A DNA stretch of 64,000 nt, from the NCBI GenBank assembly GCA_023138875.1, contig JAGLOO010000012.1, positions 62,001 through 126,000 on the forward strand, in the 5' to 3' direction. Source of the DNA: Bacteroidales bacterium (GTDB taxonomy: Bacteria > Bacteroidota > Bacteroidia > Bacteroidales > GCA-2748055). A program made the translations under genes and the position numbers. Of the stretch, positions 1-64,000 are shown in pieces (the first letter of the stretch is position 1; the number at the start of each line of letters is the position of its first letter). The notes beneath the pieces are model-generated. The model did no database searches. It was given only the letters and a program-made list of their open reading frames with translations, and had not been told where the DNA came from.

Positions 1-2996
1 CAACATACACAGTCATGGATGGATTGGTTGATAACCGGATTGATGGTATTCTTGAAGATCAGAAAGGCAATGTCTGGATCACCACAGTGTACGGACTATC
101 TGTAATTACAGAAGATGATATTTTGTCTTATGCGCAGGAGAATGCTCTGATCGATAACTCAATCATAGATGTATTTGCTGATTCCAGAGGAAGGGTACAT
201 GTGGCCACGCTTCCCGGTCTGACCCTTTTTCAGGATCCGCATTCTTTCGAGAAACTCTATGAGGAACAAATCATCAGGGATATTTTGGAGACCACATCAG
301 GAGAGATCTGGTATGCTACCCAGGGAAATGGGATTATTGTAATTCAGGACGGTATTGAAAGGCGTTTGTGGGAGAATGAAGGATTGTCCGATGGAATTGT
401 ATTCTCTCTATTGGAGGACCATAAAGGAAGGATATGGTGTGGAACTTACCTTCAGGGATTGTTTCTATACGAGAAAGGGCGTTTTGGCAAGGTATCCAAT
501 ACATATGGTACGGATCCCATTGCCGCTGAAATATACGAAGATGAGAACCACAGAATCTGGATCCGCACTTTTGAAGATGGAGTCTGGTTATATGATGAAG
601 GGGATTTCAAGCATATCACTACTCTGAACAACCTGGCCCACAATAATGTGAGGGACATATTTGAGGATAAATTTGATAATATCTGGCTTGGTACACTGAA
701 TGGTGTTTCAAAATATGGCAGGGTGATCTTTGAGATCTACGATATGGACCTGGGTCTTCCGGATAACAATATTGCATCGGTTTATGTTGACTCCAGGCAA
801 CGAATTTGGTTTGGAACATACGGTTCGCCGCTGTATAAGGACCACGGTGAAACTTTTATTTTAGATAACAGGAGCGGTTTCCCTGTTGAGGCAATGCCCC
901 TTTGTTTTGCTGAGGACAGCAATCAAATCATCTATATTGGGACCGATGTTGGATTACACTATTATGATGGCAGAAGTATCAGGCCGGTTGAAATTGAGGG
1001 AGGGAAGGGTGAAAGCAGCATTAACAGTTTGCTCTATACATCTGAGGGAGACCTATGGTGTGCCACTGACTCCGGGATCATTGTTTTGAAGGAGGATGAA
1101 GTATCCATCATAGGTGGCAATGAAGGATTGGTGAATCCTCAGGTCAATTCCATAAAACAGTTTGGGGAGAGGATTTGCTGTGCTACGGAAGGCGGCATCT
1201 CTGTATTTGCACTTTCCGGTAAACATATTGCAACTTATACAACTGACGACGGACTTGCCTCCAATGTATGCATCGATGTGACTTATGACCTTTCAGGGAA
1301 CATATGGGTTGCCACCAACAGGGGGCTTTCCAGAATAGGTGCCGGTCTCTCTTCCGGTATTACAAGTTATAATATCCAAAACGGATTGACCTCCAACACC
1401 ACCTATTTTGTTGAGTTATCTGACAGCGTTTCGTTGTGGATAGGAACCGAGCGTGGAATCAATGTCTTGAATATATCTACAGGTGAGATCGAGTTTTATG
1501 GATACGAAGACGGATTCTATCCGTTGGAAACAAACGCAAGGGCAATATCAAAGGGTCAGGATGGTGAATTATGGATTGGAACGGTAGGCGGCCTGGTCCA
1601 TTACAATCCCAAATACAATATTGTGGACACTACACCGCCTGATCTGATACTTTTCCCACCTATGGTGGATGGGGAATTGTTAAATGAAAAGCATGAGGAG
1701 ATGGGAAAAGATCCTGATGGATCTCAGAAAGAGCCGGTATTGCCATATAATAAAAACTCATTGATTTTCAATTTTACGGGTATCCACACCACCATACCAC
1801 TGCAAAACAGGTTTTCTTACATGCTGGAAGGATTTGATGAAAACTGGTCGCTGCCTGGACCCGAACGGTCGGTTTCCTACAAGAAATTGCCAAACGGCTC
1901 ATATGTATTCAGGGTAAAAGCTTATAATCTTGATGGGATTTCAGCAAAGCAGGAAGCCAGTTTCGCCTTTACCATAATGCCACCCTTTTGGAAAACCATA
2001 TGGTTCATCATCCTAGAGATCTTTGCCGGACTCATGCTTGTATATGGAATTATCAAATACAGGGAACGGCAGCTTATCCGCGAAAAAAAGATCCTGGAGA
2101 CAAAGGTGAAAAAGAGGACACGGGAAATCGAAGATCAGAAGGTTGAGATAGAAGCACAACGGGATGAAATTGCAGATCAGAAACGATTTGTTGAAGAACA
2201 GAGGGACCAGATTGTAGTCCAGAACAAAGAAATTACAGATAGCATCCATTACGCCAATAGAATTCAGCAGGCAGTTCTGCCGGGAAAACACATCCTTGAG
2301 CATGCATTGCCTGAATACTTTATAATGTTTAAACCAAGGGATATTGTGAGTGGGGACTTTTACTGGGTTGAAGAAAGGGACGGATTGATCATTGTTTGCG
2401 CTGCCGATTGCACCGGTCATGGGGTTCCCGGTGCTTTTATGAGCATGCTGGGACTGACATTTCTGAACGAGATTGTAAATAAGGACGGAATCGTTCATGC
2501 CGGCGAAATCCTCAACAGATTAAGGTCTTACATTATCACAACTCTGTCAAACAAGGATGAATCCAGTCAGACCAGGGATGGAATGGATCTTGCACTGGTG
2601 GTTATTGACCGGGATAAACACCGGCTTGAATACGCCGGGGCCTATAATCCACTCCTTCTGATACGCGACGGTAACATGATTGAATACAAGGCGGATAAGA
2701 TGCCCATTGGAAAACATGTGGGCGAGGAGGGACCTTTCACCAACCACATGGTAGAGCTGTGTGACCGGGATATGATCTATCTTTATACGGATGGTTTTCA
2801 TGACCAGTTTGGTGGTGAGAAAGACTCAAAATACAAAGCGAGACCGTTTAAAAGACTGCTCCATCGGATCAGTGCAGAACCCGTTGATGAGCAGGTAGAA
2901 ATACTGGATCAGGAATTCTACACATGGAAAGGCAAGTCAGATCAGGTGGATGATATCCTGATTCTGGGTATCCGTTATACTACGAATCAAACCTAA
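1..2996 (+). CDS. Beta-propeller sensor fused to SpoIIE/PP2C phosphatase (5' truncated)
   Basis: The reading frame is open from base 3 and already inside a propeller repeat, so the true start lies upstream. Counting from the first visible Met (base 15): about 540 residues of 'two-component regulator' propeller repeats (recurring GLPDNNI, GxIWxGT, DGL motifs), a Y_Y_Y-type Ig-like domain near 585-650, one membrane helix near 660-680, a Gln/Glu-rich coiled coil near 690-745, and a C-terminal SpoIIE/PP2C phosphatase domain (GDFYW, ADCTGHGVPGAFMS, YTDGFHDQ). A periplasmic propeller sensor therefore controls a cytoplasmic Ser/Thr phosphatase rather than a histidine kinase. By analogy it would act in a partner-switching pathway, but no anti-sigma or antagonist gene is beside it. 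The next gene starts 8 bases downstream. Confidence 0.9.
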   Translation, partial: TYTVMDGLVDNRIDGILEDQKGNVWITTVYGLSVITEDDILSYAQENALIDNSIIDVFADSRGRVHVATLPGLTLFQDPHSFEKLYEEQIIRDILETTSGEIWYATQGNGIIVIQDGIERRLWENEGLSDGIVFSLLEDHKGRIWCGTYLQGLFLYEKGRFGKVSNTYGTDPIAAEIYEDENHRIWIRTFEDGVWLYDEGDFKHITTLNNLAHNNVRDIFEDKFDNIWLGTLNGVSKYGRVIFEIYDMDLGLPDNNIASVYVDSRQRIWFGTYGSPLYKDHGETFILDNRSGFPVEAMPLCFAEDSNQIIYIGTDVGLHYYDGRSIRPVEIEGGKGESSINSLLYTSEGDLWCATDSGIIVLKEDEVSIIGGNEGLVNPQVNSIKQFGERICCATEGGISVFALSGKHIATYTTDDGLASNVCIDVTYDLSGNIWVATNRGLSRIGAGLSSGITSYNIQNGLTSNTTYFVELSDSVSLWIGTERGINVLNISTGEIEFYGYEDGFYPLETNARAISKGQDGELWIGTVGGLVHYNPKYNIVDTTPPDLILFPPMVDGELLNEKHEEMGKDPDGSQKEPVLPYNKNSLIFNFTGIHTTIPLQNRFSYMLEGFDENWSLPGPERSVSYKKLPNGSYVFRVKAYNLDGISAKQEASFAFTIMPPFWKTIWFIILEIFAGLMLVYGIIKYRERQLIREKKILETKVKKRTREIEDQKVEIEAQRDEIADQKRFVEEQRDQIVVQNKEITDSIHYANRIQQAVLPGKHILEHALPEYFIMFKPRDIVSGDFYWVEERDGLIIVCAADCTGHGVPGAFMSMLGLTFLNEIVNKDGIVHAGEILNRLRSYIITTLSNKDESSQTRDGMDLALVVIDRDKHRLEYAGAYNPLLLIRDGNMIEYKADKMPIGKHVGEEGPFTNHMVELCDRDMIYLYTDGFHDQFGGEKDSKYKARPFKRLLHRISAEPVDEQVEILDQEFYTWKGKSDQVDDILILGIRYTTNQT

Positions 2997-3003
2997 ATCA
3001 CAT

Positions 3004-5622
3004 ATGATTATGAAACGAATAATACTTTTATTATGTGCGATTGCAATCGCGGGCACACTGACAGGACAAGGACAGCATCTGGTAGTTGGGAATTCAGATT
3101 ATATCGGGTATCCCACCAACATGCCAAACCATGCATTCCTTCTTGAAGGAGGTCCGGATCATTTTTACTGGATTTCGGGTGGTAGCAATATATCGCTATC
3201 TCATCCAATGTTGGGAGATGTTTCTGTTGATTATAAAAACCTCTTTTTTATTCAATATAATGAACAGGGAGAACCACTTACATCTGGATATATAAGGGGT
3301 GTGTCCGATGCACAAAAGGCTTTCTCCTTTGACGGAGGCCTGCAAATTCTGGCCGGCGGGGGCAATGATATTGATGCCAGCGGTCAAATAATTCCCATCA
3401 ATGAGGCGGACTATCTGGAATTTCTGGCCAGCTATGACAGGAATTGCAATCTGCAGTATTTACAGAACATATGGAACCTTCCTTCATCTGTATATCCCAA
3501 TTCAAATGCTGCCATGGATCAGCGGGACGGGTCTATCTATGTCTATGGCTCCACCTCTTACAATTCCCTTGACGTGGATGGTTTCGGATCAATTGGTGCT
3601 GGATGGCCCGGGGATTTTTTCTACGTCATGAAATATAACCAGGATCTGCAAATTAAATGGGTCTATACCGCAGGTTTTAATGCTGACACGGAAACCGCCT
3701 ATTTTGAGAGCAGCGACTTGAGGGTTTTCACCGGACGTGATGGCAATGTGGTGATCACCGGTACTTACTATTCTGACGGTGTGAGGCCTGTTTTTGGAAG
3801 TGATATCCTGCCTTATGTTGACAATGGTGAGGGAGTGTTTGTTGTGAACCTTGACACAGACGGTAACCAGACATGGATTTTGGATGGAACGAACCAGGCA
3901 GTTGAATACAATTCCCGGATTGACAATGGATTTGCGATGTCTAACGGCGATTTTCTGTTTTCCGGGTCCACTTCAACCGGCTACTTCAGACTCGGTGAAG
4001 CGGAATTCATTTTTGATGATGGATTCGGGTATCAGAATCAATTTGTCTTTCGCATAAGTCCGGATGGAGCGCATCGCTGGTTAAAGCTGTTGTCTGCCAG
4101 GGGGATAGCATTCCAGCAGGGGAAGGGAACAAGTGGAATTACCCAGTTGAAGGGCAGCGGGAGCGAGGAGTTTAAGGACTTTATTTCTCATGATGCCTTC
4201 CTTTGGAAGGAAGATGTATTATACATGGTGGGTTCCTATCAAAGTGAAGTTTTCACAATAGCCGGCAAGGTTCTGCCAACAACTTACTCTGAGCAGTTCT
4301 TTGTTGCTTCGATTGATCCTGATGATGGCAGTGAGTTATGGGGATATGGGTTTTCTTCCGACAATATTGAATTGCATGGGCTTGATGTTGACAGGACCGG
4401 TAACTTATCCATCATGGGTACATCTTCAGAGAAACAGGATTATAACGGTTTGGTTCAGGTTACAGAACCCGGTACAAGGACTATATTTCATCTGGGACTT
4501 GATCATAAAGGGAGACTACTCTGGTACAACAATGCACATTTACAAAACCTGAACAACAATGTATATGGGTCAGATATTGAGGTGCTTAAGAATGGAGAAA
4601 TATTCGCCTCTTTGATGGTTACCGAGAGTGAGGCCCTTGACTTCGGTTCGCAATCCCTGATAGCAGACTTTTCATATTCCAGCTGGCTGGTTGGACTGAA
4701 AGCCACCATGAAACTGTCAGGGGAAGTCAAAGATGCATTAGGAAATCCGATTTTCCCTGGCTATGTCAGGGCGTATAAGACTACTCCATCAAGAGCGTAT
4801 CCTGTAATAGATTCGGTTGTATTGAACGATGCAGGCCACTATATCTTTGATGAACTCTATCCGGGTGAGTATACCCTGCAGGTAGTCCCGGATACCACTC
4901 AAAATCCCGATGCTATTCCCACATATCTGGGTAACCAGATTGTCTGGATGGATGCTCAATTCAATAACTTCGGTCCGGCGGATCTGGCCTCTGACCTTCA
5001 TATATCTGTACCAATGGTTCCGAAGCTCACCACTGATGATGGCAGTGGAACGGTTTCAGGGAATGTGAGTTATGAGAATGGACTCAAAAGCACCCAGGGT
5101 CGTCCTGTGAAGAAAGCCTCGGTTATGCTTTTGAAAAAGACCAAGAAATCAACCAATGCAGGTGATATAGTTGCCTATTTTGAGACCGATGATCTTGGAA
5201 ATTATATATTTGAGAATGTTCCCGACGATGACTATATCCTGATCGTCGATATTCCGGGACTACCCATGATCCAGACCTATGATGTGACTATTTTAGGGGA
5301 ACAGATCGTATCAGGACTTGACTATTATGTTGGCGGGGAAGGTATCAATACATCGGGAGGAGTGGGTGTTAAGTCCATCGAAATGGATTTGTTTATCATG
5401 TTCCCCAATCCGGGAGACGGACAGATATTCATGGAGTTTCCTTCCAAGGGTGATTATCTGGTGAGAGTGTATGGTACCGACGGAAGGATGGTAGTATCCA
5501 GCAGGTATGAATCTGCAACCGGACTCAGAAAACTTGATATTTCCGGACAGGAGCAGGGAATCTACCTGATCAGGGTTGACGGTCCTGACGGCACCTCGGT
5601 ATTGAAGTATATATTGAAATAG
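3004..5622 (+). CDS. T9SS-secreted protein with two Ig/carboxypeptidase-regulatory-like domains
   Basis: 872 residues. An N-terminal signal peptide (hydrophobic run LLLCAIAIAGTLTG) is followed by a long region of repeated tryptophan/aspartate-rich segments that looks like a beta-propeller. Two carboxypeptidase-regulatory/Cna-B-like beta domains follow near 570-650 and 680-760 (YIFDELYPGEYTL and YIFENVPDDDYIL). The last ~75 residues are a type IX secretion sorting domain (MFPNPGDGQIFMEF... GIYLIRV). The protein is likely exported and surface-attached or released by T9SS; its substrate is unknown. Start may be 3004 or the second Met at 3010 (MKRIILLL), which makes a more typical signal peptide. 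It follows the propeller/SpoIIE gene closely and may share its transcript. Confidence 0.85.
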   Translation: MIMKRIILLLCAIAIAGTLTGQGQHLVVGNSDYIGYPTNMPNHAFLLEGGPDHFYWISGGSNISLSHPMLGDVSVDYKNLFFIQYNEQGEPLTSGYIRGVSDAQKAFSFDGGLQILAGGGNDIDASGQIIPINEADYLEFLASYDRNCNLQYLQNIWNLPSSVYPNSNAAMDQRDGSIYVYGSTSYNSLDVDGFGSIGAGWPGDFFYVMKYNQDLQIKWVYTAGFNADTETAYFESSDLRVFTGRDGNVVITGTYYSDGVRPVFGSDILPYVDNGEGVFVVNLDTDGNQTWILDGTNQAVEYNSRIDNGFAMSNGDFLFSGSTSTGYFRLGEAEFIFDDGFGYQNQFVFRISPDGAHRWLKLLSARGIAFQQGKGTSGITQLKGSGSEEFKDFISHDAFLWKEDVLYMVGSYQSEVFTIAGKVLPTTYSEQFFVASIDPDDGSELWGYGFSSDNIELHGLDVDRTGNLSIMGTSSEKQDYNGLVQVTEPGTRTIFHLGLDHKGRLLWYNNAHLQNLNNNVYGSDIEVLKNGEIFASLMVTESEALDFGSQSLIADFSYSSWLVGLKATMKLSGEVKDALGNPIFPGYVRAYKTTPSRAYPVIDSVVLNDAGHYIFDELYPGEYTLQVVPDTTQNPDAIPTYLGNQIVWMDAQFNNFGPADLASDLHISVPMVPKLTTDDGSGTVSGNVSYENGLKSTQGRPVKKASVMLLKKTKKSTNAGDIVAYFETDDLGNYIFENVPDDDYILIVDIPGLPMIQTYDVTILGEQIVSGLDYYVGGEGINTSGGVGVKSIEMDLFIMFPNPGDGQIFMEFPSKGDYLVRVYGTDGRMVVSSRYESATGLRKLDISGQEQGIYLIRVDGPDGTSVLKYILK

Positions 5623-5742
5623 CTCAGGGAATCTGAATAAAAAAAACGGTCTCAAATGGGTTATTTTTTTGAGGGATGTTTTATATGCAACCTGGCATTT
5701 TTCGCAAAGCGAATAAGCACGTTGCAATAAAATATGCCGAAA

Positions 5743-5777
5743 AAAAAGAGACTGCATTTATGAGACAGTCTCTTTTT
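5743..5777. terminator. Bidirectional rho-independent terminator
   Basis: A 12-bp stem AAAAAGAGACTG (5743-5754) pairs with CAGTCTCTTTTT (5766-5777) around an 11-base loop. A-run and T-run on either side make it usable from both directions, and it lies between the convergent T9SS-protein and ornithine aminotransferase genes. Confidence 0.85.
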
Positions 5778-5799
5778 ATTAAGTTAGTCAGGTTAGTGA

Positions 5800-7011
5800 T
5801 TATTCGAAAGAGCGGATGGTTTTACCGATGATCTCTGCACATTCAGTCAGTTGTTCTTCAGTGATCACAAGGGGAGGGGCAAACCTGATGATATGTTCAT
5901 GGGTGGGTTTGGCGAGCAATCCATTCTCTTTCAGTGCCACACAAACGTCCCATGCTGTTTTTCCATTGGTGGGCTTAATCACGATGGCATTGAGCAATCC
6001 CTTTCCCCTGATCAGTTCTATCATGGGTGAATCGATCTTTCTCAGTTCGGCACGAAACATTTTACCAAGTTTCTCGGCGCGCTCGGAGAGGTTCTCTTCC
6101 CTGATTATTTCCAATGCTGCGATGGCCACCTTTGCAGCTACAGGGTTTCCGCCATAAGTAGAGCCATGTTCGCCAGGCCGGATTGTGAGCATGATCTCAT
6201 CGTCAGCCAGGACAACCGATACAGGATATACCCCACCTGAAAGTGCTTTCCCAAGGATCAGGATATCGGGACGAACCTCTTCGTGATCACAGGCAAGCAA
6301 CTTTCCTGTTCTCGCGAGTCCGGTTTGTACCTCGTCGGCAATAAACAGGACATTCTTCTGCTTGCAGAGCTCATAAGATTTACTCAGGAATCCATCGTCC
6401 GGAACATATACGCCGGCCTCACCCTGAATGGGTTCTACAAGAAATCCAGCTACATTGGGATCTTCCAGCTCTTTTGCAAGTGCGTCAGTATCGTTATAGG
6501 GGATGGTGATAAATCCCGGTGTATAGGGTCCGAATCCCTTGTATGAATCGGGATCTGTAGACATGGAGATGATGGTGATGGTCCGTCCATGGAAATTGCC
6601 TTCACAGACGATGATCTTTGCTTCATTCTCAGGGATACCTTTCTTTTCGTAGGCCCACTTCCGGCAGAGCTTCAAAGCGGTCTCATCGGCCTCAGCACCG
6701 GAATTCATAGGGAGCACCTTGTCATATCTGAAATATTTGGTGATATACTCTTCGAATTCACCCAGCGTGCTGTTGTAAAAAGCCCTTGATGTAAGGGTAA
6801 GTTTACCAGCTTGTTCGGTCATCGCATTCACAATCTTTGGATGACAATGCCCCTGATTAACTGCAGAGTAAGCTGAAAGAAAATCGTAATAGCGCCTTCC
6901 TTCCACATCCCAGACATATACCCCTTCACCACGGTCAAGAACCACGGGTAACGGGTGGTAGTTGTGCGCACCAAACTTATCTTCTCTCCGGATGTAATCT
7001 TGTGTGTTCAT
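5800..7011 (-). CDS. rocD: Ornithine--oxo-acid aminotransferase
   Basis: 403 residues, the usual length for class-III PLP ornithine delta-aminotransferase, which converts ornithine plus 2-oxoglutarate to glutamate-5-semialdehyde and glutamate. Visible motifs: [13 protein letters not shown] (PLP-phosphate binding), [30 protein letters not shown] with the PLP-binding Asp, and the Schiff-base lysine K255 in [10 protein letters not shown]. The in-frame codon two positions upstream is TTG (7017); ATG at 7011 is the better start. The gene faces the T9SS gene convergently. With iorAB and the omega-amidase it suggests amino-acid catabolism. Confidence in the activity is high because the arginine/ornithine-type signature is continuous and nothing is missing. 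Confidence 0.93.
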
Positions 7012-7074
7012 GTTCAATATGATTAATTCTACAAAGCCACAAAGTTAATAAAACATATGCCACCCATCTTAACC

Positions 7075-9537
7075 CTAAAAGTTAATTGAAATCCGCAAAT
7101 TAAACCTTCTGCCGGTAAGGTAGTTGGGGACGCCAAACTGACCTGGAATTCCCTGCTGGTCGGAGATGGTCCTGATCCATAAATAGGAGGCTTCATTGTC
7201 AATTCCCAGCAGGTTAAATATCTCTCCGCTGATCCATATGCTTTTGAAGAACCTGAGTGGATTTTTTTCACCCAGCTGGACTCCGTCACGTTTGATCACC
7301 TTGGAGAACCCGATATCCACCCTTCGGTATGGTCGCATGCGGAGTTGTGTATAATACTGGTCCTCATTGGGGCTGCTCAGAGGCAGGCCCGTTCCGTAAA
7401 ATGCATTCAGATGCACCTTGTAACCGGGATTGTTGGGAAAATAGTCCTGGAAGTAAAGTCCAAATGTGAAAAGCTGGTCAGTGGGCCGGGGAAATTCTCC
7501 GGCGATGGTTCTCACATACCTGACCCCATCGAATACATATGCAAAGTCTCCTTCAACATCTTCCCTGGTCTGTAACAATGAAAGGGTCATCCATGATTCA
7601 GCACCATGTACAAATTCTCCATTCAATTTGAAATCAATTCCCCTGGCAAAGCCCTCTGATATATTTTCCCCTGCATAGGAGATCCTCACATTCTCAATTT
7701 TATAAGGGATCAGGTTGCTCAGCCATTTATAATAGGCTTCTCCGGTAAGTTTGAAGGGCCGGTCCCACATGGAAAAGATATAGTCGCCCCCCACCAGCAG
7801 GTGGATAGAGCGTTGGGGCCGGATATCTTCGTTAATGGTTCCGTCAGGCATCCTCATCTCCTTGTAGAAAGGAGGCTGATAGTAGTATCCGGCGGAGACA
7901 TGGAACATCATATCTCTTTCCCAGTAGGGCTGAGTGCTAATGGTGATTCGCGGACTCACCATGGTGGTCCGGTTATAATTCCAGACCGTTCCCCGGATTC
8001 CGGTAGTGATATAGATATCGGCTCCTTCTCCATTCACCTCCCTGGTATTCTGTATGAATGCACTGTACTGGTCGTAGGCAACGCGATTTTCCGATTTTCG
8101 TGAATTGGTCAGAACCACCTGGTTCTCTGCATATGGGATCACATATCCCGAAGAATCCAGTAGTTCCCATTCATTGATGCGGTCATGAAAGTCCTGGTAC
8201 TGGTAGGAAATCCCCCATTGCAGCTTGTTGTTATCTGACTGGAAACTACCCAGGTGATTAACAGATACCACAATGGCATCCAGGTAGTTCCGGGCGTGGG
8301 TCAGCAATGATCCAACTCCTACATTGATAATGCTGTCCCCATAAGTGTTGGATCCGATGGTATTGTCAAGCTCATTGATCCAGTATTGACCCAGGATATC
8401 GAATGTTTCCTGTTCGGAGGTATGAAACGCCGATCCGGTCAGCTTCAGCGATAATCCTTTCACAGGACGGTAATTGAAAGACAGGGCGCCCAGGTAAGTG
8501 TCAAACCGGTCTAGTTCCTGGCCTTCGTAATAGATCTTCAGGTTCAGGGGCATGTCCTTGGTACCAAACTCCACATCCGTTTCACTGGGAACGAACTGGT
8601 ACTTATTTGAGGAATAGTTACCCAGGAAGGAGATCTCCAGTTTTTTTGAGAGCTGATAGGTAAGCATCGTTTGAAAATCGGAGAATTGAGGTTTGTAATC
8701 ACCTGATGTTTGCAGGGTATTCAGAAGGTAAGACGTGGTCTTATAGCGATAACCGGCCAGGTAGGTAAAGCGTTGATTACCGGATGCTCCTTCCACATGC
8801 GCAGCTGCGCCCAGGAGGCTTACCGAAGAGGAACCAGCAAAACGCCTGGGCCTTTTGTAGGTAATATCCAGGGCTGAAGACATTCTATCGCCATACCGGG
8901 CATCATATCCTCCGGCGGAGAATTTTACAGATGAAACCAGGTCGGAATTCACAAAACTCAATCCTTCCTGTTGACCTGAACGTACCAGGAAGGGCCGGTA
9001 TATTTCAATATCATTGACATAGACCAGGTTCTCATCAAAGTTTCCGCCCCGGACCGAATACTGGGAACTGAGCTCATTGTTGGAGCTGACCCCTGCCTGG
9101 GATTTAATGATGGCTGCCACCTTTCCGGTGGTGGTGGGCATGTAATTCAGCTCCTTAATGTCGATCCTGTGGAAGGTGCTTGCCCTTTCCTGCCTTGCGC
9201 TTACGGAAACTTCCTTCAGGGATCGGATATCCCTGCGGAGGACAACACTCCGCTCAAGCGTTTGACCTGGTTTCATTCGCATGGCAAATTGTTCAGTATG
9301 GTACCCAACGCAGGAGATCACCACAGTGTATGAATGCCCGGCCGGGATATTCAATTCATAGGACCCGTTGGTGTCGGTCATGGTTCCTTCCTGCGTCCCA
9401 AGGATGGCCACGTTGACCAGGTCAACCGGCTGATCCAGGCTGTCCCTGATTACCCCGGTTAATACCCCATACTCCTGTCCGATAAGCAGACCGGTGTTGA
9501 GAAAAAGCAGAAGTATAGAAAACAGCAGGTTTTTCAC
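7075..9537 (-). CDS. TonB-dependent outer-membrane receptor with CarboxypepD_reg-like domain
   Basis: 820 residues beginning at GTG (MKNLLFSILLLFLNTGLLIGQ is a clean signal peptide and no ATG is nearby). Domain order: carboxypeptidase-regulatory-like beta domain at about 22-110 (GVLTGVIRDSLDQPVDLVNV), a TonB plug near 115-230 (QAGVSSNNELSSQYSVRGGNFDENLVYVNDI), then a 22-strand-type barrel ending in the aromatic C-terminus ISINF. It imports an unknown ligand across the outer membrane. No SusD partner is adjacent, so it is not a typical glycan-utilisation pair. The neighbouring minus-strand gene upstream, which shares a CarboxypepD_reg-like fold, may belong with it. The ligand cannot be told from sequence. 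Confidence 0.9.
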   Translation of the reverse strand: MKNLLFSILLLFLNTGLLIGQEYGVLTGVIRDSLDQPVDLVNVAILGTQEGTMTDTNGSYELNIPAGHSYTVVISCVGYHTEQFAMRMKPGQTLERSVVLRRDIRSLKEVSVSARQERASTFHRIDIKELNYMPTTTGKVAAIIKSQAGVSSNNELSSQYSVRGGNFDENLVYVNDIEIYRPFLVRSGQQEGLSFVNSDLVSSVKFSAGGYDARYGDRMSSALDITYKRPRRFAGSSSVSLLGAAAHVEGASGNQRFTYLAGYRYKTTSYLLNTLQTSGDYKPQFSDFQTMLTYQLSKKLEISFLGNYSSNKYQFVPSETDVEFGTKDMPLNLKIYYEGQELDRFDTYLGALSFNYRPVKGLSLKLTGSAFHTSEQETFDILGQYWINELDNTIGSNTYGDSIINVGVGSLLTHARNYLDAIVVSVNHLGSFQSDNNKLQWGISYQYQDFHDRINEWELLDSSGYVIPYAENQVVLTNSRKSENRVAYDQYSAFIQNTREVNGEGADIYITTGIRGTVWNYNRTTMVSPRITISTQPYWERDMMFHVSAGYYYQPPFYKEMRMPDGTINEDIRPQRSIHLLVGGDYIFSMWDRPFKLTGEAYYKWLSNLIPYKIENVRISYAGENISEGFARGIDFKLNGEFVHGAESWMTLSLLQTREDVEGDFAYVFDGVRYVRTIAGEFPRPTDQLFTFGLYFQDYFPNNPGYKVHLNAFYGTGLPLSSPNEDQYYTQLRMRPYRRVDIGFSKVIKRDGVQLGEKNPLRFFKSIWISGEIFNLLGIDNEASYLWIRTISDQQGIPGQFGVPNYLTGRRFNLRISINF

Positions 9538-9623
9538 GATCAGAGGTTTACTTGCGTGAGCCCAATAGGGGTTCCCGAATATAGTACTAACTGATGAATA
9601 CCGGGGGAAATTGTGCAGATATT

Positions 9624-10289
9624 CTAATCATCGTCCTGTTTAAAATCACCCCGGCGCAGGGACTCGAAGAATTTGGCCCACCTCATGGGATCGAAGATGG
9701 TGTAGTAGGGATATTGACCGGCTGTATAAAGCTGGTTATACTGTTGTTTCATGACCTCCCTGAAGTTGATGTTGGGACTGGGGCCAAAATCATTCATTTT
9801 AATCTGTGTCTTAATCAGGGCAATGTTGTGATAGGCCCTCTTCTCATCATCGTCCGGTAGTTCCAGCGCCAGGAAAGCTTCCTTGAATTCATGGTAGGTT
9901 TTCCAGGGGTAGATCCTGACCTCTGCCAGATGGAATGTGTCGCTTACCATGAATATATCAGCCGGATACTGCTGTCCGCCCAGTGAATCGGGTATTATAT
10001 GAATGGTACCCTTATGGCCCATATGGCTGAATAGAATGGTATCGTTGGATCGCACCACAAAGGAAAACATGCCGCGCCCGTCAGAGGTGGTACCCCTTCT
10101 GTCAGTCAGAATGATAATGTTCACATGGGGCAACGGACGGTGCTGCAGATCCCGTATTATTCCGGAGAACTGGACCAGTTCATCTTCCTTATCACTTTTC
10201 CGCTGTCCATCCGCATCAATGATGAAGCCCAGCAAGATGGCCATTCCTAATAACAGCTTAAGGAGCACAATATACTTCCCGGAAAACAT
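9624..10289 (-). CDS. Exported CarboxypepD_reg-like domain protein, function unknown
   Basis: 221 residues from ATG 10289; a GTG 12 codons upstream (10325) would give a poorer leader. The N-terminal hydrophobic segment (YIVLLKLLLGMAILLGFII) is a signal peptide or anchor. It is followed by a carboxypeptidase-regulatory-like beta domain (FSGIIRDLQHRPLPHVNI, GTTSDGRGMFSF) and an alpha-helical tail ending in acidic residues. Proteins of this layout are common in Bacteroidota envelopes but have no assigned role. It lies 86 bases upstream of the TonB receptor on the same strand and could be co-transcribed with it. The C-terminal PYYTIFDPMRWAKFFESL segment is characteristic but gives no catalytic motif. 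Confidence 0.75.
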   Translation of the reverse strand: MFSGKYIVLLKLLLGMAILLGFIIDADGQRKSDKEDELVQFSGIIRDLQHRPLPHVNIIILTDRRGTTSDGRGMFSFVVRSNDTILFSHMGHKGTIHIIPDSLGGQQYPADIFMVSDTFHLAEVRIYPWKTYHEFKEAFLALELPDDDEKRAYHNIALIKTQIKMNDFGPSPNINFREVMKQQYNQLYTAGQYPYYTIFDPMRWAKFFESLRRGDFKQDDD

Positions 10290-10346
10290 CCCCCAAAAAT
10301 AGATAAAAAAAAGCCGGCAATTCACCGGGCAGCTCCATTTATGGAC

Positions 10347-10354
10347 TATTTTTG
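10347..10354 (+). promoter_or_regulatory. Bacteroidota -7 box for yjbQ
   Basis: TATTTTTG matches the TAnnTTTG -7 consensus and lies 26 bases before the ATG at 10381. No clear -33 TTTG is seen. Its position supports ATG 10381 over the TTG at 10369. Confidence 0.55.
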
Positions 10355-10380
10355 TGGATTATTAACACTTGTTCAGAATA

Positions 10381-10791
10381 ATGGTCACCCAGAAAACCAT
10401 CACCATGCCTTCCATGCCCAGGGGTTTTCACCTGATCACCCGGCATGTATTGGAGGCCGCAGGTAAACTTCCCGAAGCTGGAATAATGCATGTGCTCATT
10501 CAGCATACTTCGGCAGGACTCACACTCAATGAAAATGCTGATCCTTCTGTACGGCATGACTTTGAAGCATTCATCAATCATATGGTTCCGGAGGACCATC
10601 CCCTGTATACCCATGTGTTTGAGGGTTCTGATGATATGCCGGCACATCTGAAGGCCTCTATCATAGGGAATTCCGTTACCGTTCCCATCACGAATGGAAG
10701 GTTGAATCTGGGAACATGGCAGGGGATCTATCTCTGTGAATTCCGGAACCATGGTGGTTCCCGCAGGTTGGTGATCACCATCTGCTCCTGA
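10381..10791 (+). CDS. yjbQ: YjbQ/UPF0047 family protein
   Basis: 136 residues from ATG 10381 (a TTG at 10369 is in frame but sits too close to the -7 box). The whole protein matches the small, single-domain YjbQ/UPF0047 family: MHVLIQHTSAGL, LNENADPSVRHDF, HPLYTHVFEGSDDMPAHLKASI and TWQGIYLCEFRNHGG. The clustered histidines, aspartate and glutamate form the family's metal/ligand pocket. E. coli YjbQ has weak thiamine-phosphate synthase activity in complementation, but the physiological role is unsettled. The gene is followed by iorAB after a 70-base gap with its own promoter. Confidence 0.9.
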   Translation: MVTQKTITMPSMPRGFHLITRHVLEAAGKLPEAGIMHVLIQHTSAGLTLNENADPSVRHDFEAFINHMVPEDHPLYTHVFEGSDDMPAHLKASIIGNSVTVPITNGRLNLGTWQGIYLCEFRNHGGSRRLVITICS

Positions 10792-10829
10792 CCATGTTAT
10801 AGAATAGCTAAAGCCCTAATAATTTTATA

Positions 10830-10837
10830 TAATTTTG
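10830..10837 (+). promoter_or_regulatory. Bacteroidota -7 box for iorA
   Basis: TAATTTTG fits TAnnTTTG and ends 24 bases before the ATG at 10862. It overlaps the alternative TTG start at 10835, which argues against that longer start. Confidence 0.55.
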
Positions 10838-10861
10838 GGCAACACAAAAAATATATTGCCC

Positions 10862-12472
10862 ATGTCAAAGCTTGTATTACTGGGAGATGAAGCCATTGCT
10901 CAGGGTGCTCTGGATGCGGGAATATCGGGTGTATATGCATACCCGGGTACACCTTCAACAGAGATTACCGAATTTATTCAGCGTTCATCTGAGGCCCGTG
11001 AACGTGGCGTGCATACAGACTGGTCTGTTAATGAAAAGACAGCCATGGAGGCAGCGCTGGGTATGTCCTATGCCGGGAAACGAGCCCTGGCTTGTATGAA
11101 GCATGTGGGACTCAATGTGGCTGCTGATGCTTTTGTGAATGCAGGTATGACCGGTGTAAACGGTGGCCTTGTGGTGGTCGTGGCAGATGATCCTTCCATG
11201 CACTCTTCCCAGAACGAACAGGATTCAAGGTTCTATGGCAGGTTTGCCATGATCCCGGTCCTGGAGCCTTCCAATCAGCAGGAGGCGTATGATCTCACGC
11301 GATACGGATTTGAGCTTTCGGAAAAATTCAGTCTCCCCGTCATGCTCCGGATCACTACCCGGCTGGCTCATTCCCGTTCTGCGGTTGAGAAGTCCGAATT
11401 GCTGGCTGAGAATAAACTGTGTCTGCCTTCAGACCCCAATCAGTTCATCCTGTTGCCCTCGCTGGCCAGGAAACGATACAAATTATTGCTCTCCACCCAG
11501 GAGAAGCTGGAAAAGGATGGTGAAAAATCCGGCGTAAACCGGATGGAGAAAGGTGCTGATCTGAACAGGGGTGTGATAGCCTGCGGGTTGGCCTATAATT
11601 ATTATCGTGAGGTGGCTGAAGAGGCGCAAATGGATTATCCAGTGTTAAAAATATCCCAGTACCCGGTTTCCCCCAGGGTGCTCAATGATTTTATCAGGAA
11701 GGTGGAGGAGGTGGTTGTCCTGGAGGAGGGTTACCCGGTCCTGGAAGAATCCCTTACAGGAGTTCTTAAAAACAATTACACCATCAGAGGGCGATTGGAC
11801 GGGACACTGCCCCGGGACGGGGAGCTTAATCCCGGATTGGTGAGGAAAGCCTTTGGACTTCAGATCGAAGATACCAGGCCGATTCCTGATATAGTGAAGA
11901 CCAGGCCCCCGGCACTCTGTAAAGGCTGCAGTCATATTGACATGTATAATGCTTTGAATGAAGCGCTTAGGGAATATGGTCCTGGAAGGGTTTTTTCTGA
12001 TATCGGTTGTTACACCCTGGGAGCCTTTCCTCCCTATAATGCCATCAATTCATGTGTTGATATGGGGGCTTCGGTCACCATGGCCAAAGGGGCATCTGAT
12101 GCCGGTATGCACCCATCGATAGCTGTTATTGGCGATTCAACCTTTACCCATTCGGGTATGACAGGATTGCTGGATACAGTGGTGGAGGAGACACCTGTGA
12201 CCATAATTATCTCAGATAATTCCACCACGGGAATGACCGGCGGACAGAAATCCCATGCCACCAATCGGTTGGTGGAGATATGCAGGGGAATCGGGGTTGA
12301 GCAGGAACATCTCAGGGTGATGAATCCGTTGCGTAAGCACCACGAAGAAAATACGAAAATAATTGCAGATGAACTGGCTTACAAGGGTGTTTCTGTAATC
12401 ATTGCTCAACGGGAATGTATACAGACCGCAAGGAAGTCTGTAAAGTCAAAAGCTAAAAGTCAAAAGTCATGA
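10862..12472 (+). CDS. iorA: Indolepyruvate:ferredoxin oxidoreductase, alpha subunit
   Basis: 536 residues from ATG 10862. The N-terminal half is the pyruvate:ferredoxin-oxidoreductase-like pyrimidine domain (VYAYPGTPSTEITEF, VNEKTAMEAALGMSYAGKRA). The C-terminal half is the thiamine-diphosphate domain (ALCKGCSHIDMYNAL, IGDSTFTHSGMTGLLD ... DNSTTGMTGGQ). With IorB it oxidatively decarboxylates aryl pyruvates from aromatic amino acids to aryl-acetyl-CoA, reducing ferredoxin. The C-terminal 2[4Fe-4S] ferredoxin domain found in longer archaeal IorA is absent. The protein instead ends in a simple Ser/Lys tail (VKSKAKSQKS) encoded by an AAAGTC-rich tract. The TGA overlaps the iorB ATG (ATGA), so translation is coupled. 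Confidence 0.92.
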   Translation: MSKLVLLGDEAIAQGALDAGISGVYAYPGTPSTEITEFIQRSSEARERGVHTDWSVNEKTAMEAALGMSYAGKRALACMKHVGLNVAADAFVNAGMTGVNGGLVVVVADDPSMHSSQNEQDSRFYGRFAMIPVLEPSNQQEAYDLTRYGFELSEKFSLPVMLRITTRLAHSRSAVEKSELLAENKLCLPSDPNQFILLPSLARKRYKLLLSTQEKLEKDGEKSGVNRMEKGADLNRGVIACGLAYNYYREVAEEAQMDYPVLKISQYPVSPRVLNDFIRKVEEVVVLEEGYPVLEESLTGVLKNNYTIRGRLDGTLPRDGELNPGLVRKAFGLQIEDTRPIPDIVKTRPPALCKGCSHIDMYNALNEALREYGPGRVFSDIGCYTLGAFPPYNAINSCVDMGASVTMAKGASDAGMHPSIAVIGDSTFTHSGMTGLLDTVVEETPVTIIISDNSTTGMTGGQKSHATNRLVEICRGIGVEQEHLRVMNPLRKHHEENTKIIADELAYKGVSVIIAQRECIQTARKSVKSKAKSQKS

Positions 12473-13047
12473 AGCGTGATATTATACTTGCTGGGGTTGG
12501 GGGACAGGGGATCCTCTCTATAGCGGCGGTGATCGGGATGGCTGCCGTGGAATCCGGGCTCTACCTGAAACAGGCCGAAGTGCATGGCATGAGTCAGAGG
12601 GGTGGTGCTGTTCAGTCCCACCTCAGGATCTCAGATAAACCCATTTCTTCGGACCTGATCCCGGAAGGTAACTGCAATATGATCCTCTCTGTAGAACCCA
12701 TGGAGGCGCTGCGATATCTGCCTTTCCTAACAAGTGATGGATGGGTGGTGACCAGCTGCAACACTTTCCGGAACATTGATGGCTATCCCCCTGAGGAAGC
12801 GTTGTTTGATGAGATCAAAAAAGTGAAGAACCATATTATCATCGATGCTTCAGAAATAGCAAAGGAACTTGGATCCCTGAAAGTCTCCAATATGGTCATG
12901 CTGGGAGCGGCCTCGGCTCAACTGGGTCTCTCTATGGAGGGCCTGTATGATGCCCTGGGAGTTCTTTTCGGTCGAAAAGGGGATGAGGTTATACAGTTGA
13001 ACGTATCAGCGATGCAAGCTGGGAAAAATGCTGTTGGATTTGATTAA
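12469..13047 (+). CDS. iorB: Indolepyruvate:ferredoxin oxidoreductase, beta subunit
   Basis: 192 residues, the normal size of the POR gamma-type subunit. The motif GVGGQGILSIAAVIGMAA at the N-terminus and QAEVHGMSQRGGAVQSHLRI are diagnostic. It completes the two-subunit enzyme with the overlapping iorA. The acyl-CoA made could be conserved as ATP by the acyl-phosphate modules at 23.5-27.9 kb, an inference from co-residence. The DUF4301 gene follows 42 bases downstream. Confidence 0.93.
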   Translation: MKRDIILAGVGGQGILSIAAVIGMAAVESGLYLKQAEVHGMSQRGGAVQSHLRISDKPISSDLIPEGNCNMILSVEPMEALRYLPFLTSDGWVVTSCNTFRNIDGYPPEEALFDEIKKVKNHIIIDASEIAKELGSLKVSNMVMLGAASAQLGLSMEGLYDALGVLFGRKGDEVIQLNVSAMQAGKNAVGFD

Positions 13048-13089
13048 ACATTTGTTTCCAGTGGGTGTTATAGTGAAAATAATAATTCC

Positions 13090-14607
13090 ATGTTCAGTCA
13101 AAAAGACCTGCAGCAGATCCAGCATAAAGGTATCCGGATCGATGATATAAACCACCAGATCAAATATTACAGAACTGGTTTTCCCTTTGCTGATATTTCC
13201 ATGCCTGCTACGCCGGGCAAAGGAATGATATACCTGACCGATGGTGATGAAAAGCATTACCGGGAAGTATTCCGTCAGAATGGTCCGGACTTTAATATCA
13301 CTCGTTTTATCCCTGCTTCCGGCGCTGCCACCCGCATGTTCAAATCCCTTTACGGAGCCCTCGAAGCCTTTGATGGGAAATCTCCTTCAGAACAGCAGAG
13401 CTTGATCGACGATGAACCTGAGCTCGGGGAATTCTTTCAAAATCTTACAGATTATCCATTTTACAATGATATGAAGCTGGATGGGGATGTGTCTCCTGCT
13501 GATGTGTTGAAACTGATCCTCGGGGAAACAGGGCTCAACTATGGAAGCAAGCCCAAAGGATTACTGAAATTTCATAAGTACAGCGAATCTGAACGAAGAA
13601 CATCCTTTGAAGAGCATATACGTGAGGCAGTACAGTATTGTGCCAGCCGGGATGGGAAGCTTCATCTGCATCTAACCGTATCGCCTGCCCACCTGGACGA
13701 TTTTCAGACAGAGGCTGCCAGGATCCTGCCACAGATTGAAGCAGAAACCGGGTTTCTCATTGACATTTCATTTTCATTTCAAAAACCTGAAACCGATACC
13801 ATTGCCGTTGACCTGGACAATGAGCCATTTCGTAATCCGGATGGTTCCCTTCTCTTCAGGCCCGGTGGACACGGAGCACTGATCAGGAACCTGGATGCCC
13901 TGGAATCAGATATCCTGTTTATCAGCAACATTGATAATGTAACACCCGATCGTTTAAAGGAAGTCAGGGTTAATTATAAACAGGTGCTGGGAGGCGTTCT
14001 GCTGGAGATCCGTTCAAAGGTTTTCTATTTCCTGCAGCAGTTAACCGGCGAAGGACGGGTGGAGAAAACCCGGCTTGACAGCATGGTGACGTTCCTGCAT
14101 GAGAGATTGGGAATTGCCATTCCTGACCGGTTGGAGAGCTGGGATACCGCCGACCTGAAGAAATGGTTGATCAGTACTATGGATCGTCCCATCCGGGTAT
14201 GCGGCATGGTAAAAAATGAGGGTGAACCCGGAGGCGGCCCCTTTTATGTACATGCCGATACGGGTGAGATGAGTCTTCAGATTGTGGAAAGTTCCCAGAT
14301 TGACCTTGATGATCCCGAAAAGGCAGGTCTGCTGCAGTTATCCACACATTTCAATCCGGTGGACCTGGTCTGCAGCATCAGGGATTTTAGGGGGAAGAAG
14401 TTTAATCTGACCCGTTATGTGGACCATAATACAGGATTTATTTCTCAAAAGTCGGTAGGAGGGAAAGCTTTGAAAGCACTCGAGTTACCAGGACTCTGGA
14501 ATGGAGCCATGGCTCACTGGCTCACCCTTTTCCTGGAGGTGCCGGTAGAAACATTCTCTCCTGTGAAAACGGTATTCGACCTCATGAGACCGGAACACCT
14601 TACCTGA
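13090..14607 (+). CDS. DUF4301 family protein
   Basis: 505 residues, full length for the DUF4301 family, which is almost restricted to Bacteroidota and has no established function. Visible family features are the N-terminal FSQKDLQQI start, FIPASGAATRMFKSLY (nucleotide-sugar-transferase-like G-rich motif near residue 78) and RPGGHGALIRNLDAL near 258. These resemble nucleotidyltransferase-like sugar-phosphate binding loops, but that is an inference. There is no signal peptide or membrane helix, so it is cytoplasmic. It lies 42 bases after iorB on the same strand and may be read from the same transcript. Confidence 0.88.
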   Translation: MFSQKDLQQIQHKGIRIDDINHQIKYYRTGFPFADISMPATPGKGMIYLTDGDEKHYREVFRQNGPDFNITRFIPASGAATRMFKSLYGALEAFDGKSPSEQQSLIDDEPELGEFFQNLTDYPFYNDMKLDGDVSPADVLKLILGETGLNYGSKPKGLLKFHKYSESERRTSFEEHIREAVQYCASRDGKLHLHLTVSPAHLDDFQTEAARILPQIEAETGFLIDISFSFQKPETDTIAVDLDNEPFRNPDGSLLFRPGGHGALIRNLDALESDILFISNIDNVTPDRLKEVRVNYKQVLGGVLLEIRSKVFYFLQQLTGEGRVEKTRLDSMVTFLHERLGIAIPDRLESWDTADLKKWLISTMDRPIRVCGMVKNEGEPGGGPFYVHADTGEMSLQIVESSQIDLDDPEKAGLLQLSTHFNPVDLVCSIRDFRGKKFNLTRYVDHNTGFISQKSVGGKALKALELPGLWNGAMAHWLTLFLEVPVETFSPVKTVFDLMRPEHLT

Positions 14608-14627
14608 TTAGAAAACTCTCCGGAAAA

Positions 14628-15980
14628 TCAGTCATTTAAATACCCCGATTCATAAAGCAGGGTCCATCCTTCAATCCAGTTATTGGACCCGAATGCACCT
14701 TTAAATGTTACCTGTTCAAACCAGTTGTGGGTATAGGCAGCCATGCTGTCGAATACAGTGCTTGGAGGAAGCAATGTATATCCATCCGTAGCTGATATCC
14801 CGGGGTCCCTGTAACTGGTTTTCCAGGATGCCAGAGAATCGGACAGCATCAAGTTCTGTTCTGAAAGATCTTCACCAAGGTATGAATAGCAGAATAACCC
14901 TGGTACGGGATTATTATCGGGATAAAGGATGTTGTTTTCCAGGGCCAGTCTTCCTGATTGAACAAGTGAATAGGAATCTCCTGGTTTTTCCGAATAATGA
15001 ATTGCAATGCCTTCCCCGAAGTGAAGGAAAATGGAATTCCTGGTAAAGCCTCCGCCATAGCTCAGGATGTGAATGGCAGGTTTTGTTTCCAGATCCATAT
15101 TGCCAATGTAAGTGGCATTATATATAACCGGCAGATAGTCAGGTGAAGCAGGGACCGGTTGCAGACCGCCAGCAATTTCAGCACATTTGTCAGAATCGGG
15201 ACTGTTGATTGCCAGCCAGAACTGTCCCTTGCCGTGATAGCCCTGATCGAGATCAAAAGCATCATCACCGCAGAAAGCCACCACCATGTTTCGACAGTTT
15301 ACATCTCCACCGAAGAATTCTACACCATCGTCGGCATTGGAGATCACCTCCACATGATCGATAGTGGTCTGACGGCCCACTCCTCCCAGGGTAAGCCCGT
15401 TGATCTCGTTACCTTCACCGATGTTGGTTCCTCCGTGCCGGATGGAAACATAACGAAGGATCCCGGAATTGTCATCATCATCAAATCCTCCATAGATCCC
15501 CCTCGGTTCGCTGATGGGGATCCCTTCAATAATATCTTCCCCCGATTCTGTGTTAATGGTGGCGTTACCCAGGATAATGACACCTCCCCAGAGTCCCCTT
15601 GCCTCTACAGGTACACTGCCTTTAAGGTCATCACCTTCCACCGTGAAAATAATCGGATTGTTGGCTTTGCCTTCAGCAATAAGGGTTCCGCCTCTTGCAA
15701 CGATCAATGCACTGGCCAGGCTTCCCTGTCCCGTTCGGGCCCTGATCACAGTTCCAGCTTCAATGGTAAGGGTCTGACCGTCGTTGACGAAAACGAATCC
15801 GTTGAGCAGGTATGTTATGTCGCTGGTCCAGGTGGTTGTTCCGGTACCGCCTCCCTGGTCGGAAATGGTCTCCTCGTTATCAATGAGATATTCACTTTTC
15901 CTGCAGGCTGAAAGAAAAGTTAGGAAGGTTAACAAGGTTAGTATAGTCAGGATGTTAATTTTCAGTAGATTGAAATGCAT
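14628..15980 (-). CDS. Beta-helix outer-membrane lipoprotein of phosphate locus
   Basis: 450 residues with a lipoprotein signal ending in the lipobox LSAC (Cys near residue 26), so probably outer-membrane anchored. The body has parallel beta-helix character: repeated short strands with GTVIRARTGQG, GGTLIAEGKANNPIIFT, GLWGGVIILGNA and aspartate-rich turns (FGGDVNCRN, CGDDAFDLDQG). Homologues in Bacteroidota are often labelled only hypothetical or, misleadingly, 'multidrug transporter'. It lies 12 bases downstream of the OprP-like porin gene, so the two form an operon. The signal peptide is built on an unusually regular Leu-Thr pattern (LTILTLLTFLTFL). A role as a partner of the porin in phosphate or phosphoester uptake is inferred. 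Confidence 0.8.
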   Translation of the reverse strand: MHFNLLKINILTILTLLTFLTFLSACRKSEYLIDNEETISDQGGGTGTTTWTSDITYLLNGFVFVNDGQTLTIEAGTVIRARTGQGSLASALIVARGGTLIAEGKANNPIIFTVEGDDLKGSVPVEARGLWGGVIILGNATINTESGEDIIEGIPISEPRGIYGGFDDDDNSGILRYVSIRHGGTNIGEGNEINGLTLGGVGRQTTIDHVEVISNADDGVEFFGGDVNCRNMVVAFCGDDAFDLDQGYHGKGQFWLAINSPDSDKCAEIAGGLQPVPASPDYLPVIYNATYIGNMDLETKPAIHILSYGGGFTRNSIFLHFGEGIAIHYSEKPGDSYSLVQSGRLALENNILYPDNNPVPGLFCYSYLGEDLSEQNLMLSDSLASWKTSYRDPGISATDGYTLLPPSTVFDSMAAYTHNWFEQVTFKGAFGSNNWIEGWTLLYESGYLND

Positions 15981-15992
15981 TTGAGAGGGGCT

Positions 15993-16985
15993 TTAGAAGA
16001 CGATTTCAAAATTCAGGAAAAGGAATGGCTCTGAGTCTCCATTCTGTGCATACTGGACCCAATCCTTGTAATTCAAGGCTACATGGAGATACTTAACAGG
16101 AGTAAACTGGATCCCGCTGATGATGGCACTTCCATCTTTCGCAAGGTTCCATGGAATTTCATCTTCCGGTAATTTATTTGAATACAATTGGTCGTACCTG
16201 GCAAATAACTCCCATTTTTCTGAAAAGGCATATGTTGAATATATGGAGTATCCATACCGATTGTGATCTTTGTTGAACCTATAGTTTTTCTGATAGATGT
16301 ATTCACCGCCGATTCGAAATTTCTCACACCTGTAGCCGATAAAACCAGCGATGATCATCTGTGGATTTTCGGAGGTATTAATGGTGTAATAGCCCCGTAG
16401 AGTAAGGCCCGGGAGCGGGTAAAACGTAATTCCGGTTCCCACTTTGTACACATTATCGTACTGTGGATTCTTATACCCCTCCCCGTTGCTGATGATCAGG
16501 TCTGTGCTGATCCTTTTTGATGGTGTATATTGTATCCCTGCTCCCAGGTCAGCACTGGGTCCAAACCTGTATTCATCCATGTATGATCTGAACAGGTACC
16601 GGTATCCCCAAAAATTCTCCTGTATTTTAAACTGCAGCATGTCAAACAGACCGATCCAGCTCTTCACCTTCCCTTTCCTGTAACTTAAATATGCATTTTT
16701 AAAATAGGTGTACCTTCTGATCATGCTGAACTCTGATAAATCATCTATACTTCCTATATCCAGTTTTACCTCGGCCGAGAAATGGTTGTCAAGATTGCGT
16801 TGATATCCAAAATAAGCCCTTCTCACCTCGAAAGCTGTGGAAGGTGCCTCCCGGTTCAGGCTTGTGTTAAAATTAGTATAGATCTTGGCGGATACTTTTC
16901 CGGGTGATGATTGATCTTCGCTTTCCTGGGCCCTGCTGATAAGTCCTACAGGTAAGAGCATGAGCAGGATTAGAAATCGTCTCAT
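15993..16985 (-). CDS. OprO/OprP-like outer-membrane porin
   Basis: 330 residues: signal peptide (MRRFLILLMLLPVGLISRAQ), then a 16-strand-type barrel ending in FLNFEIVF with the terminal Phe needed for BAM insertion. The segment FEVRRAYFGYQRNLDNHFSAEVKLDIG is characteristic of phosphate-selective porin O/P relatives. It would let phosphate or other anions cross the outer membrane. The control region shared with the response-regulator gene contains four TTAACAT boxes also found before the PiT transporter. Downstream on the same transcript is the beta-helix lipoprotein. Selectivity for phosphate is inferred from family and context. Confidence 0.82.
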   Translation of the reverse strand: MRRFLILLMLLPVGLISRAQESEDQSSPGKVSAKIYTNFNTSLNREAPSTAFEVRRAYFGYQRNLDNHFSAEVKLDIGSIDDLSEFSMIRRYTYFKNAYLSYRKGKVKSWIGLFDMLQFKIQENFWGYRYLFRSYMDEYRFGPSADLGAGIQYTPSKRISTDLIISNGEGYKNPQYDNVYKVGTGITFYPLPGLTLRGYYTINTSENPQMIIAGFIGYRCEKFRIGGEYIYQKNYRFNKDHNRYGYSIYSTYAFSEKWELFARYDQLYSNKLPEDEIPWNLAKDGSAIISGIQFTPVKYLHVALNYKDWVQYAQNGDSEPFLFLNFEIVF

Positions 16986-17009
16986 TATTGGAGTATTTTG
17001 TTGGAGACA

Positions 17010-17103
17010 ATGTTAAGAATTTGGTTTTACTTAACATAAAGTTATACGGTTGGATTAACATAATTCACATGAAGGAAACGTAGAATTAACATTAAATTTA
17101 CAT
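17010..17103. promoter_or_regulatory. TTAACAT box cluster (candidate PHO boxes) between porin and response regulator
   Basis: The heptamer TTAACAT occurs at 17031-17037, 17055-17061 and 17086-17092 (+) and inverted at 17010-17016. The 17086 copy is followed exactly 11 bases on by TTTACAT (17097-17103), the direct-repeat geometry (7+4) of classical PhoB boxes. The string CTTAACATAAA (17030-17040) recurs before the PiT gene. Binding by the adjacent PhoB-like regulator is an inference. Confidence 0.55.
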
Positions 17104-17191
17104 GCGGACCCTGTTCATAAGAGAGGCTTTCTATTGCTGTTTTAATGATGTAAATTGGTCAAAAATATTTCAATCAATATTCAGATACCCG

Positions 17192-17893
17192 ATGAACTGG
17201 AGTGATTACAAGATTTTGCTTGTTGATGATGAAAAAGATATTCTTGAGTTCCTTGGCTACAACCTGCGGAATGAGGGATTCAAGATATACACAGCCTCCA
17301 ATGGCCGGGATGCGGTTCGTATCACAAGTGAGATCCGTCCTCATCTCGTACTTATGGATGTGATGATGCCCGAAATGGATGGTATTGCTGCATGCGAGGA
17401 GATCCGCGCAAAAAAGGAACTGGAAAATACACTTGTTGCTTTTTTAACTGCAAGGGGGGAAGATTATTCTCAAATAGCCGGATTTGAGGCTGGAGGTGAT
17501 GATTATATTACCAAACCAATCAAGCCCAAGGTACTGGTAAGCAGGATCAAGGCGTTGTTAAAGCGAAGGAGTGTGAAGCTTAAGGATATTGATGCGGGAT
17601 CGGAAGAAATGATTGTCTCCGGTGACCTGGTTATTGATAAGGAGCGGTACATGATCGTAAAGAACGGTAAAGACATTTCGCTTCCCAGAAAAGAGTTTGA
17701 ATTGTTGTCTCTTCTCATATCCAAGCCTGGAAAGGTATTTACCAGGGATGAGATCTTTGACAGGGTCTGGGGTGACAACATAGTGGTTGGGGACCGGACC
17801 ATTGATGTTCATATCCGCAAACTTCGTGAGAAACTTGGGGACAAGTACATAAAAACTGTGAAAGGGATAGGTTACAAATATGTAGCATCCTGA
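17192..17893 (+). CDS. PhoB/OmpR-family response regulator
   Basis: 233 residues from ATG 17192. An in-frame ATG at 17102 would add 30 residues of non-conserved sequence and run into the TTAACAT boxes, so the shorter start (NWSDYKILLVDDEKDILEFL) is preferred. Receiver domain: acidic pair DDE, phosphoacceptor D in LVLMDVMMPEMDG, conserved T/A in AFLTARGE and K in YITKPIKP. C-terminal winged-helix DNA-binding domain: RKEFELLSLLISKPGKVFTRDEIFDRVWG and TIDVHIRKLREKLGDKYIKTVKGIGYKY. No histidine kinase is adjacent. Lying between an OprP-like porin and a PiT transporter, it is probably the phosphate-starvation regulator. Confidence 0.88.
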   Translation: MNWSDYKILLVDDEKDILEFLGYNLRNEGFKIYTASNGRDAVRITSEIRPHLVLMDVMMPEMDGIAACEEIRAKKELENTLVAFLTARGEDYSQIAGFEAGGDDYITKPIKPKVLVSRIKALLKRRSVKLKDIDAGSEEMIVSGDLVIDKERYMIVKNGKDISLPRKEFELLSLLISKPGKVFTRDEIFDRVWGDNIVVGDRTIDVHIRKLREKLGDKYIKTVKGIGYKYVAS

Positions 17894-17909
17894 CAGTTAC
17901 CGCCAGCCA

Positions 17910-20174
17910 TTAATCCAAAACCTCCTCTTCCAACCGTTCCGCATCCTCTGAAATGGATTCCAGCAGGTTAGTGTTGGCCTTTACCAGTTGGACCACATTC
18001 AACATCAGGTTTTTTGTCTCCGATAGCATATCCATGTATGTAATACTAACCTTCACTCCTTTCTGGGTTTTCTTCAGTATCCTAATCCTGCTGAGGAGGA
18101 TATCGTTGGCCATATTGATAATCTCATCACGGCGCAGAACCAGTTCCTCCAATTGATCAAAATTCCTGTTTTTCAGAAGGTTGATTGTGAAGTTGAAAAA
18201 CTCGCTGGTTTTATCATTGAATTCATTAAAGGTTTCAGACTGTTCCTTATCCTGGGGATGGTTGTTATCCAGGTGGTTAAATGCCGGTTGAACAATATGC
18301 ATGAGAGAATTGGTCATCTCCTTCATATAGTCGACCACCTGTACATAATGGTGACCATGCTCCAACTCGGTTTCCTTGAATTTCTTAAGTGTTTCCGGTA
18401 TCTTTTCCCTGATCAGTTTTATCTCCTTTCCAAATTCCTTAGATTCTTTCTTGAGTTTTTTCAACTCCTTGTACTTCTCTTTGAAAAAATTGGTATAAGT
18501 AAGATAAAGGATCCTGGATACCCTAATGATCGAACTCTTCACTTCATCGTCACAAGATTTAAGAACCTCATAAGATGCTGTAATGATTTTACTGTCAAGC
18601 CTCTCTTCTTTCTCAGCTCTTTTCTTGTGAAAAGCATGTGTCCTTAACAATACATAAATGGAAAGAGCGATGAGAGCGAGAATTACCGGGAATTTTCCGA
18701 AAAAGATCAGGGAAGCCAGGAGAAATGACGCACAAAATGCACTGAATGCTGTAAAGAACCAGCCACCAATAACCGTCAAAACACCAGTGATCCGGTATAC
18801 GGCACTTTCTCTTCCCCATGCACCATCGGCAAGGGAAGTTCCCATTGCCACCATAAATGTAACATAGGTTGTGGAAAGCGGAAGCCTGATTGAAGTACCA
18901 ATAGCAATCAGAATACTGGCTACAACCAGGTTCACAGAAGCACGTACAAGGTCAAAAGCAAGCTTTTCCTGCTTATCATCCTGGTTCTTTTCTATATCAA
19001 ATCTCGTGTCAATGAATTTCGAAGCAGATGAAGGGGTCATTTTCGAGACCCCATTGGTAAAATCAACGGATCTTCTGACGATAAATCTGGCCAGCGAAGA
19101 TGAGGCAAACCGCTCGGATCCTTCACCCTGACGGCTAAGATCGATCGTGGTAGCTGTGACGGACTTTGCCTTCTTTGAGAATCGCAGGGTTAGCACCATA
19201 ATAAGCCCTGCAACAATAAGGAAATAGATGGGTGTATTGACAGGTTCATGTAAAGCCTCCATCAGGAATCCACCAGCATCACCGCTTCCTGATGCCATAA
19301 AGGCTTTGAACGATTCAAATCCTGCAAGGGGTACTCCAATAAAATTCACCAGGTCGTTTCCGGCGAAAGCCATGGCCAGCGCAAATGTTCCAACCAGTAC
19401 GGTTATCTTCAGTATGTTGATCCGGGTGAAGGAGACCAATAGCTGGAATAGAATTGTCCAACCCACAAAACTGATCAGCATTATCCTTGTGGTATGGGTT
19501 GTTATATAGGTTAACATTTCGGCTGAGACCAGGGTTGATCCTCTCGCCCCCTTGATTAAAAGGAAATAGAGTATGGCAGTAATGGCAAATCCTCCCCAGA
19601 GGCCAGTCCAGTATTTGTATGTCTTTTTTAGATTGAAAGAAAATGCCATCCTTACAATCCATTGTATGATCATTCCAACTGTAAAAGCAATCACCACCGA
19701 AAGGAATATCCCGACAACAATCATCACAGAACTCTCTACATTTATATATGTGCTTATATTACTAAAAGCCTCAGCAGCCCTGGTAATTTTATATATGGAA
19801 ACAGCAACCGCTGATCCAAGGATCTCAAACACGATGGATACTGTAGTGGAAGTTGGTAAACCAATCGTATTGAAGAAATCGAGCAGAAGAATATCTGTGA
19901 GCATGACAGCCAGGAAGATGACCATGATCTCGCTGAAAGCAAAATGCTCAGGATTAAATATTCCTTTCCGTGCTACTTCCATCATCCCGTTAGAAAATAC
20001 AGCTCCAACAAGGACCCCGGCTGCAGCAATAGCCAGGATTATTTTAAAAGGTGCAGCCTTTGATCCAATTGCGGAATTAAGAAAGTTTACCGCATCATTA
20101 CTGACTCCCACAATAAGGTCTGAAATGGCCAGAAGGAACAGAACACCAACGATAAGAATATAATAAGACTCCAT
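17910..20174 (-). CDS. PiT-family phosphate transporter with C-terminal DUF47/PhoU-like domain
   Basis: 754 residues. Two copies of the PiT signature are visible: near the N-terminus SDLIVGVSNDAVNFLNSAIGSKAA, and mid-protein FALAMAFAGNDLVNFIGVPLAG. Each is followed by several membrane helices, with LPLSTTYVTFMVAMGTSLADGAWG near residue 440. The last ~220 residues are a soluble, charged, helical DUF47/PhoU-like domain (LKKLKKESKEFGKEIKLIREKI ... ELVLRRDEIINMANDIL). PiT proteins are low-affinity cation/phosphate symporters, and a fused PhoU-like tail suggests built-in regulation. It is convergent with the response regulator (16-base gap). Its upstream region carries the same CTTAACATAAA string as the porin control region. 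Confidence 0.92.
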   Translation of the reverse strand: MESYYILIVGVLFLLAISDLIVGVSNDAVNFLNSAIGSKAAPFKIILAIAAAGVLVGAVFSNGMMEVARKGIFNPEHFAFSEIMVIFLAVMLTDILLLDFFNTIGLPTSTTVSIVFEILGSAVAVSIYKITRAAEAFSNISTYINVESSVMIVVGIFLSVVIAFTVGMIIQWIVRMAFSFNLKKTYKYWTGLWGGFAITAILYFLLIKGARGSTLVSAEMLTYITTHTTRIMLISFVGWTILFQLLVSFTRINILKITVLVGTFALAMAFAGNDLVNFIGVPLAGFESFKAFMASGSGDAGGFLMEALHEPVNTPIYFLIVAGLIMVLTLRFSKKAKSVTATTIDLSRQGEGSERFASSSLARFIVRRSVDFTNGVSKMTPSSASKFIDTRFDIEKNQDDKQEKLAFDLVRASVNLVVASILIAIGTSIRLPLSTTYVTFMVAMGTSLADGAWGRESAVYRITGVLTVIGGWFFTAFSAFCASFLLASLIFFGKFPVILALIALSIYVLLRTHAFHKKRAEKEERLDSKIITASYEVLKSCDDEVKSSIIRVSRILYLTYTNFFKEKYKELKKLKKESKEFGKEIKLIREKIPETLKKFKETELEHGHHYVQVVDYMKEMTNSLMHIVQPAFNHLDNNHPQDKEQSETFNEFNDKTSEFFNFTINLLKNRNFDQLEELVLRRDEIINMANDILLSRIRILKKTQKGVKVSITYMDMLSETKNLMLNVVQLVKANTNLLESISEDAERLEEEVLD

Positions 20175-20227
20175 GTGAAGTAATTGTTAATATACGGTTC
20201 AAAAATAGAGTTTATTGGAACAATCCT

Positions 20228-20261
20228 ATATTAAGTTTATGTTAAGTTAAAGTAAATTTAA
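20228..20261 (-). promoter_or_regulatory. Candidate PHO box upstream of PiT gene
   Basis: Read on the minus strand, TTAACAT (20239-20245) is followed by AAAC and TTAATAT (20228-20234), an 11-base direct repeat; TTTACTT lies 11 bases before it (20250-20256). The 11-mer CTTAACATAAA is identical to 17030-17040. It sits 54-82 bases before the PiT start. Confidence 0.5.
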
Positions 20262-20294
20262 TGCTTATTTTTAAGCCGTTTAACAACCATTGAA

Positions 20295-21071
20295 ATGAAA
20301 GAGGAAATCATTGTTTGCCTGGTACAACCTGAGATGGTCTGGGAGCATGTAAATGCGAACCTGGAGTTATTAGATGAAATGCTGGGGCAGATACCCGGGA
20401 GAACGGATCTGATCATTTTGCCGGAAACATTTTCTACAGGATTTACCATGCAGGCAGACAGATTTGCAGAAGGAACAGATGGAAAGGGTATTGCCTGGAT
20501 GCAAAAAGTCGCAAAGAAGAAGCAGGCATATGTGACAGGTAGTCTTATCATCAATGACAATGGCCGCATTTATAATCGGCTTTTCTGGGTCTCTCCAGAA
20601 GGAATTGAGGGGCATTATAACAAGCGTCACCTGTTTCGAATGGGACGTGAAGACAAACGCTTTGTTCCTGGTGAATCCCGTCACATATTCACCATCGGAG
20701 AATTCCGATTCATGCCTCAAATTTGTTATGACTTAAGGTTCCCGGTATTTAGCAGGAACCGCAGTGATTATGATGTACTTTTTTATGTGGCAAACTGGCC
20801 GGCACCCAGGCAACATGTGTGGGAAACACTAACCAGGGCCAGGGCCATTGAGAACCAGGCCTATGTTCTGGGAGTCAACCGCGTCGGTGTGGATGGCCCG
20901 GGAGTAGACCATGCAGGAGGTACATGTGCCATCGATCCCAAGGGCAAAATGATTCGATCAATGGATGACAAACCCGGGATTATGACCAGCACAATTCATC
21001 TGGATGTGGTCCGGGAATACAGGGAGAAATTCCCTGCATGGAAGGATGCTGACGATTTTTCTATTTATTAA
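20295..21071 (+). CDS. Omega-amidase / nitrilase-family carbon-nitrogen hydrolase
   Basis: 258 residues, the length of the YafV/Nit2-type omega-amidases that hydrolyse 2-oxoglutaramate or 2-oxosuccinamate to the oxo acid and ammonia. The catalytic triad is present: E44 in LPETFSTGF, K110 in HYNKRHLFRMG and C144 in PQICYDLRFP. The WPAPR and AIENQAYVLGVNRVGVDG segments match this subgroup rather than ureidopropionases. No signal peptide, so cytoplasmic. It is divergent from the PiT gene and its stop codon overlaps that of convergent slyD (21068-21071). Role in salvage of transamination products from glutamine or asparagine. Confidence 0.9.
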   Translation: MKEEIIVCLVQPEMVWEHVNANLELLDEMLGQIPGRTDLIILPETFSTGFTMQADRFAEGTDGKGIAWMQKVAKKKQAYVTGSLIINDNGRIYNRLFWVSPEGIEGHYNKRHLFRMGREDKRFVPGESRHIFTIGEFRFMPQICYDLRFPVFSRNRSDYDVLFYVANWPAPRQHVWETLTRARAIENQAYVLGVNRVGVDGPGVDHAGGTCAIDPKGKMIRSMDDKPGIMTSTIHLDVVREYREKFPAWKDADDFSIY

Positions 21072-21622
21072 CCACAACTGCAGCTGTGGCCTTTATTGTC
21101 ATCGCATGATCCACAATCATGGGATCCATTGCCGTGGACGTGCTTGTGGGTAAGCTCTTCTTCGGTCGCATTGCGAATCTCGGTCACCTTGCCGCTGAAA
21201 TGCAGGTCGGAGCCTGCCATGGGGTGGTTGAAATCCATCTCCACAGCACCACCCTCGATGGCTATCACTTTGCCGTTCAGGCGCCTGCCTTCCGCATCCA
21301 TCATAGGGACTGTATTTCCCACCTGCATCAACGTTTCATCGATCTTACCCTCTACCTCAAAAACAGTTTTTGGTACATGGACAACTGCAGTTTCAACCAC
21401 CGGACCGTAGGCGTCTTCTGAATTGAGCAGGAACTCAAAGCTGTCACCGGCCGACAGTCCATTCAGGTTCTCTTCGAACTTGGGTAATAAACCGCCTGTA
21501 CCGTAAAGAAAGGTCAGTGGATTGTCCGGTGTAAGGGATTCAACGATATCTCCATCTTTTGAACCGGAGCGAAGTTCATATACAATAGAAACTACATTAT
21601 CTTTTTCAGCAATCATAATCAT
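21068..21622 (-). CDS. slyD: SlyD-like FKBP peptidyl-prolyl isomerase with metal-binding tail
   Basis: Starts considered: 21661, 21622 and 21616. The 21661 start would overlap the upstream antiporter gene, and a -7-like box (TTTCTTTG on the minus strand near 21637-21644) favours 21622 or 21616. About 184 residues: split FKBP domain (NVVSIVYELRSGSKDGDIVES, PLTFLYGTGGLLPKFEENL) with the inserted IF chaperone domain (EDAYGPVVETAVVHVPKTVF, MDFNHPMAGSDLHF), then a tail rich in His and Cys (HKHVHGNGSHDCGSC... HSCSCG) like the nickel-binding tail of SlyD. Functions as folding catalyst and possibly in metal delivery to hydrogenase or other nickel enzymes. A LarA-like nickel enzyme occurs at 37.3 kb. 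Confidence 0.9.
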   Translation of the reverse strand: MIMIAEKDNVVSIVYELRSGSKDGDIVESLTPDNPLTFLYGTGGLLPKFEENLNGLSAGDSFEFLLNSEDAYGPVVETAVVHVPKTVFEVEGKIDETLMQVGNTVPMMDAEGRRLNGKVIAIEGGAVEMDFNHPMAGSDLHFSGKVTEIRNATEEELTHKHVHGNGSHDCGSCDDNKGHSCSCG

Positions 21623-21650
21623 CTTATTTTTGAAGGTGCAAAGAAAGCAA

Positions 21651-22871
21651 TTATTTCTCATTTACCTGCAACTCCACTTCACTCCGGCCCATTTTCCGAT
21701 ACCTGATCAGCGCGATGGCCATTACAATACTGGAGGTCAGGATGACCAGCAACAGAATGCCAGTATTAAACTCTTCAACCACCAGATTTTCCGGTATGGA
21801 ATAGAAGAGCAGAATGGTGATCAGTCCCCTGGGTGCCATCCAGATCTCAGGCATGATATTTTTTCGGATGATCAGCCTGAAATAGGCATACCTGGTCCCA
21901 TAAAGGAATCCAATTATCAGGATACTCACGATCCAGACCTTAAAATCCAGGAGACTGCTCAGAACGATGGTGAAGCCAAAAATCACAAAGAAAAAGGTAC
22001 GTACAATGAAGGAGGACTCCAGTGTAATCATTTTGAAATTATCAAAGATGGTGGCCATATGTCCCTCATTAAGGAACCTGCGGGCTTTGCCGGGAAAGAA
22101 GATGTGCCGGTTGGATAGGATCATCCCAAATACCAGGATGATCAGGAGACTGGAAAGGTGAAGCATTTTGCTGAGTGAATAAAGCAGTACCAGGACCGCG
22201 ATCAGAAGAAAAAGCTTCAGTTCGGTTTTGATCTTCTGGAACAGGAATATCAGGAAATAGCTGGCCACCACCGATACGACCACCGTCAGGGTCAGGTTCA
22301 ACAGGATCGCCAGACTCATCTGACCGAACCCTTCTGTCTCCAGGCTGCTGATCAGAAAATAGAATAGCATGATCCCCAGGATGTCCGAGAAAGTGCTTTC
22401 GTAGACCATAAACTCCCGTTTCTCCTTATCCAGCGCTGACACACTGGGGATGATGATGGCCGAGCTCATGATGGAGAGTGGAACTGCATAAAGGAGCCCG
22501 GTAGTAAAGTCCACGTTGAGATAGATGGTCATGACCCAGGCGATTAGCAATGCAGATACCACAAGGTTCACCAGTGCTGTAAAAAATGCCCGTGAGATCA
22601 GTTTCCTTTTGTCCCCGGTAAGTTCAAGGTCCAGTGAGGCCTCAAGCACGATCATGATCAACCCGATGATCCCCAGCACTGCAAGGATGGGGGTCAGGTC
22701 GGGGGGTCTCAGGCCTGTTGCGGAAACAAGACCATGTAATGCCATCCCGAGAACAATCAGGAGTAGTACACTGGGAATGCTGTAGCGGATGGCCAGCAGA
22801 TTAAACAGGTAAGAGATGATCACAATAAGTGATCCAATAATTACAAGTCCGTTTGATGAAAAGTGTTCCAT
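21651..22871 (-). CDS. Na+/H+ (cation:proton) antiporter, CPA family
   Basis: 406 residues, about 11-12 membrane helices over the full length, with no cytoplasmic C-terminal domain. Family motifs: the first helices LLAIRYSIPSVLLLIVLGMALHGL, GLIMIVLEASLDLEL (helix 3-4 region) and SIMSSAIIIPSVSALDKEKREFMVYESTFSDILG with the helix-5/6 acidic residue of cation:proton antiporters. It exchanges Na+ or K+ for protons at the inner membrane. Its ATG overlaps the stop of the upstream outer-membrane protein gene (TGATG), and that gene follows buk after 36 bases. The antiporter may therefore be co-expressed with ptb-buk and help handle acid made by fermentation (inference). Confidence 0.87.
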   Translation of the reverse strand: MEHFSSNGLVIIGSLIVIISYLFNLLAIRYSIPSVLLLIVLGMALHGLVSATGLRPPDLTPILAVLGIIGLIMIVLEASLDLELTGDKRKLISRAFFTALVNLVVSALLIAWVMTIYLNVDFTTGLLYAVPLSIMSSAIIIPSVSALDKEKREFMVYESTFSDILGIMLFYFLISSLETEGFGQMSLAILLNLTLTVVVSVVASYFLIFLFQKIKTELKLFLLIAVLVLLYSLSKMLHLSSLLIILVFGMILSNRHIFFPGKARRFLNEGHMATIFDNFKMITLESSFIVRTFFFVIFGFTIVLSSLLDFKVWIVSILIIGFLYGTRYAYFRLIIRKNIMPEIWMAPRGLITILLFYSIPENLVVEEFNTGILLLVILTSSIVMAIALIRYRKMGRSEVELQVNEK

Positions 22872-23452
22872 CAGAAATATGCATTAAAACCGATTCTGAA
22901 TACTGGATTTGAATAGGGGGATCGTGAAGATTCGTTCAGATCCCATAAGATCATGAAGGAGATGGAATTATACATACCCACCCTTTGCGAGAATCCGCCT
23001 CCGATCAGGAATCCCTGGTAAATGAAGCGGCCGTCATCGGGGTAGGCTGGTGAATAATAGTAGACCTTTTCCAGGCTTATTCCCTCATACTCCACATGGA
23101 CAAACAGGTCACTGAACAGATTGATGGGTAGAAACTGGTCGGCATTTGTGATCAATGCAAACCGTGCAAATCCTTTCAAACCATATACATGGGTTTGGTA
23201 TGAATAGGGATAGGATGGAGTTGCTTTGCGGGACTGGTAAATATAGTGCGGACCCAGTCCCACCGAAAAGCGGTCGTTTACGTGGTATCCAACCAGAGGT
23301 GCCACGTCAATATAGGTGTTGGTACCAAAAGAGATCCACAGTTCGGGAACTATGAAGAACCTGCCTTTGCGATCGGGAATCTCATGCTGGGCTATGGTAT
23401 GGACCGGGCAAGCAAAAAACAGTAAGATCCATATGAAGTGATTCTTTATCAT
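22871..23452 (-). CDS. Small outer-membrane beta-barrel protein, function unknown
   Basis: 193 residues with a signal peptide (MIKNHFIWILLFFACPVHTIAQ). The body has alternating amphipathic strands (GRFFIVPELWISFGTNTYIDVAPLVGY, FSVGLGPHYIYQ, RIGFNAYF) ending in Phe, consistent with a small 8-10-strand outer-membrane barrel. This resembles Bacteroidota proteins annotated as hypothetical. It lies between buk and the antiporter on the minus strand, and its stop overlaps the antiporter start. No binding or catalytic motif is seen. Confidence 0.75.
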   Translation of the reverse strand: MIKNHFIWILLFFACPVHTIAQHEIPDRKGRFFIVPELWISFGTNTYIDVAPLVGYHVNDRFSVGLGPHYIYQSRKATPSYPYSYQTHVYGLKGFARFALITNADQFLPINLFSDLFVHVEYEGISLEKVYYYSPAYPDDGRFIYQGFLIGGGFSQRVGMYNSISFMILWDLNESSRSPYSNPVFRIGFNAYF

Positions 23453-23488
23453 CTTTTTTCAACGGAAAGGTATTGCCTGTATCCCTTT

Positions 23489-24619
23489 CTACTCCCTGAC
23501 CTGATTTGGTTTTTCCAGGTCCAACCCTTTGACCAGGTTCTCCCTGTTGTATTCACGTGCGGCTATCTTACCGCTAAGCAACATTGAGCCATTGATTGCC
23601 AGGGCACGCATCTCGTCTTCTCCAGGGTAGATGAATACGGGGGCCACAAAGCCCACTCGCTCCTTGATATATCCTGTTAGATCCGGATTATGGGCGATGC
23701 CTCCGGTAATGATAATCGCATGTACTTCTCCGCCCAGCACTGCTGCCATGGCGCCAATCTCTTTGCTGATCTGATAGGCCATGGCATCCTGGATCAATTT
23801 GGCTTCCGGATCACCTTCCCTGGCCATCTTTTCCAACCGGTGAGCATCTTTATGACCCACGTAGGCAAACAACCCTCCTTCACCGGTGAGCATTTTTTCA
23901 ACCTCATTAAGGGAAGCACCTTCTTTAAAACAGAACCTGGCAAGTGCTCCCATAGGCAGGGTACCTGACCGTTCGGGTCCGAATGGACCTTCGCCGTCAA
24001 GGGCATTGTTCACATCAATGACGCGTCCTTTTTTATGTGCTCCTACAGAAATGCCACTGCCCAGGTGGGCAATGATCAGGTTCAGATCCTCATAATTCAT
24101 TCCCCTGGAATGGGCATAGGTACGTGCAGTGGATTTCTGGTTTAAAGCATGAAAGATGGAGATCCTCTTGAATTCGGGATGACCGCTGATACGGGCTACG
24201 TCCTGCAGTTCATCCACTACAACCGGATCGGCAATATACGCTTTTGCATGGGGTAATACGCTGATCAACCGGGCTGCAATCAGGCCACCAAGGTTGCTGG
24301 CATGATCGCCCATTACCCCCTTTTCAAGATCGCTGATCATGGCTTCATTTACTTCGTATACGCCTGATTCAATAGGATGTATCAAGCCCCCCCGGCTAAT
24401 GATCATTCCGATCTGCTCAAAAGGAATATGATTCTCTTTAACCTCTGACAGTACCAGTTCCATCCGGAAAACCAGCTGATCGGCTGTCCTTTTAAAAGAC
24501 TTCAGATCATCGTACTCATGCCGGATCGATTTCAGGAAAACGAACTTATTGCTGTGGTAAACAGCAATTTTCGTCGAAGTTGCACCCGGATTAATGGCGA
24601 GTATGTAGTTAGTTTCCAT
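23489..24619 (-). CDS. buk: Butyrate kinase
   Basis: 376 residues. ASKHA-fold acyl kinase with phosphate-1 loop NPGATSTKIAVY, AHLGSGISVGAHKKGRVIDVNNALDGEGPFGPERSGTLP (the substrate loop that separates butyrate kinase from acetate kinase) and the adenosine motif IIITGGIAHNPDLTGYI. It makes ATP from butyryl-phosphate or branched acyl-phosphates. Slightly longer than many Buk proteins (about 355) by a C-terminal extension. Ptb lies 25 bases upstream on the same strand. Confidence 0.95.
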   Translation of the reverse strand: METNYILAINPGATSTKIAVYHSNKFVFLKSIRHEYDDLKSFKRTADQLVFRMELVLSEVKENHIPFEQIGMIISRGGLIHPIESGVYEVNEAMISDLEKGVMGDHASNLGGLIAARLISVLPHAKAYIADPVVVDELQDVARISGHPEFKRISIFHALNQKSTARTYAHSRGMNYEDLNLIIAHLGSGISVGAHKKGRVIDVNNALDGEGPFGPERSGTLPMGALARFCFKEGASLNEVEKMLTGEGGLFAYVGHKDAHRLEKMAREGDPEAKLIQDAMAYQISKEIGAMAAVLGGEVHAIIITGGIAHNPDLTGYIKERVGFVAPVFIYPGEDEMRALAINGSMLLSGKIAAREYNRENLVKGLDLEKPNQVRE

Positions 24620-24644
24620 TTTAAGCAGCTTTTTAGCTTGATTT

Positions 24645-25562
24645 TCAGCTTTTCTTATGATTATTGGCCGCCACTGCTGCCAGCACGATGGAATCGAATT
24701 TCGCCTGTTCAGAGTCTGACCTGGAAGTCAGCACAATAGGAACTGATGCTCCTACGATCATGGAAGCTACCTTGGCCCTGGCAAAGAACACAAGGGTTTT
24801 ATAAAGTACATTCCCCACCTCTATATCGGGCATTAGCAGGATGTCGGTATCACCGGCTACCTCACTTTTAATCTCTTTTTGTTTGGCGCTTTCGAAGGAG
24901 ATCGCATTATCGAAGGCCAGCGGTCCGTCCACGATGCAATTGATGATCTGGTCCCGTTGATTCATTTTAGAGAGCAATGCCGCATCCAGTGTGGCCTGCA
25001 TATCGGTATTTACCTTTTCCACCGCACCCAGCACTGCAACTTTTGGTTTCTCAATGCCCAGGTTGTTCAGAATCTTCACGGAATTATTCAGGATCCCGAT
25101 CTTTTCCGTCAGGTTGGGTGCAATGTTCATGGCCACATCTGTAACTGCGATGAGCTTGTGGTAAGTCTCTACCTCAAAGTATGCAAAGTGGGAGAGGATG
25201 TTTCCGGTCCGGAGTCCGTACTCCCTGTTAAGCACACATTTGAGCATATCGGAAGTACCTACTTTTCCTTTCATCAGTACATCTGCTTTCGCATCATGCA
25301 TCATTTTCACAGAAGAGGTGACTGCTTCAACAGGGTTGCCCGCTTCGACAAACTCATATCTACCAATTTCCAGGTTCAGGATCTCAGCCATGCCGAAAGT
25401 TTTATCCCTGTCGCCCACAAGCATTGGTTGGATAATATTCTGTTCTGCAGCCTTGACGACCGCATTGAGTGAATGTGCATCTTCAGACGCTGCCAGGATC
25501 AGTTTTTTTGGTTTATGGTTCCTGTCAATCAGCTCTTTTAACTGGGATAATTCTGTTAACAT
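24645..25562 (-). CDS. ptb: Phosphate butyryltransferase
   Basis: 305 residues, full-length Ptb family (PTA_PTB fold). It converts butyryl-CoA or related acyl-CoA plus phosphate to the acyl-phosphate used by Buk. Motifs: LILAASEDAHSLNAVVKAAEQ, DVLMKGKVGTSDMLKCVLN, ITDVAMNI-type stretch (IAVTDVAMNIAPNL), NCIVDGPLAFDNAIS, ADILLMPDIEVGN-like stretch and IVGASVPIVLTSRSDS at the C-terminus. Immediately upstream of buk, 34 bases downstream of ackA. Confidence 0.95.
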   Translation of the reverse strand: MLTELSQLKELIDRNHKPKKLILAASEDAHSLNAVVKAAEQNIIQPMLVGDRDKTFGMAEILNLEIGRYEFVEAGNPVEAVTSSVKMMHDAKADVLMKGKVGTSDMLKCVLNREYGLRTGNILSHFAYFEVETYHKLIAVTDVAMNIAPNLTEKIGILNNSVKILNNLGIEKPKVAVLGAVEKVNTDMQATLDAALLSKMNQRDQIINCIVDGPLAFDNAISFESAKQKEIKSEVAGDTDILLMPDIEVGNVLYKTLVFFARAKVASMIVGASVPIVLTSRSDSEQAKFDSIVLAAVAANNHKKS

Positions 25563-25596
25563 ATTATTCTATTTTTAATCCAATACGTTTATTCTG

Positions 25597-26805
25597 CTAG
25601 AAGCACTTCTCAAGGATCTTGTAGGTATCGGAAGCAATGACCAGCTCTTCATTTGTTTTCACCACCAGTACTGTGGTTTTTGAATCGGGTTTGGAGATGA
25701 TCTTATCCTCTCCTTTTACTCCGTGGTTTCCGGTCTCATCGAAATCCAGACCTACGTACTCCATGTTCTGACAGATCATGCGGCGGATATTGAAATCGTT
25801 CTCACCAATGCCCCCGGTGAAAATGAGGCAATCAAGCCCGTTCATGATGGCCGCATAGGCCCCGATGAATTTCTTCACCCGGTAAGCATACATGGTCAGC
25901 GCAAGGTTGGCACGTTCATTTCCTTCATAATAGGCCAGTTCCAGGTCACGCATGTCGGAAGAGATCTCTGAAATGCCCATGATCCCGCTTCTTTTGTTGA
26001 TCATATTGCTGACCCCTTTCAGGCTTAAATGCTCTTTATCGGCAAGGAATAGCAATACGCTGGGATCGATATCACCGGTGCGGGTGCCCATGATCAACCC
26101 ATCCACCGGGGTGAAACCCATCGATGTGTCCATGGATTTACCATGTTCAATGGCTGTAACCGATGCCCCGTTCCCCAGGTGACAGGAAACTACTTTCATA
26201 TCCCTGGTGTCCCTGCCCAGGATCTCGCTTGTTCTTTTAAACACATATTTGTGGCTGGTTCCGTGGTATCCATATTTCCTGACGCCGTACTTTTCATAGT
26301 ATTCACGCGGTATGGCGTACATATAGGCATGGGGAGGCATATTCTGATGGAACGATGTATCAAAAACGGCAACCTGGGGCAGGCCCGGGACCAGGTTATC
26401 CACTGAGATGATCCCTTTCAGGTTTGCCGGATTATGAAGGGGCGCCAGGTCCACGCAGGCCTCAATGTCCTGGATCACTTCCTTGGTGATCAGGACACTC
26501 TCTTTATACTTCTCTCCCCCCTGAACCACCCGGTGTCCAACCGCAACAATGTCCTCAATATTCTTGATCACACCATGGTCTTCGTGTGTGAGCGCTTCTA
26601 CAATGAGGTTAATCCCCAGGGTATGATCCATAATAGGGGTGATGTGCTTATATTTTTCTTTCCCTGTTGGTTTGTGGGTTATTACTGCATCGGTAAAGCC
26701 AATACGTTCCACCACTCCTTTGGCCACAACCTCTGCTTTGTCACCCATTTCAAATAGCTGGTACTTGATGGATGAGCTTCCGCAGTTTAATACTAATATG
26801 ATCAT
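25597..26805 (-). CDS. ackA: Acetate kinase
   Basis: 402 residues, standard AckA length. Signatures: VLNCGSSSIKYQLF (phosphate-1), VGHRVVQGGEKY, YGYHGTSHKYV, CHLGNGASVTAIEHGKSMDTSMGFTPVDGLIMGTR and FTGGIGENDFNIRRMIC. It makes acetate and ATP from acetyl-phosphate. It lies 33 bases after pta, followed by ptb-buk 34 bases on, so pta-ackA-ptb-buk is one four-gene cluster. Confidence 0.97.
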   Translation of the reverse strand: MIILVLNCGSSSIKYQLFEMGDKAEVVAKGVVERIGFTDAVITHKPTGKEKYKHITPIMDHTLGINLIVEALTHEDHGVIKNIEDIVAVGHRVVQGGEKYKESVLITKEVIQDIEACVDLAPLHNPANLKGIISVDNLVPGLPQVAVFDTSFHQNMPPHAYMYAIPREYYEKYGVRKYGYHGTSHKYVFKRTSEILGRDTRDMKVVSCHLGNGASVTAIEHGKSMDTSMGFTPVDGLIMGTRTGDIDPSVLLFLADKEHLSLKGVSNMINKRSGIMGISEISSDMRDLELAYYEGNERANLALTMYAYRVKKFIGAYAAIMNGLDCLIFTGGIGENDFNIRRMICQNMEYVGLDFDETGNHGVKGEDKIISKPDSKTTVLVVKTNEELVIASDTYKILEKCF

Positions 26806-26838
26806 GAATCTGTTTTCGTTTTTAGGTGTATGAGTATA

Positions 26839-27852
26839 TTAATTTTGTTTTTTCAATCCTGCTGCCTGGTTGGCAGTGATGGCCACAAGGTTGATAATAT
26901 CGCTGACCGAACAACCCCGGGAAAGATCATTAATGGGAGCTGCCATTCCCTGAAGTACAGGTCCGATGGCTTCTGCTTTGGCCAGCCGTTGTACCAGTTT
27001 ATAAGCAGTATTACCCACATTCAGGTCGGGAAAAATAAGTACATTGGCATTCCCCTGGATTGGGCTGTCGGGCGCTTTGCTGTTTGCAATGGATTCGATC
27101 AGGGCGGTGTCTGCCTGCAGATCGCCGTCTATGATCAGGGAGGGATCCATCTTTTTTGCAATTTGGGTTGCATTGACAACCTTATCTACCATGGGATGAT
27201 TGGCACTTCCTTTCGTGGAGAAGCTTATCATGGCAATCCGGGGTTCAAATCCAAGGATTGAACGGGTGGTCTTTGCAGTGGCTACTGCGATTTCTGCCAG
27301 TTGTTTTTCGTCAGGGTCAGGATGGACCGCCCCGTCGGCGAACACAATGATCCCATCCTCGCCAAAGGAATGATCCTGAAGGATCATGATAAAAGCCCCC
27401 GAAACGATGCTGATCCCCGGCATGGTCTTGACGATCTGAAATGCCGGCCGGAGAACATCTACTGTGGCATTTCGTGCACCGGCCACTTCTCCGTCTGCAT
27501 CACCGGCCTTAATCATCAATGTACCCAGGTAGAGGGGATCTTCCACCAGACTGGCAGCTTCTGCCATGGTCATTCCATTCGGTTTTCTTACTTCATAAAG
27601 CAACTCTGTATATTCCTGTTTTTTAGGATGGTCCTTGGGATTAATAATGGTGGCTTTCCCCAGGTTTTTAAGACCGTACTGGTGTGCTTTTTTTTCGACT
27701 TCAGCAGGATCTGCGATCAGGTATAGATAGCAGAGTTTCTCCCTGATAATGGCATCCGCAGCCATGACCGTTCTCTGTTCATCTCCTTCAGGAAGCACTA
27801 TACGCTGGTAATTCATTCGGGCCTGTTGTCGTATTTTTTCAATTAAATTCAT
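26839..27852 (-). CDS. pta: Phosphate acetyltransferase (short form)
   Basis: 337 residues, the catalytic PTA_PTB domain only (no N-terminal DRTGG regulatory domain). Motifs: RIVLPEGDEQRTVMAADAI, GMTMAEAASLVEDPLYLGTLMIKAGDADGEVAGA, ISGAFIMILQDHSFGEDGIIVFADGAVHPDPD and ANVLIFPDLNVGNTAYKLVQRL. It interconverts acetyl-CoA and acetyl-phosphate for AckA. First gene of the pta-ackA-ptb-buk cluster. A TACCTTTA sequence on the minus strand about 40 bases upstream (near 27890-27897) is one mismatch from the -7 consensus. Confidence 0.95.
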   Translation of the reverse strand: MNLIEKIRQQARMNYQRIVLPEGDEQRTVMAADAIIREKLCYLYLIADPAEVEKKAHQYGLKNLGKATIINPKDHPKKQEYTELLYEVRKPNGMTMAEAASLVEDPLYLGTLMIKAGDADGEVAGARNATVDVLRPAFQIVKTMPGISIVSGAFIMILQDHSFGEDGIIVFADGAVHPDPDEKQLAEIAVATAKTTRSILGFEPRIAMISFSTKGSANHPMVDKVVNATQIAKKMDPSLIIDGDLQADTALIESIANSKAPDSPIQGNANVLIFPDLNVGNTAYKLVQRLAKAEAIGPVLQGMAAPINDLSRGCSVSDIINLVAITANQAAGLKKQN

Positions 27853-28002
27853 TGATTATCAGTGATTTGGTTTTATAAATAACAGAGAATAAAGGTAGTA
27901 AAAAACGTTTAGTCCGGTTATTACCGATGTAGTAATTTCTATATATTATAAAGCATCTTTTTCAATAAGTAGATGCGGTCATTATTCCTCTGGACTTTCT
28001 GC

Positions 28003-28010
28003 TATATTTG
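28003..28010 (+). promoter_or_regulatory. Bacteroidota -7 box for the FAD/Fe-S dehydrogenase
   Basis: TATATTTG matches TAnnTTTG and ends 25 bases before ATG 28036. An upstream in-frame ATG (27973) would place the box inside the gene, so 28036 is preferred. Confidence 0.6.
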
Positions 28011-28035
28011 TGAACCATTCTTAAAGTTGAGAAAT

Positions 28036-31014
28036 ATGTCAGAAACCATCACTGAGCAGAAGAGGAGTAAGAGGCGTGAGGCAGACCCTTTCAATGAACT
28101 TCGGGCCAGGCTGGACGGGGAAGTTTTCACGGACAATTTAAGGTTAATCATGTATTCAACGGATGCTTCTGATTATAAGGAGAAACCCCTGGCCGTTGTC
28201 TACCCGCGCCATGAGAATGATATCCGCGAACTGATCCGCTATGCCAGGGAGGAGAACGTTACCCTGATACCCAGGACGGCAGGAACTTCCCTTGCCGGCC
28301 AGGTGGTCGGTAAGGGGATTGTGGTGGATGTTTCCCGCCATATGACAGAGATACTGGAGATCAATGAAAAGGAGCGATGGGTAAGGGTACAGCCCGGGGT
28401 GGTACTGGATGAGCTAAATATTGGGCTGAAATCCACCGGACTCTTTTTCAGTCCGGAAACCTCCACATCCAACAGGAGTATGATCGGGGGTATGATTGGG
28501 AACAACAGTTGTGGCCTTCATTCTCTGGTGTATGGAGCCACCCGTGACCATACAATTTCCATCAGGGCCGTGCTGGGCGATGCATCTGTGGCCGAATTCG
28601 GACCATTGAATCGGGCTGAACTGCAACAAAAAATGGAGACGGAGGGCTTTGAAGGAAATATTTACAGGGAGCTCAATGAAATCCTGAGTGATCCTGATAA
28701 CCAGAAAGAAATTGAGGATCAATTTCCTGATCCACGGGTGGTCAGAAGAAACACAGGGTATGCCCTGGATGAACTACTGAACACTCCTCATTTTATTGGT
28801 GAAAAAGCTAAATATCCCGATTATAATCTTTGCCGGTTACTGTCGGGATCTGAGGGCACCCTGCTCTTTATGACCGAGGCAAAACTAAACCTGACTCCTG
28901 TTCCTCCGCCACATAAGGCGCTGGTTCCCGTCCATTTTAACTCGGTTATGGAGGCTATTAGAGGTAACCTGGCCGCCCTCAAACACAGTCCCACTGCAGT
29001 GGAACTTATGGACAAAACCATCCTTGACTGTACCAGGAAGAATATCACTCAAAGAAAAAACAGGTTTTTCCTGGAGGGTGATCCCGGAGCGGTATTGATA
29101 ATTGAATTTGTGGATGAGGATGAATCCGTATTGAAAGCGAGGATCGCATCCATGGAAAGCGATATGAGGCAGGAGGGACTTGGATACCATTTTCCGGTGT
29201 TAACAGGCAAGGATATTTCAAAAGTATGGGCCCTAAGAAAGGCAGGATTGGGAGTGCTTTCAAATATTCCTGGAGACGGCAGGCCCGTTTCTGTCGTCGA
29301 GGATACCAGTGTAAACGTAGAAGTGCTTGAAGACTACATCTCTGATTTCAATAAGATACTTGAAGGGTATGGGCTGGAGTGTGTATACCATGCTCATATT
29401 TCTGTGGGGGAGCTTCATCTGAGACCCATCCTGAACCTGAAGGATCCGGCGCATGTTCAGCTTTTCCACGACATTGCTCTGGAAACCGCCAAACTTGTGA
29501 AGAAATACAGGGGCTCCCTCAGTGGGGAGCACGGAGACGGCAGGCTTCGCGGGGAATTCATACAGTTGATGGTGGGAGACAAGAACTTCGAATTGATCCG
29601 GAAGGTCAAGCAGATCTTTGATCCCTTGGGTATATTCAACGCCGGTAAGATCATAGATACCCCGCCCATGAATACTTTCCTGCGGTTTGATCCGGGGCAG
29701 GTATCTCCTGATTTCAGGACCTATTTTGATTATTCCCGTGAGGGTGGATTCATGAAACTCATTGAGAAGTGCAATGGTTCCGGCGATTGCAGAAAGACGG
29801 AAATCACCGGTGGTACCATGTGTCCCAGCTACATGGCTTCCAGGGATGAATTCACCACTACCCGTGCCCGCGCCAATGTTTTGCGTGAACTACTCTCCAA
29901 ACCGGATCAGAAAAAACCCTTCGATCAGCCTGAGATCTATGAAGTCCTTGATCTCTGTCTTTCATGCAAGGCCTGCAAGTCAGAATGTCCCTCCAGTATA
30001 GACATGGCCAAACTAAAGGCTGAATTTATGCAGCACTGGTACGAACACCATCCGGTACCTGTCCGTACAAGACTAATTGCCAATATATCAAAGATAAACC
30101 GGCTGGGGATGCTGGCACCATGGTTATTCAATGCAGTGGTTAGTACCAGGATCACCGCACGCATCCTGAAGAGAATACTTGGTTTTGCTCTGGACAGAAG
30201 CATTCCCATTCTTGGCAAAACCACATTGCGCAGATGGGCCAGCCGTCACCTTCAAGCCCTCAATGAAAGTCTCCCGGCAGATTCTCCTGAGATCTATCTC
30301 TATGTTGATGAATTCACCAATTATAACGATACCGAACTGGGAGTCACAGCCATAAGATTACTGAACCGTCTTGGAGTCAGGGTGTTGATCGTTAAACATC
30401 CAATAAGCGCCCGGACCTATATTTCCAAAGGGCTGCTCAAGAAGGCTCAGCATCTGGCCCGCAGAAATGTATCCATGCTGGGTGGATTGGTTTCAGAATC
30501 CAGGCCATTGGTGGGAATTGAACCTTCGGCCATCCTGGGATTCAGGGATGAGTTTCCTGAACTGGTGGGACCGGAACTTGCATCACAGGCAAAAGCATTG
30601 TCTGCTCACTGTTTTACCATTGATGAGTACCTGGCGAGCGCTTTTGAAGCAGGCAGATTTGACCAATCCATATTCAGCAAAGAAGCTGTTGAACTGAAAT
30701 TACATGGACACTGTCAGCAAAAGGCCATAGCCAGTACAGCACCCAGCCTGAAACTACTATCGATTCCGGAGAATTACAATGTAGTGGAAATTCCGTCTGG
30801 TTGTTGCGGTATGGCCGGTTCATTTGGGTATGAAAAGGAACATTATGACCTGTCGATGAAAGTGGGAGAACTGGTTCTGTTTCCTGCAGTAAGGGAGGCT
30901 TCCCAGGGGACTTTGATCGTTGCACCGGGAACCAGCTGCAGGCACCAGATCCACGATGGCACCGGCAGCAGGGCACAGCATCCCGTGGAAGTTTTATATA
31001 ATGCACTTGTATAG
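28036..31014 (+). CDS. FAD- and Fe-S-binding 2-hydroxyacid dehydrogenase (D-lactate/glycolate/D-2-hydroxyglutarate type)
   Basis: 992 residues, a fusion of the GlcD-like and GlpC/GlcF-like parts of the enzyme (like E. coli YdiJ). FAD-binding type-4 domain at about 45-240 (VYPRHENDIRELI, RTAGTSLAGQVVG, SGEHGDGRLRGEF later), FAD-oxidase C-terminal domain to about 560, then two cysteine clusters (NGSGDCRKTEITGGTMCP; CLSCKACKSECPSSID) for [4Fe-4S] centres, and CCG-type motifs near the C-terminus (GHCQQKAI, GCCGMAGSFGYE). It would oxidise a D-2-hydroxyacid and pass electrons to quinone or another carrier. Substrate cannot be told from sequence. The dicarboxylate symporter follows 22 bases downstream, pointing to organic-acid use. 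Confidence 0.9.
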   Translation: MSETITEQKRSKRREADPFNELRARLDGEVFTDNLRLIMYSTDASDYKEKPLAVVYPRHENDIRELIRYAREENVTLIPRTAGTSLAGQVVGKGIVVDVSRHMTEILEINEKERWVRVQPGVVLDELNIGLKSTGLFFSPETSTSNRSMIGGMIGNNSCGLHSLVYGATRDHTISIRAVLGDASVAEFGPLNRAELQQKMETEGFEGNIYRELNEILSDPDNQKEIEDQFPDPRVVRRNTGYALDELLNTPHFIGEKAKYPDYNLCRLLSGSEGTLLFMTEAKLNLTPVPPPHKALVPVHFNSVMEAIRGNLAALKHSPTAVELMDKTILDCTRKNITQRKNRFFLEGDPGAVLIIEFVDEDESVLKARIASMESDMRQEGLGYHFPVLTGKDISKVWALRKAGLGVLSNIPGDGRPVSVVEDTSVNVEVLEDYISDFNKILEGYGLECVYHAHISVGELHLRPILNLKDPAHVQLFHDIALETAKLVKKYRGSLSGEHGDGRLRGEFIQLMVGDKNFELIRKVKQIFDPLGIFNAGKIIDTPPMNTFLRFDPGQVSPDFRTYFDYSREGGFMKLIEKCNGSGDCRKTEITGGTMCPSYMASRDEFTTTRARANVLRELLSKPDQKKPFDQPEIYEVLDLCLSCKACKSECPSSIDMAKLKAEFMQHWYEHHPVPVRTRLIANISKINRLGMLAPWLFNAVVSTRITARILKRILGFALDRSIPILGKTTLRRWASRHLQALNESLPADSPEIYLYVDEFTNYNDTELGVTAIRLLNRLGVRVLIVKHPISARTYISKGLLKKAQHLARRNVSMLGGLVSESRPLVGIEPSAILGFRDEFPELVGPELASQAKALSAHCFTIDEYLASAFEAGRFDQSIFSKEAVELKLHGHCQQKAIASTAPSLKLLSIPENYNVVEIPSGCCGMAGSFGYEKEHYDLSMKVGELVLFPAVREASQGTLIVAPGTSCRHQIHDGTGSRAQHPVEVLYNALV

Positions 31015-31036
31015 AAATACTAAATTGATAATCCCT

Positions 31037-32326
31037 ATGTTAAAAAGACTACCACTCTGGGCAAAGATTTTCATTGGAATGGGACTTGGTATCCTTTGGG
31101 GATTTATCTCTGTATGGACCGGATGGGAAGATTTTACAACAGACTGGGTGAAGCCCTGGGGAACCATTTTCCTGAAGCTGCTGAAGATGATTGCTGTCCC
31201 TCTGATCTTTGTTTCCCTTGTAAAGGGGATATCAAGTCTAACCGATATTACCAAACTCTCAAGGATCGGATATAAAACCATCGTCATATATTTAATAACC
31301 ACGGTTTTTGCCACAACGGTAGGATTGGCATTTGTAAATATATTGAAACCGGGCGATGTGTTTCCCGATGACAAGCAAGAGCAGTACAGGCAGAAATTCA
31401 GCGGACAGATTGAGCTCCGCCAGGAGTCGGCCCGTGAGATTGAAAAGCGGTCACCACTGCAATTCTTTGAGGATATGGTTCCTGATAACATCTTCCTGTC
31501 TGCAGGTGATAACTCCAAAATGCTTCAGATCATCTTTTTTGCCATCCTCTTCAGTATTTCCCTGGTCCTTATACCAGGAGAGAAGACAAAGGTTATTAAG
31601 GATTTCTTTGATGGACTTAATGATATCATACTCAAGATCGTAGACATAATCATGCGGTTTGCCCCCATTGGAGTATTCGCACTGATGGCTGCGCTTGTAG
31701 TGGATTATTCGGGCGATATAGACATATTCACGGCCCTGGGCATGTATATGATCACGGTAACCATAGGATTGTTGCTGTTGATTGTAGGGTTCTATCCGTT
31801 GCTGATAAGGATCTTTGCGCGCATTCGAATCTCTGATTTTCTTAAAGGGATCCTGCCGGCTCAGCTGGTTGCCTTTTCCACAAGTTCAAGTGCAGCAACC
31901 CTGCCTGTTACCCTGAAGCAGGTAATCAACGAACTTAAGGTATCCAAACCTATTGCTAACTTTGTTTTGCCGGTAGGGGTGACCATCAATATGGACGGGA
32001 CCAGCTGCTACCAGGCCATTGCGGCCGTTTTCATTGCCCAGGTTTTCGGGATCGACCTTACCCTCATCCAGCAGCTGACCATCGTGCTTACAGCCACACT
32101 TGCCTCCATCGGTACTCCCGGTATACCCGGTGGCAGTATTGTAATGCTGATCATTGTCCTGAATTCGGTCGGTCTTCCGGTGGAAGGTCTGGCCCTGATC
32201 CTTGGCGTGGACCGGCCGCTCGATATGTTGCGAACAGTTGTCAACATCACAGGCGACTCTACTGTTTCGTCCATTGTAGCTCGTTCAGAAGGTGAATTGG
32301 GTTACAAGAACAACAATAACAGCTGA
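31037..32326 (+). CDS. Dicarboxylate/amino acid:cation symporter (DAACS/GltP-DctA family)
   Basis: 429 residues from ATG 31037; an ATG at 31001 would overlap the dehydrogenase and is less likely. Typical GltPh-like layout with eight helices and two re-entrant loops. Key motifs are present: LLKMIAVPLIFVSLVKGISSLTD, the serine-rich HP1 loop AFSTSSSAATLPVTL, NFVLPVGVTINMDGTSCYQ (NMDGT motif), GTPGIPGGSIVML (HP2) and VDRPLDMLRTVVNITGDSTVSSIVA with the aspartates/asparagine that bind substrate carboxylate and Na+. It imports glutamate, aspartate or C4-dicarboxylates with Na+ or H+. Likely co-transcribed with the upstream hydroxyacid dehydrogenase. Confidence 0.93.
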   Translation: MLKRLPLWAKIFIGMGLGILWGFISVWTGWEDFTTDWVKPWGTIFLKLLKMIAVPLIFVSLVKGISSLTDITKLSRIGYKTIVIYLITTVFATTVGLAFVNILKPGDVFPDDKQEQYRQKFSGQIELRQESAREIEKRSPLQFFEDMVPDNIFLSAGDNSKMLQIIFFAILFSISLVLIPGEKTKVIKDFFDGLNDIILKIVDIIMRFAPIGVFALMAALVVDYSGDIDIFTALGMYMITVTIGLLLLIVGFYPLLIRIFARIRISDFLKGILPAQLVAFSTSSSAATLPVTLKQVINELKVSKPIANFVLPVGVTINMDGTSCYQAIAAVFIAQVFGIDLTLIQQLTIVLTATLASIGTPGIPGGSIVMLIIVLNSVGLPVEGLALILGVDRPLDMLRTVVNITGDSTVSSIVARSEGELGYKNNNNS

Positions 32327-32565
32327 TTTTCGCTGGTTCAAATTCGTCAGCCAATCTCTATCATTGTATATAAATCCCTGTTATTTAACAAGTAGCCGGT
32401 ATAATAAACTTGCGACAACCTGTTTAGAATACCGTATTTGAACGTGGATGTCCGGTTATGCAGGTGATTTGGAAGCCTGAAGAGCCATTCAGGCAGGTAG
32501 GGCAGGGAAGGGAAGGAGCATTAAGACTAAAGTATACAGTCTACAGAAAAGAGCATCTCTAAAAT

Positions 32566-33154
32566 TTACAAATGTCACACAAAGTATTTTGTTTACAATT
32601 GTAATCAAGGCGATAGTGGTATAATAATTCACAATAATGTACAGAATAGCATGATTTCTCGTGTTACAAATGTCAACACAATACGAGTCACTTTCAAATT
32701 GAAATTATTGAGAGATAAATGACTGAAACCCAGTCTATAATATCATTTATCTTAATCATAGAGCCTCTATATTTCCTTATTATCACTGGGAAACAGCTGT
32801 TAAACTGTAAGATTGGGAGTTTAGTAAGTTAAATTCCAGGTGTTTAAGGATATTATCTAATCTATTTATTCAAAATAGCAACAAATGCTTGAAAATCCCG
32901 GGTAAAACAGTGGATACAGACCTGTTTCCCTGGACTACAGCAGTCCAAAATAGCAGGTATTGCAGTAATTACAGGCTATTCAGCAATTATAATTGAAATG
33001 TATTATAAATAATATAAATGCATCTTGATCCAGACTATATGTAGCTGTTATGATACAGTCAAAAATAAGCATTTTTCATTATTTCGAATGTGTATTCACA
33101 AATGTCAACAAACGTTGGTTACATATGACAACAGTATATTAGTTACATTTGTAA
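32566..33154 (+). promoter_or_regulatory. Six TTAC-N4-GTMA operator-like boxes upstream of XRE regulator
   Basis: Boxes: TTACAAATGTCA 32566-32577, TTACAATTGTAA 32593-32604 (perfect palindrome), TTACAAATGTCA 32664-32675, TCACAAATGTCA 33096-33107, TTACATATGACA 33119-33130, TTACATTTGTAA 33143-33154. Four are followed by ACA. They form two clusters, and the last overlaps the -7 box of the regulator gene, the arrangement expected for autorepression. Binding by the downstream XRE protein is inferred. Confidence 0.55.
33144..33151 (+). promoter_or_regulatory. -7 box of XRE regulator, embedded in an operator box
   Basis: TACATTTG fits TAnnTTTG, ends 18 bases before the ATG at 33170, and lies inside the sixth TTAC-N4-GTMA box. 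Confidence 0.5.
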
Positions 33155-33169
33155 ATAAAGAAACTGATC

Positions 33170-33628
33170 ATGAAAGACCGTCTTGTACAGTTATTGGATA
33201 TTGAGAAGCTGAGTCCTTCAAAATTTGCCGACATCATTGGTGTGCAAAGAAGCAGCATCTCGCATGTCCTGTCGGGTAGGAACAAACCCAGCTTTGACTT
33301 TCTGCAGAAGACTTTGAAGGCTTTCCCGGGGTTAAATGCTGACTGGCTTATTCAGGGTGAAGGGACAATGTATGAACATATGGGAAGAGAGACGCCAGGA
33401 ACCCTGTTTGATGTTCCTGAAGGCCCTCATGAAATACCGGTTCCTGACGATATACAGAAACAATCTAAAGAAATTGATCAAATAGAGGATCCTGAGCTGG
33501 ATACAAAGGATCTAATCCAGGCTGATGATACCGTGGTATCTCCACAGAATGATCTGAAGAGGAAAATTGTTCAGGTGATGGTGTTTTACGATAATGATAC
33601 ATTCAGGTCCTATGGACCTTCACAATAG
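33170..33628 (+). CDS. XRE-family HTH transcriptional regulator
   Basis: 152 residues. N-terminal lambda-repressor-like HTH (residues ~1-65): LSPSKFADIIGVQRSSISHVLSGRNKPSFDFLQKTLKAFPGLNADWLIQGEG, a pattern common in Bacteroidota Xre proteins. A variable acidic linker follows, then a short conserved C-terminal strand motif (KRKIVQVMVFYDNDTFRSYGP) also seen in this subgroup. No peptidase or metabolite domain. Six operator-like repeats lie upstream, suggesting autoregulation. pyrD starts 31 bases after the stop with its own promoter inside the intervening sequence. Confidence 0.88.
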   Translation: MKDRLVQLLDIEKLSPSKFADIIGVQRSSISHVLSGRNKPSFDFLQKTLKAFPGLNADWLIQGEGTMYEHMGRETPGTLFDVPEGPHEIPVPDDIQKQSKEIDQIEDPELDTKDLIQADDTVVSPQNDLKRKIVQVMVFYDNDTFRSYGPSQ

Positions 33629-33637
33629 AAATCTGTG

Positions 33638-33645
33638 TATCTTTG
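33638..33645 (+). promoter_or_regulatory. Bacteroidota -7 box for pyrD
   Basis: TATCTTTG is a perfect TAnnTTTG match, 14 bases before ATG 33660. It rules out the upstream in-frame start at 33594 as the main start. Confidence 0.6.
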
Positions 33646-33659
33646 CAGCCAAAAATTGG

Positions 33660-34721
33660 ATGTATCGTTTTCTTATCAAGCCCATCTTATTCCTGCTACC
33701 TCCTGAAACCATTCACCGGATCCTTGTAACATTTCTTCGTCTCTTTTTCAGAATCCCCGGCGTTTACTGGTTGTTTCGTAGTTTCTACCATGTGGAAAGC
33801 AAATTGCTTGAAACCGGGTTCCTGGGTATGAGCTTCAGTAATCCTGTGGGTCTGGCTGCGGGTTTTGATAAGAATGCTGAGGTATATGGAGAATTTCATG
33901 CTTTTGGTTTTTCTTTTATCGAAATAGGAACGGTCACCCCCCTGGGACAATCAGGAAATGTGCGTCCACGCAGTTTTCGTATCCCAAAGGACAGGGGACT
34001 TATCAACAGAATGGGCTTCAATAATCACGGTGCAGAGGCAGCAGCACGGAAATTGAGCCGTAGAAGGCCCAAAGGACTCATTTTAGGCGGAAACCTTGGG
34101 AAGAACACCCAAACCCCTAATGAAGCTGCCGTGGACGATTATGAAGCTGTTTTCAGGACCATTTACGAGGGTGTCGATTATTTTGTAGTAAACGTCAGCT
34201 GTCCAAATATCACCGATCTGCATAAACTCCAGGACCAGGAATCACTTGAATCTATTCTGGGCAGGATACTTGAGGTACGGAAGGAAATGGTAATCAGTAA
34301 ACCTGTATTGCTGAAGATATCTCCGGATCTGAATGAAAAGCAACTGGATGAAACACTGGACATTGTCTTAAAATTGCAACTGGACGGGATCGTGGCCACC
34401 AACACTACCATTACACGGGATGGCCTGAAGACATCTCAGAAAAAGATTGAAGCCATTGGAAAAGGGGGCATGAGTGGAGGACCTATCACGGCCCGAAGCC
34501 TGGAGATAGTCAGGTACATCAATGAGAAAACAGATGGGAAGCTGCCCATTATTGCAGTGGGAGGGATCATGGATGTACAGGATGCCCTGAATATGTTCGA
34601 AGCCGGTGCAACACTTATACAGTTATATACAGGCTTTATTTACGAAGGGCCTGGACTGGTAAGACGGATCAACAGAGAGCTTCTTAAAAAACGCAGAGTG
34701 GAAAGACAAAAAGCGAACTAG
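33660..34721 (+). CDS. pyrD: Dihydroorotate dehydrogenase, class-2-like (quinone) with Cys at the catalytic-base position
   Basis: 353 residues from ATG 33660. Class-2 features: N-terminal hydrophobic/amphipathic extension (YRFLIKPILFLLPPETIHRIL, residues 1-45) for membrane association, NPVGLAAGFDKNAE, IEIGTVTPLGQSGNVRPRSFR, NRMGFNNHGAE, LKISPDLNEKQL, IVATNTTI and IIAVGGIMDVQDAL for FMN binding. The reaction is the fourth step of UMP synthesis. The active-site loop reads NVSCPN with Cys181 where E. coli class-2 enzyme has the catalytic serine and class-1 enzymes have cysteine. Convergent with the S41 peptidase; their stop codons overlap by four bases (CTAG at 34718-34721). Confidence 0.93.
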   Translation: MYRFLIKPILFLLPPETIHRILVTFLRLFFRIPGVYWLFRSFYHVESKLLETGFLGMSFSNPVGLAAGFDKNAEVYGEFHAFGFSFIEIGTVTPLGQSGNVRPRSFRIPKDRGLINRMGFNNHGAEAAARKLSRRRPKGLILGGNLGKNTQTPNEAAVDDYEAVFRTIYEGVDYFVVNVSCPNITDLHKLQDQESLESILGRILEVRKEMVISKPVLLKISPDLNEKQLDETLDIVLKLQLDGIVATNTTITRDGLKTSQKKIEAIGKGGMSGGPITARSLEIVRYINEKTDGKLPIIAVGGIMDVQDALNMFEAGATLIQLYTGFIYEGPGLVRRINRELLKKRRVERQKAN

Positions 34722-36133
34722 TATAATTCCCGTCTGCCTGGCTTTTCCGGCCACTTTATCATACGCTCCACGGTGGGTTTTCTTGGGACAGGCATGGCGA
34801 TAAATCCGGTTTCAACTGGAACAGATTTCTTCATGTCAGGTACCACACCGGTGATCTGCTCCAGGGCTGTAGCGAGGAACGGATCGCTTAAACTGCCAAA
34901 TGGTTTTGCAGCGAGCAGGTTCTCTTCCATAGGGAAATCAGGAGGGAGACCTTTGATGAAATCCGTATAGCCATCAGCATTTGAAAACTTTAAGACAATG
35001 GGCTGCATGGCCCAATTATGTCTTTTGGGATCTGCCCAATCATCAATGGTTATGGACCCGTAGCATTTTCCGTAGGTTGTGTCGCCAATCTGAACCACAT
35101 CAGTATACGGATACAATCCGGTGATCAGGGACTCGCTGGCAGATGCCGTAATATCTGTGGTCAGGAAATAAACCTTTGAGAGGTTCAGGTTAAATTCACT
35201 ATCGGGCAATTTGATGACAAGCTGTTCTGAATCAATACCATCGGGCTTACCATCTTCATCCAGGTCATATTCAGTCCAGAAATCATTGTAATAGTCATTC
35301 CAAACCATGCGGACATATGTTTCCCTGTTGTTCATGGCAGAGGATGGTGCAAGTGTACTGGCCATATATGCCGACAGATCCAGGCTGCCACCCCTGTTAT
35401 AGCGAAGATCGACAACCACATCAGAAACACCTGCTGACCTGAATTCTTCAAACACAGTATTCAATTCATGATACCATTCATTGCTCTGTCCATCCGTGAA
35501 TTGTGTATAAACGAAGTAGCCGATTTTTTTGCCTTCATACAGGATGACTTCCCGGTATATCACAGGATTCTGGTTCAATTGAACGGCAGTCAGAGTAATC
35601 TTTCTTCCATTAGGCACCACTCCGGAACCATCCCAGTCAGCGAATTCCAGGGTCGCTGTTGTCTGGTTGTAAAGTTGATAATAGTTATCAGGTGTTAGTG
35701 TTTGTCCATCGATCGCATAAATAATGTTGCCCCTCTTTATCCCCGAGTCGGCTGCAGGAGATTTGGGCGTAACAAATTCTATGATACTGATTACCTGCGT
35801 TTCGCTGATCATACCAGGGCGTGCCGATGCACCTGTTGTAAGCTCCACGCCGTCGAACATGGCAATCAGCTCTTCATAATCATCAACAATCCATGAATTG
35901 CGGTCTTCCGTATACAAAAGCTTATAGAAGAATGCTTCAGGATCAGGCTGTATATCAGGATCCAGATCGGGAATGTGCTTTTCCCAGAGGTAAACATCAT
36001 TCATGCCATCCCATATCCAGTTGTTCAATATCCTGATCTCTTCAGGCTGGACGTGGTCAGGTTCCCTCTGGCAGGAGAAGATGAACATTAATATCCCAAT
36101 AGATAAAAATAGTAACGCCTTATATCTAACCAT
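34718..36133 (-). CDS. S41-family C-terminal processing-type peptidase, lipoprotein
   Basis: 471 residues. Lipoprotein signal with lipobox IFSC (Cys near 21). Order: N-terminal helical region, a PDZ-like domain (VTPKSPAADSGIKRGNIIYAIDGQTL, near 120-180), then the tail-specific protease core: VVVDLRYNRGGSLDLSAYMAS, nucleophile Ser in TDITASASESLITGL, and the general-base Lys in GDTTYGKCYGS. Homologues are periplasmic, anchored in the outer or inner membrane, with unknown substrates; they are common in Bacteroidota. An EF-hand-like DLDEDGKPDGID insertion lies between strands. Confidence 0.88.
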   Translation of the reverse strand: MVRYKALLFLSIGILMFIFSCQREPDHVQPEEIRILNNWIWDGMNDVYLWEKHIPDLDPDIQPDPEAFFYKLLYTEDRNSWIVDDYEELIAMFDGVELTTGASARPGMISETQVISIIEFVTPKSPAADSGIKRGNIIYAIDGQTLTPDNYYQLYNQTTATLEFADWDGSGVVPNGRKITLTAVQLNQNPVIYREVILYEGKKIGYFVYTQFTDGQSNEWYHELNTVFEEFRSAGVSDVVVDLRYNRGGSLDLSAYMASTLAPSSAMNNRETYVRMVWNDYYNDFWTEYDLDEDGKPDGIDSEQLVIKLPDSEFNLNLSKVYFLTTDITASASESLITGLYPYTDVVQIGDTTYGKCYGSITIDDWADPKRHNWAMQPIVLKFSNADGYTDFIKGLPPDFPMEENLLAAKPFGSLSDPFLATALEQITGVVPDMKKSVPVETGFIAMPVPRKPTVERMIKWPEKPGRRELY

Positions 36134-36264
36134 CTGTTTTTTCTTTAAAATTAGTATTCTCTCAATGCTTATTTATTATGAACTAATAAATAGCTGCTTT
36201 ATTATTAACCAATGAACAAACTGTTTGGTTGCCCGGTCTATAATTTAGTAGATATTTGTAACAG

Positions 36265-37041
36265 ATGACTGAAAACAAAACAATTCCAATGAACACCCCG
36301 GCTGCATTACTTTTTCTGTCCGTACTATTACTGGGGACCAATGGTTTTTCCCAGGAGAATTCTACTATTGATAATCAGCATCCGGCATTCACGGAAAGAG
36401 AGGCCGAACGGGAGAGTATGGTTGAAAATGGTATAGAGAATTATCCCTATCAACCGGTTCGCAATCCCCTTGTATTGAAAGCCATGCGGCGTGTGCCCAG
36501 ACATATTTTTGTGCCTGAAGCTTACCAACGGGAAGCCTACCGGAACAGTCCGTTATTAATAGGACATAACCAGACCATTTCCCAGCCCTTTATTGTAGCC
36601 CATATGACAGAAATGCTGGAACTCCGGCCGAATCACCGTGTCCTGGAAATTGGCACAGGCAGCGGCTACCAGGCTGCAGTGCTGGGTGAATTATGTAACG
36701 AGGTCTTTACCATGGAGATCATTCCGCCACTGGGCCGACAGGCTGAATCGCTCTTAAATGAACTGGGATATACCAATATCCTTGTGAAAATAGGAAATGG
36801 GTATGAAGGCTGGCCGGAATTTGCACCTTTCGACAGGATTATTGTAACATGTGCCCCCGATGATATTCCCCAGGCACTTCTCGATCAGCTATCTAACGGC
36901 GGACGCATTGTGATACCCGTGGGAAAGCCGTATCAGACTCAATACATGGTGGTTGTCGAGAAAGATATGAAGGGTCGTGTTTCCCGCAAAAGAAAGTACC
37001 CGGTCCGTTTTGTTCCCATGACAGGCAAAGCTTCACAGTAG
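36265..37041 (+). CDS. pcm: Exported protein-L-isoaspartate O-methyltransferase
   Basis: 258 residues. An N-terminal signal peptide (AALLFLSVLLLGTNGFSQ; start 36265, or Met at 36289) precedes a complete PCMT domain: VPRHIFVPEAYQREAYRNSPLLIGHNQTISQP, the SAM motif I VLEIGTGSGYQAAVL, post-I MEIIP, and PFDRIIVTCAPDDIPQALLDQL with GGRIVIPVG. The enzyme methylates L-isoaspartyl residues to start repair of aged proteins. Secretion places it in the periplasm, where SAM is not obviously available; this is seen in a subset of bacteria and is puzzling. Divergent from the S41 peptidase lipoprotein gene (131 bases between). Confidence 0.9.
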   Translation: MTENKTIPMNTPAALLFLSVLLLGTNGFSQENSTIDNQHPAFTEREAERESMVENGIENYPYQPVRNPLVLKAMRRVPRHIFVPEAYQREAYRNSPLLIGHNQTISQPFIVAHMTEMLELRPNHRVLEIGTGSGYQAAVLGELCNEVFTMEIIPPLGRQAESLLNELGYTNILVKIGNGYEGWPEFAPFDRIIVTCAPDDIPQALLDQLSNGGRIVIPVGKPYQTQYMVVVEKDMKGRVSRKRKYPVRFVPMTGKASQ

Positions 37042-37115
37042 CCTTCGGGATTGTCTCAAATTATATTATTTTTAATACCGATTAGGTCTACCTGATCAGC
37101 ATAAAGCTCCACCAG

Positions 37116-37346
37116 ATGCCGGATTCAGCAACCCTGGAGATAACCGGAAATAAATGGAACCTGAACCAGTGGCTTCAGAGCAATGGTTATCCAAATGCGG
37201 TGACCACTGAAACCACGTACGGTTGGACGAATGATTATCCTGTACTATTGAAACCTGTTTCTGGGATCGAAGGAAAAGGGATCAAGGTGATATTCCTGGT
37301 CCAGAAGCTCCTGAAATCTTTCAAACGGAAGAAACACAGGTCATGA
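37116..37346 (+). CDS. Hypothetical 76-aa protein translationally coupled to LarA-like gene
   Basis: Unrecognised. ATG 37116; the stop TGA (37344-37346) overlaps the ATG of the next gene (ATGA), the usual sign of a real coupled reading frame. The N-terminal part is polar with many Trp/Thr/Asn residues (GNKWNLNQWLQSNGYPN, TTYGWTNDYP), and the C-terminus is strongly basic (LVQKLLKSFKRKKHRS). No signal peptide. It could be the surviving C-terminus of a longer protein, because an in-frame stop lies just upstream of 37116 and the frame before it reads as amino acids VYLISIKLHQ. The start and function are uncertain. Confidence 0.5.
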   Translation: MPDSATLEITGNKWNLNQWLQSNGYPNAVTTETTYGWTNDYPVLLKPVSGIEGKGIKVIFLVQKLLKSFKRKKHRS

Positions 37347-38707
37347 AGAACAGCATTGACATAAGGCAGCGTGCATGGTTTGGCGACGACCGGGTGACCA
37401 TTGATTTTCCTGAGGAATGGGACGTTCAAATATTCTCTCCACCTGAAATGGAGGCACTTCATGAGAGCGAGATCCGCAGAAAGATCGAATCTCCCATTGG
37501 CTTTGATAGCCTGGATATGCTGGTGCTACCAGGAAAAAAGGTACTGATTATTTGTGATGATATTTCACGGCCGACCCGGACTGATCTCATTCTCCCTGTA
37601 TTACTAGGAATTTTGGAGGAACGCGGGATTGCTGAAGAACAGATCTCCATCCTGGTGTCGTCCGGGACCCATGACCTGATGGATGAAGGAGAAATAGCCC
37701 TTAAACTGGGTAAAGAGATCGCTGATAAATACAATGTCTTCCTTCATCATTGCAAAAGGGGAAATGTATACATTGGCAGAACGTCAAGAGGAACACCGGT
37801 ATATGTGAACAGGCACCTGGAGCGTCATGACCTGGTTATTGGAGTGGGTGGAATAGTCCCCCACAATCCGGCTGGTTTTGGGGGCGGAGCTAAGCTGATA
37901 TTGGGTGTATGCGGGATCAGGACCATCCTGCATTTTCACCAGCGCCGTAAAGGCATCGGTACCGGAGGAGATATTGAGAATGAATTTCGCCTTGATGTTC
38001 TGGAAGCTGCACGAATGGCGGGATTGGAGTTCATTGTGAATACCCTGGTTAACAGGGATAGGGAAGTGACCGAGATTTTTTCGGGCGATGTGGACCAGGC
38101 TTTCCGTACCGGTGTTGATATGGCCAGGAAATATTACGGAGTACCCAACCCCGACTCCGGGAATTTCGACCTTGTGATCGCAGATGTCTATCCCTTTGAT
38201 GCATCTTTTGCTTTCACACGCAAAGGATGGTGGCCTGTAATGAATGTATCCCAGGAGTGCCATAAAATGATTATCTCCGCCATGCCAAAGGGAGTCGGAG
38301 GGCACCTTGTATTCCCGATTCCCAATGACAGGAAGATCAACAAGCTGGTTCGGTTGTATTTCGAATTGATCACCTTTGGGATCCGGCACTTCATGACAAA
38401 ATCGCTGGCATCCAGGATCCGTACGATGCTCAGAAAAATGGGATTTCAGAAGGGTAAACGATTGATTCACAGTAAAACTCCCGGAGCCGATAAAGTAAAG
38501 TCGTCCAGGTCAGAAGTGCCTGGGGGTGATGTGGTCTATTTCCATGGCGCTAAAAGAGAAGCAGCAAATGCCCTGCAACGGCTTCCTTACAGGCTTTTTA
38601 GTTCCCCCGGGGAATATTTGAAATATATTACAGAGGTGACCGGAAATAGACCGCTCCGGGTCGCATTTTACCGGTCATCCTCACTTACATTCCCGGAATA
38701 CAGGTAG
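37343..38707 (+). CDS. LarA-like nickel-pincer racemase family protein (DUF2088)
   Basis: 454 residues. LarA fold with the family's substrate/cofactor residues: CDDISRPTRTDLI (Asp/Arg of LarA DxTRxxP), LVSSGTHDLM (catalytic His region), IGVGGIVPHNPAGFGGGAKLILGVCG (the lysine that binds the pyridinium nickel-pincer cofactor, and the second catalytic His in PH) and HFHQRRKG. LarA racemises lactate; many family members act on other 2-hydroxyacids. The maturation genes larB, larC and larE are not in the window. The C-terminus (GDVVYFHGAK ... EYLKYITEV) continues past typical LarA. A lactate-type dehydrogenase and SlyD (nickel) occur elsewhere in the window. Confidence 0.82.
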   Translation: MKNSIDIRQRAWFGDDRVTIDFPEEWDVQIFSPPEMEALHESEIRRKIESPIGFDSLDMLVLPGKKVLIICDDISRPTRTDLILPVLLGILEERGIAEEQISILVSSGTHDLMDEGEIALKLGKEIADKYNVFLHHCKRGNVYIGRTSRGTPVYVNRHLERHDLVIGVGGIVPHNPAGFGGGAKLILGVCGIRTILHFHQRRKGIGTGGDIENEFRLDVLEAARMAGLEFIVNTLVNRDREVTEIFSGDVDQAFRTGVDMARKYYGVPNPDSGNFDLVIADVYPFDASFAFTRKGWWPVMNVSQECHKMIISAMPKGVGGHLVFPIPNDRKINKLVRLYFELITFGIRHFMTKSLASRIRTMLRKMGFQKGKRLIHSKTPGADKVKSSRSEVPGGDVVYFHGAKREAANALQRLPYRLFSSPGEYLKYITEVTGNRPLRVAFYRSSSLTFPEYR

Positions 38708-38799
38708 CCTAATAAAAATGTTGCTTGTGAATTCTTTAGTTCTTCTATTCATAACAGATGAGCCTCGGAAATGAGGGGTGAGAAAAGTGTCAAACTATA

Positions 38800-38832
38800 T
38801 TTGACTTTGTTGGTTTTAGTTTCGTAACTTGC
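38800..38832 (+). promoter_or_regulatory. Candidate promoter: TTTG and TAACTTGC with 21-base spacer
   Basis: TTTG at 38800-38803 and TAACTTGC (close to TAnnTTTG) at 38825-38832 give a plausible Bacteroidota promoter 28 bases before the ATG of the tiny secreted ORF at 38860. TATATTTG at 38796-38803 is an alternative -7 box. Confidence 0.45.
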
Positions 38833-38859
38833 AAGTAACCAACGCTATTATCACAAGGA

Positions 38860-39018
38860 ATGAAGAAGTTCTGCATACTTCTACTGCTTACCTTGACCTC
38901 ATCCAGTCTGTTCGATCAATTGGACAGTGATATGGTTCTTGATTCTATCGTGTCCTTTAATTGGGATTCAGAAAAAAATGACTGGCAGATCAATAAAACC
39001 AACCAAGATGAAACGTGA
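38860..39018 (+). CDS. Tiny predicted secreted peptide (52 aa), possible remnant
   Basis: Met-Lys-Lys start with a hydrophobic signal segment (FCILLLLTLTSS), then an acidic stretch (DQLDSDMVLDSIVSFNW) and DSEKNDWQINKTNQDET. The phrase DSI..FNWDSEKNDWQ resembles the short Trp-containing repeats of large secreted Bacteroidota proteins, so this may be the surviving start of such a protein. A promoter-like pair lies 28 bases upstream. It overlaps the next small gene by 11 bases in another frame. Function unknown. Confidence 0.4.
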   Translation: MKKFCILLLLTLTSSSLFDQLDSDMVLDSIVSFNWDSEKNDWQINKTNQDET

Positions 39019-39256
39019 ACAAAAACAGGACAATTTCCTAGAGCATGTCCGGCAACGGATTGATATTTCAGCTACTGGTAAGCTCACCATCAATGATGCA
39101 AATTTCATCCTGCTGGAAAAGATATCAGATCAGTTGGATCAACAGAATCAACTGCTTCGCCAGTTAGTTGAAAAAGAAAGTGCAGAACCAATGGTCACTG
39201 TGCCTAATCTACCGCAAGCAACAATTACAAAGAAAAAACGATGGCTATTCAGATGA
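39008..39256 (+). CDS. Small coiled-coil protein (82 aa), function unknown
   Basis: ATG 39008 is the most likely start; GTG at 38927 and ATG at 38978 are in frame but the sequence before 39008 is not conserved-looking. The middle is a predicted coiled coil (ANFILLEKISDQLDQQNQLLRQLVEKES). The C-terminus is proline/basic (ATITKKKRWLFR). No signal peptide or recognised domain. A good terminator follows 75 bases later, supporting an independent short transcript. Confidence 0.5.
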   Translation: MKREQKQDNFLEHVRQRIDISATGKLTINDANFILLEKISDQLDQQNQLLRQLVEKESAEPMVTVPNLPQATITKKKRWLFR

Positions 39257-39331
39257 TCCTTTCTTGTTTGTACGGAGCTTTGTAGGTGCTTCGTAACAGG
39301 GCTTTTTTGGATGCTCATATTTTGACTCCTG

Positions 39332-39366
39332 ACCCGGCCTCTCGTGAAGGGGCTAGGTTTTATTTT
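39332..39366 (+). terminator. Rho-independent terminator after small coiled-coil gene
   Basis: An 11-base stem ACCCGGCCTCT (39332-39342) / AGGGGCTAGGT (39348-39358), with one mismatch and two G-T pairs, loop CGTGA, followed by TTTATTTT. Bases 39257-39530 otherwise contain nothing I can call. Confidence 0.7.
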
Positions 39367-39530
39367 GAAATTTTCTCACTAAATTAGCTGATAATTGCCT
39401 TTTTAAGGCATCTACAAATGCCATATAAAAAAATATATATACATTTGAACAATCAGTGAATAACTATGAGAAAATCATGCAACCATTTTTCATATCTTTT
39501 GTTTTACTGATAATTCACCCCTAAGAAGCC

Positions 39531-40208
39531 ATGATGATACAGCTCTCAATCCCAGATATATTCGTTGGAGGATTTAAATCTTTGGTGTCAGCTGATGAAA
39601 AATTGTTGGATCAGTTGGAGGAGGCTATAATTAGCTACGAAGATTTATCAAAGCCTGACCTTCTGGCCACTCATTTCAATACGTTGGAACTATTAGCCAA
39701 AGATGTCTCCCATAGTATAAGTACTTCCATTATTGGTTTTTTTGGACTAATAGAATCAGGAATTGAGGAGAATGAGGCTGATTTGATTGAATCACTGATA
39801 TACACCCTACAGAATTTACTGATTGAAGAGGAAATAGAGGTTTCCGAAGACAAATGGCAATTGTTGAAGTCGTTCTTTCTTCGTATTTCTAAAGAATCGC
39901 AGTTGAGGATGAGGTCTAAAGCAGCGATTCTAAGCACGGAGTACAATAAGATTCTCCGGAGCACCCGAATCATCTCGGATATAAGACCCATATTCACTAT
40001 AGACAATCTTGATGCTGAATGTTCCTTTATTGTACATCAATTAAAGATCGATTGGTACGGAAAAGGAGATTCATTCAATTCTGAATATTTTGCATTGGAT
40101 TTAAAAGACCTATTGGAATTAAGGAACCATATTGATCGCGCTCTTTCAAAAGAGGAGAAGATTAAAGAGAAAATAGGCGGAATAATGAAAATTATTGATA
40201 TTACCTAA
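39531..40208 (+). CDS. Three-gene cassette protein A, unknown function (RPIF-motif protein)
   Basis: 225 residues, not a family I can name. First of three closely packed plus-strand genes. The N-terminal half is an acidic all-helical region (DEKLLDQLEEAIISYEDLSKPDLLATHFNTLELLAKDVS). The C-terminal half begins with a strand motif SDIRPIFTIDN and continues ECSFIVHQLKIDWYGKG...SEYFALDLKDLLELRNHIDRALSKEEKI. No signal peptide or membrane helix, so cytoplasmic. Protein B starts 2 bases after the stop. The region is AT-richer than its neighbours (sampled 60-base lines 39841, 39961 and 40441 have 22-24 G+C; line 34081 has 30), suggesting separate origin. Confidence 0.75.
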   Translation: MMIQLSIPDIFVGGFKSLVSADEKLLDQLEEAIISYEDLSKPDLLATHFNTLELLAKDVSHSISTSIIGFFGLIESGIEENEADLIESLIYTLQNLLIEEEIEVSEDKWQLLKSFFLRISKESQLRMRSKAAILSTEYNKILRSTRIISDIRPIFTIDNLDAECSFIVHQLKIDWYGKGDSFNSEYFALDLKDLLELRNHIDRALSKEEKIKEKIGGIMKIIDIT

Positions 40209-40210
40209 TC

Positions 40211-40786
40211 ATGGGTGACGCAATAACTATTAAAAGACCCAAAGCAGTTTACCGTGAAAGTAGAATGATTAACTGGCTTAAAGATACAAAAGCAGTAACC
40301 ACACCAGCTCAGTTTTGGATTACACGTGTTCCAAGTCATAGAGGCGCTTATGGGTATCAAATTACACAATTGAGTAGTCCTGTTATTGAAGTAGTTGAAG
40401 TAGATATCAGAATCACAGAAGTAATGAGGCATATTGAAAGTTCTTCAAAGATTTTACATTATGAGGAAGACTGGGATGATAATGGCTCCGCACCTATATC
40501 AAGGGAGGCGTTTGGAAACGCAACAGGATTTCTTCTAAAATTTGCTTCATGGGCCTATGAGTATCTAAAACGATCGATTCCTTTACCTATAATATCTCCG
40601 GGCCCTGACTCATCTGTTGAATTGTACTGGAAGAAAGGTAAGGTTGATTTGTTGATTAATTTTCCTGCGGATAACCTAAATATTGCTTCATTCTACGGGG
40701 ACGATCAGAGTGAAACGATTATTGAAGGGACCTTCCCCATAAATAAACCACAACCCGGTATATTTTTAACCCTATTGGATGGCTAA
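40211..40786 (+). CDS. Three-gene cassette protein B, unknown function (WDDNGSxPI motif)
   Basis: 191 residues. Unrecognised, but with a clear motif YEEDWDDNGSAPISREAFGNATGFLLKF (residues ~85-112); the W-D-x-x-G-x-x-P core followed by a helix recurs in small proteins of mobile regions. The C-terminal half has alternating strands (SIPLPIISPGPDSSVELYWKKGKVDLLINFPA ... ASFYGDDQSETIIEGTF), like a compact ligand-binding domain. Cytoplasmic. It begins 2 bases after protein A and its end overlaps protein C by 8 bases, so the three are one translational unit. Confidence 0.75.
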   Translation: MGDAITIKRPKAVYRESRMINWLKDTKAVTTPAQFWITRVPSHRGAYGYQITQLSSPVIEVVEVDIRITEVMRHIESSSKILHYEEDWDDNGSAPISREAFGNATGFLLKFASWAYEYLKRSIPLPIISPGPDSSVELYWKKGKVDLLINFPADNLNIASFYGDDQSETIIEGTFPINKPQPGIFLTLLDG

Positions 40787-41159
40787 GCAGCTATACGCCC
40801 CTGAAGATATACCAGACGAGGCTCAATTGTTTCTACGGGTTTCCCCAAAATTGGTGGAAGAAGATATTATCCTCCCAGATGCATACAGCGATCACCATGG
40901 AGCTATGTCAACTAATTGCGAGAAATACTCTACACCGGAAGATACTCGAAAAATGACAAAGCGGGGTGATCCAAAATCATATACTGTACTAAGTCTAAAT
41001 GCGGGCAAAATAAGGAGTATTGATGCCACACCTCAAGTCGTTGAACATACCCCAAGAAACCACAATCGGGCTCATACTGATGTTATTGGAAAAAAAACTG
41101 CCAGAGTCCGTATTCAATTCTCAAGAATAGCTGAAACTGTACTCAAAGGGGAACAGTAA
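40779..41159 (+). CDS. Three-gene cassette protein C, unknown function
   Basis: 126 residues. Unrecognised. N-terminal LFLRVSPKLVEEDIILPDAYSDHHGAMSTNCEKYS, middle KSYTVLSLNAGKIRSIDATPQVVEHTPRNHNRAHTDVIGKKTARVRIQFSRIA. The pattern (RV.P near the start, AGKIRSID, N..HAHTDVxGKK) looks like a single small alpha/beta domain with conserved His/Asn that might be catalytic or binding residues (inference only). It overlaps protein B by 8 bases. The next feature downstream is the terminator of tRNA-Lys on the other strand, 150 bases away. Confidence 0.72.
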   Translation: MAKQLYAPEDIPDEAQLFLRVSPKLVEEDIILPDAYSDHHGAMSTNCEKYSTPEDTRKMTKRGDPKSYTVLSLNAGKIRSIDATPQVVEHTPRNHNRAHTDVIGKKTARVRIQFSRIAETVLKGEQ

Positions 41160-41299
41160 CCAAGTTTTAATCGTATCTTATTTGTACCCTGAATTCTCAA
41201 TTGCCTGATTATTAGTTCAAGTTAATTTCTGTATCAAATTGAAAAGGTTACAAAATCATTACACTGTATGCTAGCACTGTCATATATTTGGGGAAATAG

Positions 41300-41349
41300 A
41301 AAAGAAAAATCCCTTGTAAGTTGTTATAAATTAACTCGTTACAAGGGAT
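41300..41349 (-). terminator. Rho-independent terminator of tRNA-Lys
   Basis: On the minus strand, ATCCCTTGTAA (41339-41349) pairs with TTACAAGGGAT (41309-41319), an 11-bp perfect stem, followed by TTTTTCTTTTC. It starts 7 bases after the tRNA 3' end. Confidence 0.85.
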
Positions 41350-41355
41350 ACAAAG

Positions 41356-41428
41356 TGATTCAGCTGAGGCTCGAACTCAGGACCCCCTCCTTAAAAGGGA
41401 GGTGCTCTACCAGCTGAGCTACTGAATC
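41356..41428 (-). tRNA. tRNA-Lys (UUU)
   Basis: 73 bases read on the minus strand. Acceptor GATTCAG pairs with CTGAATC, discriminator A; D-arm GCTC...GAGC; anticodon stem CCTCC/GGAGG with loop CTTTTAA giving anticodon UUU; T-arm CTGAG-TTCGAGC-CTCAG. CCA is not encoded. A consensus promoter lies upstream and a strong terminator downstream, so it is a single-gene transcript. Confidence 0.97.
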
Positions 41429-41457
41429 ATCCTTTTTATTGCTCGTAAAAGCGGTTG

Positions 41458-41488
41458 CAAATATAGGAACAAAATATTTTTTTACAAA
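41458..41488 (-). promoter_or_regulatory. Consensus promoter of tRNA-Lys
   Basis: Minus strand: TTTG (41485-41488), 19-base spacer, TATATTTG (41458-41465), 29 bases before the tRNA. This is a perfect match to the Bacteroidota -33/-7 pattern and a useful reference promoter for the window. Confidence 0.8.
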
Positions 41489-41684
41489 CTGTTTTTTGCC
41501 TGAAATTCTCAAAAATAAACATGGTCTATTATTGCCTTGCAATCCAGACAGATAGAGCCCTTCTATATACTTTAACCGGGCACTAAATAATTTGTTCAAT
41601 GTTTTCTCTGTAATGAAATTCATGGTTGCTCGTCTTCGGTTTAGAAATCAGATTAAAATGGATATAAAACTAAATCGAGAAATC

Positions 41685-42176
41685 ATGAAAAGAATCGTAT
41701 TAATACTAGTAGCAGTCGCCCTTCCGGTTTTTTTAATGGCACAGAACAGTGCTGTTGATAATCTATTTGACAAGTACAAAGGTAAGGAAGGTGTTACCAC
41801 AGTGCAAATCAGCCCGGAATTATTTCAGATTGTCAAGGCCATGCAAATTGAAGAGATCGACGAACATGATATTCCCTTTGACAAGATAGCCAGTGTGAAG
41901 ATCCTCACTATTGAAGATGAGGATGGATGGGACGGAGTCAATTTCTACAAGGAGATACAAAAGGATTTGAATGTTAGCGACTTTGCAGAAGTTTTAACCG
42001 TGGATGACGGGGGTGAAACCGTACGCATATGGATGAAGGCTGACAATGCACTTGTGAGTGAGTTTTTATTGATTGTGGGTGGTGATGACAATGTTTTGAT
42101 CTACATTACCGGTAATTTCAATCTGAATGACCTTGATGGCCTGGCTGAATCATTCGATCAGCATATTGATCTGTAG
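41685..42176 (+). CDS. DUF4252 domain protein (first copy)
   Basis: 163 residues from ATG 41685 (MKRIVLILVAVALPVFLMAQ is a signal peptide); the longer TTG frame from 41592 adds unlikely sequence. Family hallmarks: SAVDNLFDKYKGKEGVTTVQISPELF and VSEFLLIVGGDDNVLIYITGNF. DUF4252 proteins are exported, of unknown function and largely confined to Bacteroidota. It is 40 bases upstream of the ECF sigma factor gene; a second copy follows the anti-sigma-like gene, giving the order DUF4252 - sigma - membrane protein - DUF4252. A role as a sensor or target of this sigma system is inferred. Confidence 0.85.
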   Translation: MKRIVLILVAVALPVFLMAQNSAVDNLFDKYKGKEGVTTVQISPELFQIVKAMQIEEIDEHDIPFDKIASVKILTIEDEDGWDGVNFYKEIQKDLNVSDFAEVLTVDDGGETVRIWMKADNALVSEFLLIVGGDDNVLIYITGNFNLNDLDGLAESFDQHIDL

Positions 42177-42216
42177 ATTTCACTAACTTGTAAGTTCTTT
42201 AACCTGCTGAGCCTGC

Positions 42217-42732
42217 ATGAAGTCCTTAGAATTCAAACTGTTGGTGATGCCATTTAGCTCCCGGTTGTACAGGATGGCTTTCCGTCTGATGAACAACCGG
42301 GAGGAGGCTGAAGATATTGTCCAGGAAGTATATGTGAAGTTGTGGGAAATGAGGAATGAGCTGAACAATTATAACAGCATTGAGGCTCTTTCCATCAGGA
42401 TCACCCGGAATTTGTGCCTGGACCATCTGCGGCGAAGAAAAATTAATCAGAATGCCCTGAAAGCTGAGAAACTCAAAGAGGAAGGGTATTCAGTTACACC
42501 CGCTGAAAATCTTGAAAAGAAAGAGGAAGCGGAGATCATTCATACCCTCATCGCGGCGTTGCCGGAACCACAGCGGTCCCTGGTCCACCTGAGGCACCTG
42601 GAAGAAAAGGAATATGAGGAGATTGCAGAGATGGTAAATATGAATGTGAATGCCATTCGGGTAAGTATATCAAGGGCAAGAAAGCAGATGCGTGAAATGC
42701 TTGAAAAACAATATTCGTCATGGAAAGCATAG
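42217..42732 (+). CDS. ECF-type RNA polymerase sigma factor
   Basis: 171 residues. Sigma-70 region 2 (SSRLYRMAFRLMNNREEAEDIVQEVYVKLWEMR, LCLDHLRRRK) and region 4 (LPEPQRSLVHLRHLEEKEYEEIAEMVNMNVNAIRVSISRARKQMREML). Directs transcription of stress or envelope genes. The next gene overlaps its 3' end by 13 bases and encodes a membrane protein that is probably its anti-sigma factor. Confidence 0.92.
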   Translation: MKSLEFKLLVMPFSSRLYRMAFRLMNNREEAEDIVQEVYVKLWEMRNELNNYNSIEALSIRITRNLCLDHLRRRKINQNALKAEKLKEEGYSVTPAENLEKKEEAEIIHTLIAALPEPQRSLVHLRHLEEKEYEEIAEMVNMNVNAIRVSISRARKQMREMLEKQYSSWKA

Positions 42733-43301
42733 ATGAAATACGTAAGATTTTAGAGCGATTCTATGGGGGAGAAACCACCCTGGAAGAGGAGAAGATGCTG
42801 AAGGAGTATTTTTCCTCTACGTCAGTTCCGGAGGAGCTTATTCCCGACAGGGATCTTTTCCAGTCCTTCGGAACGGGGAGTGATTCCATTGTGGTGCCGG
42901 ATGACCTGAACCAGAAGATTATTGCCTCTATCGATCAGGTTGAACGAAAAGCTGTCCGAACCAGGAGAATCTCCATGTTTTCCCTTTCGGGCCTGGCAGC
43001 AGGCTTACTGGTAATGATCGCAGTATATCTTTTTTATATCAGGGATGATAAACCAGCCCAGCTGACAGTGAATCATTGGACCGATACTTATGAAGATCCG
43101 CTGGATGCCTATGAGGAGGCCAAACGAACCATGGCTTATGTTTCTGCCAAACTGAATAACGGCACCAGTGAACTCAAACATGTTAAACAGGTCAGTAAAT
43201 CTGCTGAGTCGATAAAATCACTCTCAAAGATCAATAAGGGAAGCAAGGAATTAAGTCTGCTTGGTCAGCTTCAGCGGGTCAGGGATATAGACATGCAATA
43301 A
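42720..43301 (+). CDS. Putative anti-sigma factor, single-pass membrane protein
   Basis: 193 residues. The N-terminal cytoplasmic part has the zinc-free anti-sigma-like start IDEIRKILERFYGGETTLEEEKMLKEYF common in Bacteroidota anti-sigma proteins. It is followed by a transmembrane helix near 90-110 (MFSLSGLAAGLLVMIAVYLFY) and a periplasmic charged tail. No HxxxCxxC zinc motif. Overlap with the sigma gene supports pairing. What releases the sigma factor is not visible; the DUF4252 proteins on either side are candidates. Confidence 0.78.
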   Translation: MESIDEIRKILERFYGGETTLEEEKMLKEYFSSTSVPEELIPDRDLFQSFGTGSDSIVVPDDLNQKIIASIDQVERKAVRTRRISMFSLSGLAAGLLVMIAVYLFYIRDDKPAQLTVNHWTDTYEDPLDAYEEAKRTMAYVSAKLNNGTSELKHVKQVSKSAESIKSLSKINKGSKELSLLGQLQRVRDIDMQ

Positions 43302-43325
43302 TATAAACGAAATAAAAAATATATC

Positions 43326-43844
43326 ATGAAACGGACAATTCTCGGATGGGTGTTCATCATATTCACCCTCACAGCATTCAGTCAGCAGTCAGCTGTTGAT
43401 AAGGTATTTGATAAGTATAGTGGAAAGGAAGGATACACCACCGTCTATATCTCAAGTTTTATGTTCAATTTGTTGAATAGCCTTGAGATTGATGATCCTG
43501 AATATAATGAATTCAAGAAAGCCACCTCAGGGATCAATTCCATTAAGATACTTACCCAGAACGGGAGTGGATCAACCTCTTTTGGAAAGGAATTATTAAG
43601 TATGTTACCCAGGTCCGAATACAAAGAGCTGATGGTTGTGAAGGACCAGGAAGAAGAGGTCCTGTTCCTGGCAAAGGAGGATGGAGGAAGGATCTCAGAA
43701 TTCCTTCTGATCGTGAGTGGAGGTGGGGAAGATGCACTAATCGCCATACAGGGAGACATCGATCTGGAAAGCATCTCCAGCATTGCATCCGGACTGGATA
43801 TGCCGGGACTTGAAAACCTGGAGGACCTGGAAGAACGTCCCTAA
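43326..43844 (+). CDS. DUF4252 domain protein (second copy)
   Basis: 172 residues with signal peptide (RTILGWVFIIFTLTAFSQQ). The start of the mature part repeats the first copy: SAVDKVFDKYSGKEGYTTVYISSFMF and, later, ISEFLLIVSGGGEDALIAIQGDI. The two paralogues, clearly related but divergent, flank the sigma/anti-sigma pair, 24 bases after the latter. Its stop overlaps the stop of the convergent nuclease gene (CTAA at 43841-43844). Confidence 0.85.
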   Translation: MKRTILGWVFIIFTLTAFSQQSAVDKVFDKYSGKEGYTTVYISSFMFNLLNSLEIDDPEYNEFKKATSGINSIKILTQNGSGSTSFGKELLSMLPRSEYKELMVVKDQEEEVLFLAKEDGGRISEFLLIVSGGGEDALIAIQGDIDLESISSIASGLDMPGLENLEDLEERP

Positions 43845-45214
43845 TAATAGAGCATTTTTTCGACCTTATTGTTCTTAAGCCAGTTCTTGAGGATTTGTCG
43901 AATATCCCTGTTATCCAGGGCAGGATGAATACTATCAAGCATCTGGTCGATTCCCAGGTAAGTATCATTCACCGAGATATATCCATAACCCATATACATT
44001 CCTTTTTCAATACGCACAAGGCTGCGCTCATCAAGTTCCCTTCCCCTGTCAATGATCAGTACATTTCCGCGGTCCAGTTTCAAACCGTCCATGAGCGATT
44101 CAGCACGTTTGTTATACACTGAAACCGATTCTCCCTGAACACATGCTCCGTTGCATTGCCTGATGGTATGATGGAAACAGGCTCCGTCGGTCTGATACAG
44201 CCCACTTAATTTCTGACACAACCAGTTTTTCTCCACCATCCTGGTCAGCGCCTCCCGGGCCTCTTTTTTGTTGTTGAAGCATGTTATAGGATCATCGGGC
44301 GTCTCAGAGATTTTCTGGAGTTTGAAGGTGATGTAGCCATATTCGTCCTTCCCGGTATAAAGTCCCCAGTAGAAGAAGGACCTTTTCTGCGCCCGGTTAT
44401 ACATGGGTTTCTGGTCCTTGATTTCCCGTGACTCCTTTAGAAGAGCGATTAGTTCGCTGCCTGTCAATTCATACCCAATGGAGTGAATTCTTTGTTTCAT
44501 CTCCAGGGCCCGTTTGCTGGTGGTATTTCCCAAATGGGATAATATCCGGTGCCGGATGTTTTTGCTCTTACCTATATAAAGCAGTTGTTGTTTATCATCG
44601 AAGAAGTAATATGTCCCGCACTCTTCGGGAAGGTTCTCGATGTCATTAACCGTGAGGTTCTCGTTCAGGTTCTTATAGCGTCCGGCTGACTCGGATATCA
44701 GTTCAAGTTCAGCATTTCCGTTCTGCTGGTCACGGATTAGTTCAAACAGTTTAACGGTGGCGAGCGCATCTCCTGCAGCACGGTGCCGATCCTGGATTTC
44801 AATACCCAGCTCTTTACAGATCTTCCCCAGGCTGTAGGACTTGTACCCTGGAAATGCCTTTCGGCTTAACTTCACGGTACATAGGGTTTTTCTGTCGAAG
44901 TTAAATCCAAGCCGTTTAAACTCACTCTTTATAAATGAGTAGTCAAAGCTAACGTTGTGCCCGACGATGGTATGGTTTTCAGTACGTTTAACAATTTCCT
45001 TTGCTACCTCGTAAAACATTGGAGCATCGGCAACCATTTCATTGGTAATTCCCGTCAAACCGGTAATGAAATAGGGTATTGTTTTTTCAGGATTGAGAAG
45101 GGTTGCCCACTCATCCACGACTTTATTCCCGTCATGGAAGAAAATGGCAATTTCTGTTATTTTTTCGGATGCTGGACTTCCCCCTGTGGTCTCAATGTCA
45201 AGTATGGCAAACAT
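43841..45214 (-). CDS. DEDDh exonuclease fused to GIY-YIG endonuclease
   Basis: 457 residues. N-terminal DnaQ-like 3'-5' exonuclease domain (1-165): Exo I FAILDIETTGGSPA, Exo II TIVGHNVSFDYSF, Exo III HRAAGDALATVKLFE, all acidic residues present. Middle GIY-YIG nuclease (200-290): CGTYYFFDDKQQLLYIGKSKNIRHRILSHL, related to UvrC/Cho incision domains. The C-terminal ~170 residues have cysteines (CFHHTIRQCNGACVQGE) as in the UvrC Cys region. This architecture is annotated in Bacteroidota as an exonuclease-domain protein or Pol III epsilon-like; it probably acts in DNA repair, and its real substrate is unknown. Next on this strand upstream is the Thx-like gene. Confidence 0.9.
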   Translation of the reverse strand: MFAILDIETTGGSPASEKITEIAIFFHDGNKVVDEWATLLNPEKTIPYFITGLTGITNEMVADAPMFYEVAKEIVKRTENHTIVGHNVSFDYSFIKSEFKRLGFNFDRKTLCTVKLSRKAFPGYKSYSLGKICKELGIEIQDRHRAAGDALATVKLFELIRDQQNGNAELELISESAGRYKNLNENLTVNDIENLPEECGTYYFFDDKQQLLYIGKSKNIRHRILSHLGNTTSKRALEMKQRIHSIGYELTGSELIALLKESREIKDQKPMYNRAQKRSFFYWGLYTGKDEYGYITFKLQKISETPDDPITCFNNKKEAREALTRMVEKNWLCQKLSGLYQTDGACFHHTIRQCNGACVQGESVSVYNKRAESLMDGLKLDRGNVLIIDRGRELDERSLVRIEKGMYMGYGYISVNDTYLGIDQMLDSIHPALDNRDIRQILKNWLKNNKVEKMLYY

Positions 45215-45225
45215 TGCTCATCAGT

Positions 45226-45825
45226 CTACTCCTTGGCTTCACTATCCTCTTTCTTCTTGCTGCTTTTTGCAGGTTTGTCCTTTTTGGGTTGCGTGTTATC
45301 AGCTTTCGCTTCGGCTTTTGGTTCTGCCGCTTTCGCTTCGGTTTTTGGTTCTGCCGCTTTCACTTCGGCTTTTGGTTCTACTGCTTTCGCTTCGGTTTTT
45401 GGTTCTGCCGCTTTCGCTTCGGTTTTTGGTTCTGCCGCTTTCACTTCGGTTTTTGGTTCCTCCGTTTTCGCTTCGGTTTTTGGTTTCTTAGCTGCCGGTT
45501 TTTTTGTTGCGGGCTTTTCAGCGGGCTTTTCAGCGGGCTTTTCAGCGGGCTTTTCAGCGGGCTTTTCAGCAGCCTTTTCAGCAGCCTTTTCCTCTTTTAC
45601 CGGGGTGGCTTTAACCTGTTCTACCGCTGCCTCAGCCGGCTTTTCTACTGTTTCTTCAACCTTTGGACTCTCAGCTTTTGGTTTTGGACTTTCAACTTTT
45701 GGCTTCTCGACTTTTTTGGTAGTTGTAACAGTGCTGAATGCACGTTTTCTTTTCCGGGGTCTTAATACTCCAAATGATCCACTGAATAGTTTCCCTCTTC
45801 TGGTTTTCTTGTCACCTTTTCCCAT
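45226..45825 (-). CDS. Ribosomal protein Thx (bTHX) homologue with long Ala/Lys/Pro/Glu repeat tail
   Basis: 199 residues from ATG 45825. The first ~25 residues, MGKGDKKTRRGKLFSGSFG and following VLRPRKRKR, match the very small 30S protein Thx, which normally ends soon after. Here it continues for about 170 residues of low-complexity sequence: EKPA units (5-7 copies) and a 9-residue EPKTEAKAA unit (about 7 copies), then KKDKPAKSSKKKEDSEAKE. The tail resembles eukaryote-like lysine/alanine/proline-rich nucleic-acid-binding tails. It may change ribosome or nucleoid association (inference). An insertion element lies directly upstream (45901-46382) and may have separated the gene from its original promoter. 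Confidence 0.78.
   Translation of the reverse strand: MGKGDKKTRRGKLFSGSFGVLRPRKRKRAFSTVTTTKKVEKPKVESPKPKAESPKVEETVEKPAEAAVEQVKATPVKEEKAAEKAAEKPAEKPAEKPAEKPAEKPATKKPAAKKPKTEAKTEEPKTEVKAAEPKTEAKAAEPKTEAKAVEPKAEVKAAEPKTEAKAAEPKAEAKADNTQPKKDKPAKSSKKKEDSEAKE
45302..45490 (-). repeat. 27-bp tandem coding repeat, 7 units
   Basis: Seven units with consensus gctttcgcttcggtttttgg plus ttctgcc (plus strand), encoding EPKTEAKAA-like nonapeptides on the minus strand. Units differ at only a few bases, implying recent expansion, so copy number may vary between strains. Confidence 0.9.
45509..45592 (-). repeat. 12-bp tandem coding repeat, 7 units
   Basis: Five identical units GCGGGCTTTTCA followed by two variants GCAGCCTTTTCA/C, encoding EKPA or EKAA repeats. 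Continuous with the Thx-like gene. Confidence 0.9.
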
Positions 45826-45890
45826 GCTGATATTAATTTGTTTTTGGAAGGGCGAATATAAGAAAAATTGAGCGGGTGGGCAACCCGTTA

Positions 45891-46392
45891 GTCTTTTGGA
45901 CAGGGCCAACGCATTAAAAATTCGGAAATTAGGCTTCCGTCAACATTGGGCAGCGGAAAACTCATTGCACTGGACCCTGGATATGACCTTCAGAAAAGAG
46001 TCGAATTGTCCTTGCTGTTGTAGCTGATCTCTTTCTCTAAAATTCCCTTCTCCGTTTTTCAAGATCTGAATGTCACATCAGTGTTACATTTCAACCTGGG
46101 AAGCAGGATATAAGTGATCCACCAACTCTTTAAATATCAGTTGTATATAATCTGGATGGCAGCAAGCCTACCAAATATGAATGTCACAACATCGTAACAC
46201 TTGTATCTTCTGAAATGAAGATTCCTTCTTCCTGCTTTGTGCGATGGGACACCCTATTCAGGTTCTTCAAAGATTGAGATGATCTTACATCTTCTTGGTA
46301 GCCTCAAAAACAAACGGCTGGTGGCAGCCTGGGACAATGAGTTCCTGTTAAAAATCCTCAGAATTTAAATGCGTTGGCCCTGGTCTTTTGGA
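45891..46392 (+). mobile_element. Internally deleted ISAs1-family element (482 bp) with 10-bp target duplication
   Basis: Element 45901-46382. Ends are inverted repeats CAGGGCCAACGCATT (15 perfect bases; 45901-45915 and, inverted, 46368-46382) with imperfect extension over about 8 more bases. Flanking direct repeat GTCTTTTGGA at 45891-45900 and 46383-46392. CAGGG ends and 8-10-bp duplications are features of the ISAs1 family, and the inside encodes fragments of such a transposase. It is too short (family about 1.2-1.5 kb) to be active on its own, and so resembles a MITE or deletion derivative. Insertion was at the 3' end of msrB. Confidence 0.9.
45920..46368 (+). pseudogene. ISAs1-family transposase remnant (two C-terminal fragments)
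   Basis: Left fragment, frame from 45920 to the TGA at 46025: FRQHWAAENSLHWTLDMTF, matching the conserved R.HW.IEN.LHW.LDVTF block of ISAs1/H-repeat transposases. Right fragment, another frame from 46219 to the TAA at 46366: LLGSLKNKRLVAAWDNEFLL, matching the extreme C-terminus of the same family. The N-terminal catalytic part is missing. The centre also carries an imperfect repeat of TGAATGTCACA (46068 and 46178), with no clear coding sense. Confidence 0.8.
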
Positions 46393-46751
46393 ATGAAATC
46401 GATGGAAACAGAATTTACACAATGCCTGGTGTTTTTGGGAGTAAATCCTTCGCTGAGAAAAACATGTCCAAGATGTCCCTCACAATTAGCGCAGATGATC
46501 TCTGTCCTTTGACCATCCGCATCAGTCTCCCTTATTATTGCACCCTCAATTTCGTCGTCGAAGCTGGGCCATCCGCAACGACTGTCAAATTTATCATCTG
46601 ACCTGTATAATGGAGCATTACATTGCTTACATACATACACCCCTTTTTCTTTGTGATTGACATATTTTCCTGTCCATGGTTTTTCTGTCCCCTTCTGAAG
46701 GATCACATGCTCCTCAAAAGCCGAAAGTTTGTTATAGTTATCCGGATCCAT
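46365..46751 (-). CDS. msrB: Peptide-methionine (R)-S-oxide reductase
   Basis: 128 residues. Zinc CxxC pairs 41-44 (CKQC) and 87-90 (CANC); catalytic C111 in [13 protein letters not shown]; substrate motif CGWPSF. Reduces methionine-R-sulfoxide. There is no signal peptide, so cytoplasmic here. Residues 122-128 (KDQGQRI) and the stop are encoded partly by the duplicated target and partly by the inverted repeat of the inserted ISAs1 element; the native C-terminus probably ended a few residues after FIPK. It lies 30 bases after amrS, as the last gene of the AmmeMemoRadiSam operon. Confidence 0.93.
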
Positions 46752-46781
46752 AATGGTTATTTTTATTTGTAGCGGAAGAGT

Positions 46782-47891
46782 TCAATTCCACCTGCCGGAG
46801 ATTTTTTCACTGCAGTAATGGCAAATGCCATCCGTAATATGAATTTCGCTCACATTATACCCTGAACGGTCCACCAACTTTTGGTGACATTTGGGACAGT
46901 AGGTATCAATGGCACTGATGCCGGGAACGTTTCCAATATAGACGAATTTCAATCCCTCTGCAACAGCAATATCTTTTGCCTTCATCAGGGTGTTTACAGG
47001 GGTGGAGGGGAGGCGTTGAAGTTTGAATTGCGGATGAAACCGGCTGAAATGAAGGGGAGTGTCATCGAAACCATTGGCAGCAAGCCAGCCACACATCCTT
47101 CTAATCATGTCCAGGTCATCGGTCCAGGAGGGAATCACCAGGTTGGTAATTTCCAGCCAGACACCTTCATCTTTCAACGTTCGGAGGCTTGACAGAATGG
47201 GTTCCAGTTTCCCGGCATTGAGTTTCAGGTATATGGAGTCGTCCAATGATTTGAGGTCGATGTTGGCTCCGTCAATCACCTTGCAAAGATGAACAAGCGG
47301 CTCTTTATTTATAAAACCGTTGGAGATAAAGATATTTTTAATACCGGCGTCGTGGGCCAATTTGCCCGTATCGAATACATACTCATAGAATGTGATGGGT
47401 TCCGAGTAGGTATATGCAATGCTGGCACAGTTATACTTTAACGCCTGGGCTACAACCTTATCTGGCATCAGATCATGGTTCTGTGTCTCTTCCGGAGATG
47501 ATTGCGAGATGGTCCAGTTCTGGCAATTCAGACAGGCAAGGTTGCATCCTGCTGTGGCAATGGAGAATGCGTCTGAACCGGGAAAGAAATGATACAGTGG
47601 TTTCTTTTCGATGGGATCAATATGAATGGCGCAGGGATTTCCATATGCAATTGTATAAAGCTGTCCGTCATATACCCTGCGGTTGCGGCAATCGCTCAGT
47701 TCACCTTCACCAAGGGTACATTCGTTGGGACAGATCTGGCATCTGATCCCCTTGGGGGTTTCTGCCTGGTACATGGCCAGACGACTCCATTTCCATGGTT
47801 TATCGGGAATACCGGCCCGTGTATTCAAAGGACATAAAAATGCACCTGCAACACCACATACACCGGTTTTCAGAAACGTCCTCTTATCCAT
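46782..47891 (-). CDS. amrS: AmmeMemoRadiSam system radical SAM protein, with export signal
   Basis: 369 residues from ATG 47891 (the GTG one codon upstream at 47894 is less likely). N-terminus DKRTFLKTGVCGVAGAFL resembles a Tat signal with Lys in place of the first Arg of SRRxFLK. Radical SAM cluster motif CxxxCxxC in AGCNLACLNCQNW. A preceding CQICPNECTLGEGELSDCRNR block and the C-terminal four-Cys site (CPKCHQKL ... CHYCSEK) are typical of the pflA-like AmrS subgroup. Its substrate is unknown; the family co-occurs with Memo and AMMECR1, which are both here. An exported radical SAM enzyme would need its [4Fe-4S] centre loaded before Tat export. Confidence 0.88.
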   Translation of the reverse strand: MDKRTFLKTGVCGVAGAFLCPLNTRAGIPDKPWKWSRLAMYQAETPKGIRCQICPNECTLGEGELSDCRNRRVYDGQLYTIAYGNPCAIHIDPIEKKPLYHFFPGSDAFSIATAGCNLACLNCQNWTISQSSPEETQNHDLMPDKVVAQALKYNCASIAYTYSEPITFYEYVFDTGKLAHDAGIKNIFISNGFINKEPLVHLCKVIDGANIDLKSLDDSIYLKLNAGKLEPILSSLRTLKDEGVWLEITNLVIPSWTDDLDMIRRMCGWLAANGFDDTPLHFSRFHPQFKLQRLPSTPVNTLMKAKDIAVAEGLKFVYIGNVPGISAIDTYCPKCHQKLVDRSGYNVSEIHITDGICHYCSEKISGRWN

Positions 47892-47897
47892 CACATG

Positions 47898-50384
47898 CTA
47901 CCTTTTACGCAAGCGGGTTAATATATAGAGCCCGGTGGCGACATTAATTCCACAGAACAATATAAAAGTATTTGTAACACCGATCAAGGGCAGTATGAAC
48001 ACCACCGGGATAAAGGTTCCCAGGGCAGCTCCTGCCAGGTCGGCGCCATAGAGCCGTCCTATACCTGACAAACCATCTTTAACAGAGAGCGCCAGGGACA
48101 TTCCATAGACTGATCCGACGATCATTCCGGGCAAAAAGTTCAAAAAACCCAGAACCAGTTGACCCTGCAGGCGGTGAGTAAGCAGTTGATCGGATTTCAG
48201 TACGATGATCCCTACAGATACGATGATGGCCATGATCCACAACAATCCCGTAAACTTTAAAGGAGAAGGTTCATGCCATATGGTTTTCCACAACAGTATT
48301 CCGGCGACTATACCGGCCATGAAAATGGTGATCATGATGGGAGCTACCATGTAAGCAAAGCCGTAGAGCGACTGGACTACCATGATCAATAGGATCTGAA
48401 CACCAGCACCTGTGAATCCAGCAACGTACATGCCTGCTTTCAGCGGGGTATAAGAAAATAGCAGCATCAGGAAAACCAGCAGGCTTAATAAACCAGTATA
48501 AGTCAGTGAATTACTGTCACTTTTAGAATTCCAGATGGAAATACTATTAAAGAACAGGGTGGGCCATTGATCACTGTTGATCCTGGACTGCTCCATGTTA
48601 ATGCGATCAAGCAGTTGCTCACTGTCAAAGGTCAGGTGAGACATATCCAGGTAGTCCGGATGAACATAAGTGGTGGACAGTTTATGCTCCTTTAAAAGTG
48701 CCGGAAAATCTAGGGAAAGCGGTTTTCCGGAGGCCAGGAAATATGTGGCATAACCCGGAACAATGGCTACATAATCGAACACCTGTTTAAGAGTCTGGTA
48801 ATTAATGCTTAATAGCTGACTACCTGCATCATTAATATAGTTACCACCTGTAGATAATTGCATACCGAATATACCATCCGGAGACAAATGTGAGTTAACC
48901 AGCTCGAAGAATTCCCTTGTGAAGTACCTGTTCCAACCGATGGTATGAGGTTCCCCGGCTGCTGAGATAATAACATCATACTTCGTGGAATCGTCTTTAA
49001 TCAACCAGCTTCTGCCATCCAGATCAATAAAGTTGAAATCATCAACAACGGTGGCGGGGAGGTGTTTTAGGCCCATTCTGTAAATCCAGGGATTAGCCTC
49101 GCAATAATCAAATATTTCCGGTTTGTATTTGATCACTTCTGCTGAATTCCCCGAAAGACCACCACCGATTAGTAAAAACGAACCAGGATCCGGGTGTTGC
49201 AGAGCCGGGTAATGGACGGTTTCTTCCGCCCTGGCAAGATCAACGGAGTAGAGGACGGGGTTCCGGTCAAGATACCCTGTTACCTGGCCATCATGTGTTG
49301 TGATAGTCAGATTTCCATAAGGTGTATCCTTTGTCTCCATGATGGTCTCATTCTTATAGCGCAATCCTTCCACAGCATACCGGATTTCAGGAACCTGTAC
49401 CAGTCCGAAAATGACAATTCCCACCAGGATCAATATAATCCTTGGAAAGACCTTTGAAGGATAACCATAGATCAGTATCACAGAAACCACGGTGATTACA
49501 AACAAGAATGAAAGCACCTGTATGTTATCGAAAAAAAAGACCAGGATTAACCCGAACACTGCGCCTCCTGCGAGGGATCCCAGTGAATCGAGCATGTAAT
49601 AGTTGGCGTTCAGACGGTTGTCTTTAACGGCTCTTGATATGTAAGAAAAAAGAAAACCTGAAACCAGTGTAAACGGGAAGATCAACAATACAATATGGCT
49701 GATGGAGTTTATCATTCCGGGTTCATAACCCGGGAGGAAGATACACCTGTTTACAAAGATCAGAATCATGTATACGGCCATGGGAAAAAACCCCAGGATT
49801 AAAACCAGCTTCAACAGGGAAGCCTTTGAGATCCTGGCCCTATAGCCAGAACCAGCCCAGGCTCCGGCGGAAGTCAATATCATCCATATGGCCAGGAAAA
49901 TGCCAATAACAAGTTCATTTCCATGCAGTGTCTTGATGAACTCCCTTAATAATACCAGCTGGGCAATGATGCTAATAAATCCCAGCAGTAAGAAGAGGAG
50001 CTTCACCTGATGGGTTTTGAATCCCAGATGGGGTGTCATGATGGATACAGAGCGGGCAATTGCATCCCTTGATATGATTTTCTTAAAATATCCCAGATGC
50101 CTTGACAGATGAAAAAGTGAGACAAAGGCCAATCCGATTCCCATATCCACATGCCATTGCAGGGCTCTGTCGATCCAGGGAATACTCAATTTGTAATTTA
50201 CCCTGATTGCCAGGAATAGTCCAAGAATCGCAGAGGAACAGAAAAAGAGCAGCAGGAGGGTATTCCAGATCTTCCTGTGGTTCGATAACAGCAGGATTTG
50301 CATACGTACCATCACCAAACTTAACAGGTATGTCAGGATGAGAAGTATGCCGATGGAAATGACATGGTAGGGTCCCTGGATCAT
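47898..50384 (-). CDS. Polytopic membrane protein with spermidine-synthase-like domain
   Basis: 828 residues. N-terminal ~330 residues: about ten membrane helices. A Rossmann domain near 350-580: LLIGGGLSGNSAEVIKY, CEANPWI (acidic end of strand 2), FIDLDGRSWLIKDDSTKYDVIISAAGEP. Then another ~7-8 helices to the C-terminus. The domain is like spermidine synthase (SpeE), but the catalytic Asp expected after YDVII is absent (YDVIISAAGEP), so polyamine synthesis is unlikely and another aminopropyl-like or nucleotide-binding role is possible. It sits between the Memo/AMMECR1 fusion and amrS with ATGA overlap to the former and a 6-base gap to the latter, so it is part of the same system. Confidence 0.85.
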   Translation of the reverse strand: MIQGPYHVISIGILLILTYLLSLVMVRMQILLLSNHRKIWNTLLLLFFCSSAILGLFLAIRVNYKLSIPWIDRALQWHVDMGIGLAFVSLFHLSRHLGYFKKIISRDAIARSVSIMTPHLGFKTHQVKLLFLLLGFISIIAQLVLLREFIKTLHGNELVIGIFLAIWMILTSAGAWAGSGYRARISKASLLKLVLILGFFPMAVYMILIFVNRCIFLPGYEPGMINSISHIVLLIFPFTLVSGFLFSYISRAVKDNRLNANYYMLDSLGSLAGGAVFGLILVFFFDNIQVLSFLFVITVVSVILIYGYPSKVFPRIILILVGIVIFGLVQVPEIRYAVEGLRYKNETIMETKDTPYGNLTITTHDGQVTGYLDRNPVLYSVDLARAEETVHYPALQHPDPGSFLLIGGGLSGNSAEVIKYKPEIFDYCEANPWIYRMGLKHLPATVVDDFNFIDLDGRSWLIKDDSTKYDVIISAAGEPHTIGWNRYFTREFFELVNSHLSPDGIFGMQLSTGGNYINDAGSQLLSINYQTLKQVFDYVAIVPGYATYFLASGKPLSLDFPALLKEHKLSTTYVHPDYLDMSHLTFDSEQLLDRINMEQSRINSDQWPTLFFNSISIWNSKSDSNSLTYTGLLSLLVFLMLLFSYTPLKAGMYVAGFTGAGVQILLIMVVQSLYGFAYMVAPIMITIFMAGIVAGILLWKTIWHEPSPLKFTGLLWIMAIIVSVGIIVLKSDQLLTHRLQGQLVLGFLNFLPGMIVGSVYGMSLALSVKDGLSGIGRLYGADLAGAALGTFIPVVFILPLIGVTNTFILFCGINVATGLYILTRLRKR

Positions 50385-51895
50385 TTTCTTTTCTCCTCTC
50401 CAAATACGATGGCCTCGTAAACAAAGAGATCGGCGTCATTCCATCCATCCCATCCAATTCCGGCTTTTTCTCTGGCACAATGCCCGAGAATCTCCTCCGC
50501 ACTCCATCCCGTTTGCGTTGCAACATGAGGAAGGTATGTACCCGATTTGCCATCCTTTGTCATATATATACCATGCCGGCCCAGCTGGAATTCATCGATG
50601 GAATTGATCTTTTGTAAAGGAGTCAGAACCGATATCTCTATGTCAATATACTTCAGTTCGGGAGATTCAACAGGAGCAAAGCGGTGGTCGTGTGTAGCTG
50701 CAGCCAGTGTCATTTCCTGGACCACCATATAGAGCGGTTTTGAAGCAAAAAAATTTCCGATACAACCCCGCAATCGCCCCCCCATATAAAGGCTTACAAA
50801 TGCACCTGTCTGTTCCTTTAACGGATCTGATATTTTGTAAGCTGACAGATCGGGCAGTTCACCGGATCTGAGATATGATTCCAGTGTTTCCCTGGAAATT
50901 TCAAGCAATGCCTGCTTATCCACATCTTCAAACATGAACTGCAGGGATTCTTGTGGTACCTCGTGACCTGCGATGGCCCAATATCCAACCACACGCTGTT
51001 TATCTCCAATGGGTGAGTCACCCGAATTCCGATACAGAATCGGAGATATCTCCATATTGTCCCTTCGGTCGGACATATAGAGCATGGTTAAAATGGAACT
51101 CCAGCCACAACAGGGGGTAGCCAGATTCTGAACAGGTTTGTTACTATTCTTTCGCAGGGTATTGTAAAAATGCTCAGGATCTTTTGTAAGAATGGAATTC
51201 CCTGTTAGTCCATCGATGTGCACTGCATCCTGATAATCAGGATAATGGGAGAAATCCGAACTAATTATAAAGAGGTTATCCGGTGAAAAATAGGGCATAA
51301 GCGCTGCGGCCAGATCCCGGGCAGCAGAGACAGATGATGAACCCATGACAATGGGAATGATGGGAGGAGGTTTCTCAAAATGGTATTGAATAAAGGGTAC
51401 CTGGACTTCGATGCTGTGTTCCCTGTCATGTGCCTTGCTGTGATAATTGATGTTTTTATTGTTATCAATCAAAGCATTGGCGATTTCCATATTTACCCTG
51501 GCTTCACCCAGTGGAGTCTGGTAATGTCCAACCGAGTAGACAGAGGAACCATTGAAGTGTTCCCTGTGTGATGAAGCGATGATAAAGATATTGTTGTAAT
51601 CAGCATCCTTCGGAATGCTTTTATATCCGGACGCCGCCACAATACCTGAATATGCATAGCCTGCATGGGGAACGATCAGGCTCTGGATTTTTCCTTCCAG
51701 CTTTGCAGGGCTGGCTTTTGCAAATAGCTCCTGAAGCGACAACTCCAATGCCTTTTTACTGTGAGGATAAAAAGAACCTGCCACTGCTGGCTGCCTGTTT
51801 ATCGGTGTAAACGGATCCTGGGCCAGGAGAATGGTTGATGCTGAGACCATCAGTCCTGCGCAGAGGGCCATATGGATTATGAAGTGTCGGATCAT
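50381..51895 (-). CDS. Memo + AMMECR1 fusion (AmmeMemoRadiSam proteins B and A), exported
   Basis: 504 residues with signal peptide (IHMALCAGLMVSASTILLAQ). Memo-like domain about 35-300: IVPHAGYAYSG (H77), ASSHREHFNG (H110/H113), EHSIEVQVPFI, SDFSHY and TPCCGW; the His/His/Cys set is the metal site of Memo, a non-catalytic relative of class III dioxygenases that binds copper in human MEMO1. AMMECR1 domain about 325-500: GAFVSLYMGGRLRGCIGNF, VQEMTLAAATHDHRF and ISVLTPLQKI. Usually these are separate genes; here they are fused and secreted. First gene of the minus-strand operon Memo-AMMECR1 / membrane SpeE-like / amrS / msrB. Confidence 0.9.
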   Translation of the reverse strand: MIRHFIIHMALCAGLMVSASTILLAQDPFTPINRQPAVAGSFYPHSKKALELSLQELFAKASPAKLEGKIQSLIVPHAGYAYSGIVAASGYKSIPKDADYNNIFIIASSHREHFNGSSVYSVGHYQTPLGEARVNMEIANALIDNNKNINYHSKAHDREHSIEVQVPFIQYHFEKPPPIIPIVMGSSSVSAARDLAAALMPYFSPDNLFIISSDFSHYPDYQDAVHIDGLTGNSILTKDPEHFYNTLRKNSNKPVQNLATPCCGWSSILTMLYMSDRRDNMEISPILYRNSGDSPIGDKQRVVGYWAIAGHEVPQESLQFMFEDVDKQALLEISRETLESYLRSGELPDLSAYKISDPLKEQTGAFVSLYMGGRLRGCIGNFFASKPLYMVVQEMTLAAATHDHRFAPVESPELKYIDIEISVLTPLQKINSIDEFQLGRHGIYMTKDGKSGTYLPHVATQTGWSAEEILGHCAREKAGIGWDGWNDADLFVYEAIVFGEEKRK

Positions 51896-51961
51896 CGTTG
51901 CTGGTTCTGGAGTAAAATTAGGGAAAAGATGTTAAATTCACCAGCACAGGAACCTGGCCGT

Positions 51962-52420
51962 TTATCCGTACTTGAAGAAATCCCTGTACTCCAGGTAAAA
52001 TTTCTCGAGCCTCATCATCTTCTCATACATGAACTGATGGGCGGTCGGCCAGGTATTACGGTTGTATATATCTACTCCCTGAATTTGCAGGTAAATCCGG
52101 CTTACAGACTTACTATTCTCACGAATATATTCAATATCCCAGATCATGGGCTCCTGCATCACATCTTCCATGATTTTTTTTACCGATTCAAGCTTTTCGA
52201 ACAGCTCAAGCCGTTTGTCCATGTTCTTGGTCTCCAGGTCAATCCCGACCTGGGCAACCTCTCGATCCACATAAAAACGCAGGTTCAGCGCTTTAATACC
52301 GGTGTTTGTGAGTAACCAGTTTCCGGGCATCTTCTTTCTTGTACGCCGGCCCGATGAGATGGTTTTGAACCGGTCCCAGAACTCCTCTCTCAGTGCTTTT
52401 GCTTCCTCTTTCGAATACAT
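51962..52420 (-). CDS. DUF4268 domain protein
   Basis: 152 residues, the single DUF4268 domain common in Bacteroidota: EEFWDRFKTISSGRRTRKKMPGNWLLTNTGIKALNLRFYVDR ... IWDIEYIRENSKSVSRIYLQI ... FYLEYRDFFKYG. No signal peptide. Related domains occur at the C-terminus of restriction-endonuclease-like proteins, but no catalytic PD-(D/E)xK is seen in this one. Same strand as the AmmeMemoRadiSam operon, 66 bases upstream of it, and divergent from the GMC oxidoreductase. Function unknown. Confidence 0.85.
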   Translation of the reverse strand: MYSKEEAKALREEFWDRFKTISSGRRTRKKMPGNWLLTNTGIKALNLRFYVDREVAQVGIDLETKNMDKRLELFEKLESVKKIMEDVMQEPMIWDIEYIRENSKSVSRIYLQIQGVDIYNRNTWPTAHQFMYEKMMRLEKFYLEYRDFFKYG

Positions 52421-52534
52421 TAATATCCCTTGTTATACCTGCAGTAGGTGCTTCATGTTACAGGATACAATCAAAAATATCAATTAAAATGATAACTTCA
52501 TCATCCTCAATTTTTACATCGTAATTCTTCCATT

Positions 52535-54139
52535 ATGCAACACGACTTTGATTATATTGTAATAGGGTCTGGTTTCGGAGGATCCGTCTCAGCACTCAGG
52601 TTATCGGAAAAGGGATATAAAGTGCTGGTGATTGAAAAGGGAAAACGCTGGGATCCGGAGCAATTCCCAAAAACCAACTGGAACCTTAGAAAGTGGATGT
52701 GGTTACCCCTGTTTCGATTCCATGGATTTTTTAAGATGACCATCATGCGTCATGTGGGGATCCTCAGCGGAGTTGGGGTAGGAGGAGGATCCCTGGTTTA
52801 TGCCAATACTTTGCCTCGTCCGGAGAATACTTTTTTTCATTCTGGCAGCTGGTCGGGATTAACCGACTGGAAAAAGGAGCTTGATCCACATTACAGGGAA
52901 GCTGAAAGGATGCTTGGTGCCACGGAAAATCCCGTATTATATGATTCAGACAAAGCCTTGAAGGAGGTTGCAACAAGCTATGGTAAATCGGATCGCTTTG
53001 AACCTACCCGGGTTGCGGTATTTTTCGGAGAACCTGAGCAGGTTGTCCCCGATCCTTACTTCGGGGGAAACGGACCACAACGTTCTGGCTGTAACTTCTG
53101 CGGAGCATGTATGACAGGATGCAGGTACAATGCAAAAAACTCCCTGGATAAGAATTACCTTTACCTGGCAGAGAAGAGGGGAGTCCGTGTCCTTGCCGGT
53201 AAAAAAGTGATTCGGATACAACCATCCGGAAAACAAGATGGTAGTGAAGGATACCGGGTTACTATAAAGGATTCCACCAGGTTATTCAAACGCACATCGC
53301 AGATAACATCCCGGAGTGTGATCCTGGCCGGAGGCGTTCTCGGTACGGTCAGGTTGTTGCTGGATATGAAACGGCGGTACCTGGCCGGACTCAGTGACAT
53401 GGTGGGAAACCAGATCAGGACCAATAATGAAAGCCTTGTCCTTGTTCACTCAAGGAAAAAGGAGAGGGATTATTCGAAAGGTGTGGCCATAGGTTCCATT
53501 TTTCCACCCGATAAGGATACCCATCTGGAATCAGTTCGATACGGAAGCGGATCCGGATTCTGGAAAATGCTGGGAGTGCCCCTAACCCATGGCGGAAGTG
53601 TAGCCGGACGTGTTTTAAAGTTGCTGTGGAAGCTGATTACCAGGCCTGCTTCCTGGTTGAGGATTTATTTTACCAGAGATTTCGCCAGGGAATCAATGAT
53701 CCTTCTGTTTATGCAACACCTGGACAGTACCCTCAGATTCAAGCGTGGTGCTCTCAACATGTGTTCAGTGGTTTCAACAGGATCTCCACCTTCAGCATTC
53801 ATGCCTCTTGCAAGGGATCTGGCTGAGGCAACATCAAAGGAAATAGACGGTAAACCATTCATAATGATAACCGAAGCCCTTACGGGAACTCCAACAACAG
53901 CCCATATCCTTGGTGGATGCGTAATTGGAAGGGATTCCGGTGAGGCAGTGATTGATAAGGACCAGCGAGTCTATGGATATCAGAACATGTATGTTTGTGA
54001 CGGTAGTGCCATCTCGTCCAATCCGGGAGTGAATCCGGCCCTTACCATTACCGCCATGACTGAAAGGGTAATGAGTAAAATTCCCCAAAAAAATAGTTTT
54101 GTATCTTGCTTTTCATTAGCAAATCGAATTCTGCCATGA
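52535..54139 (+). CDS. GMC-family FAD oxidoreductase (cholesterol-oxidase-like)
   Basis: 534 residues. N-terminal FAD dinucleotide motif DYIVIGSGFGGSVSALRLSEKG, second GMC motif GVGVGGGSLVYANTLPRP, a cysteine cluster RSGCNFCGACMTGCRYNAKN (C-x2-C-x3-C, residues ~188-200) that may hold an Fe-S cluster, AGGVLGTVRLLL and the C-terminal GTPTTAHILGGCVIG and SNPGVNPALTITAM. Oxidises an alcohol or lipid-like substrate; electron acceptor unknown. Its stop TGA overlaps the ATG of the DUF1360 gene (ATGA). Confidence 0.9.
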   Translation: MQHDFDYIVIGSGFGGSVSALRLSEKGYKVLVIEKGKRWDPEQFPKTNWNLRKWMWLPLFRFHGFFKMTIMRHVGILSGVGVGGGSLVYANTLPRPENTFFHSGSWSGLTDWKKELDPHYREAERMLGATENPVLYDSDKALKEVATSYGKSDRFEPTRVAVFFGEPEQVVPDPYFGGNGPQRSGCNFCGACMTGCRYNAKNSLDKNYLYLAEKRGVRVLAGKKVIRIQPSGKQDGSEGYRVTIKDSTRLFKRTSQITSRSVILAGGVLGTVRLLLDMKRRYLAGLSDMVGNQIRTNNESLVLVHSRKKERDYSKGVAIGSIFPPDKDTHLESVRYGSGSGFWKMLGVPLTHGGSVAGRVLKLLWKLITRPASWLRIYFTRDFARESMILLFMQHLDSTLRFKRGALNMCSVVSTGSPPSAFMPLARDLAEATSKEIDGKPFIMITEALTGTPTTAHILGGCVIGRDSGEAVIDKDQRVYGYQNMYVCDGSAISSNPGVNPALTITAMTERVMSKIPQKNSFVSCFSLANRILP

Positions 54140-54597
54140 CTGAACGTAAACACCAGGCCTGGAACTTCTGGTCAGCATTTGTTTTTTTTGGATTGGTGGT
54201 GCTTATGGGCTACCTTCTTGAAAAGAAAGGGATTGATATAAAGGAGATGAGCTTAAAGGAAGCCGTCGTGATCATTCTGGCATCGTATAGGATGACCCGC
54301 ATCCTGGTGTTTGAGAAGATCTTTAAATACTTCAGGGATATGCTGAAACGAAGGGAAGATCTTTATTTGGTTGGAACTATAAATTCGATCATTACCTGTC
54401 CTTGGTGTGCCGGCGTATGGGTCACCCTTACCATTGTTATATTCTATTACCTGGTGCCCTACGGTGTGTTGCTGGTTTATGTACTGGCGCTGTCTGGCGT
54501 AGCTTCTATTGTGATTCTCTTCTCAAATGTACTGCATATGTGGACTGAAGGGAAGCAACATATCCATAGAAAAAGCAAGGGTTCCCTTAATGGCTAA
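54136..54597 (+). CDS. DUF1360 membrane protein
   Basis: 153 residues from ATG 54136 (a TTG at 54106 is in frame). DUF1360 layout: helix 1 (FWSAFVFFGLVVLMGYLL), a central helix with LKEAVVIILASYRMTRILVFEKIF, then the diagnostic CPWCAGVWVTLTIVIFYYLVP and a last helix. Inner-membrane protein of unknown function. Translationally coupled to the GMC oxidoreductase. Confidence 0.85.
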   Translation: MTERKHQAWNFWSAFVFFGLVVLMGYLLEKKGIDIKEMSLKEAVVIILASYRMTRILVFEKIFKYFRDMLKRREDLYLVGTINSIITCPWCAGVWVTLTIVIFYYLVPYGVLLVYVLALSGVASIVILFSNVLHMWTEGKQHIHRKSKGSLNG

Positions 54598-54621
54598 AAT
54601 ACGCTTGACAGGACACTGACG

Positions 54622-55446
54622 CTATAGAAAAAACAGGGCCACACCACCTACAGAAATCAGAGCTCCGATAATTTCCAGAAGTTTTATCTTCTCCTTTTTC
54701 AGGATGATGGCTGCTGGAATAATCATCACGGGGGTAAGGGCCATCAGGGTGGCAGCTATTCCCGTATCGGTATGCTGAACTGCTCCATATACATTTTTCC
54801 AGCGGCGGAACAATGTTATTACGATCAAAAATCCAACAACACCTGCCATGATCCGGATCTGTGTGGCAGCAAATGCGTCCATATCCTGCATTCCTTTCTT
54901 GCTGAGCACCAGTCCCGCTGCCTGCCCTACAGCTCCGCCCAGTGCCAGCAATACACCCAGGACCATGGGGCCCATTCTGACTGATAAGCCAGTGGGCTTC
55001 ATGCGGTTATTAATCCTTGTGGCCATGACCAGCACGATTCCTGATATGGTGATTACCATCCCCAGGAATTCCATACCACTCAGCACCTCGCCCAGTGTGA
55101 TCCACCCGATAAGTGCCGTGATAGGTGGTACAAGGGCCATGATCAGCATAGAGATCCGTGCACCTATCAGGATAAAGGCCCGAAACAGGAACAGATCACC
55201 CAGTACAAATCCCACCAATCCGGATATTACCAGCCAGAACCACTGGTAATCGGTGGCGACAGGAAACAAACCATCGTTAAAAATTGCATTGTAAATGGAA
55301 AGGAAAACCAGGCCAATGACCAGCCTGATCAGGTTCAATGACAGAGCACCCACACGTTTTCCGGCCGATTCAAAAGCCATGGCTGTAACTGTCCAGCATG
55401 CTGCCGTTAGCAATGCAGCAACTTCTCCCAGGTATTGCTCTGTCAT
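54622..55446 (-). CDS. EamA/DMT-family transporter
   Basis: 274 residues from ATG 55446 (the TTG at 55479 overlaps the FtsX scar and is unlikely). Ten predicted helices in two EamA repeats (GEVAALLTAACWTVTAMAFE ... GFVLGDLFLFRAFILIGARISMLIMALVPPITALIGW; then GVLLALGGAVGQAAGLVLSKKG ... LTPVMIIPAAIILKKEKI). Exports or imports small metabolites; substrate unknown. It lies 10 bases downstream of the FtsX permease remnant on the same strand. Confidence 0.9.
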   Translation of the reverse strand: MTEQYLGEVAALLTAACWTVTAMAFESAGKRVGALSLNLIRLVIGLVFLSIYNAIFNDGLFPVATDYQWFWLVISGLVGFVLGDLFLFRAFILIGARISMLIMALVPPITALIGWITLGEVLSGMEFLGMVITISGIVLVMATRINNRMKPTGLSVRMGPMVLGVLLALGGAVGQAAGLVLSKKGMQDMDAFAATQIRIMAGVVGFLIVITLFRRWKNVYGAVQHTDTGIAATLMALTPVMIIPAAIILKKEKIKLLEIIGALISVGGVALFFL

Positions 55447-55456
55447 TTGATAAGAT

Positions 55457-55564
55457 TCATTCGTACCGCAACGCTTCAACCGGTCCGAGGGAGAGACCGG
55501 TCATATTGGTGACCAGCGAAACGGAATCACGTTTGATAATCCGGAATATATTTCTCAGGGTCAT
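55457..55564 (-). pseudogene. FtsX/MacB-type ABC permease deletion scar (35 codons)
   Basis: Reading from ATG 55564: MTLRNIFRIIKRDSVSLVTN then MTGLSLG is the N-terminus of a Bacteroidota FtsX-type permease (compare the 57478 and 61040 genes). It is joined directly to PVEALRYE-stop, the C-terminus of the same family (57478 ends PAQSLRYE). About 750 codons are missing with the frame kept. The ATG overlaps the stop of the zinc-ribbon gene (ATGA), so the intact ancestor was the third gene of a C69-peptidase / zinc-ribbon / permease operon. Confidence 0.85.
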
Positions 55565-55731
55565 GGGTTTTCTCGTTTTGCTTTAACTACCAGTTCGGTT
55601 CCACATTGGGGACATATATAGATCTCGCATCCCTGGCAGGCAAAACAATTTCCACAGGAGCGGTACAGATCATCCCTTTCAAGCGAGAATCCGCAATTGT
55701 GGCACAATATAATAGGGACCAGCTTTCTCAA
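55561..55731 (-). CDS. Small zinc-ribbon protein (56 aa)
   Basis: Starts at TTG 55731 because an in-frame TAG lies upstream and no ATG exists. Four CxxC-type pairs: CHNCGFSL, SCGNCFAC, CQGC and CPQCGTEL, enough for two zinc ribbons. The pattern CGNCFACQGCEIYICPQCG recurs in Bacteroidota zinc-ribbon proteins. It begins 3 bases after the C69 peptidase stop region and its TGA overlaps the permease scar, so it is operonic. Role unknown, likely metal-binding or protein-interaction. Confidence 0.7.
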   Translation of the reverse strand: MRKLVPIILCHNCGFSLERDDLYRSCGNCFACQGCEIYICPQCGTELVVKAKRENP

Positions 55732-55733
55732 TC

Positions 55734-57380
55734 TTATCTGCTGTTGCTATATTTTACAATGAGTCTGTCATGCAGGTCGTTGTACATTTCAAGTACCTCT
55801 TCCATGTTTGCCTTGGTATAATCAGTAAGGTACTCCAGGGCTTTCTCCGGATCCTTCCTGTATAAAGCAAGCGCTTCTGAATCGATACGGTCACGTTCTG
55901 TGAACAATCGCTCCTCAAACGGATTCCTGACTTCCCAGAGATCTTTTACTGCTTCCTGCCACTTCAGGTACAGGAGGTTATCCACGAAATCGATGGCCCA
56001 GCATACCGATCTGTTATTGTATGTGGCAGGATCAAAGTTTTTATAGCAGGTGGCAATTTCCTGTGTGCCTGCATAAATGGGTACGTAGGCGCTTGTATAA
56101 GCATTGTCCATGAATACCCAGTAAATGCCTCCAATGGGATCGGGCAGCCAGTCACGCAACTGGGCGATCATACCGTAATACCCCTGGGGCCTGGCCACAT
56201 TCCTCCGGTTGTTGATATCCAGCAATTCCCGCATGTCCCTGGAGGGAAAGGGTGTGGCCAGCGGACTTTTCTTCATTCCGCCTTTTCCGTCGGGTACATA
56301 CCAATCATAGTCCTCCGTTTTATCATAGATGGTTCCTTCGAAGGTAGAGCGTTGAAATGCAATTACATCCTGCACAGCGATCTTTTTTTCGGGACTGACT
56401 GAAGTTGGGTAGATGGACAAAGGTTCTACGTACTGGATATACTGATTATAACCCAACATGTGTCCGTCCTCCAGGTTCCTTTCGGGCCAGTTATAATAGC
56501 CGGGAGCATAGGTGCTGTAGAAAAGCCATAGCCTGCTGGTGGCCCACTCACGACCAATGGGGGCATATACATCCTGCAAGACAAATGATTTTGTGCCGCT
56601 GGGATCGTACCAACCTTTATCAATGGCAAATTGCTTGTAATTGGCGGAGACCATGAAATTTTCAGAATCGGTTTCGTCCACCTCCTTAATAATGCTCCAG
56701 TTTGCAACTACCAGGGCATGGTCTTCCGGCACGCGTTGTGCTACCCAGATGGCCCCCGGCTGACCGCTTTCCGGGTCCCAATCGGATCCTACGCTAAATA
56801 CCTCGAAGATCCAAATCTCCGCTTTGTCCCCGATCACCAGTGTTTCCGATTCTCCCGCGCACGATGGAAGAAATCCATACTGACTCATTAAATGCCCGAT
56901 AAACGCAGTTGCCTCCCTGGCAGTTTTATAGCGCTGGAGGGCAAATGCCTGAGCCTGCTCAACGGTCATGATCTGCTTGCAGATTGCCTTATCCACCTTC
57001 AGCTGTTCGCGCTGACTGGTGGTGCTTTCTGCGATGGACAACTGATGTTCATTCATATGAGGGTATGCCGAATGGAAATAGGTATAGGTCTTCTCTACCT
57101 GGGGTATATGCCCGATCACATCGCCAAAGTCATCCAGAGGCCGGTGGATATCCTGGATCCCCCAGTGGACAGGAGCCAATTCGCCTTGCTTGAAGGTTTG
57201 CCCGTGAACGACCCGTATCCGGCAGTCAGCCCCGCAATCGGTATGAGAGATGATCACCGATCCGTCTGCCGAAGCCTTTTTCCCCACTGCAATGATGGTG
57301 CATGGATAAAGGTTGGTTGTTGACAATAAGAATCCCAGGGTCAGGGCAGCGCAAAGCAAAGAGTGGAAATATTTGTTCAT
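55734..57380 (-). CDS. C69-family dipeptidase, exported
   Basis: 548 residues from ATG 57380 (signal MNKYFHSLLCAALTLGFLLS); the upstream in-frame extension to 57584 overlaps the divergent permease and is rejected. Family C69 Ntn-hydrolase: the nucleophile Cys in NLYPCTIIAVGKKASADGSVIISHTDC, followed by GESETLVIGDKAEIWIFEV and SNRRNVARPQGYYGM-like segments. Hydrolyses dipeptides in the periplasm or outer surface. Divergent from the FtsX-type permease at 57478 with a 97-base shared control region. Confidence 0.9.
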   Translation of the reverse strand: MNKYFHSLLCAALTLGFLLSTTNLYPCTIIAVGKKASADGSVIISHTDCGADCRIRVVHGQTFKQGELAPVHWGIQDIHRPLDDFGDVIGHIPQVEKTYTYFHSAYPHMNEHQLSIAESTTSQREQLKVDKAICKQIMTVEQAQAFALQRYKTAREATAFIGHLMSQYGFLPSCAGESETLVIGDKAEIWIFEVFSVGSDWDPESGQPGAIWVAQRVPEDHALVVANWSIIKEVDETDSENFMVSANYKQFAIDKGWYDPSGTKSFVLQDVYAPIGREWATSRLWLFYSTYAPGYYNWPERNLEDGHMLGYNQYIQYVEPLSIYPTSVSPEKKIAVQDVIAFQRSTFEGTIYDKTEDYDWYVPDGKGGMKKSPLATPFPSRDMRELLDINNRRNVARPQGYYGMIAQLRDWLPDPIGGIYWVFMDNAYTSAYVPIYAGTQEIATCYKNFDPATYNNRSVCWAIDFVDNLLYLKWQEAVKDLWEVRNPFEERLFTERDRIDSEALALYRKDPEKALEYLTDYTKANMEEVLEMYNDLHDRLIVKYSNSR

Positions 57381-57477
57381 CTCTATTGGGTATTTTGTGT
57401 TAAATTGGAACCAATTTAGGAACAATTCCTGAATTACCACCTGCCTGAACTGGAGCCTGTTTGCAATTAGAGTTGTC

Positions 57478-59898
57478 ATGATAAAGAACCATCTGATTAT
57501 CGCTTGGCGAAATGCCTGGAGAAACAAAGGGTATTCGCTAATCAATATCCTTGGTCTGGCTATTGGAATAGCCAGTTCGATCATTATCCTGCTGTTTGTG
57601 CTTGATGAACTGAGCTTTGACCGGCATAACGAACATTTTGAGGATATTTACAGGATCTGTATCTGTGGGAAGATCCAGGGAAATGAGATGGAGGCAGCCT
57701 TGTCCAATGCCCCCATGGGAGCCACGTTGAAAAGTGACTTCCCGGAGGTCACTGAATCTACACGGTTGTTCACCTTCGATGGTGATCCTATCGTAAGGTA
57801 TGAGGACCGGGTATTCATTGAGGAGAATTTTTACTATGCAGATTCCACATTTTTCAATGTGTTCACAGCACCTGCTGTTCAGGGTGATCCACAGAAGATG
57901 CTCAACAGGCCCAATACTGTGGTTTTGACCGGGGAGATCGCCCGAAAATATTTTGGCAATGAAGATCCCATCGGTAAAATGCTGAAAGTAGGCCAGAGAG
58001 AAGAAATTTTTGAGGTAACCGGTGTGGTAAATGAATTCCCGGAGAACTCCCACTTTCGTTTTAATATGCTGGGGTCCTTGACCACCATGGCTATTGCGGA
58101 AGAAACCCGATGGCTCGGGAATAACAATTATACATATATATTAATACAGGACGGATTTGATCCGGATGTACTGGAAGCCAAGTTTCCTCCCTTGCTTGAG
58201 AAACACATGGGACCACAGCTGGAAGAAATACTGGGAATGACCATGGAGGAGTTTTTTTCCGGCGGGAATCAATATGGCTATTTTCTTGTACCGCTGAAAG
58301 ACATTCACCTGAAATCGGACCTTCAGTTTGAGATCAACCCGGGAGGAAGCATGACCTCGGTAGTCATTTTCTCAATCATTGCTATATTCCTGATTATTAT
58401 TGCTTCCATCAATTTTATGAACCTGGCTACGGCAAGTGCAGCTAAAAGGGCCACTGAAGTGGGCATTCGAAAGGTTGCCGGAGCAGGAAAACGACGTTTG
58501 ATATGGCAATTCCTGACAGAATCTTTTCTGATCACCCTGTTTGCACTTATTCTGGCCACAGTGCTTGTGGAGCTTTTTCTTCCGGCATTCAACAACCTGG
58601 CAGGAAAGGACCTTCGACTTGTGATCCTGGGCTATCCATATATGCTTACAGGTCTGCTGATCATAGGTCTTTTTGTAGGATTTGTGTCAGGAAGCTACCC
58701 GGCTTTCTTCCTGTCCTCTTTCAAGCCGGTGGATGTGTTGAAAAGTGGAGCGATGCGGGGTATAAGGGGATCCTATTTAAGGAGCATCCTGGTGACTATC
58801 CAGTTTGTCATTACCATTGTGTTGTTTATCAGCACCTTTGTCGTAAACCGGCAGATGAACTACATTCAGAAAAAGGACCTTGGTTTTGATAAAAGAAACC
58901 TGGTGGTGATCGACAGGACATATGTGCTGTATGACAAGGTTGAATCCTTTCGACAAGAGCTGTTGAAAAATCCTGCCATTCTGCAGGTGAGCGGTTCCAG
59001 TGCAGTACCTGGTGGTTTAATAGGAGATAATGCTTACCTGCCTGAAGGAGCCGGCACCGACGAAACCCATGCCATCAATAACCTATGGGCCGACTGGCAT
59101 TTTAATGAGACCTATGGATTGGAGGTTGTTGAAGGAAGGTGGTTCAATGAAGATAATCCCACCGACTCCTTCGCCCTTATACTGAATGAAGCAGCAGTCC
59201 GCGCCCTCGGATTTGATGATCCATTAAATAAACGGCTCATTACCGCAATTGGTGATGATTCCAGGGTTCCAAATTCCATCATCGGGGTCATTAAAGATTT
59301 CAATTTCCAGTCCCTTCACCAGGAGATCAGACCGCTGGTGATCCGGTTTAATGGGTCCGTGCCTTACCAGCTTTCAGTGAGGATCAGTGGAAATCAAACC
59401 GGAAAGACGCTCACTTACATAGAAGAAACCTGGAATTCATTTATAGAGCAACAACCTGTTCACATGACATTTCTGGAGGAAGACCTGGCTGCACTCTATA
59501 ACAATGATGAGAAGACCGCCACGGTGTTCAGTATCTTTTCTGTCCTCGCCATCTTTATAGCTTCGCTGGGATTGCTGGGACTGGCTTCATTTTCGGCTGC
59601 CCAGCGTACCAAAGAGGTGGGGATCAGAAAAGCCATGGGCGCATCCATCAGCAGTGTACTGGTAACCCTCTCCAGTGAATTTGCATGGCTGATCCTGTTT
59701 GCCACACTGGTTGCCTGGCCGCTGGGGTATTTCTTTATGAAAGACTGGCTCCAGGACTACCCGGAACGGATAAGCCTTGAGCCCATGGTCTTTGTCATCA
59801 GCACCACACTGGCGTTTTTAATTGCTTCAGTTACTGTTGTTCTTCGTGTATACCAGGCTGCCTCAAGCAACCCTGCACAGTCGCTGCGTTATGAATAA
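57478..59898 (+). CDS. FtsX/MacB-type ABC transporter permease (copy 1)
   Basis: 806 residues. N-terminal helix and MacB-like periplasmic domain (IAWRNAWRNKGYSLINILGLAIGIASS; FSNAPMG-type and LDELSFDRHNEHFEDIYRI), then a three-helix FtsX core in the middle (SIIAIFLIIIASINFMNLATASAAKRATEVGIRKVAGAGKRRLIWQF). A second set is at the C-terminus (FSIFSVLAIFIASLGLLGLASFSAAQRTKEVGIRKAMGAS), ending in NPAQSLRYE. Eight-helix, double-FtsX protein of the Bacteroidota class that acts with a separate ATPase on lipoproteins, peptides or antimicrobials. No ATPase is adjacent. The 4Fe-4S gene follows 18 bases later. Confidence 0.9.
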   Translation: MIKNHLIIAWRNAWRNKGYSLINILGLAIGIASSIIILLFVLDELSFDRHNEHFEDIYRICICGKIQGNEMEAALSNAPMGATLKSDFPEVTESTRLFTFDGDPIVRYEDRVFIEENFYYADSTFFNVFTAPAVQGDPQKMLNRPNTVVLTGEIARKYFGNEDPIGKMLKVGQREEIFEVTGVVNEFPENSHFRFNMLGSLTTMAIAEETRWLGNNNYTYILIQDGFDPDVLEAKFPPLLEKHMGPQLEEILGMTMEEFFSGGNQYGYFLVPLKDIHLKSDLQFEINPGGSMTSVVIFSIIAIFLIIIASINFMNLATASAAKRATEVGIRKVAGAGKRRLIWQFLTESFLITLFALILATVLVELFLPAFNNLAGKDLRLVILGYPYMLTGLLIIGLFVGFVSGSYPAFFLSSFKPVDVLKSGAMRGIRGSYLRSILVTIQFVITIVLFISTFVVNRQMNYIQKKDLGFDKRNLVVIDRTYVLYDKVESFRQELLKNPAILQVSGSSAVPGGLIGDNAYLPEGAGTDETHAINNLWADWHFNETYGLEVVEGRWFNEDNPTDSFALILNEAAVRALGFDDPLNKRLITAIGDDSRVPNSIIGVIKDFNFQSLHQEIRPLVIRFNGSVPYQLSVRISGNQTGKTLTYIEETWNSFIEQQPVHMTFLEEDLAALYNNDEKTATVFSIFSVLAIFIASLGLLGLASFSAAQRTKEVGIRKAMGASISSVLVTLSSEFAWLILFATLVAWPLGYFFMKDWLQDYPERISLEPMVFVISTTLAFLIASVTVVLRVYQAASSNPAQSLRYE

Positions 59899-59916
59899 TC
59901 TCAAAAAATCTGCCTT

Positions 59917-60978
59917 ATGATCAATGCTTATGACAGACTGGCCGATGAGCTGAACCGGATCCCCAATGGATTTCCGAGGACTGATAGTGGTGTGGAACTG
60001 AAGCTGCTGGCCTGGTTGTTCACCCTGCAGGAAGCTGGTGTGGCTTCCACCCTGAGCCTGGAACCACGAACAATCAAAGAGATTGCAGAAAAAAACAATT
60101 CCGGGGAGGCGGAAATCAAATCCTTGTTGATTGGTATGGTGAAGAAAGGCCTGATTGATATAAAAAGGGAGGAGGGGAAAGGCTTCCTTTTTCACCTGAT
60201 ACCCTTTGTGGTAGGATTTTATGAAAGGCAGAATGCAAAGATAGACCATGAATTTGCTGAACTGTTTGAACAGTACTACAAAGAACGATTCCATACCATC
60301 ATGCTGACCGAACCCTCGGTGCACAGGATCATCCCGATGGAAAAGGCCATCCCGGTTGATATCGACGTGATGCCCTATGAGAAAGCCTCCACCTACCTGG
60401 ACCAGGCCCGATCATGGGGAGTGCTGGATTGTATTTGCAGGGTGCAGAAAAGGCTCATCGGGCAGGGGTGCCAGCATACGGTAGAGAATTGCCTGGTTTT
60501 CTCCCCGAAATCCGGCGCATTCGATCGCAGCGAGAATATCAAGGCCCTCACCAGGAAGGAGGCACTGGATATCCTGGCTGAGGCTGACAGGGAAGGGCTT
60601 GTGCATTCCATCAATAATGCACAGACTGAAGTTTATTACGTCTGTAATTGTTGTACCTGTTCATGCGGGGTTTTGCGGGGCATGGTTGAATATGGAAGCG
60701 AAAACTCCATCGCCCGGTCAGACTTTTATGCAGTGGTTGATAAAGACCAGTGTACGGGTTGTGAAGCATGCCTTGAACGTTGCCACTTCAAAGCCCTCGC
60801 TATGGTGGACGGGATCTGTGAAGTGGATAAAGCTTGCTGTTACGGATGTGGCCTTTGTGTTACCTCCTGCTCCATAGAGGCCATTTCACTTGTTCAAAAA
60901 GGTCCTGAAGAGTTGTCTCCACCACCCATTGATGATAAGGCATGGAGAAAGGAGAGGGCTGGCTCAAACCCACAATAA
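59917..60978 (+). CDS. HTH and 2[4Fe-4S] ferredoxin-type protein
   Basis: 353 residues. N-terminus has a winged-helix-like segment (LSLEPRTIKEIAEKNNSGEAEIKSLLIGMVKKGLIDI, ~45-85). The middle has a cysteine group CICRVQKRLIGQGCQHTVENC (~175-195), then CNCCTCSCGVL (~245), and the C-terminal dicluster ferredoxin domain C-x2-C-x2-C-x3-C twice: CTGCEACLERC and CCYGCGLCVTSC. No signal peptide. Might be a redox-sensing regulator or an electron-transfer protein. It sits between two FtsX-type permeases and is read with the first, an unusual location. Confidence 0.82.
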   Translation: MINAYDRLADELNRIPNGFPRTDSGVELKLLAWLFTLQEAGVASTLSLEPRTIKEIAEKNNSGEAEIKSLLIGMVKKGLIDIKREEGKGFLFHLIPFVVGFYERQNAKIDHEFAELFEQYYKERFHTIMLTEPSVHRIIPMEKAIPVDIDVMPYEKASTYLDQARSWGVLDCICRVQKRLIGQGCQHTVENCLVFSPKSGAFDRSENIKALTRKEALDILAEADREGLVHSINNAQTEVYYVCNCCTCSCGVLRGMVEYGSENSIARSDFYAVVDKDQCTGCEACLERCHFKALAMVDGICEVDKACCYGCGLCVTSCSIEAISLVQKGPEELSPPPIDDKAWRKERAGSNPQ

Positions 60979-61039
60979 CCCTATTCGTCTTTAGTTGTGA
61001 ATATAAATCTTTCATCGCGAACTGCTAAAATTATCTTTC

Positions 61040-63481
61040 ATGCTCAGAAACTACATTGTCATTGCATTGCGGAATCTCTGGCGAAACAGGGGATTTGCAG
61101 CGATCAATATATTTGGATTGGCCATTGGACTGGCAAGCAGTATTTTCATCTTTCTTTATGTGATCAATGAACTGACCTATGACCGGTTCCATGAAAAATC
61201 TGACAGGATCTACAAGGTCTGGGTCTCAGGAAGCATGCCAGCATCTGAGATGCGGGATGCTGTTACAGCAGGACCCATGGCAGAAGCACTCCTGAATGAT
61301 TATCCGGAAGTCGAACATACAGTCAGGTTAAGACAGTTGGGGGGGTGGCTTGTGAGGACCGGAGATCGTGTATTTCATGAGACAGACCAGGAGTTTCTTT
61401 TTGCAGATTCCTCTTTTTTTGATGTATTCAGTTTAGATTTACTTAAGGGGAATCCGAAAACCTGTCTGAAAGATCCACGGAGCATTGTGCTCACAGAGGA
61501 ATATGCCAGGAAATACTTCGGGAATGAGGATCCCATAGGAAAAACCTTCAAAATAGAGCAGGATACAAATCTTTCTGTGGTTACGGGGGTAATGGCTGAT
61601 TTTCCCGTAAACTCTCATTTCCACTGTAAAATGATCGGATCCCTCAGTACATATCCAGAAAGAGGGAACCCAGCCGCCTGGGTAAATCAGAATTATCATA
61701 CTTATATCGTGCTGGCAGAAGGAACTGACATTGAAGAATTTGAGGCCCGTTTGTATGATATGGTGCTAAAATATGTGGGACCTATCGTCCAACAGGCCAT
61801 GGGAATAGACCTTGAACAATTTGAAGCTGCAGGTCATTCATATGGCTACCGGCTTATGAAACTTACCGATATACACCTGCATTCAAACCTGCGTGCTGCT
61901 CTGGAACCAGCAGGAAACCTGCTTTATGTATATATATTCCTGGTTGCAGCCATCCTGATCATGGTCATTGCGGGGATTAATTTCATGAACCTTGCTACGG
62001 CCCAGTCCTCCAGCCGTTCACGGGAAGTGGGATTAAGGAAAGTTGTGGGATCAAAGCGATCACAACTGGTTTTTCAATTTCTCACAGAATCGATAGTTCT
62101 TAGCCTGTTATCCCTCATTGTGGCTTTAAGCCTGGTTTACCTCCTGTTACCAGGTTATAACAACCTGATCCGGATGGACCTGGAGTTCAATATATTCAGT
62201 CATACCTGGGTCCTGCCATCACTGATCCTGTTTGCCATTTTCATCGGGATCATGTCGGGCAGTTATCCGGCGTTTGTTCTGGCTTCATTCAAACCCTCAG
62301 CCGTGCTGTGTTCCGATAAAAAGTCCGGTAGCAGAAAGAGTACTTTGAGAAGTATGCTGATCGTTATGCAATTTACTGTGACCATTCTGATCTTTATAGG
62401 AACCATAGTGGTGAACCGCCAGTTAACCTATATGCGGAAGAAAGATCCCGGTTTCGGGAGGGACAATGTGCTTGTGGTCCGCAGGTCTGACGTGCTCCGC
62501 CAGAAAATTGATGCATTCAAGGAGGAATTAATTCAGCATTCCAATGTACTCAGTGTTGCCAATTCAACCCACATCCCCTCGGGTGGTTATTGGGGAAATG
62601 CGCACTGGCTCGAAGGTTTGGACCGGAGTGAAATCTTTACCCTGTCAGTGTACCGTACCAGCTATGATTTTGACAAAGCCCTGGATATTGAACTTCTAGA
62701 GGGCAGGTTCTTCAGCAGGGATATGTCGTCAGACTCATCGGGAGTGGTTGTTAATGAAGCCACTTTAAAGGCACTTGGAATTGAAGATCCTTTGAATACA
62801 AGATTTGTCCAGCCGAGTATGGTTGGCAATCCTGATGAATTCATGCCCATTATTGGTGTGGTAAAAGACTTCCATTATGAGTCGATGCAAAATGAGATCC
62901 GCCCCATGGCCATCCATTTTATGCCAGGAAATTACGAGGGAGTTTTAATCATCAAGTTGGGAGATGGTGACAAAGCAGGAACCATCGATTTCATTCAGAG
63001 CAAATGGGAAGATTTCTCCATAGAATATCCTTTTGATTATACATGGCTGGATGAAGAATTCGGGAAGCTGTTTGATGTGGAGAGAAAAACAGGTCAACTA
63101 TTGACGATCTTTTCTGTTCTGTCCATATTCCTCACATGCCTTGGTTTACTGGGTCTTATTTCCTACGCCACTGCACAGCGCACCAGGGAGATAGGGATCA
63201 GGAAGATCATGGGTGCCTCGGTCAGGGTCGTCATGAGACTATTGTTCCGGGAAACGATAAAGTTGCTCGGAATCTCTTCACTTATATCCATTCCTGCTTA
63301 CTTCGGAGTTAAAGCATGGCTGCAGAAATTTGCCTTTCACATCAATTTTCAGGTTGAAATTTACTTCCTGGTGCTGGCAGGTGTAACCCTGGTTGTATTG
63401 ATCCTGGCCATGCTGACTGTGAGTTATCATTCCTACCGGGCGGCAACAGCCAACCCGGCTGATAGCATTAGGATGGAATAA
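61040..63481 (+). CDS. FtsX/MacB-type ABC transporter permease (copy 2)
   Basis: 813 residues, closely related to copy 1: IALRNLWRNRGFAAINIFGLAIGLASSIFIFLYVINELTYDRFHEKSDRIYKV at the N-terminus, middle FtsX (AAILIMVIAGINFMNLATAQSSSRSREVGLRKVVGSKRSQLVFQF), C-terminal FtsX (FSVLSIFLTCLGLLGLISYATAQRTREIGIRKIMGAS) and NPADSIRME. Same topology, so a probable tandem duplicate separated by the ferredoxin gene. The partner ATPase is not in the window. Confidence 0.9.
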   Translation: MLRNYIVIALRNLWRNRGFAAINIFGLAIGLASSIFIFLYVINELTYDRFHEKSDRIYKVWVSGSMPASEMRDAVTAGPMAEALLNDYPEVEHTVRLRQLGGWLVRTGDRVFHETDQEFLFADSSFFDVFSLDLLKGNPKTCLKDPRSIVLTEEYARKYFGNEDPIGKTFKIEQDTNLSVVTGVMADFPVNSHFHCKMIGSLSTYPERGNPAAWVNQNYHTYIVLAEGTDIEEFEARLYDMVLKYVGPIVQQAMGIDLEQFEAAGHSYGYRLMKLTDIHLHSNLRAALEPAGNLLYVYIFLVAAILIMVIAGINFMNLATAQSSSRSREVGLRKVVGSKRSQLVFQFLTESIVLSLLSLIVALSLVYLLLPGYNNLIRMDLEFNIFSHTWVLPSLILFAIFIGIMSGSYPAFVLASFKPSAVLCSDKKSGSRKSTLRSMLIVMQFTVTILIFIGTIVVNRQLTYMRKKDPGFGRDNVLVVRRSDVLRQKIDAFKEELIQHSNVLSVANSTHIPSGGYWGNAHWLEGLDRSEIFTLSVYRTSYDFDKALDIELLEGRFFSRDMSSDSSGVVVNEATLKALGIEDPLNTRFVQPSMVGNPDEFMPIIGVVKDFHYESMQNEIRPMAIHFMPGNYEGVLIIKLGDGDKAGTIDFIQSKWEDFSIEYPFDYTWLDEEFGKLFDVERKTGQLLTIFSVLSIFLTCLGLLGLISYATAQRTREIGIRKIMGASVRVVMRLLFRETIKLLGISSLISIPAYFGVKAWLQKFAFHINFQVEIYFLVLAGVTLVVLILAMLTVSYHSYRAATANPADSIRME

Positions 63482-63499
63482 GGGTTACTTTCCAAACCT

Positions 63500-63658
63500 C
63501 TATGTTTTTTTATTGCCAACTCTTGATAAATACCGGATCCTGGCATCTTCAGGATCATCGCCAATTGGTATATATATTTTTGTCCTGAGGTCAATGATAA
63601 CTTCCTGTAATTTCGATAGATCAGGTGATGTGAAATTATGTTGTTTTTTTTCGCGCAT
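63500..63658 (-). CDS. Small conserved-looking protein (52 aa) antisense to nothing, hidden beside permease end
   Basis: Minus-strand ATG at 63658, TAG at 63500-63502. The sequence MREKKQHNFTSPDLSKLQEV, then IIDLRTKIYIPIGDDPEDAR and IRYLSRVGNKKT has the pattern of a small Bacteroidota protein (PDLSKLQEV.ID.RTKIYI...DPEDARxRYLSR). A longer minus-strand frame over the same bases, and overlapping the permease 3' end, has less protein-like composition. Upstream it is divergent from the cold-shock gene. Function unknown. Confidence 0.6.
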   Translation of the reverse strand: MREKKQHNFTSPDLSKLQEVIIDLRTKIYIPIGDDPEDARIRYLSRVGNKKT

Positions 63659-63746
63659 ATAATGATTCCTTTCAATTTCATTTTATGTAAAACGTACTTT
63701 TTAAAGTTACTCAACTTAAATGAGTTAATATCTCGATAATTAAGCT

Positions 63747-63754
63747 TATCTTTG
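63747..63754 (+). promoter_or_regulatory. Bacteroidota -7 box for cold-shock gene
   Basis: TATCTTTG, a perfect TAnnTTTG, ends 22 bases before ATG 63777, leaving a short 5' leader. Confidence 0.6.
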
Positions 63755-63776
63755 CATCAAATATAATTATATAATA

Positions 63777-63968
63777 ATGAATAAAGGAACAGTAAAGTTT
63801 TTTAATGAAGCGAAAGGATTTGGATTTATTAAAGATGCAGATTCACCAAAAGAGTATTTTGTGCATTCAAATGGTTTAAAGGACAGAATCACTGAGAATG
63901 ATGAAGTAACTTTTGATTTGGAAGAAGGAAAAAAAGGATTAAATGCAGTTAATGTTAAACTAGCATAG
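63777..63968 (+). CDS. Cold-shock-domain protein
   Basis: 63 residues, one CSD. RNP1 GFGFIK and RNP2 YFVHSNGL are present; MNKGTVKFFNEAKGFGFIKD start and NAVNVKL end are typical. Binds single-stranded RNA/DNA as an RNA chaperone. Its short size is normal for Bacteroidota Csp. A perfect -7 box lies upstream. Confidence 0.95.
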   Translation: MNKGTVKFFNEAKGFGFIKDADSPKEYFVHSNGLKDRITENDEVTFDLEEGKKGLNAVNVKLA

Positions 63969-64000
63969 TTTACATTATCATAAACATTTAAGATTCTGAG

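Follow-up and report, generated by a model that had tools for sequence, protein, structure and literature searches.

The window, the whole stretch of 64,000 nucleotides that we analyzed, hosts four open reading frames on its minus strand, to which all coordinates below refer, and a check of the sequence confirmed the earlier observation of all of them. They encode a fusion of Memo and AMMECR1 (504 amino acids, 50381..51895), a membrane protein with an inserted spermidine-synthase-like (SpeE-like) domain that we call SpeEm (47898..50384), the AmmeMemoRadiSam radical-SAM protein (rSAM, 370 amino acids, 46782..47894) and the methionine-R-sulfoxide reductase MsrB (46365..46751). According to the ORF coordinates, the first two genes overlap by 4 bp, and spacings of 3 bp and 30 bp separate SpeEm from rSAM and rSAM from MsrB. 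Pfam recognizes Memo (PF01875, 182.6 bits) and AMMECR1 (PF01871, 155.4) in the fusion, Spermine_synth in SpeEm (PF01564, 47.7, residues 387-550), Radical_SAM in rSAM (51.1) and SelR in MsrB (150). All three NCBIfam models of the set score above their cut-offs: AmmeMemoSam_B with 233.5 bits over 26, AmmeMemoSam_A with 149.9 over 99 and AmmeMemoSam_rS (TIGR04337) with 349.2 over 220. Since AmmeMemoRadiSam is defined by these three components scoring above their cut-offs and being encoded together, the single operon-like run in the window qualifies as such a set. A second AmmeMemoRadiSam set, composed of three genes without leaders (L002), is located elsewhere in the same genome. The computed gene set agrees with the sequence-only reading, which had listed a Memo-AMMECR1 fusion with a signal peptide, a polytopic SpeE-like protein, a Tat-like leader on rSAM and msrB as the last gene of the operon.

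The Memo-AMMECR1 fusion is predicted to be exported. It begins with a Sec-type signal peptide (about residues 1-26, 51818..51895), which we assigned by eye from the sequence, as we did the leader of rSAM, and hydrophobic leaders are present on the fusions of relatives too. The Memo domain (residues 35-307, 50975..51793) conserves H77, H110, C263, H160, H217 and D214, and the AMMECR1 domain (residues 332-498, 50402..50902) bears the LRGCIG motif. H77 and H110 align with H49 and H81 of human MEMO1, and C263 corresponds to C244 by position. H49, H81 and C244 are the metal ligands of MEMO1 (PMC11081632). Residue conservation thus supports a metal site in Memo; the redox modification at the cell surface that the sequence-only reading had suggested is a hypothesis.

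rSAM starts with a Tat-like leader, (M)MDKRTFLKTG... (47811..47894), and its core (46785..47741) has an N-terminal Cys motif, CxxxCxxC and a C-terminal CxxC pair as invariant columns. The KRTFLK twin-basic motif, the hydrophobic stretch and a TatC encoded in the same genome (G000:C48) match what is expected of a Tat substrate, which rSAM may therefore be. Among the rSAMs of 80 named loci, 71 have a leader of the KR/RR/RK-x-[FL] type, one has a Sec-like leader, seven are leaderless and one lacks its N-terminus; the most frequent motif is KR, not RR. The genome hosting the Sec-like leader (L098) is without a detected TatC. Of 50 genomes, four yielded no TatC, and Tat-type leaders are found in three of these four. 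All seven genomes with a leaderless rSAM encode TatC. A search of three frames upstream of these seven rSAMs returned no hidden Tat leader. One upstream frame of L104 contains two KK-type strings without leader context.

MsrB exceeds the cut-offs of both its models (TIGR00357, 127.9 over 113.05; NF004036, 209.8 over 179). In the window it is leaderless, as the stop codon of rSAM lies in the MsrB reading frame 30 bases upstream; unlike it, the MsrBs of genus relatives have hydrophobic leaders. The gene is found directly behind rSAM in the window and in all 11 genus relatives with enough sequence. It was seen in none of six order relatives from other families, where roughly 300 bases behind rSAM were examined, and nowhere in the 80 named loci, many of which are short. 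We therefore rejected MsrB as a general member of the set, as had been suggested, and regard it as a partner seen only within the genus of the window. The description of the operon as exported would apply to Memo-AMMECR1 and rSAM, both with secretory-type leaders, and fails for the leaderless MsrB of the window.

The structure of SpeEm is a predicted model (pLDDT 83.4, pTM 0.84), on which we counted 17 transmembrane segments (TMs). An N-terminal, His-rich module of three TMs (50025..50384), possibly binding heme b, is missing from short homologues. It is followed by an MFS-like N half with one extra TM (TM4-TM10, 49395..50024; model and VIA-align to MFS transporters), by the SpeE-like domain (residues 346-595, 48600..49349) and by an extra TM with the MFS-like C half (TM11-TM17, 47901..48527; model and structure alignment). 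Residues 121-828 of the model match VMAT2 (Z 26.4, 336 residues, 3.7 A), and the match with NarK reaches Z 24.0. SpeEm is thus modelled as an MFS-fold transporter with the spermidine-synthase-like domain inserted between its halves. When TM borders are set by hand from the model, the odd loops are richer in K/R in all 18 SpeEm sequences, so that the domain, delimited by Pfam and the model, is predicted to be periplasmic. An automatic count over 103 family sequences, which is cruder in that it misses TMs and leaves starts untrimmed, placed the domain on the same side in 80 cases, on the opposite side in 16 and was tied in 7. In 15 rows of generic membrane SpeE-like controls (five proteins twice), K/R enrichment lies on the opposite side in 8 and on the same side in 7, and because the controls are mixed only the position of the domain serves as a contrast.

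The residue pattern computed for SpeEm combines retention and loss. In the 18-row alignment the ribose-side acid is retained in 18 sequences and D456 in 17, and motifs of the EExxH and N-R-x-[FY]-T types are conserved. The catalytic Asp pair of aminopropyltransferases (D-x-x-D-P) is lost, as seen both in the 18-row columns and when SpeEm is aligned with 1uir, 3anx and the P. falciparum SpeE, and the latter alignment also shows the GGG[DE]G acid to be replaced. SpeEm falls below the aminopropyltransferase equivalog cut-offs (NF002956, 78.6 of 472; TIGR00417, 52.8 of 249.55) and exceeds that of the fused MFS/spermidine synthase model (NF037959, 53 bits versus 40). On these failed cut-offs and lost catalytic residues we rejected a polyamine role for SpeEm. 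Solved relatives of the domain were crystallised with MTA and dcSAM. The modelled MFS fold with a predicted periplasmic domain of adenosyl-binding type, which the sequence-only reading had not noted, points to the supply of a cofactor and away from polyamine chemistry.

The neighbourhood of Memo-AMMECR1, SpeEm and leadered rSAM recurs in records of Bacteroidota, Ignavibacteria and Desulfobacterota type, and this recurrence across phyla indicates that the gene arrangement is not due to chance. The linkage of the SpeE-like gene to Memo/AMMECR1/rSAM genes, first proposed from the window alone, thus extends to its relatives. Clustering of the neighbours in the 80 named loci returned rSAM in 79, SpeEm in 60 and Memo/AMMECR1 in 56, and no further recurrent cluster in more than 13. 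The minor clusters include DNA-ligase-like, SecA-like and DapA-like ORFs, as named by eye. In the same loci, SpeEm occurs in the genome of 66 out of 72 leadered versus none of 7 leaderless rSAMs. The six leadered rSAMs without SpeEm are L035, L037, L050, L062, L079 and L096; L037 lies on a chromosome-level record, hence draft gaps cannot explain every missing SpeEm. In the best loci of a class-level follow-up, SpeEm accompanies the exported-type rSAM in 22 out of 22 genomes (one of these rSAMs is cut) and the leaderless one in none out of 5. Across 148 phylum genomes, SpeEm scores above 300 bits in five, each time adjoining a leadered rSAM. Among the partners, SpeEm is the one that tracks the rSAM leader. 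The secretory-type leaders and the linked SpeE-like membrane protein also favor the envelope location that the sequence-only reading had put forward, as far as computation can indicate it.

To place these differences on a phylogeny, we relied on an rSAM tree of 139 rows, which omits truncated or duplicate rows (L001, L017, L025, L026, L079, L107, L136, L137, L166 and L110-L119) and rows giving no usable core; the rSAM of G198, cut by the contig start, and the out-of-frame N-terminus of L166 were left out. Three leaderless lineages are nested among leadered ones, all without SpeEm, and two of them retain the signal peptide of Memo-AMMECR1, which implies that SpeEm goes with the location of rSAM. 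Overall, a Memo-AMMECR1 signal peptide persists beside a leaderless rSAM in L056, L087, L088 and L101, which would not be expected if the system were strictly confined to one compartment. In a tree-aware test, which further omits five second rSAMs (L002, L170, L173, L174 and L175), SpeEm agrees in 3.9 on average of four independent pairs that differ in leader (P-value = 0.125). In the reverse test, SpeEm differs within seven pairs; the leader differs accordingly in 3.6 of them and is the same in 3.4. SpeEm can therefore be lost without loss of the leader.

Putative redox modules occur in some lineages. A C-terminal Fer4_5 region (PF12801) is fused to SpeEm in L108, and four of the five full-length rSAMs of one genus have CxxCH between the Tat leader and the core. 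We counted only CxxCH in this position as heme, with support from that one genus. A scan of 143 rSAMs found CxxCH in 31 rows; it precedes the core start in L135 alone and follows it in the other 30, almost always within the C-terminal CxxC pair. In the class-level follow-up, CxxCH falls at the position of the radical-SAM motif in L184, L187, L190, L191, L194 and L196. Cytochrome c assembly genes are also found in genomes without the CxxCH insert. The His-rich module of three TMs is present in many Bacteroidales SpeEm, with His conserved in the 18-row alignment. Six out of seven such modules match DUF4405, Ferric_reduct or cyt b561 at E 0.0027-2.2, all below the cut-off and with unrelated families at similar E, and Pfam gives none of these matches for the module of the window.

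Radical-SAM enzymes are usually regarded as strictly intracellular. Their reactions depend on SAM and a strong reductant, both normally cytosolic, and we know of no periplasmic SAM pool. We give about an even chance to a periplasmic AmmeMemoRadiSam system in which SpeEm most likely exports SAM and hands it to the exported rSAM, or clears its nucleoside product. The set would have been relocated across the inner membrane to its periplasmic face. Memo-AMMECR1 would be exported by Sec, and rSAM, an Fe-S protein, would cross in folded form, in most cases by Tat. The likeliest role of SpeEm would be to export SAM, or a closely related adenosyl compound, for delivery to rSAM; alternatively, it might remove the nucleoside that rSAM releases. 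The probable electron source would be redox modules of the membrane or the periplasm, in some lineages fused to SpeEm or to the enzyme. We infer export itself, SAM as the ligand, its transport and the path of the electrons. A narrower proposal is tentative and falls somewhat short of an even chance, namely periplasmic radical-SAM chemistry in which the MFS part of SpeEm exports SAM and presents it on the SpeE-like domain to a Tat-exported rSAM, with lineage-specific membrane or c-type electron modules.

The retained adenosyl-contact acids of the SpeE-type Rossmann domain and its conserved motifs would also suit an enzyme, and SpeEm might itself use SAM in the periplasm to transfer a methyl, aminocarboxypropyl or similar group in the same pathway, rather than supply SAM to rSAM. 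We consider this unlikely, since both catalytic aspartates and the GGG[DE]G acid are replaced, SAM would still be required outside, and a missing SpeEm goes with the rSAM leader and not with the export of Memo-AMMECR1. It is similarly doubtful that SpeEm moves a substrate, a product or a spent nucleoside of the pathway (5'-deoxyadenosine, MTA-like), in or out, instead of SAM: this would fit the MFS fold and the ligands crystallised with the relatives of the domain, but by itself it leaves the SAM source of an exported rSAM unexplained. An exported polyamine-synthesis module that adjoins the AmmeMemoRadiSam genes by chance would account for the Spermine_synth match and is very improbable, given scores far under the aminopropyltransferase cut-offs, the loss of the catalytic aspartates and a linkage kept across phyla.

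The leader of rSAM could instead be a membrane anchor or a recruitment signal, with the enzyme on the cytoplasmic face near SpeEm. SAM and reductant, both normally cytosolic, would then be at hand, the majority of motifs are KR or RK and not RR, and three of the four genomes with undetected TatC have Tat-type leaders. Yet the Tat-type motif is followed by a hydrophobic stretch, a Sec-like leader replaces it in L098 where no TatC was found, in one genus CxxCH sits behind the leader and ahead of the core, and the partner is of exported type and accompanied by a SpeE-like domain. Retention on the cytoplasmic face thus appears improbable.

If a periplasmic AmmeMemoRadiSam system supplied by SpeEm exists, it bears on proteins for which we know of no assigned reaction, in the case of AmmeMemoRadiSam, and of no settled biochemistry, in the case of human MEMO1 and AMMECR1. 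An exported copy would narrow the substrate down to what is accessible in or from the periplasm, would bring a specific partner, and is therefore testable by deletion and envelope analysis. In an evenly drawn genome sample, all five genomes with the exported set also retain an rSAM of this family that has no leader, which offers a natural paired comparison. If the enzyme is truly outside, one can no longer assume that the cytoplasm alone hosts SAM chemistry, and the case for a SAM exporter turns into a concrete one. The literature matches listed, with preprints and most subscription papers outside their coverage, include no description of an exported AmmeMemoRadiSam set, of a periplasmic radical-SAM enzyme or of a function for the MFS-SpeE fusion. 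The arrangement may have been mentioned before, for example in work on the PCAD-Memo superfamily, where Burroughs and others (2019, J Biol Chem) reportedly discuss Memo gene neighbourhoods.

When compared to known systems, the set in the window shares with AmmeMemoRadiSam (TIGR04335, TIGR04336, TIGR04337) the conserved metal, AMMECR1 and Fe-S motifs as well as scores above all cut-offs. It differs from the usual form in the fusion of Memo and AMMECR1 behind a signal peptide, in the export-type leader of rSAM and in SpeEm as an added partner, and the leaders on both proteins suggest another location than the cytosolic one expected of leaderless sets. Human MEMO1 has the same Memo domain and ligand positions; it is intracellular and, to our knowledge, without an rSAM partner. 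Among solved structures, the rSAM core is closest to the PFL-activating enzyme (3c8f, 59 bits), which is cytosolic and, unlike the rSAM of the window, has no leader. The Fer4_5 region of the L108 SpeEm resembles NosR/NapH-type membrane Fe-S proteins and is a fused module in this one locus only. SpeEm combines an MFS fold and a SpeE-like domain as the fused MFS/spermidine synthase family does. In the other membrane SpeE-like proteins analyzed, 5-13 TMs precede the domain, which forms the C-terminal end without a further TM in 14 of 15 rows (from about 10 distinct proteins, scored with a crude TM finder), whereas in SpeEm it is modelled between two MFS halves.

Four consecutive genes on the - strand span window 51895 to 46365. 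In gene order they encode a fusion of Memo and AMMECR1 (504 aa, Sec-type signal peptide), a polytopic SpeE-like membrane protein of 828 aa (SpeEm), a 370-aa AmmeMemoRadiSam radical-SAM protein (rSAM) starting (M)MDKRTFLKTG, and a 128-aa MsrB. The first two genes overlap by 4 bp, and the gaps that follow measure 3 and 30 bp. The set belongs to AmmeMemoRadiSam: the NCBIfam models for its A, B and rSAM components were all exceeded at their cut-offs. TatC is present in the genome (99.64% complete), which has a second Memo match in L002, an unfused rSAM-Memo-AMMECR1 run without export-type leaders whose rSAM is likewise TIGR04337. Downstream of msrB, also on the - strand, lie a low-complexity Ala/Lys/Pro/Glu-repeat protein (AEKPAEKPAEKPA..., 45226-45909) and a DnaQ-type exonuclease fused to a GIY-YIG domain (43841-45214). 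A co-directional DUF4268 gene (51962-52420, - strand) lies 66 bp upstream of the operon; in locus L024, a DUF4268 gene adjoins a different membrane SpeE-like gene and a leadered msrB. The + strand GMC-type oxidoreductase at 52535-54139 has cholesterol oxidase as its best NCBIfam match (602 bits, cut-off 850).

We searched 61 genomes for SpeEm at an E threshold of 0.001 and matched 22, 21 of them strongly and one (G026) weakly (28 bits). The strong matches comprise 14 of the 18 genomes of the genus, the window's own included, and seven in other families of the order. Memo-AMMECR1 and/or an rSAM with an export-type leader adjoins SpeEm in all 21, within short flanks, which bears out the linkage proposed in the sequence-only reading. 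The linkage that it extended to msrB held in the window and in all 11 genus relatives with room for the gene, but not beyond: MsrB was not found within about 300 bases behind rSAM in any of six order relatives from other families, nor in any of the 80 named loci, the best 80 of 579 confirmed. MsrB has a hydrophobic leader in the 11 genus relatives; that of the window has none, its reading frame being closed 30 bases upstream by the stop codon of rSAM.

These 80 loci were collected with an rSAM profile (A3), without SpeEm as bait. Their record titles name Bacteroidota, Ignavibacteria, Deltaproteobacteria/Desulfobacterota-type, Stahlbacteria and Omnitrophota, as well as one Pseudomonadota and four archaeal bins, whose names may be wrong. 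Among these best 80 of 579, the rSAM leader is KR in 44, RR in 19, RK in eight and Sec-like in one; seven have none, and one lacks its N-terminus (L107, with SpeEm in its genome). SpeEm is part of the locus in 59 cases, and for seven more leadered rSAMs it was found at another site of the genome, so that 66 of 72 leadered rSAMs have it; it was not found for L035, L037, L050, L062, L079 and L096, nor in any of the seven genomes with leaderless rSAM. In L031, L049, L065, L077, L082, L093 and L103 leadered rSAM and SpeEm occupy separate loci of one genome, which may for some reflect a contig end. Memo and AMMECR1 are missing from some of the best 80 loci; in the Omnitrophota locus L098, rSAM and SpeEm alone were seen. 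Five Desulfobacterota-type loci (L084, L085, L091, L092 and L094) show AMMECR1 as the sole exported partner, at 244-255 aa with a hydrophobic leader and confirmed by Pfam in L094; the profile used detected no Memo there. In L018 the leadered rSAM is immediately followed, at positions 1-328, by the beginning of another rSAM of this family that has no leader. Of 50 genomes queried among those of the 80 loci, 46 gave a TatC match, including all seven leaderless ones; of the four others, L098 has the Sec-like rSAM leader, and L046, L077 and L080 have Tat-type leaders.

The same association appears in two further samples. Across 148 genomes drawn evenly from the phylum, each at least 90% complete, the SpeEm profile matched 45 at E 0.001, only five above 300 bits; the next score, 122 bits, is confined to the SpeE-like part. 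The rSAM profile matched 46 genomes, with 46 matches above 140 bits: five leadered, L002, 39 retrieved and one cut and left out (G198). All five leadered rSAMs adjoin SpeEm (split over two contigs in G213), and 38 of the 39 are leaderless judging from their N-termini, that of L166 being out of frame (Fisher P-value 1.8e-9 at genome level, relatedness ignored). Exported rSAM was matched in 119 of 197 genomes of a class-level sample, whose best 30 loci comprise 24 leadered, five leaderless and one cut rSAM. SpeEm was sought in 27 of these genomes, three further leadered ones being already in the phylum sample, and found in 22 of 22 with exported-type rSAM, of which 21 are leadered and one is the cut rSAM, and in 0 of 5 with leaderless rSAM.

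In a quick-method tree of 139 rSAM rows, all 93 leadered rSAMs fall into a single starred group (101 rows) that also includes eight leaderless ones; L002 falls in this group on a long unresolved branch. Three leaderless sets are nested (L089/L104/L105, L087/L088/L101 and L056), and are losses only if the root is assumed to lie outside. SpeEm is missing from all seven of their genomes. Memo/AMMECR1 is leaderless too in the first set where present (L089, L105), and keeps its signal peptide in the other two. Because leaderless sets without SpeEm include Memo-AMMECR1 with a signal peptide, SpeEm goes with the location of rSAM and not with that of Memo-AMMECR1. In a tree-aware test only four independent pairs differ in leader, and SpeEm agrees in 3.9 on average (P-value 0.125); conversely, among seven pairs that differ in SpeEm, the leader changes along with it in 3.6 and is alike in 3.4.

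The AlphaFold model of SpeEm (18-row alignment, pLDDT 83.4, pTM 0.84) shows 10 long helices followed by a SpeE-like domain and then, by our count, seven more helices. Foldseek returned spermidine synthases (best 1uir), and VIA-align, re-examining its list, aligned residues 121-828 with MFS transporters (Z 26.4 for VMAT2, 24.2 for FLVCR2, 24.0 for NarK); MFS halves thus flank the SpeE-like domain. Each half has one added helix in the model, so that MFS topology would be kept and the domain is predicted to lie outside. Charge bias fits this placement in 18 of 18 SpeEm (19 K/R versus 4 in the window protein). Counted automatically, by a cruder procedure, 80 of 103 sequences point to the same side and seven are tied. 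Compared with solved synthases, SpeEm lacks both the acid of GGG[DE]G and the D-x-x-D pair, but keeps the acid that contacts ribose in 18 of 18 (E or D, read by eye) and the one that contacts adenine, D456, in 17 of 18. Taken together, the fold of SpeEm, its retained residues, the predicted side of its domain and its absence where the rSAM leader is absent tentatively suggest that it would supply or present SAM to the exported rSAM.

Memo H77, H110, C263, H160, H217 and D214 and the AMMECR1 motif R-G-C-x-G are each kept in 47 or 48 of 48 aligned rows, and the radical-SAM cysteines are invariant. H77 and H110 align with H49 and H81 of human MEMO1, which are described, with C244, as binding iron or copper (PMC11081632); C263 corresponds to C244 by position in the family, the human alignment ending before it.

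Separate cues, each short of proof, hint that the enzyme receives electrons from the membrane or periplasm. In L108, SpeEm carries Fer4_5 at its C-terminus (PF12801, E 2.3e-11). In genus g86, CxxCH lies between Tat leader and core in four of five full-length rSAMs (L177, L178, L179 and L181), L180 having lost the first Cys; at other places in rSAMs the motif is frequent, and those occurrences were left out of this count. Cytochrome c assembly proteins occur in nine of nine genomes asked, three of them outside g86, so this context is permissive and not specific. Many Bacteroidales SpeEm carry an N-terminal 3-TM module with a conserved His, whose matches to DUF4405, ferric-reductase and b561 are all below cut-off; that of the window matches none of the three.

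Judged from sequence, the set is very probably an exported, conserved system. The nearest solved structure to its rSAM core is that of PFL-activating enzyme. The exported arrangement with SpeEm, for which we found no published description in the literature searched, is a variant of AmmeMemoRadiSam.
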